Origin: Meridianimarinicoccus sp. MJW13
GTDB taxonomy: Bacteria > Pseudomonadota > Alphaproteobacteria > Rhodobacterales > Rhodobacteraceae
Assembly (NCBI RefSeq): GCF_014901205.1
Contig: NZ_JACNMU010000001.1
Location: forward strand, 186,001 to 250,000
Direction: 5' to 3'
DNA length: 64,000 nt
The notes under the pieces are model-generated. The model made no database searches. It had not been told where the DNA came from and saw nothing but the letters and a program-made list of their open reading frames with translations. Every line of letters begins with the position of its first letter. The first letter of the stretch is position 1. The position numbers and the translations under genes are program-made. Of the stretch, positions 1 through 64,000 are shown in pieces.

Positions 1-713
1 AAGACGGCGGCAAGATTGTGCAGGAAACCCGCCTGTATGACCCGGACAAGGGCGAAACCCGCTCGATGCGGTCCAAGGAAGAGGCGCATGACTATCGCTA
101 CTTCCCCTGCCCCGACCTGCTGCCGCTGGAAATCGAACAGGCCTGGGTGGACGAGATCGCCGCGACCCTGCCGGAACTGCCCGACGAGAAGAAGGCGCGC
201 TTCGTGACCGAATTCGGCATGACCGAATACGATGCCGGCGTGCTGACCGCCTCGGCCGAAAGTGCGGCCTATTTCGAGGAGGTCGCCAAGGGCCGTGACG
301 GCAAGCTGGCCGCGAACTGGGTCATCAACGAATTGTTCGGCCGCCTGAAGAAGGAAGACCACGACATCACCAAAAGCCCGGTCTCGGCGGCGCAGCTTGG
401 CGGCATCATCGAGTTGATCTCGAAAGGCGATATTTCGGGCAAGATCGCCAAGGATCTGTTCGAAATCGTCTATACCGAAGGTGGTGATCCGGCGCAGATC
501 GTCGAAGATCGCGGCATGAAGCAGGTCACCGACACCGGCGCCATCGAGGCCGCCGTCGACAAGGTCATCGCCGAGAACCCGGCGCAGGTGGAAAAGGCCC
601 GGCAGAACCCGAAGCTGGCGGGCTGGTTCGTCGGTCAGGTCATGAAGGCCACCGGCGGCAAGGCCAATCCCAAGGCGGTCAACCAGATCGTGGCGGCCAA
701 GCTGGCACAGTAA
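1..713 (+). CDS. gatB: Aspartyl/glutamyl-tRNA amidotransferase subunit B, C-terminal part
   Basis: This is the 3' part (236 codons, in frame from base 3) of GatB, which with GatA and GatC converts mischarged Glu-tRNA(Gln) or Asp-tRNA(Asn) to the correct amide form in the cytoplasm. The visible part starts within the cradle domain, with the family motif [12 protein letters not shown] near residue 32. It continues through the helical and GatB/YqeY tail domains to a normal C-terminus ending AAKLAQ. A full GatB is about 500 residues, so roughly the first half lies left of the window. A GCAA-loop hairpin follows 28 bases after the stop. The identification rests on sequence recognition of the conserved motif and tail; confidence is high. 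Confidence 0.95.
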
Positions 714-740
714 TCCGCCCAATCTGTCCCTGAAAATGCC

Positions 741-762
741 GGGCCGTCCGCAAGGGCGGCCC
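741..762. terminator. Hairpin between convergent gatB and lipoprotein gene
   Basis: GGGCCGTCC and GGGCGGCCC pair over nine bases (one T-G wobble) around a GCAA tetraloop. The hairpin lies midway between two converging genes, which suits a bidirectional terminator. There is no clean T-run on either side, so termination itself is inferred. Confidence 0.5.
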
Positions 763-770
763 GTTGCCGT

Positions 771-1142
771 TCAACCCTCGGCCACGGGATGCAGAATCAC
801 CCGGCGGCCCAGCGTGACGACCCTGAAACAGCGCCGGTCGGCAGCGCGGCGCAGGTCCGCCTCCTGCAAAGATGCGCAGAACCGGCCCCGGCGATAGTCC
901 CAACTGCCGACGAAAGGCTTGCCCAGATAGGTGCCAACCAGCAGGCCGTCAGGCTCGACCGTGACATCGACCCCATCGCCGCGCAGTTGATAGCCCACCA
1001 CCGCCTTGCGGAACGCCTTGCCGCGATCCAGTTCCTGATGCCCCGGCTGCACCGGCGCGTCAGAGGACAGAACCACGGGATCGGCTGGGCCACAGGCAGA
1101 AAGCGCGGCACACAACAGACTTGTTGAAATCTGAATCTTCAT
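771..1142 (-). CDS. Small putative lipoprotein, function unknown
   Basis: A 123-residue protein with a short lipoprotein signal peptide: MKIQIS, a hydrophobic stretch, then the lipobox LSAC with the predicted acylated Cys at residue 17. The mature part has no domain I recognise. It is rich in Arg and Gly, with a core around GLLVGTYLGKPFVGSWDYRRG. The predicted location is the periplasmic face of the inner or outer membrane. It converges on gatB and is divergent from the DUF4177-like gene. The ATG at 1140-1142 is chosen because it places a complete signal peptide in front of the lipobox. The reading frame and lipobox are seen; any function would be a guess. Confidence 0.75.
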   Translation of the reverse strand: MKIQISTSLLCAALSACGPADPVVLSSDAPVQPGHQELDRGKAFRKAVVGYQLRGDGVDVTVEPDGLLVGTYLGKPFVGSWDYRRGRFCASLQEADLRRAADRRCFRVVTLGRRVILHPVAEG

Positions 1143-1394
1143 GGAACCCCGGACCTTCCGGCAAGACCGGAACCGGCTTTCCGCCCGCGTCGAAAATATC
1201 GCGAAAAGCCCTGACGCGGGGCCAGTTTCGGCGGAAATGGTAAATGAAGCCCTTGCCCGCCCCCCCCTTTGGCACGGCCCGGCCCTGTGACCTCAACGCG
1301 ACGGCTGGACGCGCGTTCGCTCACGCGACATGTTGGGGCCTTCCCGCGGGGCATCTGAGGCCGATAATTGCCCGGCAACGCCAAGAGGTTCCCA

Positions 1395-1730
1395 ATGTCG
1401 CATTTTGAGTACAAGGTCACCCCCGCCCCCGCCCGTGGCGTGAAAGGCAAGGGCGGCAATGATGCCAGCAGCCGCTTTGCCGCGACCCTGTCCGAGGCAC
1501 TGAACCAGGAGGCCAGGGACGGCTGGGACTTCCTGCGCGCCGAGACCCTGCCCGTTGAAGAGCGGCAGGGACTGACCAGCACCAAGACCGTGTTCCGTTC
1601 GATGCTGGTGTTCCGCCGAAGCGTGGATATGTCCGAGGACGAGGCCACCAAGGCCGCGCTGCGGTTGCTGGAAGATCGGACGGATGATCGAACCGAAGAC
1701 CGCGCGGAAGACCGAACGGACGAAGGCTGA
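1395..1730 (+). CDS. DUF4177-like small protein
   Basis: A 111-residue cytoplasmic protein starting MSHFEYKVTPAPARG. The FEYKV start and the later EARDGWDFLRAE and VFRSMLVFRR segments match the layout of DUF4177-type proteins, short beta-alpha-beta proteins of unknown function. I chose the ATG at 1395 over an in-frame ATG 27 bases upstream because it has an AGAGG ribosome-binding sequence just before it and places FEYKV at the N-terminus, as in relatives. The C-terminus is an acidic Asp/Arg/Glu-rich tail. The next gene begins five bases after its stop, so the two are probably cotranscribed. The family assignment is by recollection of the motif pattern. Confidence 0.8.
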   Translation: MSHFEYKVTPAPARGVKGKGGNDASSRFAATLSEALNQEARDGWDFLRAETLPVEERQGLTSTKTVFRSMLVFRRSVDMSEDEATKAALRLLEDRTDDRTEDRAEDRTDEG

Positions 1731-1734
1731 GCCC

Positions 1735-3120
1735 ATGGCCACCCCGGACAAGACGCGTGACCCTGCCAAATGGGTCTTCCTGACGACCCTGACCCTGTCG
1801 GTGCTGGCCGTCACCTTTCTGGCGGGGCTGTACCTGGCCCACAGCCGCCACCCGCTCTACCGATCCTTCATCGGCTTCACCAAGAAGGTCAGCCTTGTCT
1901 TCGAAGAGCGCGAGAACCTTGTTCCCGACGGCGAGCCGATTCATTTCCTGCAACCGGCGCGCAAGCCCGGCGACGGGGTAACGGTCAACAGCCTGCCCGA
2001 CGACGGCGTCACCATCCTGATCGCGGGCTTCTTCGACGGCGGCAACGCGGCCCGGCTGATGCGCCGCGACGGCACCCTGCTGGCCGAATGGCCGCTGCGG
2101 TTTTCCGAGCATTTCCCCGACCCGGCGCATTTGCGTTTTGCCCCGGCCACCGACCGCAACATCGACACTCACGGCTCGCTGGCGCTGCCCGATGGGTCGC
2201 TGGTGTTCAACTGGGAATACGGCGGCAGCGTGAAGCTGTCGCGCTGTGGTGACGTGACGTGGACGGTGCCCGAGATCACCCACCATTCCATCGAACAGGC
2301 CGAAACGGGCGGCTACTGGGTGCCGGGACGCGCCTATCTGGGGACGGATACCGCGGATCTCTATCCCCCCGTCACCCGGCTGCAGAAAAAGGTCGCCTAT
2401 CCCGAGGATCTGATCCTGCGGCTGGATAGCGACGGCAAGGTCATCGAACGCAAGTCGGTCCCTGAAATCCTGTGGGACAACGAGCTGCAGGGGGTGATGA
2501 CCGCCGGCGGTTTCAGTTTCGATCCGCGCAACGACTGGGAAGACGAACTTGTCCACGTCAACAAGATCACCGAGTTGAGCACCGAACTGGCCCCGGCCTT
2601 CCCGATGTTCGAGGCAGGCGATCTGATGCTGTCGCTGCGCACCCATAACCTCGTGTTCGTGGTCGATCCCGACGACTGGCACGTCAAGTGGCACCAGACC
2701 GGACCCTGGCTGCGTCAGCATGATCCCGAGTTCAGCGCGGATGGCACCATCACGGTGTTCAACAACAACCGCTTCCTGACCGACCTCGGCCCGCTCGACC
2801 GCTCCCTGCCCGACACGCCGATGGTCAGCAACATCCTGCGCATCGATCCCGAGACTCGCGCGACTTCGATCGCGGCCGGAATGGCGCCGGGACAGGCGTT
2901 CCTGTCGGTGATCCGGGGCAAGCACGACCCGGTGCCGGGCGGCGGCTTCATCATCACCGAATTCGAAGGCGGACGCGCCTTCCAGACCGACGCCGAGGGC
3001 CGGGTCGTCTGGGAGTACCTTAACCGCTATGACGAGACGCAGGTGGCCGAGCTGACCGAAGCCCGGCTCTACCCTGCCGATTATTTCACCGTGACCGACT
3101 GGAGTTGCCCGCCACGCTGA
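1735..3120 (+). CDS. Membrane-anchored arylsulfotransferase-like (ASST) protein
   Basis: A 461-residue protein with one N-terminal transmembrane segment (about residues 13-34) and a large domain predicted to face the periplasm. The domain has the repeated Asp-Gly turns of a beta-propeller, including ALPDGSLVFNW and HDPEFSADGTITVFNN, which resemble the arylsulfotransferase (ASST) superfamily. In that family such enzymes move sulfate groups between phenolic compounds. Whether this member is an active transferase cannot be told from sequence. The ATG at 1735 is preferred to one 51 bases upstream because the longer version would overlap the preceding gene and place a charged tail in front of the membrane anchor. 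It probably forms an operon with the DUF4177-like gene. Confidence 0.75.
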   Translation: MATPDKTRDPAKWVFLTTLTLSVLAVTFLAGLYLAHSRHPLYRSFIGFTKKVSLVFEERENLVPDGEPIHFLQPARKPGDGVTVNSLPDDGVTILIAGFFDGGNAARLMRRDGTLLAEWPLRFSEHFPDPAHLRFAPATDRNIDTHGSLALPDGSLVFNWEYGGSVKLSRCGDVTWTVPEITHHSIEQAETGGYWVPGRAYLGTDTADLYPPVTRLQKKVAYPEDLILRLDSDGKVIERKSVPEILWDNELQGVMTAGGFSFDPRNDWEDELVHVNKITELSTELAPAFPMFEAGDLMLSLRTHNLVFVVDPDDWHVKWHQTGPWLRQHDPEFSADGTITVFNNNRFLTDLGPLDRSLPDTPMVSNILRIDPETRATSIAAGMAPGQAFLSVIRGKHDPVPGGGFIITEFEGGRAFQTDAEGRVVWEYLNRYDETQVAELTEARLYPADYFTVTDWSCPPR

Positions 3121-3126
3121 CCGCGA

Positions 3127-3384
3127 TCAGGCGTCGATCTCCAGCGCCAGCGCGTGGATACGCGCCAGAATATCCTTGCCGATGGCCGCATGAACGGCGC
3201 GATGCCGCTGCAATCGGCTCATTGCCGCCAGTTCGGCTGCGGCAATTTGGACACGAAAGTGACTTTGGCCACCCTCCTGATAGCCCGCATGTCCGCGATG
3301 CATCTCACTTTCATCAACAACTTCCAGACGTTCCGGCCCGAAGGCCTGTGAAAGCCGCGTCTCGATTTCCTCGGCAACCGTCAT
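3127..3384 (-). CDS. BolA family protein
   Basis: An 85-residue protein beginning MTVAEEIETRLSQAFGPERL, with the BolA core: VVDESEMHRGHAG, then a beta strand HFRVQIA and an HRAVHAAIG helix. BolA proteins partner monothiol glutaredoxins in handling [2Fe-2S] clusters and affect iron homeostasis and stress morphology. The conserved His residues around HRGH and HRAVH are the usual cluster or glutaredoxin contacts. The start at 3384 gives the normal family length; longer in-frame extensions upstream would run into the divergent J-domain gene. It ends six bases from the convergent arylsulfotransferase-like gene. Its place beside the J-domain gene agrees with gene order I recall from Rhodobacterales. 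Confidence 0.9.
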   Translation of the reverse strand: MTVAEEIETRLSQAFGPERLEVVDESEMHRGHAGYQEGGQSHFRVQIAAAELAAMSRLQRHRAVHAAIGKDILARIHALALEIDA

Positions 3385-3479
3385 TTTCGGTTCTGCCCCC
3401 TTTTTCTTGGCGTCAGAAAGGTTAAACTCTGCGGCCTTCGAAGAAAACGGTCTTGCGCGAGTCGGACAGGAGTATGCCC

Positions 3480-4112
3480 ATGGCAAAGAGTGATCCTTTT
3501 GGTTTTGACATGTCGGTGTCCTCGGCCAAGAAAAAGCGGACCCGTGGCAAACGCGGCATGTCCGGGGCATTCGAAACCTCGACCCGCGTCTGCGAATTTG
3601 ACGGTTGCGATCTGGCTGGCCAGTATCGTGCCCCGAAATCGCCCGATCACCTGGACGAGTACCTGTGGTTCTGCAAGGACCACGTTCGCGAGTACAACCT
3701 GAAATGGAACTTCTTCAACGGCAGCACCGAAGAGGAAATGAACGCCCAGATCGACAAGGATCGTGTCTGGGACCGTCCGACCAAGCCCTTCGGAAAACCC
3801 TCCGAGGAACAGCGCGCCTGGTCGCGGCTGGGCGTGGACGACCCGCATCAAGTGCTGGGCGAGAACGCCACGCAGAACCCCGGCAAGTCGATCACCGGAA
3901 CCCGCCGCCTGCCGCCCACCGAGCGCCGCGCGCTGGAAATCCTTGAAGCCAAGGACCACTGGACCAAGATCGAGATCCGCAAGCAGTACCGCAGCCTGAT
4001 CAAGATCCTGCACCCGGACATGAACGGCGGCGACCGCTCGGACGAGGATCGCCTGCAGGAAGTCGTCTGGGCCTGGGATCAGATCAAGGAAAGCCGGTCC
4101 TTCCGGGACTGA
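3480..4112 (+). CDS. J-domain (DnaJ-like) protein
   Basis: A 210-residue protein with a J-domain at the C-terminus instead of the N-terminus. The last about 65 residues carry ALEILEAKDHWTKIEIRKQY and the signature HPD (ILHPDMNGGDRS), which stimulates Hsp70 ATPase activity. The first about 140 residues are a conserved Rhodobacterales-type region with two CxxxxC-like spots (RVCEFDGCDLAG; WFCKDHVREY), possibly a small metal site. The start at 3480 is chosen because AGGAG sits seven bases before it; the ATG at 3474 is too close to that site. It lacks the Gly/Phe and zinc-finger regions of true DnaJ, so it is a type III J-protein whose client is unknown. Confidence 0.85.
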   Translation: MAKSDPFGFDMSVSSAKKKRTRGKRGMSGAFETSTRVCEFDGCDLAGQYRAPKSPDHLDEYLWFCKDHVREYNLKWNFFNGSTEEEMNAQIDKDRVWDRPTKPFGKPSEEQRAWSRLGVDDPHQVLGENATQNPGKSITGTRRLPPTERRALEILEAKDHWTKIEIRKQYRSLIKILHPDMNGGDRSDEDRLQEVVWAWDQIKESRSFRD

Positions 4113-4164
4113 GCCGCCACACCGGGCAAGGCGCAACCTGCCGCCCCGACATCGGACAGGTTGT

Positions 4165-5361
4165 ATGCCCGCTCCCACGCCCCTTCCCGCCCTGATCCTT
4201 GGCGCTGGCGCCGCCGGCCTGATGTGCGCAGCCCACGCCGGACCGGGTGCTGTGGTGATCGACCACATGGATCGCCCCGGCGAGAAGATCCGCATCTCGG
4301 GCGGCGGACGCTGTAATTTCACCAATATGTACGCGGGGCCGCAGAATTTCCTGTCGGCCAACCCGCATTTCGCCAAGTCCGCGCTCAGCCGTTATACGCA
4401 ATGGGATTTTGTCAACCTGATGGCGCGGCACGGCGTGACATGGCACGAGAAGACCCTTGGACAGTTGTTCTGCGACGAGAAATCCGAACGGGTGATCCGG
4501 CTTCTGCTGGACGAAGTTGCCGCCGCGCAGGCCGAGGTCTGGCTGAAGACCGAGGTGCGCGAGATCGCCCATGTGGACGGGCAGTTCCGGGTCGATCTGA
4601 TCCGCGACGGCCAACCGCTGACGGTCACGACCCGCGCGCTGGTGGTGGCCTCGGGCGGCAAGTCGATCCCCAAGATCGGCGCCACCGGTCTGGGCTATCG
4701 CATTGCCGAGCAGTTCGGCCATGCGCTGACCAACACCCGCCCCGGCCTTGTGCCGCTGACCTTCGGCGACAGTTTCAGCGATCTGGCAGGGGTGGCCTGC
4801 CCGGCGCGCCTGTCGTGTAACGGCACCAGTTTCGACGAAGCCCTGTTGTTTACCCATCGCGGCTTGTCGGGCCCCGCGATCCTGCAAATTTCGAACTTCT
4901 GGCGCGAGGGCGAAGATATTTCCGTGCGCCTGTGCCCCGATCTGGATTTCCTGGGCAGCCTGAAGGACGAACGCCAGCGCGCCGGGCGTCGGGACGTGGA
5001 AACGGTTCTGGCCGGACTTCTGCCAAAACGGCTGGCCGCGCAGGTGGTGCGCGACAGCGGGTTGAAGGGGCGGCTGGCCGATCTGTCGGACGCCGCCCTT
5101 GCCCCGCTGCTGGACCGGTTGACCGACTGGCGCCTGCGCCCCACCGGCACCGAGGGTTACCGCAAGGCCGAAGTCACGCTGGGCGGCGTCGACACCGCCG
5201 GTCTGTCGTCGCGCAGCATGGAATCGCGCACCGTGCCGGGACTGCATTTCATTGGCGAGGTTGTCGATGTGACCGGCTGGCTGGGCGGCTACAACTTCCA
5301 GTGGGCGTGGTCCTCGGGCTGGGCGGCGGGCACGGCAATTGCCGCGCGCGGCCCGGACTGA
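4165..5361 (+). CDS. HI0933/BaiN-type FAD-dependent flavoprotein
   Basis: A 398-residue flavoprotein. The N-terminus has the dinucleotide-binding motif [10 protein letters not shown] (residues 13-22), followed by [16 protein letters not shown], the hallmark of the HI0933 family, and it ends with the second FAD motif [16 protein letters not shown]. Family members are annotated as NAD(P)/FAD-dependent oxidoreductases; a few act as reductases of alpha,beta-unsaturated substrates or on modified nucleosides, but the substrate of this clade is not established. It begins 52 bases after the J-domain gene and is followed by cobS, all on the same strand. A functional link with cobalamin synthesis is not shown by the sequence. 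Confidence 0.88.
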
Positions 5362-5464
5362 CACGCCCCCGGCGCCCTCTTCGATCCGACCTGCCTCTTG
5401 CACGCGGCGGGGATATGTTGCACCACGGCGCAATGTATTGAAGCGGCACGATGGCGGACGAACT

Positions 5465-6436
5465 ATGGATGTGAACAGCAAACCCACGGAAAATATCTCG
5501 GTCCGCGATGTGTTCGGCATCGACACGGACATGACGGTCAAGGCGTTTGCCGACCGATCCGACCGAGTACCGGATCTGGATCCGACCTATAAGTTCGATC
5601 CCGACACCACGCGGGCGATCCTTGCCGGCTTTGCCCACAATCGCCGTGTGATGATCCAGGGCTATCACGGCACTGGCAAATCGACCCACATCGAACAGGT
5701 GGCCGCACGCCTGAACTGGCCTGCGGTCCGGGTCAACCTCGACAGCCACATCAGCCGCATCGACCTGATCGGCAAGGATGCGATCAAGCTGCGCGACGGC
5801 AAGCAGGTGACCGAATTCCAGGAAGGCATCCTGCCCTGGGCGCTGCGCAACCCCTGCGCCATCGTTTTCGACGAATACGACGCCGGGCGCGCCGACGTGA
5901 TGTTCGTGATCCAGCGGGTTCTGGAACATGACGGCAAGCTGACGCTGATGGATCAGAACGAGATCCTGACCCCGCACCCGTCCTTCCGCCTGTTTGCCAC
6001 CGCCAACACCGTCGGTCTGGGTGACACCACGGGCCTGTATCACGGCACCCAGCAGATCAACCAGGCGCAGATGGACCGTTGGTCGCTGGTGGCGACGTTG
6101 AACTATCTCAGCCACGACGCCGAGGTGATGATCGTCCTGTCCAAGGCCCCGCATTACAACACCGAGGCCGGGCGCAAGACCGTCAGCCAGATGGTCACCG
6201 TCGCCGATCTGACCCGCACCGCCTTTACCAATGGCGAACTGTCCACGGTGATGAGCCCGCGGACCGTCATCACCTGGGCCCAGAACGCCGAGATCTTCCG
6301 CGATGTGGGCTATGCCTTCCGCCTGAGCTTCCTGAACAAATGCGATGAGCTGGAGCGTCAGACCGTTGCCGAGTTCTACCAGCGCTGCTTTGACGAGGAA
6401 CTGCCCGAAAGCGCTGCCAGCATCAGCCTGGGCTAA
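5465..6436 (+). CDS. cobS: Cobaltochelatase subunit CobS
   Basis: A 323-residue AAA+ ATPase, the normal CobS length. CobS and CobT form the chaperone-like ATPase that works with CobN to insert Co2+ into hydrogenobyrinic acid a,c-diamide in the aerobic cobalamin pathway. The Walker A motif GYHGTGKST lies near residue 65 and is followed by [12 protein letters not shown]; Walker B is [11 protein letters not shown]. The start at 5465 ([15 protein letters not shown]) matches the usual N-terminus; upstream codons have no family similarity. A strong hairpin follows its stop. cobT lies two genes downstream with a CYTH-CHAD gene in between; cobN is not in the window. Confidence 0.95.
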
Positions 6437-6459
6437 GTCCACCCCTTATAGTGTCTGTG

Positions 6460-6488
6460 ACGGCCCGCGCCTTGTCGCGGGCCGTTTT
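6460..6488 (+). terminator. Intrinsic terminator after cobS
   Basis: A perfect ten-base-pair stem (ACGGCCCGCG / CGCGGGCCGT) with a six-base loop is followed by TTTT. It begins 23 bases after the cobS stop, so cobS transcription probably ends here in part, and the downstream genes would need their own promoter. Confidence 0.75.
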
Positions 6489-6549
6489 GCGTCCTGCCCA
6501 TGCCCGCGCGAAACTTGTCGCGGCTCCGGCCCTGTCCTACGACTGGGGA

Positions 6550-8097
6550 ATGGATGAAATCGAACTGAAATTCGTGTCCAGCGCGGAACAGACCGCCGCG
6601 CTGTGTACGCAGGTGCCCGGCCTGCCGGGTCTGGTCACGCCGCCCACCACCCGGCTGCTGCGCAGCATCTACTATGACACGCCGGATCAGGTGCTGCGCC
6701 ACAACGGTATTGCCCTGCGGCTGCGGTTCGATGGGGCCGGATGGGTCCAGACCGTCAAGGCCAAGAACAAGCGCCACGGCGGGCTGCACACCACGCAGGA
6801 ATCCGATTGTCCGGCGGACGGCGAAACCCTGCGCCTCAAGCTGATCCCTGACACCGGCCTGCGCGACCGCATCACCGCGCTGTGCCGCCGCCGAGATCTG
6901 GCGCCGATCTGCGAAACCCGGATGGAACGGACCGCCGCCCTTGTCGACATCGCCGCCGAGGGCCGCGTGGAACTGGCCATCGACCGCGGAGAAATCCGGG
7001 CCGGGGAGCGCTGCGAACCCTATCACGAGGTCGAACTGGAACTGGTGCGCGGCGAGATCTCGGCCCTGTTCACCCTGACAGCGCGGCTGTTTCCCGAAGG
7101 CGGGCTGCGGTTCGCCCCAATCTCCAAGGCGGCACGCGGCTACATGCTGGCCGCCGAAGGCCGCATTGCCGAGCCTCCAGCCCCTCGCCACGCCCATCCG
7201 GTGCTCCTGACCCCCAAACAGACGGGCGAGACCGCCGCCCGCGAGGTGCTGCGCGTATGCTTCGACCAGATCACCCAGAACATCGATACATTCCGCGACA
7301 GGGATGATCCCGAAGGCGCGCACCAGTTGCGCATCGGTCTGCGTCGCCTTCGCAGCGCCAGCGCCCTGTTTCGCCCGGTCATCGGCCATCCTAATCTGAC
7401 CCGGCTGCGCGCCGAGGCCCGCTGGCTGAGCCGGGAGGTCGGGCTGCTGCGCGATCTGGACATGGCACTGACCGATCTGCTGGCGCCCGAGGCCGAAGCC
7501 TGCCCCGAAGAGCCGGGCTTTGCCCTGCTGACCGACCTGCTGGTGCCCCGGCGCCAGACGCAGCGCGACAGGGTGCGCGAGGTTCTGACCTCGGCCCGGA
7601 CGCAAGCCTTCCTGCTGGACCTTGCCCGTTTCATCGAAACCCGTGGCTGGTTGCGTCCGGATGATTTCGCCCAGGACTACCGCCTGTCGCGACCGGCCAA
7701 AAAGCTGGTCCGCCGCGCGATCCACAACCGCTGGAAAGCCTGCGAGACACGCGCCGAAGGGATCGAAACCCTGTCCATCGATGCCCGCCACGCCTTGCGC
7801 AAGGAATTGAAGAAACTGCGCTACGCGATGGAGTTCCTCGCGCCGCTTCTGCCCCGAAAACGCACGAAATCCGCGCTGCGGCGGCTGAAGCGGTTGCAGG
7901 ATGTCTTCGGCGACCTCAACGATCTGTCCACGGTCGAAAGGCTGTTGCTTGCACCCGATGCGCCGGGACGCAGGGATCCGGACGTGCAGCGGGCGGTGGG
8001 GCGCGTGCTGGGCAGCCACCGGGTACGGGCAGACCTGCGTTGGGCCGAGGCCCAGCACCTGTGGCAGGACCTTCGCGCCCACAAGCCCGGCCCCTAG
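6550..8097 (+). CDS. CYTH and CHAD domain protein (triphosphatase-like)
   Basis: A 515-residue two-domain protein. The N-terminal CYTH domain opens with EIELK (the ExExK signature, residues 3-7), which forms a charged tunnel binding triphosphate and divalent metal; the following RLRFDG and VQTVKAK segments supply further Arg/Lys residues. The C-terminal CHAD domain (about residues 225-505) is a helical bundle with conserved His/Arg/Lys such as HQLRIGLRRLRSA and HALRKELKKLRYA, which bind polyphosphate. Family members hydrolyse inorganic triphosphate or associate with polyphosphate granules. The ATG at 6550 is chosen because CYTH domains start at the ExExK; a GTG at 6451 would overlap the cobS terminator. 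It sits between cobS and cobT. Confidence 0.88.
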   Translation: MDEIELKFVSSAEQTAALCTQVPGLPGLVTPPTTRLLRSIYYDTPDQVLRHNGIALRLRFDGAGWVQTVKAKNKRHGGLHTTQESDCPADGETLRLKLIPDTGLRDRITALCRRRDLAPICETRMERTAALVDIAAEGRVELAIDRGEIRAGERCEPYHEVELELVRGEISALFTLTARLFPEGGLRFAPISKAARGYMLAAEGRIAEPPAPRHAHPVLLTPKQTGETAAREVLRVCFDQITQNIDTFRDRDDPEGAHQLRIGLRRLRSASALFRPVIGHPNLTRLRAEARWLSREVGLLRDLDMALTDLLAPEAEACPEEPGFALLTDLLVPRRQTQRDRVREVLTSARTQAFLLDLARFIETRGWLRPDDFAQDYRLSRPAKKLVRRAIHNRWKACETRAEGIETLSIDARHALRKELKKLRYAMEFLAPLLPRKRTKSALRRLKRLQDVFGDLNDLSTVERLLLAPDAPGRRDPDVQRAVGRVLGSHRVRADLRWAEAQHLWQDLRAHKPGP

Positions 8098-8212
8098 ACC
8101 TTTGCCGCGCCCGCGCGCCGCCTCTGGTCAAGCCTCGCCGGACAGGACATAAACGGGGCAACGGCCCGGCCTGACCGGCGCCATCCCTTACCGACCCGCT
8201 GCCGAGGCTGTC

Positions 8213-10087
8213 ATGTCTGCAAAATCCGACAATCCCGCCGATCCGTTCAAGAAGGCACTCGCCGAAGCTACGCGGGTTCTGGCCGATGATCCGGACATCG
8301 GCGTCAGCTTCTCGGTCGATCCCTCGGGGATGACCGACGACAACATGCGCCTGCCGCAGGTCAGCCGCCGCATGACCAAGGCCGAGGTGCTGCTGGCCCG
8401 CGGCACCGCGGATGCCTATGCCATGAAGCGGCGCTATCACAACGCGGTCACCCACGCGCGCTATACCCCAGAAGGTCAGCTGGCGCGCGATATCTACAAC
8501 GCGCTGGAAACCGCGCGCTGCGAGGCCGTGGGCGCCCGCGCCATGCCCGGCACCGCCGGCAACATCGACGCCAAGATCGCCACGGAAGCGGCCAAGAAGG
8601 GCTATGGCCAGATCGAGGAAATTGCCGACGCCCCCCTGTCGGTCGCGGCGGGCTATCTGTTGCGCCACCTGGCCACCGGGCGCCCCCTGCCCGAAGGGGC
8701 CGACAACGTCATGGACCTGTGGCGCGGCCAGATCGAAGCCAAGGCCGGCACCACCCTTGAGGGGCTGGAAGACTGCCTGACCGACCAGACCGCCTTTGCC
8801 CGCTTCGCGCGCCAGATCATCACCGATCTGGGCTATGGCGACCAGTTGGGGGATGACCCCGAAGGGCCGGATGAAGATCAGGAGGACGAGGCCTCCTCCG
8901 AAGACGATCAGGATCCCGACAGCACCCCGTCAGAGGACGAGGACAGCGAAGAAGACAGCGACGCCGCCCCCGAGCAATCGCAGGAGGATGCCGGCGATGC
9001 CTCGGAAGCGCAGGTCACCATGGATCAGATGGCCGATGCCGAGATTTCCGAAGAGTCCGACCTGCCCGACGGCGACGCGCCGCTGGACCCGCCGCCACCC
9101 GCGCCGGTTTCGGATGCCGATCCCGATTATCGCGTCTTCAGCACCCAGTACGACGAGGAAATCCGCGCCGAGGATCTGGCCGAACCGGTCGAGTTGGAAC
9201 GCCTGCGCGCCTACCTTGACCAGCAGCTGGAGCCGCTGAAAGGGGCCGTCAGCCGTCTGGCCAACAAGCTGCAGCGCCGCCTTCAGGCCCAGCAGAACCG
9301 CAGTTGGGAGTTCGACCGCGAAGAGGGCATTCTGGATGCCGGGAGACTGGCGCGCGTGGTTGCCAACCCGACCACCCCGCTCAGCTTCAAGGTCGAGAAG
9401 GACATGGAGTTCCGCGACACGGTGGTGACGCTGCTTCTGGACAACTCCGGCTCGATGCGTGGACGCCCGATCTCGATCGCGGCGATCTGTGCCGACGTGC
9501 TGGCCCGGACGCTGGAACGTTGCGACGTGAAGGTCGAGATCCTGGGCTTCACCACCCGCGCGTGGAAGGGTGGCCAAAGCCGCGAGGACTGGCTGAACGA
9601 AGGCCGCCCGCAACAGCCCGGTCGCCTGAACGACCTGCGCCACATCATCTATAAATCCGCTGACGCACCATGGCGGCGGACCCGGCCCAATCTGGGACTT
9701 ATGATGAAGGAAGGGCTGCTGAAGGAAAACATCGACGGCGAGGCGCTGGAATGGGCGCATCGGCGCATGGCGGTACGGCCCGAGGCACGCAAGATCCTGA
9801 TGGTGATTTCGGACGGTGCGCCGGTGGATGATTCGACCCTGTCGGTGAACTCGGCCAACTACCTTGAAAAGCACCTGCGCGATGTCATCGCCATGGTCGA
9901 GAAGAAAAAGCTGGTCGAGCTTCTGGCTATCGGCATCGGCCATGACGTGACCCGATATTACGACCGCGCGGTGACCATCACCGATGTGGAACAACTGGCC
10001 GGGGCCATCACCGAACAACTGGCCGCCCTGTTCGACAGCGACCCGCGCGCCCGCGCCCGCGTCATGGGCATTGCCCGCGCCAGTTGA
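8213..10087 (+). CDS. cobT: Cobaltochelatase subunit CobT
   Basis: A 624-residue protein, the normal size for CobT, partner of the CobS ATPase in cobalt insertion. It has a conserved N-terminal region, a strongly acidic linker (about residues 215-290, long runs of Glu/Asp/Ser) and a C-terminal von Willebrand A domain with the metal-ion-dependent adhesion motif DNSGSMRG near residue 410. The integrin-like VWA domain docks onto CobS and CobN. The start ATG at 8213 ([16 protein letters not shown]) fits relatives. It is 115 bases from the preceding CYTH-CHAD gene, so it may have its own promoter. A short GC hairpin follows the stop. Confidence 0.95.
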
Positions 10088-10093
10088 CCGCCT

Positions 10094-10120
10094 GCCCCCT
10101 GTTCGCCCGCCGGGGGCTTT
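10094..10120 (+). terminator. Weak hairpin after cobT
   Basis: GCCCCC and GGGGGC pair around a twelve-base loop directly after the cobT stop and are followed by TTTGCTAGGCTTTGC. The stem is short, so this is a modest terminator candidate. A second, stronger hairpin (CGCGCGCCG / CGGCGCGCG with loop ATCC, 10134-10155) lies just upstream of the next gene. Confidence 0.4.
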
Positions 10121-10181
10121 GCTAGGCTTTGCTCGCGCGCCGATCCCGGCGCGCGCGGCAACTTTCAGGGCGGAGAGCGTT

Positions 10182-11990
10182 TTGTTCCAATCCTTCGAGA
10201 CAACTTCCAACCCCGCAACGGGCGCGCCGCGTCTGGCAGCCCTGCGCGAGGCCATCGCGACGGCCGGGCTGAGCGGGTTTCTGGTGCCCCGCGCCGATGC
10301 CCATCAGGGCGAATACGTGGCCGACTGCGACAATCGTCTGGCCTGGCTGACAGGCTTTACCGGTTCGGCGGGCTTTGCCGCGATCCTGCCCGATCTCGCC
10401 GGGGTCTTCGTCGACGGGCGCTATACGGTGCAGGTCCGCGCGCAGGTGGATCCGGCGGTGTTCACACCGGTAGCCTGGCCTGCGACCGGCCTGTCGGACT
10501 GGCTGAAGGCTCACGCAAAGCCGGGCATGAGCATCGGTTTTGACCCGTGGCTGCACACGGTGCAGGAAATCGACACCCTGCGCCGCGACCTGCGCGGCAC
10601 CCAGATCACGCTGGTGGATTGCGAAAACCTTGTGGATCAGGTCTGGACCGACCGCCCCGCCGCGCCTGCCGCACAGGCCTGGGCGCATCCCTCGCAACTG
10701 GCAGGCAAGAGTGCGGCCGACAAGCGCGCCGATCTGGCCGCCGACCTGCGCAAGGACGAACAGCGCGCGGCGGTCCTGACGCTGCCCGACAGCATCGCCT
10801 GGTTGCTCAACATCCGCGGCGCCGACATTCCCCGCATTCCCGTCGTACAAGCCTTTGCTATCCTGCATGACGACGGTGCGGTGGATCTGTTCACCGATCC
10901 GGCCAAGCTTGCCGGGCTGGAGGATCATCTGGGCGACGCGGTTCGCATCGCGCCCCAGGACCGCTTCGGCGCGGCCCTGCAGGGTCTGCCCGGCCCGGTG
11001 CGCATCGACAAGTCCAGCGCGCCGCAGGCAGTGCAGATGTACCTGACCGACGCCGGCACCGAGGTTGCGCTCGACCGTGATCCCTGCGTTCTGCCCAAGG
11101 CCTGCAAGAACCCGGTCGAGATCGCCGGATCCGAAGCCGCGCATCTGCGCGACGGGGCCGCCATGGTGCGCTTTCTGCACTGGCTGGACGATACCGCCGG
11201 CGGCGGTACGGTGACCGAGATCGACGCCGTCACCCGTCTGGAAGCCCTGCGCGCCGAAACTGGCGCGTTGAAGGATATCAGCTTTGACACCATCGCCGGG
11301 GCCGGTCCCAACGGCGCCATCGTGCACTACCGCGTGACCGAGGACAGCAATCGCGCTCTGGAACCGGGCGGGGTGTTCCTGATTGACAGCGGCGGCCAGT
11401 ACGAGGACGGCACCACCGATATCACCCGCACGGTACTTGTGCCCGGTGGCCCTGCCGATCCCGACGCCGTGGCCGCCCATACCCGCGTGCTGCAGGGGGT
11501 TATCGCGCTCAGCCGTGCGCGGTTTCCCAAGGGGGTGACAGGGCGCGATCTGGATGCGCTGGCGCGCTTCGCGCTCTGGACCGCCGGTCAGGACTATGAC
11601 CACGGCACCGGCCACGGCGTTGGCGCCTATTTGTCGGTGCATGAAGGTCCGGCGCGGATCTCGCGCACGGGGAACGAGGAATTGCGCCCCGGCATGATCC
11701 TGTCGAACGAACCGGGATACTACCGCGAAGGCGCCTTCGGCATCCGCATCGAGAACCTGATCCTCACGCACGAGGCCCCGCCCCTGCCCGGTGGCGACGA
11801 CCGCGAGATGCTGTGTTTCCGGACCCTGACACATGTGCCCATCGACCGCCGCCTGATCGAGGTCGACGCGTTGAGCCGGGCCGAGCGCGACTGGGTCGAT
11901 GCCTACCACGCCGAAACCCGCAAACGGCTGTCACCTTTGCTGGACGGCGCCGCGCACGACTGGTTGCTTCGCGCGACCGATCCGCTCTGA
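10182..11990 (+). CDS. Xaa-Pro aminopeptidase (M24 family)
   Basis: A 602-residue aminopeptidase P-like enzyme that removes an N-terminal residue preceding proline, in the cytoplasm. Two creatinase-like N-terminal domains (about 1-320) precede the pita-bread catalytic domain. Metal ligands are visible: Asp residues in DSGGQYEDGTTDITRT, His in GTGHGVGAYLSVHEGP, and Glu in SNEPGYYREG and IRIENL. The size fits the large APP1-like class. I chose the TTG at 10182 (MFQSFETTSN) because no ATG lies in frame near the N-terminal domain and GGCGGAG sits five to six bases before it. A strong GC hairpin at 10134-10155 lies in its presumed leader. Confidence 0.9.
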   Translation: MFQSFETTSNPATGAPRLAALREAIATAGLSGFLVPRADAHQGEYVADCDNRLAWLTGFTGSAGFAAILPDLAGVFVDGRYTVQVRAQVDPAVFTPVAWPATGLSDWLKAHAKPGMSIGFDPWLHTVQEIDTLRRDLRGTQITLVDCENLVDQVWTDRPAAPAAQAWAHPSQLAGKSAADKRADLAADLRKDEQRAAVLTLPDSIAWLLNIRGADIPRIPVVQAFAILHDDGAVDLFTDPAKLAGLEDHLGDAVRIAPQDRFGAALQGLPGPVRIDKSSAPQAVQMYLTDAGTEVALDRDPCVLPKACKNPVEIAGSEAAHLRDGAAMVRFLHWLDDTAGGGTVTEIDAVTRLEALRAETGALKDISFDTIAGAGPNGAIVHYRVTEDSNRALEPGGVFLIDSGGQYEDGTTDITRTVLVPGGPADPDAVAAHTRVLQGVIALSRARFPKGVTGRDLDALARFALWTAGQDYDHGTGHGVGAYLSVHEGPARISRTGNEELRPGMILSNEPGYYREGAFGIRIENLILTHEAPPLPGGDDREMLCFRTLTHVPIDRRLIEVDALSRAERDWVDAYHAETRKRLSPLLDGAAHDWLLRATDPL

Positions 11991-12003
11991 GACGGATTTT
12001 TGC

Positions 12004-12045
12004 GTGTATGTCGGCCCGATCCGGTCTAAGGATCGGGCCATACAC
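12004..12045. other. Long inverted repeat upstream of the DUF427 gene
   Basis: GGCCCGATCC (12013-12022) pairs perfectly with GGATCGGGCC (12030-12039) around a seven-base loop. After a three-base bulge the outer arms GTGTAT (12004-12009) and ATACAC (12040-12045) also pair. It starts 14 bases after the aminopeptidase stop and ends 27 bases before the DUF427 start. There is no T-run on the plus side, so it may be a terminator without a tail or a structured leader. Confidence 0.5.
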
Positions 12046-12071
12046 AAAAGTTGAAACGAGTAGGGGAACGC

Positions 12072-12434
12072 ATGTCCGATACGTCCAATGCAAATGGTGT
12101 CGCGCTCACCATCCGCGAATTGCCTGGCAAATATGTGGTCTACGCCTCGGGCGCCGTCTATGCCGAAACCCAGAACGCGCTGGAACTGGTCGACGGCGAC
12201 GGCGCGCGGGAAATCTTCATTCCCCGCGCGGATGTAGCCATGGCCTTCTTCGACAAGTCCGAAACGTCGACCGACTCTCCGCAGAAGGGCACGGCAAGCT
12301 TTTACTCGATCGAAACCAAGAGCAAGGTGATCGACGATGCGGCCTGGTCCTATGAGAACCCGACCGCTGCGGCCGCGGCGATCAAGGATCATCTGACCTT
12401 CGACACCGACAAGGTCACCGTCGAGGAACACTGA
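12072..12434 (+). CDS. DUF427 domain protein
   Basis: A 120-residue protein with the DUF427 pattern: GKYVVYASGAVYAETQNAL, then a segment with Tyr/Phe (FIPRADVAMAFF), SFYSIETKS, and the closing AAWSYENPTAAAAAIKDHLTF. Members are small cytoplasmic proteins of unknown biochemical role with a Mss4-like or compact beta fold. The ATG at 12072 follows AGGGGAACGC; an in-frame ATG at 12051 lies in the hairpin-flanking leader and is less likely. It converges on the chloride-channel gene with only three bases between the two stop codons. Confidence 0.88.
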   Translation: MSDTSNANGVALTIRELPGKYVVYASGAVYAETQNALELVDGDGAREIFIPRADVAMAFFDKSETSTDSPQKGTASFYSIETKSKVIDDAAWSYENPTAAAAAIKDHLTFDTDKVTVEEH

Positions 12435-12437
12435 CCC

Positions 12438-14123
12438 TCAGGAATGCTCCTCGGCAGCGGTGGCGACCAGGGCGCGGTTATAGGCCTTCAGGGCGTCCAG
12501 ATGATACAGGGCGCCCACCACCACGACCTCTCCGGGCGGGTCGCCTTGCTGGATCACCGGCAGGAAATCGCTGTCGGTTTGCTCGAACAACGGCATCGCC
12601 TGTTCCAGCGTGGCGGTGCGATCCAGGCTCAGCCCCTCAGTGATCAGCGCCCGTGCGGCCTCCTCCCCCGGATAGTGGGGGTGGTTGGGCTTGCGCATGA
12701 CCACGGACACCCGGTGCAGCGCCAGCAGGTATTGCTGCGGCCCTCCGGCCAGATGGATCCCGCGCCGTTCCAGTTGCGTCAGGAAGAACGAGCGATGCAC
12801 CATGGTGCTGGCCAGCGCCGTGGACAATCCCACCGAGGTCATCACGACAATCCCGGTTTGCCAGTCGCCGGTCAGCTCGAACACGATCAACGTGGTAGAG
12901 ATGGGCGCGCCCAGCACAGCCGCCGCCACTGCCCCCATGCCCGCCAGCGCATAAAGCGTCTCGCTGCCCGAGACGTCGGGGAAAACCCCGGTGGCGATCA
13001 GCCCGAAAGCCAGCCCGGTCAGCGCCCCCATCATCAGCGAGGGCGAGAAGATGCCGCCACCCATGCGCCCGCCCATGGTGATGGCCACAGCAACGCATTT
13101 CAGAACGGCAAAGACCACCGCCTCGTGCAGCACCAACTCTCCGGTCAGGGCGCGGGCCGTGGTTTCATAGCCGACCCCGATGATATGCGGAAAGAAGATG
13201 GCAAGCGCCCCAAGAAAGACCCCGGCCACCGCCGGGCGCGCCCATCGCGGCAGACCCGTTTCGGCCTGGATGTCGTTGGCCACGCCTTCGGTCCAAAGCA
13301 CCAGCTTCATGAAGATCACGGCCACCAGCCCGCAGACGAGCCCCAGCAGCAGAAAAGCCGGCAGTTCGATGAAGAAATCCAGCGTGTTCATTCCCGGAAG
13401 GACGAATTCGGTCACCCCGCCGAACTCCAGCCGGTTGATCACCGTACCGGCAACCGAGGCGATGGCGATGGGCGCGAAGGCATGAATCGCGAAGTGCCGC
13501 AGCACCACTTCCAGCGCGAACAGCGCCCCGGCAATCGGCGCGTTGAACGAAGCCGAAACCGCCGCCGCCACCGCGCAGCCCAGCAATTCGCGCCCGTGCA
13601 AACCGTCCGCGTGCATCCGACGGCTGACCCAGCTTGAGATCTCTCCGGCCAGATGAACCACCGGCCCCTCGCGTCCGGTGGAGCCGCCGGTAGACAGGGT
13701 GATGAGCGAGGCAACCGTCGAGGCGATGCCGGCCTTGCGCTCCAGCCGCCCCTCGTGCAGGGCCGCGCCTTCGATCACATCCGCCACCGCGCGCACGCGG
13801 CCATCGTCGGTGAACCGGTCGAGGATGATCCCCACGGCCAGCCCGCCAAGGATCGGGATGATCAGCACCCACCACCACGGCAATTCGCCCGCCACCGACG
13901 CCAGGGAAACGTCGTCGGTGCCGTAAAACGTTGTCTGCAGCACCTGGATGCCCTTGCGGAACCCCATGGCGGCCAGTCCCGACACGCAGCCCACCAGCAG
14001 CGCGATGAACCAGAACTGGATGGTGCCCGGCCCTTTCAGGCGCAGCGCGTCGCGGATGCTGACAAGATGGCTGCGCAATCGCGCCACTGCCTGCCTTGCA
14101 ATCCGTCCCAGCCGCAAGCCCAT
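12438..14123 (-). CDS. CLC family chloride channel/transporter with C-terminal CBS region
   Basis: A 561-residue membrane protein. It has about ten hydrophobic segments, the anion-pathway motif GGSTGREGP (gating Glu at residue 152), NAPIAGALF, GGIFSP and GAPISTTLIVFELT. The last about 90 residues look like CBS repeats (ITEGLSLDRTATLEQAMPLF; DFLPVIQQGD). CLC proteins move chloride across the inner membrane, as channels or as 2Cl-/H+ exchangers. Compared with E. coli ClcA, the internal proton Glu203 aligns with Val206 here, the selectivity-filter Ser107 region (GSGIPE) reads RAVADV, and Tyr445 aligns with Phe. This clade may therefore not be proton coupled. It lies 81 bases downstream of recN on the same strand. 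Confidence 0.92.
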   Translation of the reverse strand: MGLRLGRIARQAVARLRSHLVSIRDALRLKGPGTIQFWFIALLVGCVSGLAAMGFRKGIQVLQTTFYGTDDVSLASVAGELPWWWVLIIPILGGLAVGIILDRFTDDGRVRAVADVIEGAALHEGRLERKAGIASTVASLITLSTGGSTGREGPVVHLAGEISSWVSRRMHADGLHGRELLGCAVAAAVSASFNAPIAGALFALEVVLRHFAIHAFAPIAIASVAGTVINRLEFGGVTEFVLPGMNTLDFFIELPAFLLLGLVCGLVAVIFMKLVLWTEGVANDIQAETGLPRWARPAVAGVFLGALAIFFPHIIGVGYETTARALTGELVLHEAVVFAVLKCVAVAITMGGRMGGGIFSPSLMMGALTGLAFGLIATGVFPDVSGSETLYALAGMGAVAAAVLGAPISTTLIVFELTGDWQTGIVVMTSVGLSTALASTMVHRSFFLTQLERRGIHLAGGPQQYLLALHRVSVVMRKPNHPHYPGEEAARALITEGLSLDRTATLEQAMPLFEQTDSDFLPVIQQGDPPGEVVVVGALYHLDALKAYNRALVATAAEEHS

Positions 14124-14204
14124 GCTACACCCCCGCCCGACCGTAAACCCGGTGGCCCTGCGCGGGGCGGGTCCGGGTGATGCGGAGGGGGCGTAACACC
14201 GGCC

Positions 14205-15860
14205 CTATCCCGCCAGCAGCGCCCGCGCGGCAGAGCGCGCATGATCGGTGATCTGGTCGCCCGCCAACATCCGGGCAATTTCATCGACTCGGGCGTCGGG
14301 ATCCAGCGGCACCACGTTCGACAGGGTCCGCCCTTCGGACACGGCTTTTTCCACGCGCCAGTGATGCTGGCCCAGGGCGGCTACCTGCGGCGAATGCGTG
14401 ACCACAAGAACCTGCCCTTCGGCGCGCGCGGCCAGGGCTGCCAGACGCCGCCCCACGGCATCCGCCGTGGCCCCGCCGACGCCACGGTCAATCTCGTCGA
14501 AGATCAGGGTCAGCCCGGTGTCGCCGGCGGTCAGACAGACTTTCAGCGCCAGAAGAAAACGCGACAGTTCTCCGCCCGAGGCGATCTTGTCCAGCGGACC
14601 CGAGGGCGCGCCGGGATTGGTGGCCACGGTGAATTGCACCGCGTCGATGCCATCTGGCCCCGGAGTGGCGGGAAGAACCTCGGTTGTGAACTCTGCGCGC
14701 TCCATCTTCAGAGGGGCCAGTTCTGCCGCCATGGCCGCATCCAGACGACGGGCCGCCGCCTGCCGGGCCCGTTGCAGCGCCTCGGCGGCGGTGTCGTAGT
14801 CTGCTTGCGCCGCAATGACCGCCGCCTCCAGCCCCGCGATGTGTTCGGCGCCGTGATCGATCGCTTTGAGGCGTGTGCGCAGATCACCGGCCAGTTCAGC
14901 CAGTTCGTCGGGCAGAACGCCATGCTTGCGGGCCAGCCCCCGCAGCGCAAACAGCCGCTCCTCGGCCTGCTCCAACTCCATCGGATCGAAGGTCAGCGCG
15001 TCGAGACAAGCCTCGACCCCGGCCTGTGCCTCGGCCAGTTCGGTCATCGCCCGGTCCAGCGCGGCCAGTGGCTCCTGGATCTTGTCCTCCAGCAACTCGC
15101 CCGCCCCTTCCAGCCAGCGAATGGCCCCGGCAAGATTGCTTTCGGCCCCCTCGCCGCCCAGCACCTGTGCGGCGCGCTGCACGTCGTCGCGCACTTTCTC
15201 GGCGCCCTGCATCAGGCGGCGGCGGGTGTCCAGTTCGGCATCTTCGCCGGGCTGCGGGTCAAGATCGTCCAACTCCTTGACCGCATGGCGCAGGGTGTCT
15301 TCCTCGGCCCGCGCGGCATCCAGACGGGCGCGGGCCGTGGCCTCTTCCTTGCGGGCTGCAGCCAGCGCCTTCCACGCACCGGCCACGGCTGCTTGAAGCG
15401 CGCCATGCCCGCCGAAATCGTCCAGAAGCGCGCGATGACCGCGCGGGTCCAGCAAGCCGCGATCGTCATGCTGGCCGTGCAATTCAACCAACGTGCCGGA
15501 CAGGGCGCGCAGCACATCGCCCGAACAGCGGCGATCGTTGACCCAGGCGGCCTTGCGTCCATCGGGAGAGTTGGTGCGGCGCAGCAGCAACTCGCGCCCG
15601 CCGGGCAGACCGGCCTCGGCCAGAACCGCTTGCGCGGGGTGGTCGTCGCCAATGTCGAACAGGGCCGTGACTTCGCCACGCTCGGCCCCTTGCCGGACCA
15701 GATCGGCACGGCCGCGCCAGCCAAGCACGAAACCCAGGCTGTCCAGCAGGATCGATTTCCCGGCTCCGGTTTCCCCGGTCAATACGTTCAGCCCCGGCTG
15801 AAACAACAGTTCCAGCCGGTCGATGATCAGGATGTCGCGTATGTCCAGTTCCCGCAACAT
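14205..15860 (-). CDS. recN: DNA repair protein RecN
   Basis: A 551-residue SMC-like ATPase that acts early at DNA double-strand breaks, bringing ends or sister chromatids together for RecA-dependent repair. The N-terminal Walker A motif is GETGAGKSILLDSL (about residues 29-42). A long charged coiled-coil region occupies the middle (about 160-370). The ABC signature ASGGELSRFLLALK and Walker B LIFDEIDRGVGG follow near the C-terminus. Length is normal. It is the last gene of the ftsZ-lpxC-bamD-recN stretch, 33 bases after bamD, an order I recall from other Rhodobacterales. Confidence 0.95.
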   Translation of the reverse strand: MLRELDIRDILIIDRLELLFQPGLNVLTGETGAGKSILLDSLGFVLGWRGRADLVRQGAERGEVTALFDIGDDHPAQAVLAEAGLPGGRELLLRRTNSPDGRKAAWVNDRRCSGDVLRALSGTLVELHGQHDDRGLLDPRGHRALLDDFGGHGALQAAVAGAWKALAAARKEEATARARLDAARAEEDTLRHAVKELDDLDPQPGEDAELDTRRRLMQGAEKVRDDVQRAAQVLGGEGAESNLAGAIRWLEGAGELLEDKIQEPLAALDRAMTELAEAQAGVEACLDALTFDPMELEQAEERLFALRGLARKHGVLPDELAELAGDLRTRLKAIDHGAEHIAGLEAAVIAAQADYDTAAEALQRARQAAARRLDAAMAAELAPLKMERAEFTTEVLPATPGPDGIDAVQFTVATNPGAPSGPLDKIASGGELSRFLLALKVCLTAGDTGLTLIFDEIDRGVGGATADAVGRRLAALAARAEGQVLVVTHSPQVAALGQHHWRVEKAVSEGRTLSNVVPLDPDARVDEIARMLAGDQITDHARSAARALLAG

Positions 15861-15893
15861 GCGGCGCTGTCTCCCGTCATGCCGTGGTGTGTG

Positions 15894-16727
15894 TCAGAGC
15901 CATTTTCCCTGGATCGACTGACGGTAGATGCCACTCAACCAGTTCGAGCCAACAGGCTCCAGCAACAGCCCCTGCCCGGTCAACAGCGCATAGCTGTCGT
16001 TGTACCATTCGCTGCCCTGATAGTTGTAGCCCAGGATCGCCCCAGCGGTCTGGGCTTCCTCGATCAGGCCAAGGGCGAGATAGGCCTCGACCAGACGATG
16101 CAGCGCCTCGGGCGTGTGGCTCGTGGTCTGGAAATCCTCGACCACCACGCGGAACCGGTTGATCGACGCCGCGTAGTACTGCTTGCCCAGATAGAAGCGC
16201 CCGATCTCCATCTCCTTGCCCGCCAGATGGTCGAAGGCCAGGTCGAATTTCAGGATCGCCGAGTCGGCATATTCGCTGTCGGGATAGCGTTCGATCACCG
16301 TGCGCAGGGCTTGCAGCGCCTGGAAGGTGATGCCCTGGTCGCGGCCCACGTCGTCAATCTGATCGTAATAGCTGAGTGCCAGAAGGTACTGCGCATAGGC
16401 GGCATCTTCATCCGCCGGATAGAAGTCGATATAGCGCTGCGCGGCCGACCGCGACTCTTCATAGTTCCGATCCCAGTGGAAGGCATAGGCCTGCATGATC
16501 AGCGCCCGCTTGGCCCATTCCGAATAGGGATACAGCCGCTCGACCTCGCCGAAGTAGCGCGCCGAATCCTCAAGGTTGCCGGTCTCAAGCTCGTATTCGG
16601 CCCGATCGTAGATTTCCTTGGGCGAGAAGTTCTCGAAACTGGGCTCGCGGTTGCCCACGCAGCCACCCAGCCCTCCTGCCACCAGAAGCACGAGAATCGA
16701 TTTCCGCAGTGACCCGGATGCGCGCAT
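15894..16727 (-). CDS. bamD: Outer membrane assembly lipoprotein BamD
   Basis: A 277-residue lipoprotein of the BAM complex, which inserts beta-barrel proteins into the outer membrane. It has a signal peptide and the lipobox LGGC (predicted acylated Cys about residue 23). A chain of TPR-like helices follows, with typical strings such as YDRAEYELETGNLEDSARYF and AYAQYLLALSYYDQIDDVGRDQ. The ATG at 16727 starts the signal peptide; codons further upstream run through an untranslated GC hairpin. It lies between lpxC and recN, so outer-membrane assembly is linked here to lipid A synthesis. Confidence 0.93.
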   Translation of the reverse strand: MRASGSLRKSILVLLVAGGLGGCVGNREPSFENFSPKEIYDRAEYELETGNLEDSARYFGEVERLYPYSEWAKRALIMQAYAFHWDRNYEESRSAAQRYIDFYPADEDAAYAQYLLALSYYDQIDDVGRDQGITFQALQALRTVIERYPDSEYADSAILKFDLAFDHLAGKEMEIGRFYLGKQYYAASINRFRVVVEDFQTTSHTPEALHRLVEAYLALGLIEEAQTAGAILGYNYQGSEWYNDSYALLTGQGLLLEPVGSNWLSGIYRQSIQGKWL

Positions 16728-16814
16728 GCCTGTTCTTACCAATCCCGAGGTTTTGTCCTCAATTGAGACGGGGTTATCATGAAAGATTGGCGGGAAAAAT
16801 GGGGATTGCAGAAC

Positions 16815-16839
16815 ACGGCGCGCAAAAATTGCGCGCCGT
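16815..16839 (-). terminator. Hairpin between lpxC and bamD
   Basis: ACGGCGCGCAA pairs with TTGCGCGCCGT over eleven bases with an AAA loop (TTT on the minus strand), 25 bases after the lpxC stop. No T-run follows directly, so it may only attenuate transcription into bamD or protect the lpxC mRNA end. Confidence 0.45.
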
Positions 16840-16863
16840 TCCGCCGTTTTCTGCCGGAAGGTG

Positions 16864-17784
16864 TCAGGCGCAGAGCGCCAGATCGCTGGCCTGCACCCCG
16901 ACGCCGGGCAGCGACTGGGCCATTTCGGCGTCGCATTCGACGATTTCAAAGGCCTCGGGATCGGCGAACACCGCCCGCAGCAGCGCGTTTGTCAGACTGT
17001 GCCCGGCGCGAACACCGGTATAACGGCCCTGGATCGGCAGACCGGCCAGCGCCAGATCGCCAAGCGCGTCCAGCATCTTGTGGCGCACCGGTTCGTCCTG
17101 ATGGCGCAAACCACCGGGGCTGAGCACCACGTCGCCGTCAAAGACCACCGCGTTCTCGGTCGTGCCACCCAGGGCAAGCCCGGCAGCGCGCATCGCGTCC
17201 ACGTCGGACTGGCGGCAGAAGGTCCGGCTGTCGCACAGGTTGCGGACGAAAGCGCCGTTGCGCATGTTCAGCGAGCGGGCCTGATGGCCGATGGCAGCAT
17301 CGTCATAGTCGATGCGGAAGTCGATGTGGAAGCCGTGCGACGGGGTCAGCGTGGCCATGGCATCGCCCCGCGTGACGGTAACCGGCTTGAGGATGCGGAT
17401 CACGTGCAACGGTCCGGCCTGACGGACAAGACCCGCGGCCAGCATCTTGCGCACGAAGGGGGCCGCGCTGCCATCGAGGATCGGAACCTCGGGCGCGTTG
17501 ACCTCGACCAGCGCGTTGGTGACGCCCAGACCTGCAAAGGCCGCCATCAGATGTTCGATGGTCGACAGCTGGGTGCCGTGATCGTTGACAAGACGGGTGC
17601 ACAGCGGGGTCTGTTCGGCGCGATCCCAGCGGGCTTCCAGAACCGCGGCCTCGCCGGTCAGATCACTGCGGCGGAACACGATCCCGTGGTTGCGCGGTGC
17701 CGGGTGCACAATCATATGCACAGGGCGGCCCGAGTGGAGCCCGGTACCCTTGAAGTGCATGTCTTTTGCGACGGTCATCTGCAT
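16864..17784 (-). CDS. lpxC: UDP-3-O-acyl-N-acetylglucosamine deacetylase
   Basis: A 306-residue zinc deacetylase, normal length, carrying out the committed step of lipid A synthesis in the cytoplasm. The zinc and catalytic motifs are present: IEHLMAAFAGLG (first His), HKMLDALGDLALAG (His and Asp) and the late AGHSLTNALL (catalytic His). The N-terminus FKGTGLHSGRPVHM is typical. The ATG at 17784 is used, with AGGA nine bases before it; the Met two codons later is possible. It is downstream of ftsZ but separated from it by an intrinsic terminator, so it likely has its own promoter; a tandem repeat of CAACAGTTT lies in that leader. Confidence 0.95.
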   Translation of the reverse strand: MQMTVAKDMHFKGTGLHSGRPVHMIVHPAPRNHGIVFRRSDLTGEAAVLEARWDRAEQTPLCTRLVNDHGTQLSTIEHLMAAFAGLGVTNALVEVNAPEVPILDGSAAPFVRKMLAAGLVRQAGPLHVIRILKPVTVTRGDAMATLTPSHGFHIDFRIDYDDAAIGHQARSLNMRNGAFVRNLCDSRTFCRQSDVDAMRAAGLALGGTTENAVVFDGDVVLSPGGLRHQDEPVRHKMLDALGDLALAGLPIQGRYTGVRAGHSLTNALLRAVFADPEAFEIVECDAEMAQSLPGVGVQASDLALCA

Positions 17785-17801
17785 TGGGAGTGATCCTGCT
17801 T

Positions 17802-17819
17802 CAACAGTTTCAACAGTTT
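17802..17819. repeat. Tandem 9-bp repeat in the lpxC leader
   Basis: CAACAGTTT occurs twice with no spacing, 18-35 bases upstream of the lpxC start codon. The position suits a small operator or a leader element, but two short copies can arise by chance and no regulator is identified. Confidence 0.4.
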
Positions 17820-17947
17820 GCAGATGTTAGGTATGGGAGGGGGGTCGATGTCTCAACTCAATCTTCATGTCGGTCTGAAACATCCCAAAAATCAGGTCGG
17901 CGGGTTTTCGCTCATAGGCCTTCGCAGTCGCAGCAAGATATTGCTCT

Positions 17948-17979
17948 AAAAAGAAAAAGGGCCGCTTCACGCGACCCTT
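17948..17979 (-). terminator. Intrinsic terminator after ftsZ
   Basis: Read on the minus strand, AAGGGTCGC pairs with GCGGCCCTT around the loop GTGAA and is followed by TTTCTTTTT. The hairpin starts 26 bases after the ftsZ stop. Stem, loop and T-tail are all as expected for Rho-independent termination, so ftsZ and lpxC are probably separate transcription units in part. Confidence 0.85.
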
Positions 17980-18004
17980 CAATTGTTTCAGACCGTGTAA
18001 AAAA

Positions 18005-19600
18005 TCAGTTGGCCTGGCGGCGGAGAAAGGCCGGGATTTCGATTTTATCGAGGTCGGCGTCATCCTCGGGCAGGTCCTGGGGCATCGATTGCATCGGCGG
18101 CTGCTGCCGTGCGGTGGGGCTTGCCGGGCGCTGCTCAGTGCCGTGGCCGGTCATCCGGTTGATCAGGGAGTTGATCCCGAAGCGGGCCTTGTCATGGCTC
18201 GGTTCAGCCACCGGGGCTGCCGCCGGTTGCGCGGCGGGCCGCGCTGCGGTCTCGTAGCCTTCCGGAGCCTTGCGGACCGCCGCTTCCAGGCGCCGCAGGG
18301 TTTCGGCAGACGGGGTTCCGGCAGACCGCGCGGCGATGCCGGCGGCATCGCCAGCCGGGGCCGGCGCATAGGCGGGCGGCGGCAGGTCATCGCTGGCCTG
18401 TGGTTGCTGTGCTGCCGGAGCTTGCGGCTGCGGATCGAGATCGTGGAACAGCGTCGGCTCCTCTGCCACCACCGGTGCGGCGGCGGGCTGGGCCATGGCC
18501 GCGGCAGGCGCGACAACGGGCGCTTCCACCGGTGCCGGTGCGGCGGCTTCTGCCGGCTTTTCCTCGGCGGCGACCTTGTTGGTCAGCGGCGTCGCAAGGC
18601 TGCGGCGCGGCACCGGGGTGTCGGCAGCTTCCACAGCGGCATCGATGCCGGTGGCCACAACCGAAACGCGCATGCAGCCTTCCATGTCGGTGTCGAGGGT
18701 CGAGCCGACGATGATGTTGGCGTCCTGGTCCACTTCCTCGCGGATGCGGTTGGCGGCCTCGTCCAGTTCGAACAGGGTCAGATCGTAGCCGCCGGTGATG
18801 TTGATGAGCACGCCGCGCGCGCCCTTCAGCGAAATCTCGTCCAGCAGCGGGTTGGCGATGGCCTTTTCGGCGGCCTGGATCGCGCGCTGCTCGCCCTCGC
18901 CCTCGCCGGTGCCCATCATGGCCTTGCCCATCTCGTCCATCACGGCGCGCACGTCCGCGAAGTCGAGGTTGATCAGGCCCGGACGGACCATCAGGTCGGT
19001 GACACCCTTGACGCCCTGGTACAGAACGTCGTCGGCCATCGAGAAGGCCTCGGTAAAGGTGGTCTTTTCATTGGCCAGACGGAACAGGTTCTGGTTCGGA
19101 ATGATAATCAGGGTGTCGACGACCTTTTGCAGGCATTCGATCCCCTCTTCCGCCTTGCGCATGCGCTTGGCGCCTTCGAACTGGAACGGCTTGGTCACGA
19201 CGCCGACGGTCAGAACGCCAAGTTCCCGCGCGGCCTGCGCGATGATCGGGGCCGCCCCGGTACCGGTGCCGCCCCCCATGCCGGCGGTGATGAAGCACAT
19301 GTGGCTGCCGACCAGATGATCAACGATCTGTTCGATCGATTCTTCCGCCGCCGCCGCACCGACCGAAGGCCGCGCCCCCGCGCCCAGACCTTCGGTCACC
19401 TTGATGCCCATCTGCACCTTGGAAACCGACCGGTTTTGCTGCAGGGCCTGCGCATCGGTGTTGGCCACCACGAATTCGACGCCTTCCAGCGCCTTTTCGA
19501 TCATGTTGTTGACCGCGTTGCCGCCGGCCCCGCCCACACCGAAGACGGTGATCTTCGGAGTCAAATCTTCCTGCTCGGGCATAGTCAGGTTCAATGTCAT
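18005..19600 (-). CDS. ftsZ: Cell division protein FtsZ
   Basis: A 531-residue bacterial tubulin that polymerises with GTP into the Z-ring at midcell. The GTPase domain is complete: [15 protein letters not shown] near the N-terminus, the tubulin signature [10 protein letters not shown], and [11 protein letters not shown]. Residues after about 320 form a long Ala/Pro-rich linker, typical of alphaproteobacteria, ending in the conserved tail peptide [13 protein letters not shown], which binds FtsA. It lies downstream of ftsQ-ftsA. A hairpin and a possible promoter sit in the 148 bases before it, and an intrinsic terminator follows it. Confidence 0.97.
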
Positions 19601-19660
19601 GTCTGGATCCGCCTGTAGTTAATTTACGGACTTTGCGCCCGCGCGTGCTCATTGGCAGCG

Positions 19661-19689
19661 AGTGTATCCGCCCCGTGGCGCTGGGTCAC
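19661..19689 (-). promoter_or_regulatory. Possible ftsZ promoter
   Basis: On the minus strand GTGACC and TACACT are separated by 17 bases, each matching four of six consensus positions. The predicted start would be about 55 bases upstream of the ftsZ ATG. This is a pattern match only. Confidence 0.3.
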
Positions 19690-19723
19690 GCCAAAATCTG
19701 TACATTTGGGTCAAAAACCACAA

Positions 19724-19750
19724 GATTTGGCGGCTTCGCGCCGCCAATCT
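19724..19750 (-). terminator. Hairpin at the end of ftsA
   Basis: TTGGCGGC pairs with GCCGCCAA around GCGAA on the minus strand, and the stem extends further through AGA/TCT with one bulged base. It begins at the ftsA stop. A T-run (GGTTTTT) follows ten or so bases later, so it could act as a partial terminator or an mRNA processing point between ftsA and ftsZ. Confidence 0.45.
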
Positions 19751-21080
19751 ACCAGTTCTCCCTGAACCAGCGCACGGCGCGACGCAGGGATCTGGCCGGA
19801 TAACGGTGGGTTTCGATGTCGAAATCCCAGCATTCGTCCTGTGGATGTGCCGCGAAAAGGCACAGCCCCACGGTGGCCGCAAACCCCGGTCCCGCCGCCG
19901 CCTGCGGCATCCCCTGGATGCGCAGCGGCCGGCCCAGCCGCACCTGCTGGCCCAGCATCCGCGTGGCCAGCGCCGACAGTCCGGGCACCTGGCTGGCGCC
20001 GCCGGTCAGCACGATCTTCTGGCTGGGCAGATGGTCAAAGCCCGCAGCCTCCAGCCGGGCGTGCACGTCTTCGAGGATCTCCTCGACCCGGGGCCGCATG
20101 ATGCCGATCAGTTCGGATCGCGAGATTTCGCGCCGGTCATGTTCCCAATCGCCGGTCTCGCCGGTCAGCGGGATCATCTCGCGGTCGTCGCGCCCGGTGG
20201 CCTCCAGCCCGCCATGCAGGGTCTTGATGCGTTCAGCCAGATCCAGCGGAATGCCCAGCCCCTTGGAGATGTCCTGGGTCACATGTGCACCGCCGATGCG
20301 CACCGTGTCGGCAAAGATCATGTGGCCGCGCAGGAAGATCGAGATGCCTGTGGTGCCTGCACCCATGTCGATGCAGGCGGCGCCCAGTTTCTGCTCGTCC
20401 TCGACCATCGCCGAAATGCCCGCCGCATAGGCCGATGACGCCAGCCCGGCCAGTTCCAGATCGCAGCGCTTCACGCAGTGCAGGATGTTCTGCACAACCG
20501 CCCGATCCACCGCCAGAAGATGCATGTCGGTGGTCAGCGTGTTGCCGATCTGGCCGCGCGGATCCGACAGGCCCGAGCGATAATCGAGCGCAAAGTTCAC
20601 CGGTTGCGCGTGCAGGATGGTGCGATGACCGCCAATATCCGGCGTGTCGCAACTGCCCAGAACGGCGGCCACATCGCTTTCGCTGACCTCCTGCCCGGTC
20701 ACGTCGATCTCGCCTGTGACCCCGTACGAGCGCGGATTGGCGCCCGAGAAACACACGATGGCATGGTCGGCCCGCACCTGCGCCATTTTCTGGGCGGCCT
20801 GCACCACCGTGCGGATGGCCCGCTCGGTCTCCTGCATGGCCGAAATCTCGCCATGCCGCATACCGCGTGCCCGTGTCGTCGCGGCCCCGATCACCCGGAA
20901 TTGCGACTGCCCGGCCATCGGTCCGACCCCGTCCACCGTGGGCAGGTCGCCGCCATCAAATCGCAGGATCAGGCAGGTGGCCTGATGCGTGCCCATGTCC
21001 AGAACCGCCACCACGCCGCGCTGCATGGCGGCCTTGCGCATCTGGCGCATCGCGCGTTGCGTTTCGAATACGTCCATCAT
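19749..21080 (-). CDS. ftsA: Cell division protein FtsA
   Basis: A 443-residue actin-like ATPase that tethers FtsZ filaments to the inner membrane and recruits later divisome proteins. The first phosphate-binding motif is seen as VVAVLDMGTHQATCLI (about 23-38), and the second is VLTGGASQVPGLSALA in the C-terminal third. The SHS2/1C region lies about residues 110-190. Its ATG overlaps the ftsQ stop by four bases (ATGA), indicating translational coupling. The C-terminus WFRENW is a plausible amphipathic membrane-binding tail. Confidence 0.95.
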   Translation of the reverse strand: MMDVFETQRAMRQMRKAAMQRGVVAVLDMGTHQATCLILRFDGGDLPTVDGVGPMAGQSQFRVIGAATTRARGMRHGEISAMQETERAIRTVVQAAQKMAQVRADHAIVCFSGANPRSYGVTGEIDVTGQEVSESDVAAVLGSCDTPDIGGHRTILHAQPVNFALDYRSGLSDPRGQIGNTLTTDMHLLAVDRAVVQNILHCVKRCDLELAGLASSAYAAGISAMVEDEQKLGAACIDMGAGTTGISIFLRGHMIFADTVRIGGAHVTQDISKGLGIPLDLAERIKTLHGGLEATGRDDREMIPLTGETGDWEHDRREISRSELIGIMRPRVEEILEDVHARLEAAGFDHLPSQKIVLTGGASQVPGLSALATRMLGQQVRLGRPLRIQGMPQAAAGPGFAATVGLCLFAAHPQDECWDFDIETHRYPARSLRRAVRWFRENW

Positions 21081-21964
21081 TGGCTTGCAAGTCCCTGTTC
21101 GAATGAGCGGGTGAGGCGCAGGTAGTCCATCGCCCCCGGCCCCAGCCGGACCGTCGGACGGCCCGGATTGCGCATGTCCACGACCGGCACGTCGCGATTG
21201 AGAAGATCCAGCGCCGCATGAATCGCCAGCGTCCGTTCCAGCGCCTGCTGCGCGCCGGTTTCGGGCAGCCGGATCACCTGGTCGCGATCCAGCATGATGT
21301 CCCAGCGCCGTTCGCCGCGCCGGGTCAGGGCCCGTAGGCGGTCCTGGATCGGCTCGGCCGAGGCGATCAGGGCCAGCGCCTCGGGGATGGCCGCATCGGC
21401 CCCGGTTCCGGTGACCAGCGGCAGGTCGGGGCGACCGTCGCGATGGTCGATATAGGCGATGCGATGGCCGGTGGCGTCCAGCATCTCCAGCGCGAAGGGC
21501 CGTCGCCAGATCACCGCCGGTTCGCGTTCACGCACGGCGATGCTCAGGGCACCGCCCAGTTCGACCGACACCTGCACCTGCGCCACCGCGTCCAGCTCGG
21601 CGACGCTGGCCTGCAACAGTTCCGGGTCAAGCCGGAACCAGCTGACCGGAAACTCCAGCGACAGCCGTGCGCGGATCGCCTCGGCCAGCACCGGCGAGGC
21701 CCCGGTCACCGCCATCTGCCGGATCTGGAACTCGGGACGGGCTTCGACCGAGGCGAGGATATCCCCGGTCCAGGTCTTCACCATGTCGATCTGCGCGGGC
21801 TGGGTGACCCAAGCCGCCGCCCCCCCAAAGATCAGGGCCGCGGGCATCACCGCCGTGACCAGACGCCGGAACAGCGGCGACAGCCACAACCGCGTCATGC
21901 GATAGGCCGCGCGGCTGGGCGCGGGATCGTTCAGGTCGCGGCGGCGGTGGATCAACGGTCGCAT
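21077..21964 (-). CDS. ftsQ: Cell division protein FtsQ
   Basis: A 295-residue bitopic protein that links early and late divisome components. A positively charged cytoplasmic N-terminus of about 35 residues is followed by one transmembrane segment ([18 protein letters not shown]), then a POTRA domain ([20 protein letters not shown]) and the FtsQ beta domain ([20 protein letters not shown]). The ATG at 21964 overlaps the end of ddl by 13 bases, and the stop overlaps ftsA; this is tight operon packing. Confidence 0.93.
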
Positions 21965-22887
21965 GAGGCGTCCTCCACCATCCAGCGCACGAGGGTCGGA
22001 TAGTCGATGCCGCAATGTGCGGCCTGTTCGGGCACCAGCGAGGTCGGCGTCATGCCCGGCTGGGTGTTGGTTTCCAGCAGGATCAACCCGTCCAACCCGC
22101 GGCTTTCGTCCCAGCGGAAATCGGTGCGCGATACGCCCCGGCATCCCAACGCCTCATGAGCGCGCACGGCGTAATCCAGACAGGCCTCGAAAATCTCGGT
22201 CGGCACATCGGCGGGCAGCACGTGGCGCGAGCCGCCGGGGGCATATTTCGCCTCGTAATCGTACCAGCCGTCCATCAGGATGTCGGTCACGGTCAACGCA
22301 CGCGATGCGTCCCCGCCGACGCCCGCCCCCAGAACGGTGGTGGTCATTTCGCGGCCCGGCGCGAATCGCTCGACCATCACCCGGCCCGGCATTTCGGGGG
22401 CCAGTTGCGGTGGGCCGTTGGCGGCCTCGTGCACCAGGTAGACCCCGACCGAGGAGCCTTCGTTGTTGGGCTTCACCACGTAGGGCGGCGTCATCACGTG
22501 CCCGGCGCGCACGGCATCGGCGTCGAAAATCCCGCTCTCGACCACTGGCAGGCCGGCGGCGGCATAGGCCGATTTGGTGCGGGTCTTGTCCATCGCCAGC
22601 GCCGAAGCCAGCACGCCTGAATGGGTATAAGGCAGGCGCAGCCATTCCAGCAGGCCCTGCACGCAGCCATCCTCGCCCCAGCGGCCATGCAGGGCGTTGA
22701 ACACCACGTCCGGCGCGGTCGCGGCCAGTTGCGCGGGCAGATCGGCCCCCGCGTCGATTTCGGTCACACGAAAGCCCGCCGCCCGAAGGGCCACGGCACA
22801 TTCCCGCCCCGAACTGAGCGATACGTCACGCTCAGCGGACGGCCCGCCTTTCAGGACGGCCACCAAGGGATCTGTCTTGGACGACAT
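21952..22887 (-). CDS. ddl: D-alanine--D-alanine ligase
   Basis: A 311-residue ATP-grasp enzyme joining two D-alanines to make the dipeptide that MurF adds to the peptidoglycan precursor. Recognisable parts are [17 protein letters not shown] at the N-terminus, [17 protein letters not shown], the ATP-grasp segments [19 protein letters not shown] and [18 protein letters not shown], and the C-terminal [17 protein letters not shown]. Length is normal. It lies between murB and ftsQ, overlapping ftsQ by 13 bases. Confidence 0.96.
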
Positions 22888-22977
22888 GACCCTGCCTCAA
22901 TCTGTTGTGGGGCGCCTGGCCCCGCTGCTCGAACCGCCGGATTTTTCCGGTCTGATCTTCTGGTGTGGGCGTCCCGT

Positions 22978-23877
22978 TCAGCCGGGTTTTTCGCCTACAC
23001 GCATGATTTCCCACTCTAGCGTGATGCCACTGTTTTCGAAAACCCTTTTTCGCACGTCCTCGCCCAGATCTTCCAGATCGGCGGCGGTTGCCCCCCCGGC
23101 ATTGGTCAGGAAGTTGGAGTGCTTTTCCGACATTTGCGCCCCGCCCTTGCGCGCGCCCCGCATCCCGGCGTCGTCGATCAGCTTCCAGGCCTTCAGGTCA
23201 TGCACGTCGTCGGCCCGCCCGGTCGAGGAAAACCCCGACGGGTTACGGAAGGTCGATCCGGCCGTGCGGTCCTTGGTGGGTTGGGTCGCATCGCGCTTGG
23301 CCAACTGTTCGGCCATCTTCCCCTCCAGCTCCTCCGGATCGCCTGCTGGGGCGCGGAAGGTGGCTTCCGTCAACACCCAGCCGTCGGGCAAAGTGCTGTG
23401 GCGATAGCCGAAGGCCAGATCATCGGCGCTCAGGGTCACCGAGTCGCCCGCTCTGCTCACCGCCTGCGCGGACACGAAATGATCGGCGACATATTGGCCA
23501 TAGCAGCCTGCGTTCATCCGCACCGCCCCGCCAATGGCACCGGGAATCGTGCGCAGGAACGTCAGGTCGCGCCCGGCTTGCGCAGCCTTGCGCGCCACAT
23601 GGGCATCCAGCGCCGCGGCTCCGGCGACCACCAGATCGCCGTCGATTCGGATCTGGTTGAACCCGCGCCCCAGCCGCACCACCATGCCCCGGATGCCGCC
23701 ATCGCGCACGATCAGGTTCGACCCCACGCCCATGGGAAACACCGGCACCATGGGGTCGAGCCCAGCCAGCGTCGCCTTCAGATCCTCCAGGTCCGTGGGC
23801 TGGAAGAAGATCTCGGCGGGGCCGCCCACCCGCAGCCAGGTCAGGTCAGACAGGGGTCTTGCAGGGGTCGTCGGCAC
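22978..23877 (-). CDS. murB: UDP-N-acetylenolpyruvoylglucosamine reductase
   Basis: A 299-residue FAD enzyme reducing UDP-GlcNAc-enolpyruvate to UDP-MurNAc. It has the FAD segment [32 protein letters not shown], the active-site Ser in GSTFRNPSG, and the final Glu in [12 protein letters not shown]; it is a type II MurB by length. The start codon is GTG at 23877, with GGAAAG five bases before it. In this genome it is separated from murC by two plus-strand genes and the unknown 503-residue gene, so it must be transcribed apart from the upstream dcw genes; its own promoter should lie in the 150 bases shared with the divergent gene at 24030. Confidence 0.95.
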
Positions 23878-24029
23878 GTCGGCTTTCCGGATATGGATCA
23901 GGATCAGGGTTCCGGCGCGGGGTAACGCGAAACCCCCGCCCTGTCACGCATAGAACTGCGGGTCGCGGTGACCTGACTTGATCGGGTGCGGGAAATGGCC
24001 AACACTTCCCCAAGGACAAGGAGTGCCTC

Positions 24030-24623
24030 ATGGACACCATCATTCTGTTCCGCATTGCCGAACGGCTGACCCTGACAGCCGTTGTCCTGCTGGTGGCACT
24101 GGTGGTGATGATCGGCTTCTGGCGCACGGTCCAGAAGATCAATCTGGCCGAGGGCGCGCCATTGGGGCTTGGCGGCTCCTTCGTGTTTTCGACACCGGTC
24201 TTCGTGCTGATGGCGCTGATCGGCTACGCTTGGGTCTCGCTGGAACACCCGATCGAAGTCACCCCGGTTGCCGCGCCAGAAGGGATGCAGGTGGCCGAAG
24301 GCGGGACACCGGCCGGCGGGTTTACCGGCGTGGCGCCGCTTTATCCCGATGCCGGCCCCAGCCCGCAGACCACGGGCACCGGCTATGACGCTTCCGTCGC
24401 ACAGCGGCAGTTGCGCAGCCTGAATTGCCTGATCGACGGGCAGACCCTTTCCGCACGGACCGAAATCGACGTGACCGACGTGAAGCTGTCGCTGCTGGCA
24501 GGTCTGTGGCAACCGGCCTGGGGCAACCGATCCGATTTCGCCGACTGGGCCCGCAACACGGGCGGCCCCACCCCGTCACAGGAGGCGCGCACCGCCTGGT
24601 CCGCGCTGCACCCGCTGTGCTGA
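24030..24623 (+). CDS. Two-helix membrane protein, function unknown
   Basis: A 197-residue protein with two transmembrane segments near the N-terminus (about residues 10-31, LTLTAVVLLVALVVMIGFW, and 50-67, FVFSTPVFVLMALIGYAWV). A roughly 120-residue Gly/Pro-rich domain follows, likely in the periplasm, with CLIDG and a final Cys. GGAG sits seven bases before the ATG. Its stop codon overlaps the start of the secreted peptidase gene, so the two are cotranscribed and may work together. I recognise no family. The pair lies on the opposite strand to the surrounding dcw genes. Confidence 0.75.
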   Translation: MDTIILFRIAERLTLTAVVLLVALVVMIGFWRTVQKINLAEGAPLGLGGSFVFSTPVFVLMALIGYAWVSLEHPIEVTPVAAPEGMQVAEGGTPAGGFTGVAPLYPDAGPSPQTTGTGYDASVAQRQLRSLNCLIDGQTLSARTEIDVTDVKLSLLAGLWQPAWGNRSDFADWARNTGGPTPSQEARTAWSALHPLC

Positions 24624-25546
24624 GGGCCCTTGCCAACACCCTTGCCCTGCTCGCCGCCCCGGTGTCGGCGCAACTCTATACGCCTGACGAGATGCGCCAC
24701 ACCTTCCAGGCGGCCACGCCCGACATCCAGCGTGTGTTCACACAGGACATACTGGGCAACCTGCCGCGCGATCTGCGCCCGCGCGCGTCACAGGTGCGGC
24801 TGGAGTTTCCCGAACTGGGCCGCTCGCCACTGGACTTTTTTGCCCACCCCGGCCGCGGCGTGATCTATTTCCCGATTGAGTCGATCCGCTTTTTCGACGA
24901 TGTCGCCACGCTGTTCGCCTGGGTTGAAAGCCAGAACTGCAATCCCGAGGCCATCCAGGCCTATCTCTGGGCCAAGCTGCGCGAAGGGCGCCCGTTGCCC
25001 TCGCCGCTGCGCGCTTTCAACATCGACCGCGACACCGCCTTTGCCGATGAATTCACCTACAACGTCTCGGGCAAGATCGTCAGTTCCGGCCTGCAATTCA
25101 TCCTTGCGCATGAGTTGGGCCATATCCTGCTGAACCACGAAGGCGAGCTGCCCAGTGCCGAAAGCCAGCGACAAGAGATCGCCGCCGACGCCTTCGCGCT
25201 GGATCATTTCGAACGGCTGGGCGGGCTGCCGATGGGGGTGTTCTGGTACTACATGGCCGCCTGGTGGCTGGATCCGCTGGATGAGGCCGGGCGCGACGCC
25301 AGTTCCCACCCGGTCAGCCCGGCGCGCATCGCCACCCTGGCCGCGCGCCTGACCGGCGATCCCATGGCCTATTCCCATGGCGAACTTGACCCAAACCGCG
25401 AGGCCGAACTGGCCGCACAGATCGGCGCGATGGTGGCCGAACTTGCCACGCTGATCGACGACGACGGGATGCTCAACCTGATGCCGCTGGTGTTGGATCG
25501 CGACTGGCCGGCCACGCGCATCGCGCAGGCTTGCCCCACGCCCTGA
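24617..25546 (+). CDS. Secreted HExxH zinc metallopeptidase-like protein
   Basis: A 309-residue protein with a signal peptide (LRALANTLALLAAPVSAQ, AxA-type cleavage after VSA) and the zinc-binding motif HELGH within FILAHELGHILLNHEG. Downstream, QEIAADAFALDHF offers a Glu and Asp suited to be the third zinc ligand, as in gluzincins of the M48 type. The GTG at 24617 is chosen because it overlaps the upstream gene by seven bases and starts a complete signal peptide; no ATG fits. The mature part has QLYTPDEMRHTF and a long helical region. Substrate is unknown. Cys residues are few, in keeping with a periplasmic enzyme. Confidence 0.75.
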   Translation: MLRALANTLALLAAPVSAQLYTPDEMRHTFQAATPDIQRVFTQDILGNLPRDLRPRASQVRLEFPELGRSPLDFFAHPGRGVIYFPIESIRFFDDVATLFAWVESQNCNPEAIQAYLWAKLREGRPLPSPLRAFNIDRDTAFADEFTYNVSGKIVSSGLQFILAHELGHILLNHEGELPSAESQRQEIAADAFALDHFERLGGLPMGVFWYYMAAWWLDPLDEAGRDASSHPVSPARIATLAARLTGDPMAYSHGELDPNREAELAAQIGAMVAELATLIDDDGMLNLMPLVLDRDWPATRIAQACPTP

Positions 25547-25577
25547 AACCCGGGCGGCGACGGTAGGAACGTTGAGA

Positions 25578-27089
25578 TCAAGACCCCAAGAGCTTTGAAA
25601 GGATCGCTGCGCCAGACGGGCCCAGGACCGTTGCAACCCACAACTTACTGTCCGGTTTCCTGGGAGGATCGACAACACGCTCGCCGCTTACGAACCGGCT
25701 GTAGTGAACGGCTCTCGCGCCTCTCGGCAAACGGCTGATTGTCCGATACCGCGCTTTACGCCGAAGTTCGGGATCCGCGGACGCATCGTCGGCCACATCA
25801 AGGTCATCATGAATCGACCTTTGCAATAGTAGATCTGATTGCGCCGCCATACTTTGGCATAGTTCGTTGAACTGCAAATGATGCTCGATCGAAATTCTGC
25901 GATAAGTTTCGTCAGCGCGCTTCTCCAACACCTCGCGGGCCGACTCGCTGCCAGCATAGATATCGATTGTCGCCCTCTCCAGAACATCCAGCAAGCGTCG
26001 AACGTCCGGATCGGCGTTCAAGCGTTCTTTCTCGAATTTCCGCCGCAACGAGGAAAGGCACTCATCAATAGCATCGTGCAGGGCTAAATCGTAGCCACAA
26101 CAGTCTTCAAGGTCCTCACGCAGATACTTAAGATCATCGGCCGAACACTCACGGAAAACTGGTCCAAAATTTGAGCTGTTGGATTGGTAGTGAACTGAAA
26201 ATCTATCGATAGCTGTTTGAACGCGGCCGATTATGTGTCGGGAGAGATTTGTATCCAGACAGGGAACCGGCAATGCTGTCAGTAGTCCAGTGTAATGATC
26301 AAGGCGTATGTCCTCACAATTGGGCGTACGCGCTTCCACACTGTCGATTGTGCGATGATTAGTAATGATTTCGAGTATTGCCGGATTCAGTATGTCGTGC
26401 CCGCCGTCCCAGATCTCATCTGGAATCAGGGCGATATCGTACAACCGATCCCAATCCGGAACCCCGCCTGCTAGAGCGTCCTCATACCAGTCAATCCAAA
26501 ACTGCCAGCCATCGCCTGCTTCAGCCCACGCCGCGCGCACTTCATCCCAACCTGCGGAGGTATTGTAGTCAAGTTTGGCCCAAACTGGGACATCTTTCAG
26601 AGACCTCCCATTTCCAAGAAACTCACAGTCTCTTGCTACTGATTCAATGAACCCTGTCGTGCCTTGTTCCCATCCGTCCGAAATATCGTGGACGATCGAA
26701 TCGCAGTCGTCATCTCCTTGAAGAAGCGCCGCAGCATTGACGGCCGCGTCATCCCCGAAACTCCTTGCATCCAGGAAATTGTTGACTGCTTTCCCCGCAT
26801 CCAGAAGCTTTTCCACAATCGAAAGGCGCGAATCGGCAAGTGCACCGGGAACAGACTTTCCATCGACTAAAAATGAGCCGAACAGAAGGGCGCGAACAAG
26901 CACGAACGCGTTTGGATGTTGGTTTTCGACTTTCCACCAATCATCAACGATTTGGCGCCCTTCATCTGCACATGGGGGAACTTCTTTCCAGAAATACGGC
27001 GCGATACGGATCGCCGAACGGTAAGTGATGGTCCTTAAATCATCATCTGGACGCCCCTCTGCCCATTCTCTGTACTCGAAATCATTCAT
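25578..27089 (-). CDS. Unknown 503-residue protein inserted behind murC
   Basis: A large cytoplasmic-looking protein I cannot assign. It is acidic and rich in Trp, Asp and Leu. Notable blocks are WWKVENQHPNAFVLVRALLF (about 51-70), a central WQFWIDWYEDALAGG followed by LIPDEIWDGGHDILNPAI, a Cys-containing DLEDCCGYDLALHDAIDEC, and a charged helical stretch before a Lys/Pro-rich tail and a mildly hydrophobic end (LWVATVLGPSGAAILSKLLG). The W-x-F-W-I-x-W-Y block recalls uncharacterised alphaproteobacterial proteins. Its ATG follows the murC stop with no gap. Base composition is visibly poorer in G+C and its codon use is less biased than in neighbours, suggesting acquisition by transfer. No partner toxin, nuclease or recombinase gene adjoins it. 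Confidence 0.8.
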   Translation of the reverse strand: MNDFEYREWAEGRPDDDLRTITYRSAIRIAPYFWKEVPPCADEGRQIVDDWWKVENQHPNAFVLVRALLFGSFLVDGKSVPGALADSRLSIVEKLLDAGKAVNNFLDARSFGDDAAVNAAALLQGDDDCDSIVHDISDGWEQGTTGFIESVARDCEFLGNGRSLKDVPVWAKLDYNTSAGWDEVRAAWAEAGDGWQFWIDWYEDALAGGVPDWDRLYDIALIPDEIWDGGHDILNPAILEIITNHRTIDSVEARTPNCEDIRLDHYTGLLTALPVPCLDTNLSRHIIGRVQTAIDRFSVHYQSNSSNFGPVFRECSADDLKYLREDLEDCCGYDLALHDAIDECLSSLRRKFEKERLNADPDVRRLLDVLERATIDIYAGSESAREVLEKRADETYRRISIEHHLQFNELCQSMAAQSDLLLQRSIHDDLDVADDASADPELRRKARYRTISRLPRGARAVHYSRFVSGERVVDPPRKPDSKLWVATVLGPSGAAILSKLLGS

Positions 27090-28493
27090 TCATCTACTAA
27101 CGTCCAACCGCCCCGGCAGCGCATTGGCCCAGGCACTGATCGTCCCGGCCCCAAGGCACACCACCATGTCACCGGGGCGGGCCTGTTCGCGGACGAGACG
27201 CACAAGGTCATCCTCGCAAGTGACGACGCGGGCGTGGCGATGGCCGTGGGCGATCAGCCCCTGAACCAGACCTTCGCGGGTGGCGCCCTCGATGGGATCT
27301 TCGCCAGCTCCGAAAACCTCGGCGATGCCGACCACGTCAGCCTCGTTGAAACAGGTGCAGAAATCCTCGAACAGCGAATGCAGGCGCGAATAGCGGTGCG
27401 GCTGATGCACGGCGATGATCCGGCCCTCGGTGGCCTGTCGCGCGGCTTTCAGCACGGCGGCGATTTCCACCGGGTGATGGCCATAGTCGTCGATGATCGT
27501 GATGCCGTTGACCTCGCCGACCTTGGTAAAGCGCCGGTTGACGCCCTTGAAGTTGGCCAGCGCCTGCCGGATTTCCGCGCGCTTCATGCCCAGGTGGCGG
27601 GCCACGGCCACGGCCGCCAGCGCGTTCGAGACGTTGTGATCGCCCGGCATCGGCAGGGTACACCCTTCGATCACCGAATCCTCGAACTGAAGGCGAATGT
27701 CGAAATGGGCCACACCGCCCTCGTACCGCAGGTTCACGGCGCGCACATCGGCCTGCGCGTTGAAGCCGAAGGTCCGCACCCGGCGGTCGGTGATCCGGCC
27801 CACCAGGGTCTGGACCTCGGCATGATCGGTGCAGCAGACCGCCAGCCCGTAGAACGGAATGCGCGAGACGAATTCATGGAATCCATCCCGCAGCGTGTCG
27901 AAATCGCCCCAATGCTCCATGTGCTCAGGGTCGATGTTGGTGACGATGGCAATGGTGGCCGGAAGGCGGTTGAAAGTGCCGTCGCTTTCGTCCGCCTCGA
28001 CCACCATCCATTCGCCCTGCCCCATCCGCGCGTTCGAACCATAGGCGTGGATGATGCCGCCGTTGATGACCGTCGGATCGATGCCGCCTGCGTCCAGCAG
28101 CGTCGCCACCATGGTGGTGGTGGTGGTCTTGCCGTGGGTTCCGGCGACGGCGATGTTGGACTTCAGCCGCATCAGCTCGGCCAGCATCTCGGCCCGGCGC
28201 ACCACGGGCAGGCCACGGCGGCGGGCTTCGTCCAGTTCCGGATTGCCCGGCTTAATCGCTGACGAGATCACGACAACATCGGCCTCGGCCAGGTTCTCGG
28301 CAGTCTGCCCCACGAAGATCCGTGCGCCCAGCTTGGCCAGTCGCTCGGTGATCTTCGAGGCCTTCAGGTCCGATCCCTGCACCTGGTAGCCGTGGTTGAG
28401 AAGCACCTCGGCGATGCCCGACATGCCGATCCCGCCGATCCCGACAAAATGGATGGCTCCAAGTTCCAGCGGCAGTTTCGTGGCGGCGTTCAT
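27090..28493 (-). CDS. murC: UDP-N-acetylmuramate--L-alanine ligase
   Basis: A 467-residue Mur ligase adding L-Ala to UDP-MurNAc. It has the N-terminal [20 protein letters not shown], the ATP site [20 protein letters not shown], and the late [12 protein letters not shown] and [10 protein letters not shown] use the ATG at 28493 ([11 protein letters not shown]), which has GGGAAG five bases before it and matches relatives; an ATG at 28514 overlapping the murG stop is a real alternative and would add seven residues. Its last codons read LDVSR and the stop abuts the ATG of the unknown 503-residue gene, so the extreme C-terminus may have been altered by that insertion. Confidence 0.95.
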
Positions 28494-28510
28494 GCGGGCT
28501 TCCCAATGCT

Positions 28511-29611
28511 TCATCTGTTCTGTCCTTTGTCGGCGTAAGTCTCGACCAGCGCCACAAGGCGATCGGTGGCATCTGGCCTGCCCTGCGCCAAAGCGCCATG
28601 GGCCATCTTCACAGCGGCATCCGGGTGTTGCAGGACCGCCGCGATCTGCTCGGTCATGATTTGCTGGGTCAGGTGGCTTTCGGGGATCAGGATGGCCGCA
28701 TCGGCATCGACCAGCCCGCGCGCGTTTGCGGTCTGGTGATCGCCGGTGGCGGCGGCATAGGGCACAAGGATCGACGGCCGCCCGATCACCGAGATGTCGG
28801 CCACCGACGAGGCGCCCGAGCGCGAGATCACCAGTTGCGATTCCGCCAGCCGGGCCGGCACATCGCGGAAGAAGGGCTGCACATCGGCCTGCAGGTTGTG
28901 CAGATCATAGAAGGCCCGCACGCGTTCTTCGTCCTCGCCCCGCGCCTGGTGCGAAATGCGCAGACGCGCCTTCAGGTCGTCGGGCAAGCCAACGATGGCC
29001 TGCGGCACCATGTTGGACAGGATCCGCGCGCCCTGGCTGCCACCGATGATCAAAAGATGCATGGGGTAATCGCCGGGCGGGATATAGGGGGCACCGGCAC
29101 GCTCCAGCACCTCGGCCCGCACCGGATTGCCGGTGGGTATGCCTTCGACCCCCTCAGGCAGGGTCGTGGGCCATGTGCCACAGGCGATGGCGTCGACGCG
29201 CGGGGCGAAGAACCTGTTCACCCGCCCCAGAACGCCGTTCTGTTCGTGGATCAGCCGGGGCAGCTTCAGCAGGCTGGCCGCCGCCAGCGCCGGCACCGAC
29301 GGATATCCGCCAAACCCCACCACGATGGCGGGGGTCTCGCGCTTCATCTGCCGCCAGGCGGCATGGACGCCGCGCCCGATGCGCAGCGGCACCAGGGCCT
29401 TTTCAATCCCTTCGCCCCGCGAAAACGTCGCCGCGGTCACCTGTTCGACCTCGACCGTATGCGGAAAGCCGCCCGCATAGCGGGCACCGCGTTCATCGGT
29501 GGACAGCTTTACACGCCAGCCTCGCCGCAACATGGCCTCGGCCAGCGCCTGGGCGGGAAACATATGGCCGCCGGTGCCGCCAGCGGCAATGACAAGCAAG
29601 GGTTGGCTCAA
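28511..29611 (-). CDS. murG: Lipid II synthase MurG
   Basis: A 366-residue GT-B glycosyltransferase that adds GlcNAc to lipid I at the inner face of the cytoplasmic membrane. Motifs are [19 protein letters not shown] at the N-terminus, [26 protein letters not shown], and the donor site [14 protein letters not shown]. The start codon is TTG at 29611 ([12 protein letters not shown]), with GGAG seven bases before it inside the end of ftsW. The stop is followed at once by murC. Confidence 0.96.
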
Positions 29612-29615
29612 ATTC

Positions 29616-30779
29616 TCAACTCCGGTGTCTCAAAACATCGGCCATGCGTCCCTGCGGGCGGGTCCGGGTCAGGGCCAGCAACATGCCCACGGTGATCCCC
29701 GCCGCGATCACCGACGAGCCGCCGTAGGACACGAACGGCAGGGTCATGCCCTTGGTGGGCAACAGCCGCACCGCCACGCCCATGTTGACCATCGCCTGCA
29801 TTCCCAGAACGCAGGCCAACCCGGTGCCGGCATAGCGCACGAAGGGGTCACGCTCCTTCAGCAGACGCAGCAGCGACCGCACGGTGACGGCGCAATAGAG
29901 CACGATGATCGCCAGAACCAGCACCAGCCCGTATTCCTCGGCCGCAACCGCGATGATGAAATCGGTATGGGCATCGGGCAGAAAGATCTTCACTTCCCCC
30001 TCGCCCACGCCAACGCCGAACACGCCGCCTTCGCGGATGGCATTGGCGGCATAGCCGATCTGAGTGGTGGGATCGATTTCGGTCGACAGGTAGCCGTCGA
30101 TGCGGCGCGCGAAATGCTCCGAACTGTTGTAGGCCAGCACCCCCCCGGCAACGACCGCCCCGGCCACAAGGATCAGCAGGACGATCGGCGCACCAGCGAC
30201 GAAATACATCACCCCCCAGGAAAACAGGACCAGGCAGGCCTGCCCATAGTCCGGCTGCATCGCAAGGATCAGAACGATCACCAGCGCCAGGGCTGCCGAC
30301 ATCAGCCGCCCCGGCGGTCCGGCCACCTGTTGCGAGGCCGCCATGAGCCAGGCCGCCAGAATGATATAGGCCGGTTTCAGGAACTCAGAGGGTTGCAACG
30401 AGCCGAACCCAAGCGAGTACCAGCGCACGGCGCCCTTGCCGAAATTGGTGCCGAACACCGGCAGCAGGATCAGGGCAATGAACGCGCCCACGAAGGCAAT
30501 GACCCCCAGCCGCCGCACCTCGCGTGGATCCAGCATCGAACAGAACAGCATCACGACAAAGGCCATGGCCCCGAAAATCGCCTGCTTCTGCACGTAGTAG
30601 AACGGCGACAGCCCGTTGCGCTCGGCCAGGGGGGGCGAGGCTGCCAGCCCCAGCAACATGCCGATGCCGAACAAGGCCAGCACGCAGACCAGAGACCACC
30701 GGTCGATGGTCCGCCACCATTTCGGAATCAACGGTTCTCCCGCGCTTCGCGGAATCGCCCCGTGCGCCATCTCTGTCAT
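29616..30779 (-). CDS. ftsW: Septal lipid II polymerase FtsW
   Basis: A 387-residue SEDS-family membrane protein with about ten transmembrane segments. FtsW works with FtsI to polymerise septal peptidoglycan. Conserved strings include [30 protein letters not shown], a periplasmic [16 protein letters not shown] and, near the end, [18 protein letters not shown]. The ATG at 30779 ([18 protein letters not shown]) starts the usual short cytoplasmic tail; upstream in-frame codons lie in a repeat-rich non-coding stretch. Confidence 0.96.
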
Positions 30780-30930
30780 GGGTATGCCCGTACCAAACTG
30801 TCTGCTCTGCCGTGCCCGTGTATCCGGGCTTTCAGCAACCCTACACCAATGTGTTCGACCACGCCACTGAAAGCAGCAGGCGTACAGCGCCCGGACCGTC
30901 GAGTGGCCCGGTTGGCGGCAGCGGTGCTGT

Positions 30931-31015
30931 GAGTATTTGTGCCAAGAAGAACCCCTGCGCCGTGGCAACTTCTTCTTGGGTCAAATACTCATCTTGCGCC
31001 GCGCAGCGGCGCCCG
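30931..31015. repeat. Dispersed repeat with inverted GAGTATTTG/CCAAGAAGAA arms and GC hairpin
   Basis: Between murD and ftsW (282 bases without a gene) GAGTATTTG plus CCAAGAAGAA, two variable bases apart, occurs on the plus strand (30931-30951). Its inverted partner occupies 30970-30990, and CCCCTGCGCCG (30952-30962) lies between. Directly beyond is a perfect hairpin GCGCCGC-GCA-GCGGCGC (30996-31012). Read on the minus strand the hairpin sits 50 bases after the murD stop, as a terminator would. Related copies are at 56234-56254, 57490-57536 and 60163-60194. Confidence 0.8.
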
Positions 31016-31061
31016 GCCCAACGCCTTTCGACCGACAGGTCGACACGGCGGCGGGAGCCCC

Positions 31062-32468
31062 CTAGCTGGCGGGCGCTAGTGCCTCGACAAGCGCAATGAA
31101 CGCCTCGCCGCGCTTTTCGAAATCGGGGAACTGGTCGAAACTGGCCGCGGCGGGTGCCAGAAGAACGGTATCGCCGGGCGCGGCCTCTGCCGCGGCTCGG
31201 GCCACGGCGGCGTCCAGCGTTTCGCAGATCTCGTGCGGCGTGTCGGCCAACTGCAATGCGAAATCGCGGGCGGAATGGCCGATCAGATAGGCTTTCTCGA
31301 CATTGCCCAACTCGGCGGCAAGACCGCTGATGCCGCCGTCCTTGCCCAGCCCACCAGCGATCCAGCGGATGCGGTGGAACGCCTTCAGCGCCTGTGCCGC
31401 GCTGTCCACATTGGTGGCCTTGCTGTCGTTGACATAGCGCACCCCGTTGATCTCGGCGATCGTCTGGCTGCGGTGGGCCAGCCCGCCGAAAGAGGCAAAC
31501 CCTGCTTCGATGGTGCGGGGCGGCAGGCCAAGGGCGCGCAGGGCCCCGTAGGCCGCGCAGGCATTCTGGTGGTTGTGGGTGCCCGGCAGCCCGGAAATCG
31601 GGCGCAGGTCGATACTGGCCAATTGCCGCCCCTTTCGGGTCTCGGACAAAAAGCCCTTCCGGGCATGTACGTTCCAGCCGATGCCGGCCAGCTTGCGGGT
31701 AACCGACACGCGGATGACCCGGTCGTCGCCGGGGCCTTCGGCCATCTGCCCGGCCAGGAACTGGCCCGGGTCTTCGTCCACCCCGATCACGGCGCGATCC
31801 GGCCCGCCTTCGGCGAACAACCGGCGCTTGGCAGCGAAATAGCCGCCCATGCCTCCGTGGCGGTCCAGATGATCCGGGGACAGGTTGGTGAACACCGCGA
31901 TATCCGGCGTCAGCGCGCGGGCCAGGTCGGTCTGGTACGAGCTGAGTTCCAGCACCACCACGCCGCCATCTTCCGGCGGATCGATGTCCAGCACCCCGCG
32001 CCCGATGTTGCCGGCCAACTGGCTGGGACGGCCCGCATCGGTCAGGCAATGGTGGATCAGGGCCGAGGTGGTCGATTTCCCATTCGACCCGGTCACTGCC
32101 ACCACCTTGGGCGCCTTTTCAAAGCGATCCCAATCCTCGGTCGCGAACGACCGGAAGAACAGGCCGATGTCGTTGTCGACCGGCACCCCGGCCTCAAGGG
32201 CTGCATGGATCACCGGGTTGGGCTTTGGAAAGAGATGTGGAATGCCGGGAGAGGCCACAAGGCAGGCCACATCGTCGAAGGCCCCGGATCGCGTCAGGTC
32301 GCGCAGGGTGAATCCTTCGGCCTCGGCCCGCGCCCGGCCTTCGGCGCCGTCATCCCAGACCACCGGATCGGCCCCGCCGGCCTGCAAGGCGCGCGCCGCT
32401 GCAAGGCCCGAGCGCCCCAGCCCCAGCACCGCCACCACCTGTCCGTCAAAACCGCGCACCGGGATCAT
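31062..32468 (-). CDS. murD: UDP-N-acetylmuramoylalanine--D-glutamate ligase
   Basis: A 468-residue Mur ligase adding D-Glu to UDP-MurNAc-L-Ala. It has [17 protein letters not shown] at the N-terminus, the ATP site [28 protein letters not shown], and the C-terminal domain with [17 protein letters not shown]. The ATG at 32468 ([10 protein letters not shown]) is preferred to a start nine codons upstream because it fits the family N-terminus. The phospholipase D-like gene precedes it and a hairpin-bearing repeat follows it. Confidence 0.96.
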
Positions 32469-32556
32469 AGCTACACTCCAATTGTCGGCGCGCAACCTGC
32501 GCGCTGCCGGGGACCGGGGTCAAGGGGCGGCACGGCACAGCCGGACCCGCGCAGGC

Positions 32557-34125
32557 TCAGAGCTGTTCCTCGATCCCCAGAAAGGCCGTCAGGCCCACCA
32601 CGAAATTCTTCCATGCCGTTGCGCCGGGTTCCCGATCGGTCACCGACGCCGCCCCCGGCGCGTCGTAGTACCACAGCAGATCCCCGTCCGGGCCCGCGAC
32701 CACCCGGTAGGTGTACAAGGGCAGATCGTTGTCCAGTGCAGACCAGACGGCACCCGCGAAGGCGCGGCTGCGCACGAAGGTGCCAAACTCGGTGTTCTGC
32801 TTGATCGACCTGGGGTCGAGGTTGAGCGAGCCGACGAACACCGCGTCATCGTCGATCACCGCCAGCTTGGTGTGCATTACCAGGCCGGTTTCATCGCCTT
32901 CCGGGACCAGACCCAGGGCCTGCGGCGTGTCCGAGCGGATCTCATAAAGTTCCACCCCGGCGGCCAGCAGCGCCTCGCGATGACGCCTATAGCCCGCGTG
33001 CACATAAGCGTGATTGGTCGATCCCAGCGAATTGGTGACGATCTGCACGCGCACACCGCGTTCGGCCAGGTCGGAAAACAGCCGGGCACCATAGTCTTCC
33101 GGCACGAAGTAGGGCGTCAGCAGAACCACGCGCTTTTTCGCGTTTTTCATCCGGGTCAGCAAATCCTGCGCCAGAATCTTCTGGCCCTCGGGGACCGGCA
33201 CCTTCAGTTTTGCGGGATCGTCCACAACAACTTCGACCCTTCCCGTGAAACTCGGGATCTGCCCGGCGGACAGACGCTTGAAGAAGGGATCGTTGACGGC
33301 CCCTTCATAAACATTCCGGGCCGGTTTCAGACGCGCCACCAGGTTGGCACGAACTTCGGCCAGTTCCTCGGGGCTGGGGTCGCGTTGCAACTGGCCAATG
33401 GGCACTGACCAGCCGTCGTTCCAATAGTGATCGAAGCTGGCCGAGATCCCCTGCACCGCCGGGCCGATCACCAGCATCTCGAAATCGGCGAACTCAGAGC
33501 TGGTATCGATCTGGAAATACTCATCGGCGATGTTGCGCCCGCCGACAATGGCCCAGCTTCCGTCGGCCACGAAGGACTTGTTGTGCATGCGCCGGTTGAC
33601 GCGGTTGAAATCGGTGACAAAGCCCGCCGCTTTCCACCCCGGGCGCGGCGAGGGGTTGAAGATGCGCACCTCGATGCCCGGATGCACATCCAGAAGCCCA
33701 AGCGCGTCGTCCGACATTGTGGTAAAGACATCGTCCAGCAAGACGCGCACCCGCACGCCACGATCCGCCGCATCCAGCAAGGCGGTCAGCACCAGCGCGC
33801 TGCCCAGATCGGGCTTCATCAGGAAGTACTGCAAGTCGAGTGTGCGCTCGGCCCGTTCGATCAGCCGCAGGCGGGCCCCCAGCGCGATATTGCCGTCTTC
33901 CAGCGTAACCAGCGAGGAGTCGCCGTCGGGATTGTCGCTGGTGTGCGTCCGGGCGATGCGCTGGAGCATGGTGGAGCCATCGGACACCAGGGCGCGGCTG
34001 ACCGGTTTCGGCGCATCCAGGGGCACCGGGGCACATCCCGCCAGCCCGAGGGCCACAAACATTGGCGCCAGCACGGCCAACCGCCATCTGCCCAGGGAAA
34101 TCAACGTGCGGCGGGCATGGTACAA
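32557..34125 (-). CDS. Phospholipase D/cardiolipin synthase-like lipoprotein
   Basis: A 522-residue protein of the phospholipase D superfamily with two complete HKD motifs, HNKSFVAD (His181) and HTKLAVID (His418). They form one active site for phosphatidyl transfer or hydrolysis, as in cardiolipin synthase ClsC/YmdC. The N-terminus is a lipoprotein signal peptide ending LGLAGC. I chose TTG at 34125 because GGAGG lies eight bases before it and it gives the signal peptide a basic start; the ATG at 34133 is out of frame. It begins 20 bases after mraY, inside the dcw operon, and so would be coexpressed with cell-wall synthesis. The lipid substrate is not determined. Confidence 0.88.
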   Translation of the reverse strand: MYHARRTLISLGRWRLAVLAPMFVALGLAGCAPVPLDAPKPVSRALVSDGSTMLQRIARTHTSDNPDGDSSLVTLEDGNIALGARLRLIERAERTLDLQYFLMKPDLGSALVLTALLDAADRGVRVRVLLDDVFTTMSDDALGLLDVHPGIEVRIFNPSPRPGWKAAGFVTDFNRVNRRMHNKSFVADGSWAIVGGRNIADEYFQIDTSSEFADFEMLVIGPAVQGISASFDHYWNDGWSVPIGQLQRDPSPEELAEVRANLVARLKPARNVYEGAVNDPFFKRLSAGQIPSFTGRVEVVVDDPAKLKVPVPEGQKILAQDLLTRMKNAKKRVVLLTPYFVPEDYGARLFSDLAERGVRVQIVTNSLGSTNHAYVHAGYRRHREALLAAGVELYEIRSDTPQALGLVPEGDETGLVMHTKLAVIDDDAVFVGSLNLDPRSIKQNTEFGTFVRSRAFAGAVWSALDNDLPLYTYRVVAGPDGDLLWYYDAPGAASVTDREPGATAWKNFVVGLTAFLGIEEQL

Positions 34126-34145
34126 AAGGGCATCCTCCGTTCGGT

Positions 34146-35231
34146 TCAGCGGATCTTCAGCGTAGCCAGCCCGATCAGGGCCAGGATCAGCGACACGATC
34201 CAGAAGCGGATCACGATCTGCGGCTCGTGCCAGCCTTTCTTCTCGAAGTGATGATGGATCGGTGCCATCAGGAACACCCGCCGCCCGGTGCGTTTGAAGT
34301 AAGCGACCTGGATGATGACCGACAGCGCCTCGACCACGAAGATGCCGCCGACGATGGCCAGAACGATCTCGTGCTTGGTGGCGACCGCGATGGCGCCAAG
34401 CGCCCCGCCCAGGGCCAGCGATCCGGTATCGCCCATGAACACCGCCGCAGGGGGCGCGTTGTACCACAGGAACCCCAGCCCGCCGCCCACGAGGGCCGCC
34501 ACGAAGATCAGCAATTCACCGGTGCCGGGCACGTAGTGGACGTCAAGATACTGCGTGAAGTCGACCCGGCCCACCGCATAGGCAATGATCCCCAGCGCCG
34601 AGCCCGCGATCATCACCGGCATGACCGCCAGCCCGTCCAGCCCGTCGGTCAGGTTCACCGCGTTGGCAGCCCCCACGATCACGATCATTGCGAAGGGAAC
34701 AAACAGCACCCCCATCGGCAGCAGCACATCCTTGAAGATCGGAAAGGCCAGCGCGCCCGAAAGCTCGGCGGGGTGAAAATACATGGCCCAGAGTGCGGCG
34801 ATGCCCGAGATCAGAAATCCCAATCCCAGCCGCACCTTGCCCGGCACGCCCTTGGTGTTGTTCTGGCTGACCTTGGCATAGTCATCGGCAAAGCCGATGG
34901 CGCCGAACCCGTAGGTCACGAACAGCACCATCCAGATGAACGGCGTGTCCAGACGCGCCCAGAGCAGCGTCGAAAACAACAGGGCGCCCAGGATCAGCAC
35001 CCCGCCCATGGTCGGTGTTCCGGCCTTGGTCAGCTTGTGGCTTTCCGGTCCATCCTCGCGGATCGGCTGGCCGTTGCTTTGCCGACGGCGCAGCAGGTTG
35101 ATCAGGGGCCGCCCGAACAGGAAGCCAAAGATCAGGGACGTGAAAAACGCCGCCCCGGCCCGGAAGGTGATGTAGCGGAACAGGTTGAAAAAGTCGCCGC
35201 CATCGGAAAAGGCCGCCAGCCAATACAGCAT
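34146..35231 (-). CDS. mraY: Phospho-N-acetylmuramoyl-pentapeptide transferase
   Basis: A 361-residue integral membrane enzyme with about ten helices that makes lipid I from UDP-MurNAc-pentapeptide and undecaprenyl phosphate. The acidic and His motifs are present: [32 protein letters not shown] and [13 protein letters not shown]. Length is normal. Its ATG shares a base with the murF stop (TGATG). It is followed by the phospholipase D-like gene instead of directly by murD. Confidence 0.97.
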
Positions 35232-36649
35232 CAGTTTGCCTTTCTGGAAGTCTGCGGTGCGGCATCGCCGATCTTCCGCAACGCGTCAACCACCTGCCCG
35301 ACCCGCGACCCGAAGGAGCCCTTGACCAGCACGATATCGCCGGGGCGCACCAGATCGGGTGCCATGCCTGCCATTTCGGCGGCGGTCTTGCACCAATGAC
35401 CCCGTTTTGCCTCGGGCAGAGCCTTGTGCAGCGCCTTCATGCGCGGGCCGACGCAATGGACGCGATCCAGTGCCTCCATGGCCGGATGGGCGGCCAGACC
35501 CGCATGCAGGGCCGCCTCGTCTGGCCCCAGTTCCAGCATGTCGCCCAAAACCGCGATGCGCGCGCCTTTCGGGGTGCTGGCCGCAAGGGTTTCCAGCGCC
35601 GCGCCGACCGAGGTGGGATTGGCGTTATAGGCATCGTCCAGAAGCGCGAAGCTGCCGCCCCCCGGCAGATCGACCGTCTCCCGCGTGCCGCGCCCGCCGG
35701 GGGGCGTCCAATGGGACAGGCCGACAATGGCCCTTGTCACATCGCCACCCGCTGCTGCGACGCAGGCCAGCGCGCCAAGGGCGTTCAGCGCGAAATGGCG
35801 ACCGGGCGTGTTCAGCCGCACCGGGAAACCTGCTCCTTCCAGATGGGCGGTGAACAGGGTGCTGTCTGCCGTAACCTCCAGCCCACTGAGCCGGACATCG
35901 GCGAAATCCAGCGCCCCGAAGGACACGCAGTTGTCGGTGGCGGCGCGGGCCGCTTCGGACAGGATGCCCGAGACCTCCAGGTCGCCATTGAACACTGCCC
36001 AGCCGCCGGGTTTCAGGCCCGAGAAGATCGCTGCCTTTTCATGCGCGATGGCGGGAAGCCCATTGGGGAAGGCCTCAAGATGCACCTCTGCCACGATGGT
36101 GACCAGCGCCACATCGGGCGCGGCCAGCGCGGCCAGCGGCGCGATCTCGCCGGGATGGTTCATGCCGATCTCGATCACCGCGAAATCCGCGTCCACCGGG
36201 CAGCGCGCCAGCGTCAGCGGCACGCCCCAATGGTTGTTGAAACTTTTCTCGGCGGCATGCACCCGGCCCAGTGGCGCGAAGGTGGCCCGCAGCATTTCCT
36301 TGGTCGAAGTCTTGCCGACCGAGCCGGTCACCGCGATGACCCGCGCCCTTGTGCGGGCGCGTCCTGCCCGGCCCAAGGCCTCCAGACCGGACTGAACGTC
36401 CTCGACCATCAGCAGCGGTGCATCGTCGGCCACACCACGCGGGCGATGGGCGACCAGCGCGGCGGCGGCGCCCTTGGCCAAGGCATCGGCCACGAAGTCA
36501 TGTCCGTCGCGCTGATCCTTCAGGGCAATGAACAGATCGCCGGGCTGGATCGAGCGGCTGTCGATGGACAGCCCCGTCGCCTGCCAGTCGCCAAACGCCT
36601 TGCCCCCGGTCGCCTCGGCGGCTTCGGCGGCGGTCCACAATGGGGTCAT
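35231..36649 (-). CDS. murF: UDP-MurNAc-tripeptide--D-Ala-D-Ala ligase
   Basis: A 472-residue Mur ligase attaching the D-Ala-D-Ala dipeptide made by Ddl. It has [19 protein letters not shown], the ATP motif [46 protein letters not shown] and [15 protein letters not shown]. The start at 36649 overlaps the murE stop by four bases (ATGA), and its stop overlaps mraY, so the three are translationally coupled. Confidence 0.96.
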
Positions 36650-38139
36650 GTCAGGCGTCCTTCCAGGGCAGCCACGGCGACCGAGGCTTGCTCGGCGTCA
36701 TCAAAGGGGAACACATCGTCGCCGATCGTCTGGCCGGTTTCATGGCCCTTGCCGGCGATCAGCAGCGCGTCGCCCGGTCCCACTGCATCGACGCCGCGCA
36801 GAATCGCTTCGGCCCGGTCGCCCACATCGGCGGCCTCGGGGCAGCCGTCGCGGACCATGGCCCGAATCGCCGCCGGATCTTCCGAACGCGGGTTGTCGTC
36901 TGTGACGATGCACAGGTCGGCGTGTTGCGCGGCCGCCTGCCCCATCAGCACACGCTTGGCGGTGTCGCGATCGCCGCCCGCGCCGAACACGATGATCAGC
37001 CGACCCAATACATGCGGCCGCAGCGCGGTCAGCGCCGTGGCGATGGCATCGGGCGTATGGGCGTAATCGACAAAGATCGCGCCGCCGTTTTCGCGGCTGG
37101 CCACATGCTGCATCCGCCCGCGCACGGTCTTCAGCCGGTCAAGCGTGGTGAACACATCGTCGGGATCTTCCCCGGCGGCGATCACCAGACCGGCGGCCAG
37201 CAGCGCGTTGGCGGCCTGAAATCCGCCGATCAGGTTCAACCGGGCCATCCGGGGCCGGCCTTGCCAGGAAAACCGCAGATCCTGCCCGGTGGTGTCGAAC
37301 CGCTGGCCTTCGATCCGCAGCGCCGCATCCGGGTGCCGGCCGATGCCGATGACCTCTTGCCCGCGCTCCATGGCGTGCTCTGCCACCACCCGCCCCTTGG
37401 GGTCGTCCAGATTGCTGACGATGATGCCATCCTCGGACAGCACCCGGTCGAACAACCCCGCCTTGGCCGCGAAATAGCTTTCGAAATCCTGATGATAGTC
37501 CAGATGATCCTGCGAGAAATTGGTGAACCCCGCCGCCGCCAGCCGCACCCCGTCCAGCCGTTTCTGGTCCAGCCCGTGCGAGGAGGCTTCCATCGCCAGA
37601 TGGGTGATCCCCTGCCGGGCCATCTCGGCCAGATGGCGATGCAGGGTCAGCGGGTCGGGGGTGGTGTGCTGCAACGGCGCTTCATAGGCGCCTTCGATGC
37701 CGGTGGTGCCCAGATTGCAGGCTTCGCGGCCCAGATGAGTCCAGATCTGGCGCGCAAAGCTGGACACCGAGGTCTTGCCATTGGTGCCGGTGACCGCCAC
37801 GCAGGTCTCGGGCTGGCTGCCGAACCACAGGGCCGCCGCATAGGACAGCGCCTGCCGGGGATCCTCGGCCACCACCAGCGCCCTGTCGCGGGCTACCGCC
37901 AGCGCCTCTTGGGCCAGGGCTGCCCCTTCGCGATCGGTCAGGATGGCGGCCGCGCCCATGCGCAGTGCGGTGCCGATGAACTCGCCGCCATGCAACCGTG
38001 CGCCGGGAAGGGCTGCGAACAAATGGCCGGGCCGCACCGCGCGACTGTCGATGGACAGGCCGGTGATCCGGGCCTCCTGCCCGCCCTGGGCGTGCAGACC
38101 AAGCTCTGCCAAGCTGCGTTTTGCCTGATCCGCGTCCAT
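36646..38139 (-). CDS. murE: UDP-MurNAc-L-Ala-D-Glu--meso-diaminopimelate ligase
   Basis: A 497-residue Mur ligase adding the third stem residue. The ATP site is AVTGTNGKTSVSSFARQIW, and DDNPRSEDP provides the DNPR motif that marks meso-diaminopimelate specificity, not lysine. SIDSRAVRPGHLFAALPG is the uridine-binding N-terminal segment. I take the ATG at 38139 with GAGG six bases before it; a GTG two codons upstream is an alternative. It starts 12 bases after ftsI. Confidence 0.96.
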   Translation of the reverse strand: MDADQAKRSLAELGLHAQGGQEARITGLSIDSRAVRPGHLFAALPGARLHGGEFIGTALRMGAAAILTDREGAALAQEALAVARDRALVVAEDPRQALSYAAALWFGSQPETCVAVTGTNGKTSVSSFARQIWTHLGREACNLGTTGIEGAYEAPLQHTTPDPLTLHRHLAEMARQGITHLAMEASSHGLDQKRLDGVRLAAAGFTNFSQDHLDYHQDFESYFAAKAGLFDRVLSEDGIIVSNLDDPKGRVVAEHAMERGQEVIGIGRHPDAALRIEGQRFDTTGQDLRFSWQGRPRMARLNLIGGFQAANALLAAGLVIAAGEDPDDVFTTLDRLKTVRGRMQHVASRENGGAIFVDYAHTPDAIATALTALRPHVLGRLIIVFGAGGDRDTAKRVLMGQAAAQHADLCIVTDDNPRSEDPAAIRAMVRDGCPEAADVGDRAEAILRGVDAVGPGDALLIAGKGHETGQTIGDDVFPFDDAEQASVAVAALEGRLT

Positions 38140-38151
38140 ATCCACCCTCGT

Positions 38152-39963
38152 TCAGCCGCCGTTGCGCGCCTCTCGTATCCCAGCATCGGGGCCGGGTGCA
38201 ATCTCGGGCCGCATTCCCAACAGCGGCGCGACGCGGCGGATCACCTCGGCGCTGACCGGAACGGCGGTCCATCCGGCGGTGCGGCGGGGAATATCGTTCA
38301 CGATCTCATAGCCCTCGTCGAGGGTGATGACGAAGACATAGCGCGGGTCATGCATCGGGAAGGCGCCGGCGAAAGTCGCCAAAACCTTGTCCTTGTAGTA
38401 TCCGCCGCGCGGCTTGGGCTTGTCGGCGGACCCGGTCTTGCCGCCCACCGCATAGCCGGGCACTTCGGCGAACCGGGCCGAGCCGCGCACCACCACCGCG
38501 CGCAGCATCTCGCGGGCATGGCGCGAGGTGTCTTCCGACACCACCCGCGGCCCGATGCTGCGGGCATCGCGTTTCAGCAACGTGGGCGTGACCTTGGTGC
38601 CGCCGTTCAGCAGCGCGGCATAACCCTGGGCCAGATGCATCGGGCTGGTCGACAGGCCGTGGCCGAAAGAGATGGTCATCGACTGGATCTCGCCCCAACG
38701 CCCCGGCAACAGGGGCCGACCCGAGGGCGCTTCGGACAGCTCCACCTCGGTGGCTTCCAGAAAGCCGAACCGGCGCAGGAATTCCTTCTGGTTCTCGGCA
38801 CCCACGTTCTGAATGATCCGCGAGGTGCCGATGTTGGAGGATTTCACGATCACATCCGTGGCCGACAGGGTCGCGCCGTAGTCATGGAAATCGCGGATCT
38901 TGTGGCGGCCCCAGACCAGCGGCCCCTTGGTGTCGATCATGGTGCTGGGGGAAATCTGTCCCATCTCAAGCGCTTGCGCGACGGCAAAGATCTTGAAGAC
39001 CGAACCCAGTTCATAGACCCCCTGCACCGTGCGGTTGAACAACGGGCTGTCGGCCTGATCGCCGCTGGTCAGCGGCTGCGGGCGGTCGTTGGGATCGAAA
39101 TCGGGCAGCGACACCATCGAGACAACTTCGCCGGTGTGAATGTCCATCACCACTGCGCTGGCGCCCCTGGCGTTCATCAGGCGCATGCCGCCGGCCAGAA
39201 CCTCGCGCACCGCCGATTGAACGGTGGTGTCGATGGACAGTTGCAGCGGCTCGACCAGCAAGGCGGGATCGCGCAGGCGCGCGTCAAAGGCTTTTTCGAC
39301 CCCGGCCACGCCCAGAATCTCGGCCGCGGCCACGCCTTCTTCGCCGAAGCGCGCACCGCCCAGCACATGCGCGGCCATCTTGCCGTTGGGATAGACGCGC
39401 ATGTCGCGCGAAGCGAACAGCAGGCCCGGATCGCCGATGTCGTGTACCTGCTGGATCTGCTCGGGCGACAGGGTCTTGCGGATCCACATGAATTTCCGCC
39501 CGTCCTGCATCCGTGCCTGCACCTTCTCGGTGTCGATGTCCGGGAAGATCTTGGCCAGTTCGCGCACCGCATGGGGAATATCCACCATGTCGTGCGGATG
39601 TGCATAAAGCGCCTGCGTGGTCAAGTTGGTGGCCAGCAACCGGCCATTGCGGTCGACGATATCGGCGCGGGCCGAGGTGATCTGGCTGCCATAGGTCGAA
39701 TTGCGCGCCTCGACCGGGGCCGAGGTCGCCAGCGCCGCCATGCGCGTACCGACCGCGCCAAAGGCCAGAACAAAGGCCAACCCCAGCACCAGCAGGCGGC
39801 CTTCGGCCTGCCGCCGGGCACCGTCGCGCAGCCGTTCATTGCGCTGGTTGAGGTTCTCACGCTCGATCAGATCGGGGTTTTCGCCCTTGTCGCGGGCTTC
39901 CAGCACGCGGGCCAGCGGGCGCAGGGGCTTGCGCGGTGTGCCTTCGGGGGGGAGATCGGTCAT
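38152..39963 (-). CDS. ftsI: Septal transpeptidase FtsI (PBP3)
   Basis: A 603-residue class B penicillin-binding protein that crosslinks septal peptidoglycan. A cytoplasmic tail of about 50 residues and one membrane segment (LLVLGLAFVLAFGAVGTRMA) precede a dimerisation or pedestal domain and the transpeptidase domain. Catalytic motifs are SVFK (in YELGSVFKIFAV), SSN (VKSSNIGTS) and KTG (GGKTGSAD). The usual STFK is SVFK here. The ATG at 39963 overlaps ftsL by four bases. The N-terminal tail is longer than in enterobacteria, as is common in alphaproteobacteria. Confidence 0.96.
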   Translation of the reverse strand: MTDLPPEGTPRKPLRPLARVLEARDKGENPDLIERENLNQRNERLRDGARRQAEGRLLVLGLAFVLAFGAVGTRMAALATSAPVEARNSTYGSQITSARADIVDRNGRLLATNLTTQALYAHPHDMVDIPHAVRELAKIFPDIDTEKVQARMQDGRKFMWIRKTLSPEQIQQVHDIGDPGLLFASRDMRVYPNGKMAAHVLGGARFGEEGVAAAEILGVAGVEKAFDARLRDPALLVEPLQLSIDTTVQSAVREVLAGGMRLMNARGASAVVMDIHTGEVVSMVSLPDFDPNDRPQPLTSGDQADSPLFNRTVQGVYELGSVFKIFAVAQALEMGQISPSTMIDTKGPLVWGRHKIRDFHDYGATLSATDVIVKSSNIGTSRIIQNVGAENQKEFLRRFGFLEATEVELSEAPSGRPLLPGRWGEIQSMTISFGHGLSTSPMHLAQGYAALLNGGTKVTPTLLKRDARSIGPRVVSEDTSRHAREMLRAVVVRGSARFAEVPGYAVGGKTGSADKPKPRGGYYKDKVLATFAGAFPMHDPRYVFVITLDEGYEIVNDIPRRTAGWTAVPVSAEVIRRVAPLLGMRPEIAPGPDAGIREARNGG

Positions 39964-40316
39964 GGGCGCTGCTCCGTTGCGGCGGCCACTGGCGTGGCAA
40001 TGACGATCTCGGGCTCGATGGGCACACTGCGCGGCGGATAGGCGACTTGGTCCAGTCGCCCGAAATGCTCGGGCGCCATGGGCAAGAGCTGCAGACGCTC
40101 GAAGTTCAGTTCGCTCAATTCGCGCAGTCGCTCGGGCCGGTTCAAATAGGCCCATTCCGCCTTCAGCACGCCCAGATGTTCCTGCAACCGCCCGATCTCG
40201 CGCGCCAGACCGCGGTTGTCAGCCAGCGCCTGCCGGGTGCGATAGTTTTCCTGGTACGCCCAGAAGGCCAGTCCCAGCACGGACACGCCCAGAAGAAGAC
40301 CGAAGATCAAACGCAT
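39960..40316 (-). CDS. ftsL: Cell division protein FtsL-like
   Basis: A 118-residue bitopic protein: a hydrophobic N-terminal segment (LIFGLLLGVSVLGLAFWAY) followed by a coiled-coil-forming helix (about 25-70, ALADNRGLAREIGRLQEHLG) and a Pro-rich tail. FtsL forms a complex with FtsB and FtsQ that activates FtsWI. Identification relies on position between rsmH and ftsI, size and topology, since FtsL sequences are poorly conserved. The gap to rsmH is one base and it overlaps ftsI by four. Confidence 0.85.
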   Translation of the reverse strand: MRLIFGLLLGVSVLGLAFWAYQENYRTRQALADNRGLAREIGRLQEHLGVLKAEWAYLNRPERLRELSELNFERLQLLPMAPEHFGRLDQVAYPPRSVPIEPEIVIATPVAAATEQRP

Positions 40317-40317
40317 C

Positions 40318-41304
40318 TCACCATGCCTCCATGTTCAGTTTCGGCAGGCCCAGGGCGCTGCGATCCACCAGGGTGGCGGGCGCTTCGGTGCGAAACCCGA
40401 CCCGCAGCTTGGCCGACCGGGCGCGCGGGTTGTCCGCAAGCTCGGTGGCGGCCGGTGGAATGGCCGAGGCCTTTTTCAGATGGAATTGGGCCGGAACGGT
40501 TTCGGTTTCGGGGGCATAGCGGTTGGCCCGCCCGCCGCGCCCGGACCGGGCCTGGAAGAACCGCTTGACCACGCGATCCTCCATCGAATGAAAGGTCACC
40601 ACGGCCAGCGCGCCACCGGGGGCCAGCGCCCGCTCGGCGGCCTCCAGCCCTTCGGCCAACTGCCCGAATTCATCGTTCACCGCGATGCGCAGCGCCTGGA
40701 AGCTCCGGGTCGCGGGATGGCTTTGCCCCGGCTTGGGACGCGGCAGGCAGCTTTCGACCACCTTGGCCAACTGCCCGGTGGTCTCGAAGGGTGCGTCAGC
40801 ACGGGTGCGCAGGATGGCCCGCGCAATCCGGCGTGAGGCACGCTCTTCGCCATAGTGATACAGAACGTCGGCCAGCAGGCTTTCATCGGCAGAGTTCACC
40901 AGATCCGCCGCCGAGGGGCCATCCTGGCTCATCCGCATGTCCAGCGGGCCGTCGCGCAGGAAGGAAAAGCCGCGCTCGGCCAGATCAAGCTGCATCGACG
41001 ACACGCCCAGATCCAGCACCACGCCATCGACGGGCGCATCGACATAGGCATCCAATTCGGAAAACGTGCCCTGCACCAGCGTCAGCCGGGCGCCGTAGTC
41101 GGCCTGCATGGGGGCTGCCATCTCGATCGCCAGCGGATCGCGATCCACACCGGTCACATGATCGGCCCCGGCCGCGAACAATCCGCGGGTATACCCCCCT
41201 GCCCCAAAAGTGCCGTCAATCCAGTGCCCCTGCACAGGCGCCACCGCTTGCAACAGCGGGGCCAGCAGGACCGGGATATGGGGGCGGGCAGCATCGGAGG
41301 GCAT
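40318..41304 (-). CDS. rsmH: 16S rRNA (cytosine-1402-N4)-methyltransferase
   Basis: A 328-residue SAM-dependent methyltransferase (formerly MraW) that modifies C1402 in the ribosomal P site. The SAM site [20 protein letters not shown] and DRDPLA, the motif [20 protein letters not shown], and the C-terminal [17 protein letters not shown] are all as in the family. It follows mraZ after three bases and precedes ftsL after one, in the standard dcw order. Confidence 0.97.
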
Positions 41305-41307
41305 CTC

Positions 41308-41811
41308 TCAGCTCTCCAGATACGGGGCCAGAAGCGTCAGCGGGTCGGCGTCGGTGGGCATGTCGTCGAAGACAGCCTGAATGGCGGCGCCCTGTTCGGC
41401 GTCATAGGTCGGCTTGTCCCAGATCTGGAATCGATCCACGGCGGATTTGAAATGCGCTTCGCCGCCCAGCCCGATCTTGTCGCGCAACTTCTTCTGCAAC
41501 ACCAGCCGACCGGTGCCATCGACCTGCACCTCTTCGGATTTGGCCGAGAAGAAATCCTCCATCGCCATGCGCTGGGGCGAGCCCATGGGCATCCGCTCGA
41601 TGGCGTCCTCGATCTTCTCCATGGCGGTGATGGTGTAGCATTCCAGATAGTTCCGGCGTTCGTTGCCGAACACGATGATCAGGGTGGCGGCACCGCCGTC
41701 TTCATAGTCCGGATCATTGGCCTGGATCACACGTTTAAAGGTGGCGGGAATGGACACGCGCCCCTTCCCGTCCACCTTCTGGGTGTGTTCACCTCTGAAC
41801 CGTCGTGCCAC
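41308..41811 (-). CDS. mraZ: Transcriptional regulator MraZ
   Basis: A 167-residue DNA-binding protein with two SpoVT/AbrB-like repeats (GEHTQKVDGKGRVSIPATFK and the later VQVDGTGRLVLQKKLRDKIG). In E. coli MraZ forms a ring and represses its own dcw promoter by binding spaced TGGG boxes. The start is GTG at 41811 (MARRFRGEHTQ). It is the first gene of the dcw cluster, with a long leader holding a 13-bp inverted repeat. I could not point to clear TGGG boxes at the promoter. Confidence 0.95.
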   Translation of the reverse strand: MARRFRGEHTQKVDGKGRVSIPATFKRVIQANDPDYEDGGAATLIIVFGNERRNYLECYTITAMEKIEDAIERMPMGSPQRMAMEDFFSAKSEEVQVDGTGRLVLQKKLRDKIGLGGEAHFKSAVDRFQIWDKPTYDAEQGAAIQAVFDDMPTDADPLTLLAPYLES

Positions 41812-41845
41812 TGCCCTGGCCTCAATTCATCTGTTCTGAACGTGG

Positions 41846-41887
41846 AAACGGCGGATTGCGCCGCTGCCACCGCTCAATCCGCCGTTT
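41846..41887 (-). repeat. 13-bp inverted repeat in the mraZ leader
   Basis: AAACGGCGGATTG (41846-41858) is perfectly complementary to CAATCCGCCGTTT (41875-41887), with a 16-base GC-rich loop. It begins 35 bases upstream of the mraZ GTG and would fold in the dcw mRNA. It could be an operator, a leader hairpin affecting translation, or an attenuator; no T-run favours strong termination. Confidence 0.65.
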
Positions 41888-42051
41888 TCCTGTCCCTCGA
41901 TGGGGCGCCCACCTGCGCGCGTGTCTTTGGGGGACTGCTCATGCGCGTGGCGGAACTTCTTTTTGTGGGATGAAAGCGATTGCCTGTATGTAACCTGCCA
42001 TTTTGTTTTTTTGTGTGGCCCCGAAGGACCGATCGTCTTCATCGTGTAGAG

Positions 42052-42081
42052 ACTATGGCAGACGGCCCGTCGATTTGGCAA
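42052..42081 (-). promoter_or_regulatory. Probable mraZ/dcw promoter
   Basis: On the minus strand TTGCCA and CATAGT are 18 bases apart, in an A+T-richer stretch and with no gene upstream other than mrp, whose terminator precedes it. Transcription would start near 42045, giving a leader of about 235 bases. This is a motif match to the sigma-70 consensus, not a mapped start. Confidence 0.5.
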
Positions 42082-42205
42082 GGGATTTTATGGGAATTCA
42101 GGGGAAAAACTGGTTAACGACATACCAGATCTAGGAATGGTCCCCTCTTAACACAATATTTAGTAGTTCAATACACCACCAACCACCAATTACGCGCAGT
42201 ACGCG

Positions 42206-42231
42206 AAAAGCGCGCCCTTGGCAGGACGCGC
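42206..42231 (-). terminator. Intrinsic terminator after mrp
   Basis: On the minus strand GCGCGTCC pairs with GGGCGCGC (one T-G wobble) around TGCCAA and is followed by TTTT. It lies about 70 bases after the mrp stop and insulates the dcw promoter from mrp transcription. Confidence 0.75.
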
Positions 42232-42299
42232 CTTGAATCTCCTCCGATTTCCCGAAAATGGCAAGAAGTGCCGCGATTTCCCCTGCCGAAGGGTGCGAC

Positions 42300-43382
42300 T
42301 CAGGCCATACCACCCTGAATGAGTCGCTGGGCCAGCGCCCGGTACGGCGCTGCCAGAGGGCTGTCGGTGGCCGCGATGGGGGTTCCATCATCCCCGGCCA
42401 GCCGCACATCCAGATCCAGCGGCAGCGCCCCAAGGAAGGGGGCGTCCAGCTTCTCGGCCTCGGCCTCGACGCCGCCATGGCCGAAGATATGCGCCTCGTG
42501 ACCGCATTCGGGACAGACATAGGTGCTCATGTTCTCGATCAGGCCCAGAACCGGCGTATTCAGGCGCTTGAACATGTCCAGCGCCCGCCGGGCATCCAGA
42601 AGCGCCACGTCCTGCGGGGTCGATACAACGAGGGCCCCGGTCAGTTGGGTTTTCTGGCACAGGGTCAGCTGGACGTCGCCGGTGCCCGGCGGCATGTCGA
42701 CCAGCAGCACATCCAGCTTGCCCCACTCCACCTGCCCCAGCATCTGCTGCAACGCGCCCATCAGCATCGGCCCGCGCCAGACCACGGCGGCATCGGGATC
42801 GACCATGAAACCGATCGACATCAAGGTGACCCCATGTGCCTGCAGCGGAATGATGGTCTTGCCATCGGGCGAGGCCGGACGTTTGTTGATCCCCATCATC
42901 CGCGGCACCGAGGGGCCGTAGATGTCCGCATCCAGCAGGCCGACCTTGCGACCTTCGCGCGCCAGCGCCACGGCAAGGTTGGTCGAGACGGTGGATTTGC
43001 CGACCCCGCCCTTGCCCGATCCGATGGCAATGATTCGATCCACGCCGGTCACCGCCTGCGGTCCGGCCTGCGGACTGGGATGCTTGCCGACCTTCAGGCT
43101 GGGCGGCGCCGATTGCGCGGCAGGTTTGGCCGCGGGACCATGCGCGGTCAATGCAGCACTGGCCTTCTGCACCCCCGGCAGCGCGGCAACCGCGCGCTCG
43201 GCATCCTCGCGCACACCGCCCCAGGATTTGGCCACCTCCGGCGAGGGCGCCTCGATCACGAACCGCACAGCCGCGCCATCCACGGTCAGGGCCCGGACCA
43301 GATCGCGGGACACCAGGGTTCCGCCGTCGGGAAGCGCGATGCCACCCAGGGCGTCAAGAATTTCGGATTTCGATATCGGCAT
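42300..43382 (-). CDS. mrp: Mrp/ApbC-type iron-sulfur carrier ATPase
   Basis: A 360-residue P-loop ATPase of the Mrp/NBP35 family that carries and transfers Fe-S clusters. An N-terminal MIP18/DUF59-like domain (about 1-85) leads into an Ala/Pro-rich linker and the ATPase domain with the deviant Walker A motif GSGKGGVGKSTVSTNLA. The cluster-binding CxxC is YVCPECGHEAHIFG. The ATG at 43382 (MPISKSEILDAL) is preferred to one four codons upstream, since GAGGA precedes it closely. It reads away from the small-RNA locus and is followed by a terminator. Confidence 0.93.
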   Translation of the reverse strand: MPISKSEILDALGGIALPDGGTLVSRDLVRALTVDGAAVRFVIEAPSPEVAKSWGGVREDAERAVAALPGVQKASAALTAHGPAAKPAAQSAPPSLKVGKHPSPQAGPQAVTGVDRIIAIGSGKGGVGKSTVSTNLAVALAREGRKVGLLDADIYGPSVPRMMGINKRPASPDGKTIIPLQAHGVTLMSIGFMVDPDAAVVWRGPMLMGALQQMLGQVEWGKLDVLLVDMPPGTGDVQLTLCQKTQLTGALVVSTPQDVALLDARRALDMFKRLNTPVLGLIENMSTYVCPECGHEAHIFGHGGVEAEAEKLDAPFLGALPLDLDVRLAGDDGTPIAATDSPLAAPYRALAQRLIQGGMA

Positions 43383-43498
43383 GGTTCCTCGCATACTTGC
43401 TCACCCGCCATACATGATGCGGCGCGACAGACCTGCAACTTAGGACCCGGCGATGCAACCCATGCAGAAAACGCATAGCGGCTCTGAAGCGGCGGCTA

Positions 43499-43526
43499 TT
43501 GTGCGCCCGCAGAAAAAGGCTATCTT
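43499..43526 (+). promoter_or_regulatory. Possible promoter of the small-RNA locus
   Basis: TTGTGC and TATCTT are 16 bases apart; the overlapping CTATCT also resembles the heat-shock sigma (RpoH) minus-10 element known from Rhodobacter. Transcription from here would run about 118 bases before the first hairpin, crossing a 24-codon frame (43564-43638) without a clear ribosome-binding site. Weak evidence. Confidence 0.3.
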
Positions 43527-43649
43527 TCTTTCAACGGCGGCAGAAAGGATCCTGCAGCCCGGGATGGAAAGCGAAAGATCAAGACCTACATCAGGTTCAG
43601 ATCATCGCTGGCGAGCAAATTTCGCCCCATCTCGATGACAGACAAAGTT

Positions 43650-43685
43650 CAGAAGGCCCTCCTCCTCCCTGGGTTTTCTGTTTTT
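43650..43685 (+). ncRNA. Cuckoo-type (CCUCCUCCC loop) small RNA, first copy
   Basis: CAGAAGGCCC (43650-43659) pairs with GGGTTTTCTG (43671-43680) to form a ten-pair stem with two G-U wobbles, leaving the loop TCCTCCTCCCT, followed at once by TTTTT. The loop exposes CCUCCUCCC, which is complementary to the Shine-Dalgarno sequence, and the hairpin doubles as an intrinsic terminator. Such hairpins define the 'cuckoo' small RNAs of alphaproteobacteria, including the stress-induced CcsR RNAs of Rhodobacter sphaeroides. The T-tail fixes the plus strand. The 5' end cannot be placed from sequence. Confidence 0.8.
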
Positions 43686-43728
43686 AGCGGCGGCACCCTC
43701 CTCCTCCCTGGTGTCGCCGCTTTCTTTG
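43686..43728 (+). ncRNA. Cuckoo-type (CCUCCUCCC loop) small RNA, second copy
   Basis: AGCGGCGGCACC (43686-43697) pairs with GGTGTCGCCGCT (43710-43721) over twelve positions with one wobble, with the loop CTCCTCCTCCCT and the tail TTCTTTG. The loop is the same anti-Shine-Dalgarno motif as the copy that ends directly upstream, but the stems are unrelated in sequence, so only the loop is conserved. Tandem cuckoo hairpins processed from one transcript are known in the Rhodobacter CcsR locus. Here no DUF1127 gene precedes them. Confidence 0.8.
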
Positions 43729-43854
43729 TTCTGCGCGGACAGGGATCGGGCGGACATTATTTCAGCGCATGACAAAAATGTGAGCCGTAGAGCGCGCACA
43801 GCCTTGCAGCGCCGTCGCCCCAGGTTCCAGGTCTGACAGGGTATCAGGAGTGTT

Positions 43855-44232
43855 TCAGGCCGTTCGTCGCTGGCTGGACGAGTCGATAAGCGCGCAGGAT
43901 TCCATCAGATCCTCGATATCGACGGGCTTGCGATGCACCGTCACCACCAGTTGCGATCCGGCTTGCATCTTGCCTTCGGCCACATCCGCTGCACCGGTCA
44001 CGATGATGACCTTGCAGTCGGGATTGACGGCTTCGATCTCGCCGATCAGCGACATGCCGTTCTCGCGCCCGAGATAGAGATCCAGAATCACCGCGTCATA
44101 GGATGTCTGCGACAGGGCCGAACTCGCCGCGCCCAGGTTGTCCGCCTCGGTCACCTGATATCCCCGATCGCACAGGATCGTTCGCCACAACAGCCTCAGG
44201 TTCGGATCATCCTCGACAATGAGATAATGCAA
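43855..44232 (-). CDS. Single-domain response regulator (receiver only)
   Basis: A 125-residue CheY-like receiver with no output domain. All switch residues are present: acidic pair Asp8-Asp9 (IVEDDPNL), phosphorylation site Asp51 (VILDLYLG), Thr79 (IIVTGAAD) and Lys102 (HRKPVD). It would take phosphate from a histidine kinase and act by protein contact. I chose TTG at 44232 because GGAG lies eight bases before it and the receiver fold starts right there; no in-frame ATG exists before the receiver until an upstream position with no homology. It lies 108 bases downstream of uvrD and 126 bases from the cuckoo RNAs; no kinase gene adjoins it. Confidence 0.85.
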   Translation of the reverse strand: MHYLIVEDDPNLRLLWRTILCDRGYQVTEADNLGAASSALSQTSYDAVILDLYLGRENGMSLIGEIEAVNPDCKVIIVTGAADVAEGKMQAGSQLVVTVHRKPVDIEDLMESCALIDSSSQRRTA

Positions 44233-44252
44233 TACTGAAACTCCAATGCGGC

Positions 44253-44275
44253 AAAAAGTTGCGTGCTGATGCAAC
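44253..44275 (-). terminator. Weak terminator after uvrD
   Basis: On the minus strand GTTGC and GCAAC pair around an eight-base loop and are followed by TTTTT. The stem is only five pairs, so it may leak into the downstream receiver gene. Confidence 0.45.
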
Positions 44276-44340
44276 GCATACCGAAATATCCGGCAAGTTT
44301 CCAGCATTCCATACGTATTTTTTGCACTTGCAGAAATCGA

Positions 44341-46713
44341 TTAGAACGGAATGTCGTCCGCTGATTCTGCCGCAACCACGAATTTGGCCACGATGTGCTT
44401 GGATCCGGCCTTGTCGAAGTCGACTTTCAGCTTGTCGCCCTCGATCCCGGAGACCGTGCCGTAGCCGAATTTCTGGTGAAACACCCGGTCCCCTTCCGAG
44501 AAGGCCGACACCGCCTGCAGGTCGATGACCGAGTTGCGGCTTTCGCGTGGCTGCGACACCGGCCGGGTACTGCTGCGCGCCTGAAGCCGCCGCCATCCGG
44601 GCGAATCGTAGCCATCGGCCTTTGCAGCCTTTTCGTGCAGGTTAGATGTGGCCTGCGCTTGCGGGGCGGCTGCGCCATAGCCGCCGCCATACAGGCCCGG
44701 CGGCGTCAGCACCTCGACATTCGCTTCGGGCAGTTCATCCACAAAGCGCGATGGCAGGGCCGATTGCCACTGGCCATAGACCCGGCGGTTGGCCGCGAAA
44801 GAGATTGTGCACAGCTCTTCCGCCCGCGTGATGCCGACATAGGCCAGCCGCCGTTCCTCTTCCAACCCGGTCTGGCCGTTTTCATCCATCGAGCGTTGCG
44901 AGGGAAACAGCCCGTCCTCCCACCCCGGCAGGAACACCGCCGGAAATTCCAGCCCCTTGGCCGCGTGCAAGGTCATGATCGACACCTTCGGGCCGCCGTC
45001 GTCGGTTTCGTTGTCCATGATCAGCGCGACATGTTCCAGAAACCCCTGCAGGTTCTCGAATTGCTCCAGCGCCTTGACCAGTTCCTTCAGGTTCTCCAGC
45101 CGCCCCGGCGCCTCGGGCGTCTTGTCGGCCTGCCACATGCCCGTATAGCCCGAGCCATCCAGCACGGTTTCGGCCAGCGCGATATGGTCATAGGTGGTAT
45201 CGGCCACCACCACCCCGTGCCAGCGGTCCAGCGCGGTCACCAGCTTGGCCAGTTCGGTCTTGCCCTTGCCCTTCAACAGCCCGGACTCGACCGCGATCCG
45301 CGCACCCTCCAGAAGACTTGCGCCATTGGCGCGCGCCGCCTGCTGGATCGTTTGCTGCGCCTTGTCGCCCAGACCCCGCTTGGGCAGGTTCACGATGCGT
45401 TCAAAGGCCAGATCGTCGTCGGGACTGACCACCAGCCGGAAATAGGCCATGGCATCGCGGATCTCGCGCCGCTCATAGAAACGCGGGCCGCCGATCACGC
45501 GATAGGGCAGACCAATGGTCAGAAACCGATCCTCGAACGCCCGCATCTGGTGGCTGGCGCGCACGAGGATCGCGCATTCGTTCAGCGTGTAGGGCCGCCC
45601 GCCACGCGCGCCGCCCTGCATGGCGTCCAGTTCCTCGCCAATCCAGCGCGCCTCCTCCTCGGCATCCCAATGGCCGATCAGGCGCACCCGGTCGCCGCCG
45701 TCGGCCTCGGTCCACAGGGTCTTGCCCAGCCGCCCCTTGTTCCCGGCGATCACGCCGGAAGCGGCGGCCAGGATATGCGCCGTGGAGCGGTAATTCTGCT
45801 CCAGCCGGATCACCGTGGCGCCGGGGAAATCCTTTTCGAACCGCAGGATGTTGCCGACCTCGGCCCCGCGCCAGCCATAAATCGACTGGTCGTCATCGCC
45901 GACACAGCAAATGTCGCGATGCCCCGCCGCCAACAGACGCAGCCACAGGTACTGTGCGATGTTGGTGTCCTGGTATTCGTCCACAAGGATATAGCGGAAC
46001 CAGCGCTGGTATTGCGCCAGCACGTCTTCGTGCCGCTGGAAGATCGTCACCATGTGCAGCAGCAGATCGCCGAAATCCACGGCGTTCAGATCGCGCAGCC
46101 GCTGTTGATAGTCAGCGTATAGCGTCACGCCCATGTTGTTGAACCCCGAGCCTTCGGCGGCCGGCACATGTTCGGGCGTCCAGGCGCGGTTCTTCCAATG
46201 GTCGATCATCCCGGCCAACTGCCGTGCCGGCCAGCGCTTTTCGTCGATGTTGCGGGCCAGGATTACCTGTTTCAGCAGGCGGATCTGATCGTCGGTGTCC
46301 AGAATGGTGAAGTTCGACTTCAGCCCGGCCAGTTCCGCATGGCGGCGCAGCAACTTGACGTTGATGGCGTGGAAAGTGCCCAGCCAGGGCAGGCCGTCGA
46401 CCTCCATCCCCATCAGCTTGGCCACCCGCAGCTTCATCTCGCGCGCGGCCTTGTTGGTGAAGGTCACCGCCAGAATTTCATTGGGGCGTGCGGTGCCGGT
46501 GTTCAGTAGATGCGCGATGCGGGCCGTCAGGGCGCGGGTCTTGCCGGTGCCGGCGCCGGCCAGCATCAGCACCGGGCCTTTCAGCGTCTCGACCGCCTGC
46601 CGCTGCGCCGGGTTCAGCCCGTCCAGATACGGCGTGGGCCGCGCGGCCATGGCGCGGGCCGACAGAGGTGTGGGGGCATCGGCAAAGGCGCCGTCATCGT
46701 CATATCCGCTCAT
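44341..46713 (-). CDS. uvrD: DNA helicase II (UvrD/PcrA type)
   Basis: A 790-residue superfamily 1A helicase that unwinds DNA 3'-5' in nucleotide-excision and mismatch repair. It has the Q motif NPAQRQAVET, Walker A AGAGTGKTRALTARI, motif II VDEYQDTN, GDDDQSIYGWRGAEV, the later MTLHAAKGLEFPAV and VGITRAEE. The C-terminal about 70 residues contain a Tudor-like tail (RVFHQKFGYGTVSGIEGDKL) that in PcrA-like proteins contacts RNA polymerase. Length is normal. A GH19 enzyme gene lies upstream on the same strand. Confidence 0.94.
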   Translation of the reverse strand: MSGYDDDGAFADAPTPLSARAMAARPTPYLDGLNPAQRQAVETLKGPVLMLAGAGTGKTRALTARIAHLLNTGTARPNEILAVTFTNKAAREMKLRVAKLMGMEVDGLPWLGTFHAINVKLLRRHAELAGLKSNFTILDTDDQIRLLKQVILARNIDEKRWPARQLAGMIDHWKNRAWTPEHVPAAEGSGFNNMGVTLYADYQQRLRDLNAVDFGDLLLHMVTIFQRHEDVLAQYQRWFRYILVDEYQDTNIAQYLWLRLLAAGHRDICCVGDDDQSIYGWRGAEVGNILRFEKDFPGATVIRLEQNYRSTAHILAAASGVIAGNKGRLGKTLWTEADGGDRVRLIGHWDAEEEARWIGEELDAMQGGARGGRPYTLNECAILVRASHQMRAFEDRFLTIGLPYRVIGGPRFYERREIRDAMAYFRLVVSPDDDLAFERIVNLPKRGLGDKAQQTIQQAARANGASLLEGARIAVESGLLKGKGKTELAKLVTALDRWHGVVVADTTYDHIALAETVLDGSGYTGMWQADKTPEAPGRLENLKELVKALEQFENLQGFLEHVALIMDNETDDGGPKVSIMTLHAAKGLEFPAVFLPGWEDGLFPSQRSMDENGQTGLEEERRLAYVGITRAEELCTISFAANRRVYGQWQSALPSRFVDELPEANVEVLTPPGLYGGGYGAAAPQAQATSNLHEKAAKADGYDSPGWRRLQARSSTRPVSQPRESRNSVIDLQAVSAFSEGDRVFHQKFGYGTVSGIEGDKLKVDFDKAGSKHIVAKFVVAAESADDIPF

Positions 46714-46829
46714 GGCGGCAGCATAGGCCGCGCCCGCACCGACGCAAGCCCCTGTTCGCGCTCTGTTCCCACGATTGTAGTGGCCAGTTCAACCCCGCGC
46801 GCCCACGGTCCGCCCTGGACGGGACCGGA

Positions 46830-46865
46830 ACACCACCCGCCAAGCGCTGGCGCTCCGGGGGGTGT
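46830..46865. other. Hairpin between the GH19 gene and uvrD
   Basis: ACACC (46830-46834) pairs with GGTGT (46861-46865), and inside it GCCA and TGGC pair around AGCGC. It lies 18 bases beyond the GH19 stop on the minus strand. Without a T-run, termination is only suggested. Confidence 0.3.
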
Positions 46866-46882
46866 CCGGGATGGATGCCGCC

Positions 46883-47689
46883 TCAGGCGATGCTTTCCAG
46901 TTTCTCCCACAGGTCCGCGCCCTTCAGGCCGAACTTCCTGGCAGCGGCCTCGGTGGCGGCCTTGGTCTTGCTGCCCATCAGCCCGTCGATGGGACCGGGG
47001 TTGAACCCCGCAGCCAGCAGCACCCGCTGTTGTTCGATCACCGGCGGGATCTTGCTGCCGCCCAGGGCCGTCAGGGCCTTGGCCGTGCGCAGTTCGCGAT
47101 CGACCAGACCATGGGTGCCGCCGTTGATGACCAGGGTCACCATGCGGTCATCGCTCTCATCGGCCCATTGCAGGCAGGTCTTGCCGCTGCGCTTGCGCGA
47201 GGCCATGTAGCGTACCGCCACCATCCAGGCGATGCCGGGGTCGGCCGCCCGGTCGGGGTTGCCTACCAGATCCTCGCCGATGGCCGCGCCGAAGTTGGTG
47301 TAGTTCGACTTGCCGGTCAGCTGGATGTAGCCGCGCCCGCGATAGCGCCAGCCGTCCCCGGACCCTTCGGAGCCGTTGCCCATGCGGTTGCCATAGACCC
47401 GGTTGGCGATCTTTTCCGGCTTGCGGGCAAAGGCGGCGGCCTCGGCATTGGTCTTGAAGTATTTCTTGAACACCCGCCGCAGCGAGGCCTGCGAATAGTT
47501 CAGGTTCTCGAACCGATGCAGGAAACCCCCGCTTTCATGGGCGCATTGGCCGATGATGGCGGCCAGACGCAGAGGCGAATTCGCCCCCAGCGCCTCCAGC
47601 TTCTCGGCATGGGCTTTCCAGGCATTCGCCGCCGTGGCAGCAGCGTTGTTCGACGCGGCGACCGCGGCAATTGCAGCTTCTACAGACAT
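46883..47689 (-). CDS. GH19-type endolysin/chitinase-like enzyme with peptidoglycan-binding domain
   Basis: A 268-residue enzyme. The catalytic domain (about 1-190) has the GH19 pattern: AHESGGF with general acid Glu52, ENLNYSQASL, and GDGWRYRGRGYIQLTG. A peptidoglycan-binding repeat follows (about 205-262, AAGFNPGPIDGLMGSKTKAA). GH19 enzymes cut beta-1,4 links in chitin or, in phages, in peptidoglycan. There is no signal peptide, so export would need a holin, lysis or another route, as for phage endolysins. No holin, capsid or tail gene is nearby, so this looks like a domesticated or stand-alone lysin. It is divergent from pyc. Confidence 0.85.
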   Translation of the reverse strand: MSVEAAIAAVAASNNAAATAANAWKAHAEKLEALGANSPLRLAAIIGQCAHESGGFLHRFENLNYSQASLRRVFKKYFKTNAEAAAFARKPEKIANRVYGNRMGNGSEGSGDGWRYRGRGYIQLTGKSNYTNFGAAIGEDLVGNPDRAADPGIAWMVAVRYMASRKRSGKTCLQWADESDDRMVTLVINGGTHGLVDRELRTAKALTALGGSKIPPVIEQQRVLLAAGFNPGPIDGLMGSKTKAATEAAARKFGLKGADLWEKLESIA

Positions 47690-47735
47690 GGTATCCTCCC
47701 CCTCTTGGATTGTTCTACCGTAACGTCAACCAGCC

Positions 47736-47807
47736 ACTTGCCAAGTTGGGAATTCCACAGCGCCTTGCTTACGGGCCAGAAATATTGGTGAATAAACTTG
47801 ACCAAGT
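47736..47807. repeat. Paired ACTTG/CAAGT palindromes upstream of pyc
   Basis: ACTTG-C-CAAGT (47736-47746) and ACTTG-AC-CAAGT (47796-47807) lie 60 bases apart between the GH19 gene and pyc. Two near-identical short palindromes in a divergent intergenic region suggest a dimeric regulator, but none is identified. Confidence 0.4.
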
Positions 47808-47884
47808 AAAACGCCGCGTTGCGGCATGATCCCGTTAGCGCTAGAAACGCCCCAACCCCCGGTGCATGCAAGGAAATCAGCCCG

Positions 47885-50800
47885 ATGACTGAGTTCAAGA
47901 AGCTACTGATCGCCAACCGAGGCGAGATTGCCATTCGCGTGATGCGCGCAGCCAACGAGATGGGCAAGCGAACCGTCGCCGTCTACGCGGAAGAGGACAA
48001 GCTTTCGCTGCACCGCTTCAAGGCCGACGAGGCCTACAAGATCGGTGACGGCATGGGACCGGTCGCGGCCTATCTGAGCATCGACGAGATCATCCGCGTG
48101 GCCAAGGCCTGTGGGGCTGACGCGATCCATCCCGGCTATGGCCTGCTGTCGGAAAACCCCGACTTCGTGGAAGCCTGCGCCAACAATGGCATCGCTTTCA
48201 TCGGCCCAAAGGCCGAAACCATGCGCGCCCTTGGCGACAAGGCCAGCGCCCGCAAGGTCGCCATCGAAGCCGGCGTGCCGGTCATCCCCGCCACCGAGGT
48301 TCTGGGCGACGACATGGACGCGATCCGCGCCGAGGCTGAAGCGGTGGGCTATCCGCTGATGCTGAAAGCCTCCTGGGGCGGCGGCGGTCGCGGCATGCGG
48401 CCGATCCTTGGCCCCGATGAACTGGAAGAGAAGGTTCTGGAAGGTCGCCGCGAGGCCGAAGCGGCCTTCGGCAACGGCGAGGGCTATCTGGAAAAGATGA
48501 TCACCCGCGCCCGCCACGTCGAAGTGCAGATCCTGGGCGACAAATACGGCGAGATCTACCACCTGTTCGAGCGCGACTGCTCGGTCCAACGCCGCAACCA
48601 GAAGGTGGTCGAACGTGCGCCCGCGCCCTATCTGACCGACGCCCAACGCACCGAGATCTGCGAATTGGGCCGCAAGATCTGCGCGCACGTCGGGTACCAA
48701 TGTGCCGGCACCGTCGAATTCCTGATGGATATGGAATCCGGCAATTTCTACTTCATCGAGGTCAACCCGCGCGTTCAGGTCGAACACACCGTGACCGAAG
48801 AGGTCACCGGCATCGACATCGTGCGCGCCCAGATCCTGATCACCGAGGGCAAGACGCTGGCCGAGGCCACCGGGGCCGCGAAGCAGGACGACATCACCCT
48901 GTCGGGCCACGCCCTGCAATGCCGGGTCACCACCGAGGATCCGCAGAACAACTTCATTCCCGACTACGGCCGCATCCAGACCTATCGCTCGGCCACCGGC
49001 ATGGGCATCCGTCTGGATGGCGGCACCGCCTATTCGGGCGCGGTCATCACCCGCTATTATGACAGCCTTCTGACCAAGGTCACGGCCTGGGCGCAGTCGC
49101 CCGAAGCTGCCATCGCCCGCATGGACCGCGCCCTGCGCGAATTCCGCATCCGCGGCGTCAGCACCAACATCGCCTTCGTCGAGAACCTGCTGAAGCACCC
49201 GACCTTTCTGTCGAACGAATACACCACCAAGTTCATCGACGAGACGCCGGACCTGTTCGACTTCTCGCCGCGCCAGGACCGGGCCACCAAGATCCTGACC
49301 TATATCGCCGATATCACGGTGAACGGGCATCCCGAGACCACGGGCCGCGCCAGACCCGCCGATGTGCGTATTCCCAAACCGCCGCTGGCCATTGCCGCAG
49401 GGGCCGAGGGCACCAAGCAGATCCTGGATGCCCATGGGCCGCAAGCGGTGGCCGACTGGATGGCCGCGCAGCCGCAACTGCTGCTGACCGATACCACCAT
49501 GCGCGACGGTCACCAGTCGCTGCTGGCGACGCGCATGCGCTCCATCGACATGATCCGCGTGGCGCCGGCCTATTCGGCCAACCTGCCGCAACTGTTCTCG
49601 GTGGAATGCTGGGGCGGGGCGACCTTCGACGTGGCCTATCGCTTCTTGCAGGAATGCCCCTGGCAGCGCCTGCGCGATCTGCGCAAGGCCATGCCCAACC
49701 TCCTGACGCAGATGCTGCTGCGCGGCGCCAACGGGGTGGGCTACACCACCTATCCCGACAACGTGGTGAAATTCTTCGTCAAGCAGGCTGCCGAAACCGG
49801 CGTCGATGTCTTCCGCGTGTTCGACAGCCTGAACTGGGTCGAGAACATGCGCCTGGCGATGGATGCGGTGCTGGAAAACAACAAGGTCTGCGAAGGCACC
49901 ATCTGTTACACCGGCGATATCCTGAACCCGGACCGCGCCAAGTACGACCTGAAGTACTATGTCGCCATGGGCAAGGAGTTGCGCGATGCAGGCTCCCACG
50001 TGCTGGGCCTGAAGGACATGGCCGGCCTGCTGAAGCCTGCCGCCGCGAAGGTCCTGATCAAGGCGCTGAAGGAAGAGGTCGGCCTGCCGATCCACTTCCA
50101 CACCCATGACACCAGCGGCATTGCCGGGGCCACCATTCTGGCGGCGGCCGATGCGGGCGTCGATGCCGTCGATGCGGCCATGGATGCCTTCTCGGGTGGC
50201 ACCTCGCAGGCCTGCCTCGGCTCGGTGGTCGAGGCCCTGCGCAACACCGACCGCGACACCGGGCTGGATATCGGCGCGATCCGGGCGATCAGCGAATACT
50301 GGGAACAGGTGCGCGCGCAATACGTGGCCTTCGAATCCGGCCTCGCGGCGCCGGCGTCTGAAGTCTACCTGCACGAGATGCCCGGCGGTCAGTTCACCAA
50401 CCTCAAGGCGCAGGCGCGCAGCATGGGGCTGGAAGAACGCTGGCACGAGGTCGCGCAAATGTATGCCGAGGTGAACCAGATGTTCGGTGACATCGTGAAG
50501 GTGACGCCGTCGTCGAAAGTGGTCGGCGACATGGCGCTGATGATGGTCAGCCAGAACCTGACCCGCAAGCATGTCGAGGATCCGGGGCAAGAGGTCTCTT
50601 TCCCCGACTCGGTGGTCGACATGATGAAGGGCAACCTTGGCCAACCGCCGGGCGGCTGGCCCAAGGCCCTGCAATCCAAGGTCCTGCGCGGCGAAACCCC
50701 GATGACCGACCGCCCCGGCGCCCATGCCGCGCCAGTCGACCTGGAGGCCCGCCGCGCCGAACTGGAAGCCGAACTTGGCGGTCCGCTGGACGACGAGGAT

Positions 50801-51319
50801 CTCAACGGCGCGCTGATGTATCCCAAGGTCTTTGCGGATTACACCAAGCGGCACGAGCTTTACGGTCCGGTCCGCACCCTTCCGACGCCGGTCTTCTTTT
50901 ATGGCATGGAGCCGGGGGAAGAGATCTCGTCCGAGATCGATCCCGGCAAGACGCTGGAAATCCGCATGCAGGCGGCCGGCGAGACCAACGAGGAAGGCGA
51001 GGTCAAGGTCTTCTTTGAACTCAACGGACAGCCGCGCGTGATCCGCGTGCCCGACCGCCACGCCAAGGCCAGCCGCAAGGCGACGCCGAAAGCGGACGAA
51101 AGCAACCCGAATCACGTGGGCGCGCCGATGCCCGGCGTCGTCGCCTCGGTTGCCGTGCAGCCCGGTGTTGCCGTCAAGAAAGGCGATCTGCTGCTGACCA
51201 TCGAGGCCATGAAGATGGAAACCGGCCTGGCCGCCGACCGCGACGGCACCGTCAAGGCGGTTCACGTCCAGCCCGGCGCGCAGATCGACGCCAAGGATCT
51301 TCTGGTCGAACTGGAATAA
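47885..51319 (+). CDS. pyc: Pyruvate carboxylase
   Basis: A 1144-residue single-chain biotin enzyme that makes oxaloacetate from pyruvate, bicarbonate and ATP in the cytoplasm. Biotin carboxylase domain about 1-460 (KLLIANRGEIAIRVMRAA; KASWGGGGRGM; EVNPRVQVEHTVTE). Carboxyltransferase domain about 530-1010 (LTDTTMRDGHQSLLATRMR; GLKDMAGLL with the carboxylated-Lys region; HTHDTSGIAGA). C-terminal biotin carrier with AMKMET, biotinyl Lys near residue 1110. The ATG at 47885 (MTEFKKLL) is chosen over one 66 bases upstream by homology. A strong terminator follows. Confidence 0.97.
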   Translation: MTEFKKLLIANRGEIAIRVMRAANEMGKRTVAVYAEEDKLSLHRFKADEAYKIGDGMGPVAAYLSIDEIIRVAKACGADAIHPGYGLLSENPDFVEACANNGIAFIGPKAETMRALGDKASARKVAIEAGVPVIPATEVLGDDMDAIRAEAEAVGYPLMLKASWGGGGRGMRPILGPDELEEKVLEGRREAEAAFGNGEGYLEKMITRARHVEVQILGDKYGEIYHLFERDCSVQRRNQKVVERAPAPYLTDAQRTEICELGRKICAHVGYQCAGTVEFLMDMESGNFYFIEVNPRVQVEHTVTEEVTGIDIVRAQILITEGKTLAEATGAAKQDDITLSGHALQCRVTTEDPQNNFIPDYGRIQTYRSATGMGIRLDGGTAYSGAVITRYYDSLLTKVTAWAQSPEAAIARMDRALREFRIRGVSTNIAFVENLLKHPTFLSNEYTTKFIDETPDLFDFSPRQDRATKILTYIADITVNGHPETTGRARPADVRIPKPPLAIAAGAEGTKQILDAHGPQAVADWMAAQPQLLLTDTTMRDGHQSLLATRMRSIDMIRVAPAYSANLPQLFSVECWGGATFDVAYRFLQECPWQRLRDLRKAMPNLLTQMLLRGANGVGYTTYPDNVVKFFVKQAAETGVDVFRVFDSLNWVENMRLAMDAVLENNKVCEGTICYTGDILNPDRAKYDLKYYVAMGKELRDAGSHVLGLKDMAGLLKPAAAKVLIKALKEEVGLPIHFHTHDTSGIAGATILAAADAGVDAVDAAMDAFSGGTSQACLGSVVEALRNTDRDTGLDIGAIRAISEYWEQVRAQYVAFESGLAAPASEVYLHEMPGGQFTNLKAQARSMGLEERWHEVAQMYAEVNQMFGDIVKVTPSSKVVGDMALMMVSQNLTRKHVEDPGQEVSFPDSVVDMMKGNLGQPPGGWPKALQSKVLRGETPMTDRPGAHAAPVDLEARRAELEAELGGPLDDEDLNGALMYPKVFADYTKRHELYGPVRTLPTPVFFYGMEPGEEISSEIDPGKTLEIRMQAAGETNEEGEVKVFFELNGQPRVIRVPDRHAKASRKATPKADESNPNHVGAPMPGVVASVAVQPGVAVKKGDLLLTIEAMKMETGLAADRDGTVKAVHVQPGAQIDAKDLLVELE

Positions 51320-51353
51320 GCGCGGGCGGCCCTGCCCGCCACCGCCCATAGCA

Positions 51354-51384
51354 CGCCCCGCCGATGCCGTCGGCGGGGCGTTTT
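51354..51384 (+). terminator. Intrinsic terminator after pyc
   Basis: A perfect eleven-base-pair stem (CGCCCCGCCGA / TCGGCGGGGCG) with a five-base loop is followed by TTTTCG. It lies 34 bases after the pyc stop and directly before the end of the convergent reductase gene. Confidence 0.85.
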
Positions 51385-51386
51385 CG

Positions 51387-52313
51387 TCAGGGGGCTGCGG
51401 GAGCCCCTTGGGCAAAGGGCAACAACGCGGCCTGCATGAAGCTGTGGGTCGGGGTGCTGATCCCGTGTTTCAGCCCCAGCCGCACGATCTCGCCGGACAG
51501 ATACTCCAGTTCCAGCGGCTTGCCCCGGTTCAGGTCATCCAGCATCGAGGCATGGCTGTGCCGCGGGAGCCCCTCCATCAGGCGGGCAAACTGAACTTCA
51601 GCCACATCCGCATCCAGATTGATCCCGGCCGCCTTGCCCACCGCCGCCGCTTCCTCGACCCCGGCCCGCAGCAAGGCTAGGGTTTCCGGGCAGTCGCGCA
51701 GCGGCCCGATATCCAGCCGCGTCAGGGTAGTGATGGCGGAAAAGACGCTTTGAAAGATCATCTTCTCCCACAGCATCTTGTCGGTGTCCTCGACACGCTC
51801 TGTCGCCACGCCCGTTGCGGCAAGTGCCGCGATCAGCCTGTCACACAGATCGGATGGCCCACCATCGCGCACGCCGGCGCGCACAAGGCTGTTGTCCGAT
51901 GAATGCAGGATGACGCCCGGTGTCTTGATGCTGGCGGGCATGAAGACCGAACCGGAAATGACCCGTTCGGCCCCGATCACCCGTCCCAGCCGTTCAGGCG
52001 CCGACACCCCGTTCTGCACCGTCACCACGGCGCTGTCGTCATTCAGGAACGGCTTGACCTGCGCGCCCGCGTCTTCCACGTCGCGGTTCTTGACCATCAG
52101 CAGAACGATGTCCGGATTGCCTTCGGGCCGATCGGTTGCGTGGAAATCTGTCACATGCAGATCGCCCAACGGGCTTTCCACCCGCAGACCGGCGCGCTGC
52201 ATCGCGTCCAGATGCGCGCCGCGCGCCACCAGCGTGACCTCATGCCCGTCTCGGGCCAGCCGCGCGCCGTAGAATCCCCCCAGCGCCCCTGCCCCCATGA
52301 CCAGTATTTTCAT
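51387..52313 (-). CDS. panE: 2-dehydropantoate 2-reductase (ketopantoate reductase)
   Basis: A 308-residue NADPH-dependent reductase, ApbA/PanE family, which makes pantoate for coenzyme A synthesis. The nucleotide-binding motif is MGAGALGGFYGARLARDGHEV at the N-terminus, followed by VKNRDVEDA and VVTVQNGVSAPERL. The C-terminal domain has WEKMIFQSVFSAITTLTRL with the conserved catalytic-type Lys and DDLNRGKPLELEYLSGEIV with the substrate Glu. The ATG at 52313 starts the Rossmann fold; a longer TTG start has no support. Several paralogues with other 2-oxoacid substrates exist in this family, so the exact substrate is likely but not certain. Confidence 0.87.
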   Translation of the reverse strand: MKILVMGAGALGGFYGARLARDGHEVTLVARGAHLDAMQRAGLRVESPLGDLHVTDFHATDRPEGNPDIVLLMVKNRDVEDAGAQVKPFLNDDSAVVTVQNGVSAPERLGRVIGAERVISGSVFMPASIKTPGVILHSSDNSLVRAGVRDGGPSDLCDRLIAALAATGVATERVEDTDKMLWEKMIFQSVFSAITTLTRLDIGPLRDCPETLALLRAGVEEAAAVGKAAGINLDADVAEVQFARLMEGLPRHSHASMLDDLNRGKPLELEYLSGEIVRLGLKHGISTPTHSFMQAALLPFAQGAPAAP

Positions 52314-52403
52314 CGCATCCTCTTTCGTTCCCTGCCCGTATGGCCGCATCAAGGCATGACCTGCACTCTAGTGGCAATCCCGCACGAGGGGCCATTTTTT
52401 CCC

Positions 52404-52432
52404 TTGCAGCGTCCCGAACGTGGCGCTAGACA
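52404..52432 (+). promoter_or_regulatory. Probable promoter of the tRNA-Gly pair
   Basis: TTGCAG and TAGACA lie 17 bases apart; transcription would begin near 52439, about 12 bases before the first tRNA, which is a normal distance for tRNA genes. Confidence 0.5.
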
Positions 52433-52450
52433 ACGCGCACTCTCAAGGAT

Positions 52451-52525
52451 GCGGGCGTAGCTCAGGGGTAGAGCATAACCTTGCCAAGGTTAGGGTCGTG
52501 AGTTCGAATCTCATCGCCCGCTCCA
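52451..52525 (+). tRNA. tRNA-Gly (anticodon GCC), first copy
   Basis: A 75-base cloverleaf with an encoded CCA end. The acceptor stem GCGGGCG/CGCCCGC is perfect, the D-arm is GCTC-AGGGGTA-GAGC, the anticodon stem-loop is ACCTTGCCAAGGT with anticodon GCC, and the T-arm has GTTCGAATC. It reads GGC and GGU glycine codons. A second identical gene follows 22 bases later. Confidence 0.97.
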
Positions 52526-52547
52526 AGAGAGAGACAGGTTTCCGGAT

Positions 52548-52622
52548 GCGGGCGTAGCTCAGGGGTAGAGCATAACCTTGCCAAGGTTAGGGTCGTGAGT
52601 TCGAATCTCATCGCCCGCTCCA
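52548..52622 (+). tRNA. tRNA-Gly (anticodon GCC), second copy
   Basis: Identical over 75 bases to the copy at 52451, including the encoded CCA, and preceded by the same GGAT. The pair is a recent tandem duplication probably expressed from one promoter. Glycine GGC is very frequent in this GC-rich genome, which makes extra gene dosage useful. Confidence 0.97.
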
Positions 52623-52758
52623 GGAAAACCACTCCCAGCCTTTCAAACCGCCGCCCCTTCGGACCACCGCTGCAAAGCTATTGCGCCCGGTCCGCTGCAA
52701 GGCCTTCTCATCCCGTGCCAAGCCTCCTAAAAGGCAGGTGAAACGGATGGAGACCCGC

Positions 52759-53346
52759 ATGCGCAAGGCCAGCATCACCCGCAAGACCGCCGAAACCAGC
52801 ATCACTGTCGAGATCGATCTCGACGGCAGCGGCAGCTATGACAACCAGACCGGTGTCGGCTTCTTCGATCACATGCTGGACCAGCTTGCCCGCCACGCGC
52901 TGATCGACATGACGATTCGGGCCGAGGGCGATCTGCACATCGACGATCACCACACCGTGGAAGATACCGGCATCACCCTGGGCCAGGCGCTGAGCGCGGC
53001 ACTGGGCGACAAGCGCGGCATCACCCGGTATGGCGCCTGCCTGCTGCCGATGGATGACGCATTGGTGCGTGCGGCCTTGGATCTGTCGGGGCGGCCGTTC
53101 CTGGTGTGGAATGTCGACATGCCGACCCAGAAGATCGGCAGTTTCGACACCGAACTGGTGCGCGAGTTCTTCCAGGCGTTCTCGACCCACGGCGGCATTA
53201 CCCTGCATGTGGACGCGCTGCACGGGGTGAACAGCCACCACATTGCCGAAGCCGCTTTCAAGGCCGTGGCCCGCGCCCTGCGCGATGCGCTGGAAACCGA
53301 TCCGCGCAAGGCCGGTGACGTGCCGTCCACCAAGGGAACCCTGTAA
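52759..53346 (+). CDS. hisB: Imidazoleglycerol-phosphate dehydratase
   Basis: A 195-residue monofunctional manganese enzyme for the sixth step of histidine synthesis. The metal-binding motifs are [25 protein letters not shown] and [14 protein letters not shown]. The ATG at 52759 ([13 protein letters not shown]) has GGAG six bases upstream and gives the typical length; an ATG four codons earlier is possible. It is followed by hisH after four bases. It lies just downstream of the two tRNA-Gly genes. Confidence 0.95.
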
Positions 53347-53350
53347 GCCG

Positions 53351-53989
53351 ATGACCACGGTTCTGATCGACTATGAATCCGGCAACCTGCATTCTGCCGA
53401 GAAGGCCTTCCAGCGCATGGCGCGCAATGCAGGCACCGGCGAGGTCATCGTCTCGGCCCTCCCCGAGGATGTCGCCCGCGCCGACCGCGTGGTGCTGCCC
53501 GGCGACGGGGCTTTCCCGGCCTGCCTGCGCGGCCTGAAAGCCTGCGACGGGCTGTTCGAGGCGCTGGACGAGGCCGTGCGCCACCGCGCCGTGCCCTTCA
53601 TGGGCATCTGCATCGGCATGCAGATGCTGGCCACCACCGGCCATGAGTACGAGCAAACCCCCGGTTTCGACTGGATCGGCGGCGACGTGGAACGGATCGT
53701 GCTCTCGGACCCCACCCTGAAGGTGCCGCACATGGGCTGGAACGACCTGGTCATCGACCATCCTCACCCGGTGCTGGAGGGCGTCGCCACCGGCGATCAC
53801 GCCTATTTCGTGCATTCCTTCCAGTTCCACGTCTCGGACCCGGCCAGCCGTCTGGCCTATGTGGACTACGGCGGCGAGGTGACGGCCATGGTCGCGCGCG
53901 ACAACATGGTCGGCCTTCAGTTCCACCCGGAAAAAAGCCAGGCGGCGGGCCTGCGGATGATTGGCAATTTCCTGGGCTGGGCGCCCTGA
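53351..53989 (+). CDS. hisH: Imidazole glycerol phosphate synthase, glutaminase subunit HisH
   Basis: A 212-residue class I glutamine amidotransferase. It releases ammonia from glutamine for HisF. The catalytic triad is seen: Cys in MGICIGMQML, and His and Glu in LQFHPEKSQ. The N-terminus MTTVLIDYESGNLHSAEKAF is typical. Its partner hisF, usually close by, is absent from this window; the next genes are a VPLPA-sorted protein and a DUF2147-like protein. Confidence 0.95.
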   Translation: MTTVLIDYESGNLHSAEKAFQRMARNAGTGEVIVSALPEDVARADRVVLPGDGAFPACLRGLKACDGLFEALDEAVRHRAVPFMGICIGMQMLATTGHEYEQTPGFDWIGGDVERIVLSDPTLKVPHMGWNDLVIDHPHPVLEGVATGDHAYFVHSFQFHVSDPASRLAYVDYGGEVTAMVARDNMVGLQFHPEKSQAAGLRMIGNFLGWAP

Positions 53990-54374
53990 GTTTCCACCCG
54001 GCCCGCGCGTGGTTGGGCCCCGTGTAGCCGACCCTGCAGATGCAGAGCGCCGCCCGCTTTTTCGGTGCTTGCGGGGTTGCAGCCCCAAGCGGACGCCCAG
54101 AGTTTACTGCAGGGTTAACGCACCATCGGGGCCCTGACCCGTGCTGGAACAGTCGCGCCGTGCGGGTCCAAGCACATGATGTTTCACCTGAATTTTTTAG
54201 GGCTGGGAAGCGGACGCAAGGCACACCGGGATAATCGCAGGATGGTTGCCGCCCCCGGTGCCGTCCGGCTTTAACCATCCCCCCCAACTCCGTTGGATTT
54301 GAGACAATTCCTTCCGCATCCTTGGATCATGACGCGCCAGATGCTGCGCGGAAGTTGTTTCAAGGAGTTGAAAA
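53990..54374 (+). other. Intergenic region upstream of the VPLPA protein gene
   Basis: These 385 bases contain no gene I can support. The end nearest the next gene holds an AAGGAG ribosome-binding site (54362-54367), and an A/T-richer spot (AATTTTTTAG near 54190) could be part of a promoter. No convincing promoter, repeat or hairpin with a T-tail was found. Confidence 0.4.
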
Positions 54375-54893
54375 GTGAACCTGAAATCCATTGCCCTGGC
54401 CGCCGTCGTCGCCCTGACGCCCGCCGCCACGCTTGCCGCCACGATCTCGCCCAGTTCCAACATCAGCGATGGCGGCAACTATGACATCGCCAACGGGCCG
54501 TTCTTCTGGGATGCCACTTTTTCCCGGGGCGACAGCGCCGGTTCGGCCTCTTTCACCTTCACCAATTCCACGCTGGGCCGGTTCACGGCAGGCGTCGCGC
54601 AAGGCACCGTTCTGCAGTTTTCCGGCACCTTCGACGGTGTGACCATCAGCTGGGCCAATGGCCAGTCCCAGACGGTCGCCCAGGGCCAGAATGCCATCAT
54701 CAACGTGCGCTCCCGGCTGGCCTCCGGTGGCGCGGACACGCTGACGGTCGCATGGGGTGCGGTGCGCGGGGATATGGCCAACATCGATCTCGACATCGCG
54801 GCAGTTCCCCTGCCCGCCGGTGCGCTTCTGCTGGGCACCGCGCTGATCGGCATGACCGGGCTACGCCGCGCACGCCGCCCGGGCAGCGCGTGA
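54375..54893 (+). CDS. Secreted protein with VPLPA-type C-terminal sorting signal
   Basis: A 172-residue protein. The N-terminus is a signal peptide (NLKSIALAAVVALTPAATLA). The middle is a Gly/Ser/Thr-rich beta-sheet-like domain. The C-terminus is VPLPAGALLLGTALIGMTGL followed by RRARR: motif, hydrophobic helix and basic tail. This is the PEP-CTERM-like VPLPA signal of Rhodobacterales, expected to be cut and processed by an exosortase. The GTG at 54375 is chosen because AAGGAG sits seven bases before it. No exosortase gene is in the window. Its place between hisH and hisA is unusual. Confidence 0.85.
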   Translation: MNLKSIALAAVVALTPAATLAATISPSSNISDGGNYDIANGPFFWDATFSRGDSAGSASFTFTNSTLGRFTAGVAQGTVLQFSGTFDGVTISWANGQSQTVAQGQNAIINVRSRLASGGADTLTVAWGAVRGDMANIDLDIAAVPLPAGALLLGTALIGMTGLRRARRPGSA

Positions 54894-54905
54894 CCCAAAC
54901 CGGCC

Positions 54906-54932
54906 CGCGCCGTTGCTGTCCGGCACGGCGCG
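54906..54932. terminator. Hairpin between two convergent genes
   Basis: CGCGCCGT pairs with ACGGCGCG (eight pairs) around an eleven-base loop between the ends of the VPLPA gene and the DUF2147-like gene. No T-run; likely bidirectional. Confidence 0.45.
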
Positions 54933-54948
54933 AGCACGGCCGACGCGG

Positions 54949-55335
54949 TTACTGCACGCGGGTCCAGACCTGCGTGCGGCAGATTCCGATGACGCAACCT
55001 GAAACCTTCAGCGTGTTGCCCTCCAGCGCCATTTTGGAAGCATAGGTCTTGTCGCGATCCGGCGCCCAGATCTTGCCCTTGCCATAGCTTCCGCCCCCAT
55101 GCGCGACCATGTCCCAGACCATGCGCTTGCCAACTGCCGCGCTGCTGCGCGGACCACCGCCAGCATCGAAAGCCTGCACCAGCACACCGCAGACCTTACC
55201 TTCGCAGGGTGACAATTCGACATAGCCATAGGCACCGTCGTCGCCCGGCTGGGTCTTCCAGGTGCCAAGCACGGGATCCGCAAAGGCGGCCGTCGCCATC
55301 GCGGCCAGTGTGGCCGCCAGAACCAAGGTTTTCAT
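54949..55335 (-). CDS. DUF2147-like periplasmic protein
   Basis: A 128-residue protein with a signal peptide (KTLVLAATLAAMATAAFA) and a mature domain with the DUF2147 layout: DPVLGTWKTQPGDDGAYGYV, CEGKVCGVLVQAFD, then KIWAPDRDKTYASKMAL and two late Cys (SGCVIGICRTQVW). The domain is a small beta-barrel of unknown function. I take the second Met (55335) since GGAGG lies at a proper distance from it; the first Met at 55341 is too close to the same site. It lies on the opposite strand between hisH and hisA. Confidence 0.8.
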   Translation of the reverse strand: MKTLVLAATLAAMATAAFADPVLGTWKTQPGDDGAYGYVELSPCEGKVCGVLVQAFDAGGGPRSSAAVGKRMVWDMVAHGGGSYGKGKIWAPDRDKTYASKMALEGNTLKVSGCVIGICRTQVWTRVQ

Positions 55336-55475
55336 TTTCATCTCCTCCCAGGATCGAAGGCTCAGGTGACGTGCAGGTCAGCCTTGTGGCAAGTGATACG
55401 TTGCGTCGCGCGCCCCTTGGCTTTGCCGCCCCCGCGTGACAGACAGCGCGCAAGTTCTGCCAAGGAAGGTGCCCC

Positions 55476-56201
55476 ATGATCCTGTACCCCGCCATCGACC
55501 TGAAAGACGGCCACTGCGTTCGCCTGCTGAAAGGTGACATGACCAAGGCCACGGTGTTCAGCGACAGCCCGGCCCGACAGGCCCGCGCCTTTCAGGATGC
55601 CGGCTGCGAGTGGATCCATCTGGTCGATCTGAATGGCGCTTTCAAGGGCCAGCCGGTCAATGCCGCGGCGGTCGAGGCGATCCTGTCCGAGATCTCGGTC
55701 CCGGCACAACTGGGCGGTGGTATCCGCGACATGGCCACCATCGAGATGTGGCTGACCAAGGGAATCTCGCGGGTGATCCTGGGCACCGTGGCGGTCGAGG
55801 ATCCCGACCTTGTGCGCGCGGCGGCGGCAGCCTTTCCCGGACAGGTGGCTGTTGGTCTGGATGCGCGCAACGGCTTCGTGGCGACGCGCGGCTGGGCGGA
55901 AGAAACCGAGATCCAGGTCACCGATCTGGCGCGCAAGTTCGAAGACGCCGGCATTGCCGCCATCATCTACACCGACATCAACCGCGACGGCGCCATGCAG
56001 GGGCCCAACACAGACGCCACAGCAGCCCTGGCGCGCGCCACCACGATCCCGGTGATCGCCTCGGGCGGGGTGTCATCAATGCAGGATCTGATCGACTTGC
56101 GCGATTGCGGCACACCGCTGAACGGGGCAATCTCGGGCCGCGCACTGTATGACGGGGCGCTGGATCTGGGCGAAGCCCTTGCGCTTCTCAAGGCCACCTG
56201 A
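55476..56201 (+). CDS. hisA: Phosphoribosylformimino-5-aminoimidazole carboxamide ribotide isomerase
   Basis: A 241-residue TIM-barrel isomerase for the fourth step of histidine synthesis. [20 protein letters not shown] carries the first catalytic Asp; [16 protein letters not shown] and [15 protein letters not shown] carry the phosphate site and second Asp. The start has AAGGAAGG upstream. A hairpin plus a dispersed repeat follows the stop. hisF, which normally comes next, is missing, and the convergent neighbour is ychF. Confidence 0.95.
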
Positions 56202-56207
56202 TGGCGG

Positions 56208-56254
56208 CAGGCACCGCTGCGCGGTGCCTGTTTGAGTATTTGGACCAAGAAGAA
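56208..56254 (+). repeat. Hairpin plus GAGTATTTG/CCAAGAAGAA repeat after hisA
   Basis: A perfect ten-base-pair stem CAGGCACCGC/GCGGTGCCTG with loop TGC (56208-56230) begins six bases after hisA and is followed by TTT and then the dispersed motif GAGTATTTG-GA-CCAAGAAGAA (56234-56254). The hairpin is a good terminator stem; the conserved motif takes the place of a T-run. It has the same layout as the copy downstream of murD. Confidence 0.75.
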
Positions 56255-56280
56255 ATCGGCGATTTCAGCTTTGGTCGGCG

Positions 56281-57378
56281 TCAGGCATTGAACAGGAAGT
56301 GCAGGACGTCGCCGTCCTTGACCTCGTACGTCTTGCCTTCCGCGCGCAGCTTGCCCGCATCCCGGGCACCGCTTTCACCATTGCAGGTGAGATAGTCATC
56401 ATAGGCTACGGTTTCGGCGCGGATGAACCCGCGCTCGAAATCGCCATGGATGACCCCTGCGGCCTGCGGCGCCAGGGTGCCTTCCCGGATCGTCCAGGCA
56501 CGCGCCTCTTTCGGACCCACAGTGAAGAAGGTCTCTAGCGACAACAACTCATAGCCCGCCCGGATCAGCCGATCCAGCCCGGCTTCCTCAAGCCCCAGAT
56601 CCGACAGGAACACCTCGGCCTCTTCGGCATCCAGCTGGCTGATGTCTTCTTCGATGGCCGCCGAGATCACCACGGTGCCCGCCCCCTGCGCCGCCGCCAT
56701 CTTGGCAACCTCGTCGGAGAAGGCATTGCCTGTTCCGGCCGCGTCTTCCTCGACGTTGCACACATAGAGGATCGGCTTGGAGGTCAGGAGCTGCAGCATT
56801 TTCCATGCCTTGGCATCTTCGTCGCTGACCTCGACGGTGCGGGCTGGCTGGCCGTCTTCCAGCACGGCCATGGCCTGTTTCAGAAGGCGCTCCTGCTGCA
56901 CCGCCTCCTTGTCGCCGCCGCGTACCTTGCGGGACAGGTTCTGCAGTCGCCGCTCGATGCTTTCCATGTCGGCAATCATCAGTTCGGTCTCGATGGTCTC
57001 GGCATCGGCCACCGGATCGACCCGCCCGTCCACATGGGTGACATCCTCGTTCACGAAGCAGCGCAACACATGCGCGATGGCATCAACCTCGCGGATGTTG
57101 GCCAGGAACTGGTTGCCCAGCCCTTCCCCTTTCGAGGCACCTTTCACCAGACCGGCGATATCGACGAAGGTGATCCGCGTCGGGATGATCTCCTTAGAGC
57201 CGGCGATCGCCGCCAGTTTTTCCAGACGATCATCGGGCACGGCAACATCGCCGACATTCGGCTCGATGGTACAGAACGGAAAATTCGCCGCCTGCGCCGC
57301 CGCCGTCCTGGTCAGCGCGTTGAACAGGGTGGACTTGCCCACATTCGGCAGCCCCACGATCCCCATCTTGAAACCCAT
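56281..57378 (-). CDS. ychF: Redox-regulated ribosome-associated ATPase YchF
   Basis: A 365-residue Obg-family protein that prefers ATP over GTP and binds ribosomes, affecting the stress response and translation start. The G1 motif GIVGLPNVGKSTLFNAL, G3 DIAGLVKGASKGEGLGNQFL, and a C-terminal TGS domain (FFTVGPKEARAWTI; GVIHGDFERGFIRAE) are present. NVEE takes the place of the NKxD motif, which explains the relaxed nucleotide choice in the family. Length is normal. It converges with hisA. Confidence 0.95.
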   Translation of the reverse strand: MGFKMGIVGLPNVGKSTLFNALTRTAAAQAANFPFCTIEPNVGDVAVPDDRLEKLAAIAGSKEIIPTRITFVDIAGLVKGASKGEGLGNQFLANIREVDAIAHVLRCFVNEDVTHVDGRVDPVADAETIETELMIADMESIERRLQNLSRKVRGGDKEAVQQERLLKQAMAVLEDGQPARTVEVSDEDAKAWKMLQLLTSKPILYVCNVEEDAAGTGNAFSDEVAKMAAAQGAGTVVISAAIEEDISQLDAEEAEVFLSDLGLEEAGLDRLIRAGYELLSLETFFTVGPKEARAWTIREGTLAPQAAGVIHGDFERGFIRAETVAYDDYLTCNGESGARDAGKLRAEGKTYEVKDGDVLHFLFNA

Positions 57379-57489
57379 GATACGTCCCTCCTTGGCACCG
57401 GCACGCTCTTAGGCGCACGGCCCAGCCTGTGCAAGCGCTGACGCCGCCAGCAGCAGCCCGGCCCGAACACCGGATGTCCCCGCACCGCG

Positions 57490-57536
57490 CTTTTTCTTGT
57501 CAAGAATACGCAACTTGCGGCGCGCAGCGGCGCCCG
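57490..57536. repeat. Diverged dispersed repeat upstream of trpA
   Basis: TTTTTCTTG-TCAAGAATACG (plus strand) followed by CTTGCGGCGCGCAG and CGGCGCCCG (57514-57536) matches the murD-ftsW copy at 30970-31015; the GC part agrees at 22 of 23 positions. The arm sequence is more diverged. It lies between ychF and trpA, which are divergent, so this copy does not follow any gene end. Confidence 0.65.
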
Positions 57537-57593
57537 CTTGCCTTTTCCGGCCCCATGGGCGACACCATCGCGACGACATTCAGAGGGCCCGCC

Positions 57594-58385
57594 ATGACTC
57601 GTATCGATCGCAAATTCGCCGACCTTCGCGCCGAAGGAAAGAAAGCCTTCGTGGCCTATGTGATGGCGGGCGATCCGGACTACGACAGCTCGCTGGACCT
57701 GATCAAGGGGCTGCCGGCCGCCGGGGTCGACATCATCGAACTGGGTCAACCGTTCACCGACCCGATGGCCGATGGCCCGACGATCCAACTGGCCGGGCAA
57801 CGCGCCCTGAAGGCCGGGCAGACGATGGACAAGACCCTTCAAATGGCGCGGGCCTTTCGCGAAACCGACGACAGCACGCCGATCGTGATGATGGGGTACT
57901 ACAATCCGATCTACAATCGCGGTGTCGAGCGGTTTTTGCAGGATGCCAAGGACGCCGGCATCGACGGGTTGATCGTGGTCGATCTGCCGCCCGAGGAAGA
58001 CGACGAGCTGTGCATTCCGGCCCAGAACGCCGGACTGAATTTCATCCGCCTGGCCACACCCACGACCGATGACAAGCGCCTGCCCAAGGTGCTGCAGAAC
58101 ACCTCGGGCTTCGTCTATTACGTGTCCATCACCGGCATCACCGGCGCCGCCGCCGCCTCGGCGACCGACGTGGCCCCGGAAGTGGCCCGCATCAAGGCCA
58201 GCACCGACCTGCCGGTCATCGTGGGCTTCGGCATCCGCTCGCCGGAAACGGCGCAGGAGATCGCCTCGGTGGCCGATGGCGCCGTTGTCGGTTCGGCCAT
58301 CGTCAAGCAGGTGGAAGAGGGCAAGCCGGTTTCCGATATCCTCGCCTTCGTCAAGGGGTTGGCCGACGGCGCGCACCGCGCCTGA
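57594..58385 (+). CDS. trpA: Tryptophan synthase alpha subunit
   Basis: A 263-residue TIM-barrel that splits indole-3-glycerol phosphate and passes indole to TrpB. The catalytic Glu is in [17 protein letters not shown], which also contains the catalytic Asp. [26 protein letters not shown] and [14 protein letters not shown] follow the family. The ATG at 57594 ([15 protein letters not shown]) is the clear start. trpB is not adjacent in the window. Its stop codon lies within a ten-pair hairpin. Confidence 0.95.
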
Positions 58386-58402
58386 CGTCTGCCGTCAGGC
58401 GC
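58378..58402. terminator. Hairpin covering the trpA stop codon
   Basis: GCGCCTGACG (58378-58387) pairs perfectly with CGTCAGGCGC (58393-58402) around TCTGC. The trpA TGA is inside the stem. It lies between two convergent genes with little spacing and probably serves both; there is no T-run. Confidence 0.5.
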
Positions 58403-58413
58403 AGCACCTGCCC

Positions 58414-59217
58414 TTACGGCTTCAGGCGAAATCCCGTGCGGAACCAACGCAGACAGATCGCCAGCACCGCCGCCGTGGCCAGAAGACAGATCGGCAAGCC
58501 GATCCAGGGTGAGCTGTCAGAGGTGCCCAGCACGCCAAACCGCACCCCGTCGATCAGGTAGAACACCGGGTTCACATGGGTCAGAACCTGCATCGCAGGC
58601 GGCAAGCCTTCGACCGAATAGAAGGTGCCGGAGAGGAAGCTCAGCGGCGTGATGATGAAATTGGTGATCGCCGCCATCTGGTCGAACTTGTTGGCCAGGA
58701 TCGCGGCGATGATCCCCAGCCCGCCCAGAAGCGCGCTGCCCAGCACCACGAAGACCAGCACCCAGACCGGATGCGTGATCCCCTGGCCCAGGAAAATCGC
58801 CGCCACGATCAGAATGGCGGTGGCCACGAACAGCCCCCGCCCGATAGATCCGGCCAGATAGCCCGCCACCAGTTCCGCCGGCGACAGCGGCGGCATCAGC
58901 GTATCCACGATATTGCCCTGCACCTTGGCAATCATGATCGCCGACGAGGTGTTGGCAAAAGCGTTCTGGATCACCGTCATCATCAGGATGCCGGGGGCAA
59001 GGAACTGGGCGAAGGGCACGCCCATGACCTCCCCCCGCCGGGTGCCGATGGCCAGAGAGAAGATCGCCAGGAACAACCCCGCCGTGATCAGGGGGGCCAT
59101 CAGGGTCTGCGACCAGACCGCCAGAAACCGGCGCACCTCGCGTTCGGCCAGTGTCGCCACGCCCAGCCAGTTGACGCGGCCAAAGCGCCGTTCCCCCATT
59201 CCGGTCATATCCGTCAT
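58414..59217 (-). CDS. ABC-2 type transporter permease, orphan
   Basis: A 267-residue inner-membrane protein with six predicted helices and the ABC-2 pattern: VRRFLAVWSQTLMAPLITAG at the start, PFAQFLAPGILMMTVIQNAF, an EL segment (LSPAELVAGYLAGS), and ITNFIITPLSFLSGTFYSVE with NPVFYLIDGVRFG near the end. Such permeases, with an ATPase, export polysaccharides, drugs or lipids. No ABC ATPase gene adjoins it, so its partner is elsewhere or the locus was split. It converges with trpA and is divergent from gcrA. Confidence 0.88.
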   Translation of the reverse strand: MTDMTGMGERRFGRVNWLGVATLAEREVRRFLAVWSQTLMAPLITAGLFLAIFSLAIGTRRGEVMGVPFAQFLAPGILMMTVIQNAFANTSSAIMIAKVQGNIVDTLMPPLSPAELVAGYLAGSIGRGLFVATAILIVAAIFLGQGITHPVWVLVFVVLGSALLGGLGIIAAILANKFDQMAAITNFIITPLSFLSGTFYSVEGLPPAMQVLTHVNPVFYLIDGVRFGVLGTSDSSPWIGLPICLLATAAVLAICLRWFRTGFRLKP

Positions 59218-59289
59218 GTTCCGCCTTCCATGTTTCGCTGCTGTCTCGGGTTCCGGCCCGTCACACCGGACTCAATCCGCAAGGACACC

Positions 59290-59317
59290 TTGTATCCGGC
59301 GGCACGAAGATTAAAAT
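59290..59317 (+). promoter_or_regulatory. Probable gcrA promoter
   Basis: TTGTAT and TAAAAT are 16 bases apart, in the region upstream of gcrA. The minus-10 is a five-of-six match. Transcription would start about 70 bases before the gcrA ATG. Confidence 0.45.
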
Positions 59318-59395
59318 AGGCATCTGCTGAATTTCTCCAAGGCGTCCGGGTCGACGGGCGCCTTCTCGTTTGACCCATGTCTGCAAGGTGGCCCC

Positions 59396-59989
59396 ATGTC
59401 CTGGACCGAAGAACGCGTCGAGATCCTGAAGAAAATGTGGGCCGACGGCCAAAGTGCCAGCCAGATCGCCAAGGAACTGGGCGGGGTGACCCGCAACGCC
59501 GTGATCGGCAAGGTGCATCGTCTGGGCCTGTCCAACCGCAACACCGGTGCCGCGCCGGCCAAACCGGCGGAACCTGCGGCTAAACCCGCGCCTGCCGCCG
59601 AAAAACCGGCCGCCCCCGCCGCGGCGAAACCCGCGCCGCAACCGGCCGCCGCCGCGCCTGCCGCTGCAGCCCCCGCCTCGCCAGCACCGAAACCGGCCCT
59701 GCCCGCCCGCAAGGCGATCATTCCCGCCGGCCAGCCGCTGCCGCCGCAACCCTCGGCCAATGAAATCTCGCCCGAGGCCCTGGCCTCGCAGCGCGAGGTC
59801 GAGAAGAAGGCGCGCAAGCTGACCCTGATGGAGCTGACCGAACGCACCTGCAAATGGCCCATCGGCGACCCCGCAACCGAGGAGTTCTGGTTCTGTGGCC
59901 TGCCCGTGGAACAGGGCAAACCCTATTGCGAGGCGCATGTGGGCGTGGCCTTCCAGCCCATGTCCTCGCGCCGCGACCGGAAACGGTAA
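59396..59989 (+). CDS. gcrA: Cell-cycle regulator GcrA
   Basis: A 197-residue alphaproteobacterial regulator that binds RNA polymerase sigma-70 and, in Caulobacter, activates promoters with CcrM-methylated GANTC sites. The N-terminal helix-turn-helix region is SWTEERVEILKKMWADGQ and GVTRNAVIGKVHRLGL (about 2-45). A long Ala/Pro/Lys linker follows (about 50-110), then the conserved sigma-binding C-terminus TCKWPIGDP, FWFCGLP and PYCEAH, with four Cys/His that may hold a metal. The start MSWTEERVEILK is invariant in the family. It is monocistronic by context. Confidence 0.95.
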   Translation: MSWTEERVEILKKMWADGQSASQIAKELGGVTRNAVIGKVHRLGLSNRNTGAAPAKPAEPAAKPAPAAEKPAAPAAAKPAPQPAAAAPAAAAPASPAPKPALPARKAIIPAGQPLPPQPSANEISPEALASQREVEKKARKLTLMELTERTCKWPIGDPATEEFWFCGLPVEQGKPYCEAHVGVAFQPMSSRRDRKR

Positions 59990-60319
59990 GGCGCCGGTCC
60001 GGCCCAAGAGCGGTCTCGCGAAACCCCGGTCCAACTCCGTTGGGACGGGACAGCCTTTCGGCGCAGGTCTGCGCAGCGCGAGGCCGCCCGCGACGCGGGC
60101 CGGACTGCAGACCTGTTCCGGGCGTTCGGCGGTGGACATTTCTGGCGTGCATCACAGCTCCACCCCTGCGCCGTTCTTCTTGGGAAAAATACTTCATTCC
60201 ACGTCACAACGGGCGAGAATCGTGCATAGTCGAGGCACGCCCCGGGCAGAGAGTGGACCGGCGGGGCCGCGCGATCAGGATGGCCATTGGTCTGCTCCCC
60301 CCGAGAGAAAGTTCCCGGA
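59990..60319. other. Intergenic region with a dispersed-repeat copy
   Basis: This 330-base stretch between gcrA and the next plus-strand gene has no coding region I can support. It contains CCCCTGCGCCG followed by TTCTTCTTGGG and AAAAATACTT (60163-60194). This is the same arrangement as 30952-30990 but without the seven-base spacer and without the GC hairpin. A small hairpin-like GTCCAAC/GTTGGGAC lies near 60030. Confidence 0.6.
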
Positions 60320-60796
60320 ATGAAACAGATCCTGACGACACTCACCGCCATCGCCCTGACAAGCCCGCTGTACGGCGCAGAGATCCTGCCGGCCAACGGC
60401 GTCTGGTCCGGCACATCCGCCTCGGAAGTCCACCAGATCAACGAAAACCACATGGTTCTTCGTTCGAACTCAGCCTACCAGAGTTTCGACCCCGCCAGCA
60501 ACGGCAGCGCCATGGCCGGGATGAGCGGCACGTGCTACGGCGCGGTTGAAATGGCCCCGCCCATGGCTAACGGGACCGGGCATTGCGTGTTTTCCCGCGA
60601 CGATGGCGATGCGATGTTCTCGCATTGGACCATCACCGCGCTGACTGCCGACGGTGCGGTAACCGGGACGTGGGCGGTCCTGGGCGGCAAGGGCGCGTTG
60701 GAAGGGGCTTCTGGCGGCGGGACTTTCGCCTCGGAGACCGACCCCGAAACCGGCGCCTTCCAGAACACCGTCACCGGGGCCGTTGCGGTCCCCTAG
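60320..60796 (+). CDS. Small secreted protein, function unknown
   Basis: A 158-residue protein with a signal peptide ([20 protein letters not shown]). The mature part is Gly/Thr/Ala-rich and probably all-beta, with [34 protein letters not shown] and [20 protein letters not shown]; two Cys could form a disulfide. The repeats of G-x-W and a closing [14 protein letters not shown] recall small beta-barrel periplasmic proteins, but I do not recognise a family. The ATG at 60320 is used as it starts the signal peptide. It lies upstream of rimO. Confidence 0.75.
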
Positions 60797-60935
60797 GACC
60801 AGATTGCATCGACAGGGGCGGCCATGGCTGGTCCTGTTCCCCGGTTTGGGATTGACCCGGTTTGGCACCCTAGCGGATCACGTCCCACGCGCGGCACACA
60901 TTGCACCAGACCGCAGGCTTGCCTATAGCGCCCCC

Positions 60936-62339
60936 ATGACCAGCAATCCGCCCAGCCTCCGCCCCGACCTTGCCCCGCGCGCCAGTTTCGATGGTGCGGC
61001 CCCCCGAGAGGGCCAGCCGACCATCGGCATGGTGTCCCTGGGCTGCCCCAAGGCGCTGGTGGACAGCGAACGCATCCTCACCCGGCTTCGGGCCGAAGGC
61101 TATGCGATCTCTCCCGATTACGCGGGGGCCAGCGCGGTCATCGTCAACACCTGCGGCTTTCTGGACAGCGCCAAGGCCGAGAGCCTGGAGGCCATCGGCG
61201 AGGCGCTGCATGAAAACGGCAAGGTCATCGTCACCGGCTGTCTGGGGGCCGAGCCCGAGTATATTACCGGCGCGCACCCTTCCGTCATGGCCGTCACCGG
61301 GCCGCATCAGTACGAACAGGTCATGGATGCGGTGCACAAGGCGGTGCCGCCCAGCCCTGATCCCTTCATCGACCTGGTGCCGGGGACCAGCGTGCAACTG
61401 ACCCCGCGCCACTACGCCTATCTGAAGATCTCGGAAGGCTGCAATCACGCCTGCAAGTTCTGCATCATCCCCGACATGCGCGGCAAACTGGTGTCGCGTC
61501 CGGCTGCCGCCGTTCTGCGCGAGGCCGAGCGCCTGGTCACCGCCGGGGTACGTGAATTGCTGGTCATCAGCCAGGACACCTCGGCCTATGGCCTTGACCT
61601 GCGCCACGCCGCCAGCAGCTGGAAAGACCGCGAGGTTCGCGCTCATGTCACCGATCTGTCGCGTGAACTTGGGCAACTCGGAGCCTGGGTGCGGCTGCAC
61701 TATGTCTATCCCTATCCCCATGTGCGCAACCTGATCCCGCTGATGGCCGAAGGTCTGGACGCGGGCGGCGGTGGCATCCTGCCCTATCTCGACATTCCGT
61801 TCCAGCACGCCCACCCGGACACGCTGAAGCGCATGGCCCGGCCTGCGGCGGCGGCGAGGACGCTGGACGAGATCGCCGCCTGGCGCGCCACCTGCCCGGA
61901 CATCACCCTGCGCTCGACCTTCATTGTCGGTTATCCGGGCGAGACCGAGGCAGAATTCCAGACCCTGCTGGACTGGATGGACGAGGCCCAGCTCGACCGG
62001 GTCGGCTGCTTCCAGTACGAAAACGTCGCCGGGGCCCGTGCCAACGCCCTGCCCGACCATGTGCCGGCCGAGATCAAGCAGGACCGCTGGGACCGCTTCA
62101 TGGAGAAGGCTCAGGCAATTTCCGAGGCCCGTCTGGCCGCCAAGGTCGGCACCCGCCAGAAGGTCATCGTCGACCTGGTGGAAGATGACGCCGCCACCTG
62201 CCGCACCATGGCCGATGCCCCCGAGATCGACGGCAACCTGTTCATCGACGAAGGTTTCGAAACCCTCAAACCCGGCGACATCGTCGAGGTCGAGGTGGAT
62301 GAAGCCGGCGAATACGATCTGTGGGGCAAGCTCGTCTGA
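60936..62339 (+). CDS. rimO: Ribosomal protein S12 methylthiotransferase
   Basis: A 467-residue radical-SAM enzyme that adds a methylthio group to the conserved Asp of ribosomal protein S12. The N-terminal UPF0004 domain carries cluster ligands in [21 protein letters not shown] and TGCLGAEP. The radical-SAM CxxxCxxC is CNHACKFC (Cys169, 173, 176). A C-terminal TRAM domain ends the protein ([13 protein letters not shown] through [13 protein letters not shown]). The ATG at 60936 gives a 35-residue N-terminal extension before the first motif. Its stop shares a base with the cutA start (TGATG). Confidence 0.94.
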
Positions 62340-62668
62340 TGGCCACGATCACCCTGCTCCGGGTCACCTGCCCCGACGACCAGAGCGCCCGCAGCATCGC
62401 CGGCGCCGCCCTGACGGCGCGCCTGGCCGCCTGCGCCAACCTGGGTGCCATCACTGCGGAGTTTCACTGGGAGGATGCCCTGAACAGCGAGACCGAGGTC
62501 GCCGCCCTGTTCAAGACCCGCCCGGACCTGGCCGCCCCGCTGGCCGAGCTGATCCGCAAGACGCATCCCTATGATCTGCCCGCGATCACCTGGTGGGAGG
62601 TGCAGACCGACGCCGCCACCGCCGGTTGGGTGGCGCAAGAAACCCAGGCTCACAGCGCGTCGAGGTAG
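62339..62668 (+). CDS. cutA: CutA1 family divalent-cation tolerance protein
   Basis: A 109-residue protein of the trimeric CutA1 family. It shows TLLRVTCPDDQSARSIAGAAL, RLAACANLGAIT, FHWEDALNSETEVAALFKTR and HPYDLPAITWWEV. CutA1 was first tied to copper tolerance, but its role is unsettled. The start overlaps the rimO stop by one base, so it is translated from the same mRNA. Its last 19 bases overlap the end of the convergent IMPACT/YigZ-like gene. Confidence 0.93.
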   Translation: MATITLLRVTCPDDQSARSIAGAALTARLAACANLGAITAEFHWEDALNSETEVAALFKTRPDLAAPLAELIRKTHPYDLPAITWWEVQTDAATAGWVAQETQAHSASR

Positions 62669-62997
62669 ACCCGTACCGCTTCCTGCACATGGCGGAAACG
62701 ATCCCCGCCCAGATGCTTGCCGCCGTACCAGCGTGTGACCACGATCACATGGTCGCGCAGATCGGCGCGCTCCAGCATCCGCAGGATCACCATCCCGGCC
62801 CCGGATTCCCCGTCATCGGACTTGAGCGGCCCGTCCGCCAGCAGCACCCCCCATGTGTTGTGGGTGGCCTTGGCGTATTTCTTGGCCCGCTTCAGCTCTT
62901 TCAGAAAGGCCTCTACCTCGGCGCGCGAGGCTGCCGGGCCGCCGGACACCGCGTATTTCGATCCGCGATCGGTGATGACATTTTCGATCTGTCGCAT
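62650..62997 (-). CDS. IMPACT/YigZ family N-terminal domain protein
   Basis: A 115-residue protein matching the first domain of the YigZ/IMPACT (UPF0029) family: KYAKATHNTWGVLL, DDGESGAGMVILRMLE, and VIVVTRWYGGKHLGGDRF. Full-length YigZ has a further domain of about 80 residues that is missing here, so this is a single-domain form. Relatives are linked to translation stress. The ATG at 62997 has AGGA seven bases before it; a TTG six codons upstream is a poorer start. The gene overlaps the cutA 3' end by 19 bases. Confidence 0.85.
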   Translation of the reverse strand: MRQIENVITDRGSKYAVSGGPAASRAEVEAFLKELKRAKKYAKATHNTWGVLLADGPLKSDDGESGAGMVILRMLERADLRDHVIVVTRWYGGKHLGGDRFRHVQEAVRVYLDAL

Positions 62998-63039
62998 GAC
63001 CCCGTCCTGCCGCAAGGCACCGCCAGGGTCCAGCCTTGA

Positions 63040-63333
63040 TCAGGCTTCGGGCGCGGTCGGCTCGGCCAGAGCGTCGAATTCCTGCTGGTTGAGACAGCTT
63101 CCCGGCACTTCGGCGCCGCCCGCATCCTGCATGGTCAGCCAGCGCGTGCACCCACCGTCGCGCTGCCAGTCGCAACCACGGCAGCGTTCCACCATTCCGG
63201 CCCACCCTTCGTGCGACAGGCGCCCTGCTTCCATGGCGTCCGCAAGGTCGACACCGGCAGCGCGCGCCATCTCCAGCACCAGCCAATAGTGGGTGATCGG
63301 ATCGCCAAGCGGCTTGGGGCTGTGCAGGGTCAT
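63040..63333 (-). CDS. Cys-rich DUF6455-like protein
   Basis: A 97-residue cytoplasmic protein. The central part holds MVERCRGCDWQRDGGCTRWL, with three Cys in C-x2-C-x8-C spacing, and a fourth Cys (GSCLNQQEF) follows. This pattern could bind a metal or Fe-S cluster. It resembles short Rhodobacterales proteins that I place in DUF6455 from memory. An FNR-type box overlaps the -35 region of a good minus-strand promoter just upstream, so oxygen or redox control is likely. Confidence 0.75.
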   Translation of the reverse strand: MTLHSPKPLGDPITHYWLVLEMARAAGVDLADAMEAGRLSHEGWAGMVERCRGCDWQRDGGCTRWLTMQDAGGAEVPGSCLNQQEFDALAEPTAPEA

Positions 63334-63374
63334 GGCCGGGTCCTTCGTTTGGTTGCCCGACGATGAAGCGGCCC

Positions 63375-63404
63375 ATTTTGCCCGTCTACCTTGATGCAGG
63401 TCAA
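63375..63404 (-). promoter_or_regulatory. Promoter with FNR/FnrL-type box before the DUF6455-like gene
   Basis: TTGAT-GCAG-GTCAA (63391-63404) matches nine of ten positions of the FNR/FnrL consensus TTGAT-N4-ATCAA. On the minus strand its half TTGACC also reads as a -35, 18 bases from CAAAAT (63375-63380) as -10. A CRP/FNR-family factor bound here would touch the -35. The box also faces the plus-strand gene at 63518, 114 bases away. Confidence 0.6.
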
Positions 63405-63411
63405 AATGATG

Positions 63412-63458
63412 CGGGAATCCCTGACCGATGCATCCGGTTTCATCGGGAATCCCTGACC
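63412..63458. repeat. 15-bp direct repeat
   Basis: CGGGAATCCCTGACC occurs at 63412-63426 and at 63444-63458, 32 bases apart from start to start, between the FNR-type box and the CBU_0592-like gene. Its inner GGGAATCCC is itself a 9-base palindrome, so it may be an operator. Confidence 0.55.
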
Positions 63459-63517
63459 ATGCCCATTATTCGGGATCTGTTAACTTTCATGAAGACAAAC
63501 GAGCAAGGATCACGACC

Positions 63518-63805
63518 ATGGAAATCGCCGGCATCATGCTGTCTTGGAAAGACCTTCCCGGCCTTCTGGGTTTTGCGCTTTATGCCTGCAACTACGTGTC
63601 CCTGTGCTCGGGCCGCCTGAACGGGACCGAACTGCGCTACTTTGCCCGCAACGGGGTGGCCGCCACCCTCGTGCTGATCGGTCTGCACCTTGATTTCAAC
63701 CTGGGCGCGGCGATGCTTCAGGTCTTCTACATCCTTGCCAGTGCTTCGGCGATCCTGACCCGCCTGCGCAAGCCCGCGCAGGCCGACGCCCCGGTGACCG
63801 GTTAG
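63518..63805 (+). CDS. CBU_0592-like small membrane protein
   Basis: A 95-residue protein with about three hydrophobic segments: LPGLLGFALYACNYVSLCSG, VAATLVLIGLHL and AAMLQVFYILASASAIL. The order, with GRLNGTELRYFARNGVAA and DFNLGAAMLQ between, matches the CBU_0592 family of small inner-membrane proteins of unknown role. The ATG at 63518 has AAGGA nine bases before it; a longer frame upstream crosses the 15-bp repeats and is unlikely to be translated. Confidence 0.8.
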   Translation: MEIAGIMLSWKDLPGLLGFALYACNYVSLCSGRLNGTELRYFARNGVAATLVLIGLHLDFNLGAAMLQVFYILASASAILTRLRKPAQADAPVTG

Positions 63806-63854
63806 GGTCGGTGCGGCGCTCCCCCGCGCCGATCCCAAAGCGTAACGAGTTCCC

Positions 63855-64000
63855 TTAGTTCAGCCCCGCCGCCACCTGCCGCACCACCCGCTGACGATCG
63901 GCGTTGGGCGGGTGCGTGCCCAGGAACTGGTTTCCAGGATCGGGGATGCGCGCAAAATAGGCCGACCCGCGCACCGGATCATATCCCGCCTGATAGGCGA
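63855..64000 (-). CDS. C-terminal end of an M48-like zinc metalloprotease
   Basis: The last 48 or so codons of a minus-strand gene running off the right edge: AYQAGYDPVRGSAYFARIP, then DPGNQFLGTHPPNADRQRVV and a tail ending AAGLN. The YDP...AYF and THPPNxxR elements are typical of the end of M48 (HtpX/Ste24-like or BepA-like) peptidases. The active-site HExxH part lies outside the window. Confidence 0.7.
   Translation of the reverse strand, partial: AYQAGYDPVRGSAYFARIPDPGNQFLGTHPPNADRQRVVRQVAAGLN

Follow-up and report, generated by a model that had tools for sequence, protein, structure and literature searches.

The window, by which we mean the whole stretch of 64,000 nucleotides that was analysed, most likely carries on its plus strand a gene for a small RNA of the cuckoo (CcsR / ar14) type. 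According to this reading, to which a probability of roughly 0.83 was assigned, a promoter of the RpoH kind would give rise to an RNA of about 195 nt whose loops would pair with Shine-Dalgarno sequences under stress, and the gene would be a one-pair counterpart of the CIN1/CcsR locus that lacks DUF1127. The reading rests on the observed structure of a hairpin pair, the conservation of its loops, its similarity to covariance models, its conserved chromosomal position and a conserved promoter element. Counted against it were the model scores, which lie below the gathering scores, the missing DUF1127 partner, a promoter element that is off at two positions, and the lack of enrichment of targets. 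The coordinates of the features are given in Table 1.

Table 1. Features of the hairpin pair, its upstream region and the neighbouring genes in the window.
Feature	Positions	Strand	Details and basis
Promoter element TTGTGCANNYGCAGCA, overlapping the -35 TTG	43499..43514	+	Window copy TTGTGCGCCCGCAGAA; 14/16 match
-10-like box CTATCTTT, putative RpoH (sigma-32)-type promoter	43520..43527	+	Predicted start near 43534; genus comparison
5' leader, where DUF1127 stands in most relatives	43534..43649	+	No conserved ORF; length varies across the genus
Cuckoo hairpin 1	43650..43680	+	Arms 43650-43659 and 43671-43680; loop 43660-43670, UCCUCCUCCCU; CCUCCUCCC at 43661-43669
T-tract TTTTT, 3' of hairpin 1	43681..43685	+	Sequence
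Cuckoo hairpin 2	43686..43721	+	Arms 43686-43697 and 43710-43721; loop 43698-43709, CUCCUCCUCCCU; CCUCCUCCC at 43700-43708
T-rich TTCTTTG, 3' of hairpin 2, probable 3' end	43722..43728	+	Sequence; longer T runs in genus orthologues
mrp (NUBPL/ApbC-type Fe-S P-loop ATPase), conserved divergent neighbour	42300..43394	-	Pfam PF10609, E = 3e-100
Receiver-only response regulator, located between uvrD and the hairpin pair	43855..44307	-	PF00072 Response_reg, E = 6e-19
UvrD/PcrA helicase, a more distant convergent neighbour at many loci of the family	44341..46713	-	PF00580

Structure, conservation and family of the hairpin pair

Two adjacent hairpins with unrelated stems were found at 43650-43721 on the plus strand, and CCUCCUCCC was exposed in both loops. 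Folding of positions 43640-43735 gave -40.4 kcal/mol (z = -6.24), a stability that was equalled by none of 200 shuffled sequences. These results confirmed the sequence-only reading, which had described adjacent plus-strand hairpins with loops of 11 and 12 bases, a common CCUCCUCCC and unrelated stems. It had also held that each hairpin ends in a T-tract; this was correct for hairpin 1, but the tract after hairpin 2 is interrupted in the window, where the longest run is 3, compared to 5, 7, 7, 7 and 8 T in five orthologues. Hairpin 2 and the T-rich stretch after it probably form an intrinsic terminator. Neither hairpin was listed by a simple terminator scan with a loop limit of 8.

The tandem loop pattern was matched once in the window and never in 100 shuffles of it. 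Across 61 genomes there were 112 matches, distributed over 26 of the genomes, compared to 16 for the pattern read backwards; this backward control is not clean, since CCCTCCTCC also fits long cuckoo loops and the hairpin pair itself accounts for the one backward match of the window. The bare 9-mer was not enriched genome-wide (12 occurrences, compared to 20 for the string read backwards).

When the six genus orthologues were aligned, variable columns numbered 0/18 in the 9-mers, 1/23 in the whole loops, 14/44 in the stems and 21/29 in the flank and spacer, so that both 9-mers were invariant in all six sequences; the difference in variability between stems and loops gave p = 0.012 in Fisher's test. 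Stem pairing was retained in 99.2% of cells and three pairs were changed on both sides, a number reached by 6 of 500 shuffles, and the number of standard pair types in these orthologues was not above that of the shuffles (9, compared to a mean of 8.9). Conservation of the loops rather than the stems had been proposed beforehand, with loops drifting as fast as the stems named as evidence against it; no such drift was seen among the orthologues.

Since the genus loci were first found through the 9-mer, loop invariance is partly built into this comparison, an effect that is lessened and not removed by a check anchored on mrp. Five of the seven genomes of the genus showed both loops upstream of mrp in the anchored comparison. 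The sequence piece of G001 extends no further than 174 bp upstream of mrp and includes the exact promoter element; in G002 there was no full mrp match, and the pair, the receiver gene and uvrD were retained. About 320 bp beyond its mrp-linked pair, G003 carries a further unit (L023 1813-1891) that has a separate promoter element and in which one loop reads UUCUCCUCCCCC; this unit lies outside the cluster count of G003, given the splitting of clusters at gaps of more than 250 bases. The altered loop of this paralogous unit counts against strict loop invariance.

A standard Rfam scan of the window returned two tRNAs only. Two identical tandem tRNA genes are present at 52451-52522 and 52548-52619, and visual inspection of the alignment gave the anticodon as GCC (glycine). 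A more permissive scan, covering 506 bases, yielded eight matches, led by CcsR1 (RF02791; 46.8 bits, E = 2e-10) and ar14 (RF02344; 43.0 bits, E = 1e-6). Both scores fall below gathering (65.3 and 58.8 bits, respectively), and the pair is therefore assigned to the cuckoo family in the broad sense, without membership of CcsR1 or ar14 at the Rfam threshold. The six genus orthologues scored 44-53 bits with CcsR1. Applied to 149 family genomes, the CcsR1 model gave a match in 121, of which 8 genomes were above the cut-off, which shows that the Rfam cut-off passes over most family matches; in 14 control genomes there was one match, in Thermus composti, under the cut-off. The assignment to the cuckoo type, which the sequence-only reading had made and for which it had called for a covariance search, is supported by this search, by the tandem hairpins that leave CCUCCUCCC unpaired in their loops, and by conserved loops on divergent yet base-paired stems, the G003 unit being the exception.

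Of the known systems, CcsR1-4 (RSs0680a-d) with ccaF1 of Rhodobacter sphaeroides provided the best covariance-model match and share with the window the two-hairpin unit with CCUCCUCCC loops. They differ in having four sRNAs with a DUF1127 gene in front, whereas the window has one pair, none in front and a score below gathering. The top-scoring CcsR1 array (G081, 106 bits) is also found beside mrp with DUF1127 between them; R. sphaeroides 2.4.1, judged by name, was outside the records compared. The cuckoo RNA family and the CIN1 locus, reportedly described by Reinkensmeier and Giegerich in 2015, have the loop motif on divergent stems as in the window, which lacks the DUF1127 gene. The ar14 / NfeR1 RNAs of Sinorhizobium and relatives, in the excerpts of PMC10746234, carry the same CCUCCUCCC loops on variable stems; they have three anti-Shine-Dalgarno hairpins compared to two in the window, and their promoter is reported to be of the RpoD type, while the window box appears to be of the RpoH type. 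The aR8 sRNAs (MmgR, SisA-D) resemble the window pair as alphaproteobacterial sRNAs with an anti-Shine-Dalgarno signature (PMC12559287, in excerpt), but they are a different RNA family.

Chromosomal position, DUF1127 and array length

At least 118 loci were named, each a cluster of two or more loops, with clusters split at gaps of more than 250 bases. Among the 118 matches listed, 17 with less than 1200 bp upstream were set aside, leaving 101 that were assessable. A cuckoo array was found within 2 kb of a divergent mrp gene in 82 of these 101 listed loci, with no mrp in 19; a DUF1127 gene was located between mrp and the array in 72 of the 82, and in 60 of those 72 its frame ended no more than 30 bases from the first loop. 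Among the same listed matches, uvrD was present within 2.6 kb downstream in 32 of the 59 named clusters with enough sequence. When one genome per genus was sampled and anchored on mrp, two or more loops were found upstream of the best mrp match in 36 of 61 genomes, that is, in 28 of the 30 best-scoring genomes compared to 8 of the 31 that scored lower. For the 25 genomes without such loops, the best match may be a paralogue, the piece may lack mrp, or the locus may be absent.

The window pair lies beside a divergent mrp gene, as do the DUF1127-cuckoo arrays. It had been noted from the sequence that the pair is situated between mrp and a receiver-only regulator, and these neighbours are as stated; the implication that the location is unusual did not hold, since the mrp side is the usual site (82/101 among the matches listed). 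The receiver gene is a local addition to this site. Five of the seven genomes of the genus have it at this position (L021, L024, L040, L043 and L046); in the other two the contig stops before reaching it.

The DUF1127 gene that stands directly upstream of the array and is co-transcribed with it in CIN1 / ccaF-CcsR was missing from the window. A search of all six frames between 43395 and 43700 at maximum sensitivity found no DUF1127 gene or remnant (best score 1.7 bits), and the mrp-linked locus was without DUF1127 in all six genus orthologues, in agreement with the earlier statement that the pair lacks the gene that precedes CcsR. The three DUF1127 matches of the window genome are all on other contigs. 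By position, promoter and structure, the window locus is the counterpart of the CcsR-type (CIN1/CcsR) locus without DUF1127 and with an array of one pair. It represents a natural minimal version of CcsR, with one pair, no ccaF1 alongside, the same position and a related promoter, and the purpose of the DUF1127 protein can therefore be addressed by genome comparison and not by deletion alone.

Arrays without DUF1127 were shorter. Among the matches listed, the 101 assessable loci minus the 19 without mrp and a further 17 whose array end lay outside the sequence left 65 for comparison: the seven without DUF1127 had 2, 2, 2, 2, 3, 4 and 6 loops, compared to 2-16 loops in the 58 with DUF1127 (p = 1.5e-4, kinship ignored), and two of the seven belong to the genus of the window. 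With those 17 listed loci restored (72 with and 10 without DUF1127) the result was similar (p = 3.6e-4, kinship ignored). A counterexample is L078, with 12 loops and no DUF1127 found. With one genome per genus, 5 without and 34 with DUF1127 gave p = 0.035, again with kinship ignored; this test leaves out G087, which has neither loops nor DUF1127, along with the genomes in which both features are missing and the remaining genus members. CcaF1 is reported to join RNase E in the maturation of CcsR RNA (PMC10253847, in excerpt), and raised CcaF1 to interfere with that maturation (excerpts of PMC8307010), so that its role is not simple. A single pair would have less to process, which would fit the short arrays that lack DUF1127.

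Cuckoo loops were also found in other arrangements. Free-standing pairs in the genus (L022, L041, L045 and L047) lack DUF1127 and carry the promoter element 47-76 nt upstream of their first loop; three of them (L041, L045 and L047) are in G003, at distances of 47-49 nt. In G005 a pair away from mrp (L025, G005:C23:13453-13500) is preceded by a DUF1127 gene and the promoter element, while the mrp-linked pair of the same genome is without DUF1127. The window genome has a second cuckoo pair (L009 2001-2049; G000:C20:140878-140926, minus strand), which scored 60.4 bits with CcsR1 and is located about 170 bp after nagA, with an opposite-strand EamA-type frame running into the pair and only a loose variant of the promoter element (11/16) upstream. 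Orthology of this pair with others was considered and rejected, as nagA and the EamA-type gene matched no other cuckoo locus compared. Very long mrp-side arrays were seen in L297 (G080) and L291 (G012), with 17 and 15 loops, respectively, within 1500 bp. Locus L128 (CP059262.1), from a record titled as an Exiguobacterium profundum MAG, is a typical mrp-DUF1127-cuckoo-uvrD locus, and the record title is therefore probably wrong.

Promoter element and leader

The locus points to a promoter element common to most of the family loci compared, among the matches listed. In 81 of the 82 mrp-linked named loci, the interval from mrp to the first loop contained the element, TTGTGCA-NN-YGCAGCA, with 14 or more of its 16 positions matching, 66 of these copies being exact, whereas one shuffle of each mrp-to-loop interval reached a maximum of 13/16 (both among the matches listed). 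It was less universal in the mrp-anchored sample: of the 36 genomes that had at least two loops, 32 carried it. It also preceded 28 of the 46 clusters without a detected mrp, compared to 0/46 after shuffling; a few loci are duplicated among these 46 rows, and some rows probably represent motif pairs that arose by chance. Within the genus the match was 15/16 in G003 and 16/16 in G001, G002, G004, G005 and G006, compared to 14/16 in the window.

The -10-like box read CTAT in five of the six genus sequences and CTAG in the sixth. With the C of CTATCT set at -14, TTG falls at -35 and transcription would start at 43534. The window agrees with C-14/T-13 and T-9, positions described for RpoHII/RpoHI promoters in the excerpts of PMC3441632, and lacks the C-37 that is described there. 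The half-sites between the boxes are more invariant than the described RpoH features require, which suggests an operator. A similar palindrome, with three bases between TGC and GCA, is reported for the PhaR site (PMC6201568 and PMC12542648, both in excerpt), and the mmgR promoter carries a TTGTGCA...GCAGCA palindrome bound by PhaR (excerpts of PMC12542648) that has one base fewer between its halves than the cuckoo element. One of the two phasin loci of the window genome (L261) has the PhaR spacing, compared to four bases between TGC and GCA in the cuckoo element. On this difference in spacing, PhaR was rejected as the simplest candidate for the operator's protein.

We tentatively entertain, as a possibility that falls short of an even chance, a joint reading of these data. 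The near-invariant element would be an operator over the -35 box of the Rhodobacteraceae cuckoo promoter, bound by a second regulator besides RpoH that is probably not PhaR; DUF1127 proteins would serve mainly in the processing of long arrays, so that lineages without DUF1127 at this site would tend to keep one or few pairs. Literature searches on the promoter sequence in Rhodobacter and on cuckoo RNAs, DUF1127 and CcsR1, which covered titles and the beginnings of abstracts and left the main cuckoo, CcsR and CcaF1 papers outside their scope, found no description of the element or of the mrp location, which is weak evidence. The promoter element and the link between DUF1127 and the array may be new.

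With up to two mismatches allowed, the element occurred 143 times in the window genome, compared to 73 times when read backwards. Exact copies were also found before a solo DUF1127 gene, in the interval beside pyrC described next, and inside a coding frame (C16:1701). Two copies on opposite strands about 120 bp apart (L200 and L209; G000:C14:507753 and 507873), one exact and one with a single mismatch, lie between what we take, from the translations, to be pyrC on one side and, on the other, a gene whose product is rich in proline, alanine and lysine and has no Pfam match. At L201 an exact element (G000:C15:347183, minus strand) precedes a solo gene for a 71-aa DUF1127 protein (Pfam; 346936-347043), whose divergent neighbour is presumably ribokinase-like. 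The contig of L201 holds none of the CCTCCTCCC sites of the genome.

The leader was examined for coding capacity and structure. A 24-codon ORF at 43565-43639 was rejected as a conserved leader ORF, since it had no counterpart in the leaders of the five other genus members, which contained unrelated short ORFs only. Folded alone, the window leader (43533-43645) was unusually stable (-44.9 kcal/mol, z = -5.5). The five relatives gave z values of -1.48, -0.15, -2.32, 0.06 and -1.82 and had no comparable fold or sequence; a conserved leader structure was therefore rejected, and the leader fold is not counted as belonging to the feature.

Proposed function and alternative explanations

An RpoH-type promoter around 43499-43527 would drive transcription of a roughly 195-nt RNA (approximately 43534-43728), the 3' end of which would consist of the two hairpins, with the second as terminator. 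Each hairpin would present CCUCCUCCC single-stranded in its loop and, most likely under heat or oxidative stress, the loops would pair with the Shine-Dalgarno region of mRNAs and block their translation. The pair RNA may in this way act as an anti-Shine-Dalgarno riboregulator. Its transcription, stress induction, processing and antisense mechanism are predicted by analogy with relatives, for which stress induction (PMC3320616, in excerpt) and the anti-Shine-Dalgarno loops of ar14 (excerpts of PMC10746234 and PMC3927594) are reported.

That the hairpins are transcription terminators and nothing more is very improbable. A T-rich stretch follows each hairpin, as a terminator would require, but the recognised flanking genes (mrp, uvrD and the one for the receiver protein) are encoded on the minus strand, so that the hairpins do not end any of them; moreover, a terminator does not need a conserved loop, yet the 9-mers are invariant in the genus while the stems vary. 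It is also quite improbable that the pair is a functionless, decaying relic of a DUF1127-cuckoo operon. The absence of DUF1127, the single pair, and the mismatches of the promoter element in the window species and in G003, compared to the exact element in the other five genomes, would suit decay. Against it stand the retention of both hairpins in six genomes with compensated stem changes and invariant 9-mers, the CTAT of the -10-like box in 5/6, and the free-standing pairs with their own promoter elsewhere in the genus. A functional minus strand, on which the loops read GGGAGGAGG and would act as a decoy for a GGA-binding protein or as a ribosome-binding site, is exceedingly improbable; mirror hairpins exist there by symmetry, but it is the plus strand that carries the T-tracts and the promoter element and that matches CcsR1 and ar14.

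An unlikely, though credible, alternative is that the loops bind any exposed strong Shine-Dalgarno sequence and cause a broad drop in translation during stress, with no chosen mRNAs. The loop resembles the anti-Shine-Dalgarno sequence itself, and GGGAGGA-N3-10-ATG occurred 92 times in the window genome compared to 9 times when read backwards, so that many genes would offer seven or more pairs; however, these 92 sites could be explained by ordinary ribosome-binding sites. Exact sites for the 9-mer, as a generic dampener would have it, were not enriched, the full complement before ATG being found once in the genome and three times when read backwards, and no target list was therefore drawn up. 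A named target, the flhR mRNA, is on the other hand reported for CcsR in R. sphaeroides (PMC8307010, in excerpt), which counts against this alternative.

Just one GGGAGGAGG in the window genome stands a short distance upstream of an ATG (L230 / L001; G000:C1:4456-4471, minus strand), an occurrence not above chance; it precedes a gene that begins MEAFDHIVVGGGASG. From its translation, we take the product of this gene to be GMC-oxidoreductase-like.
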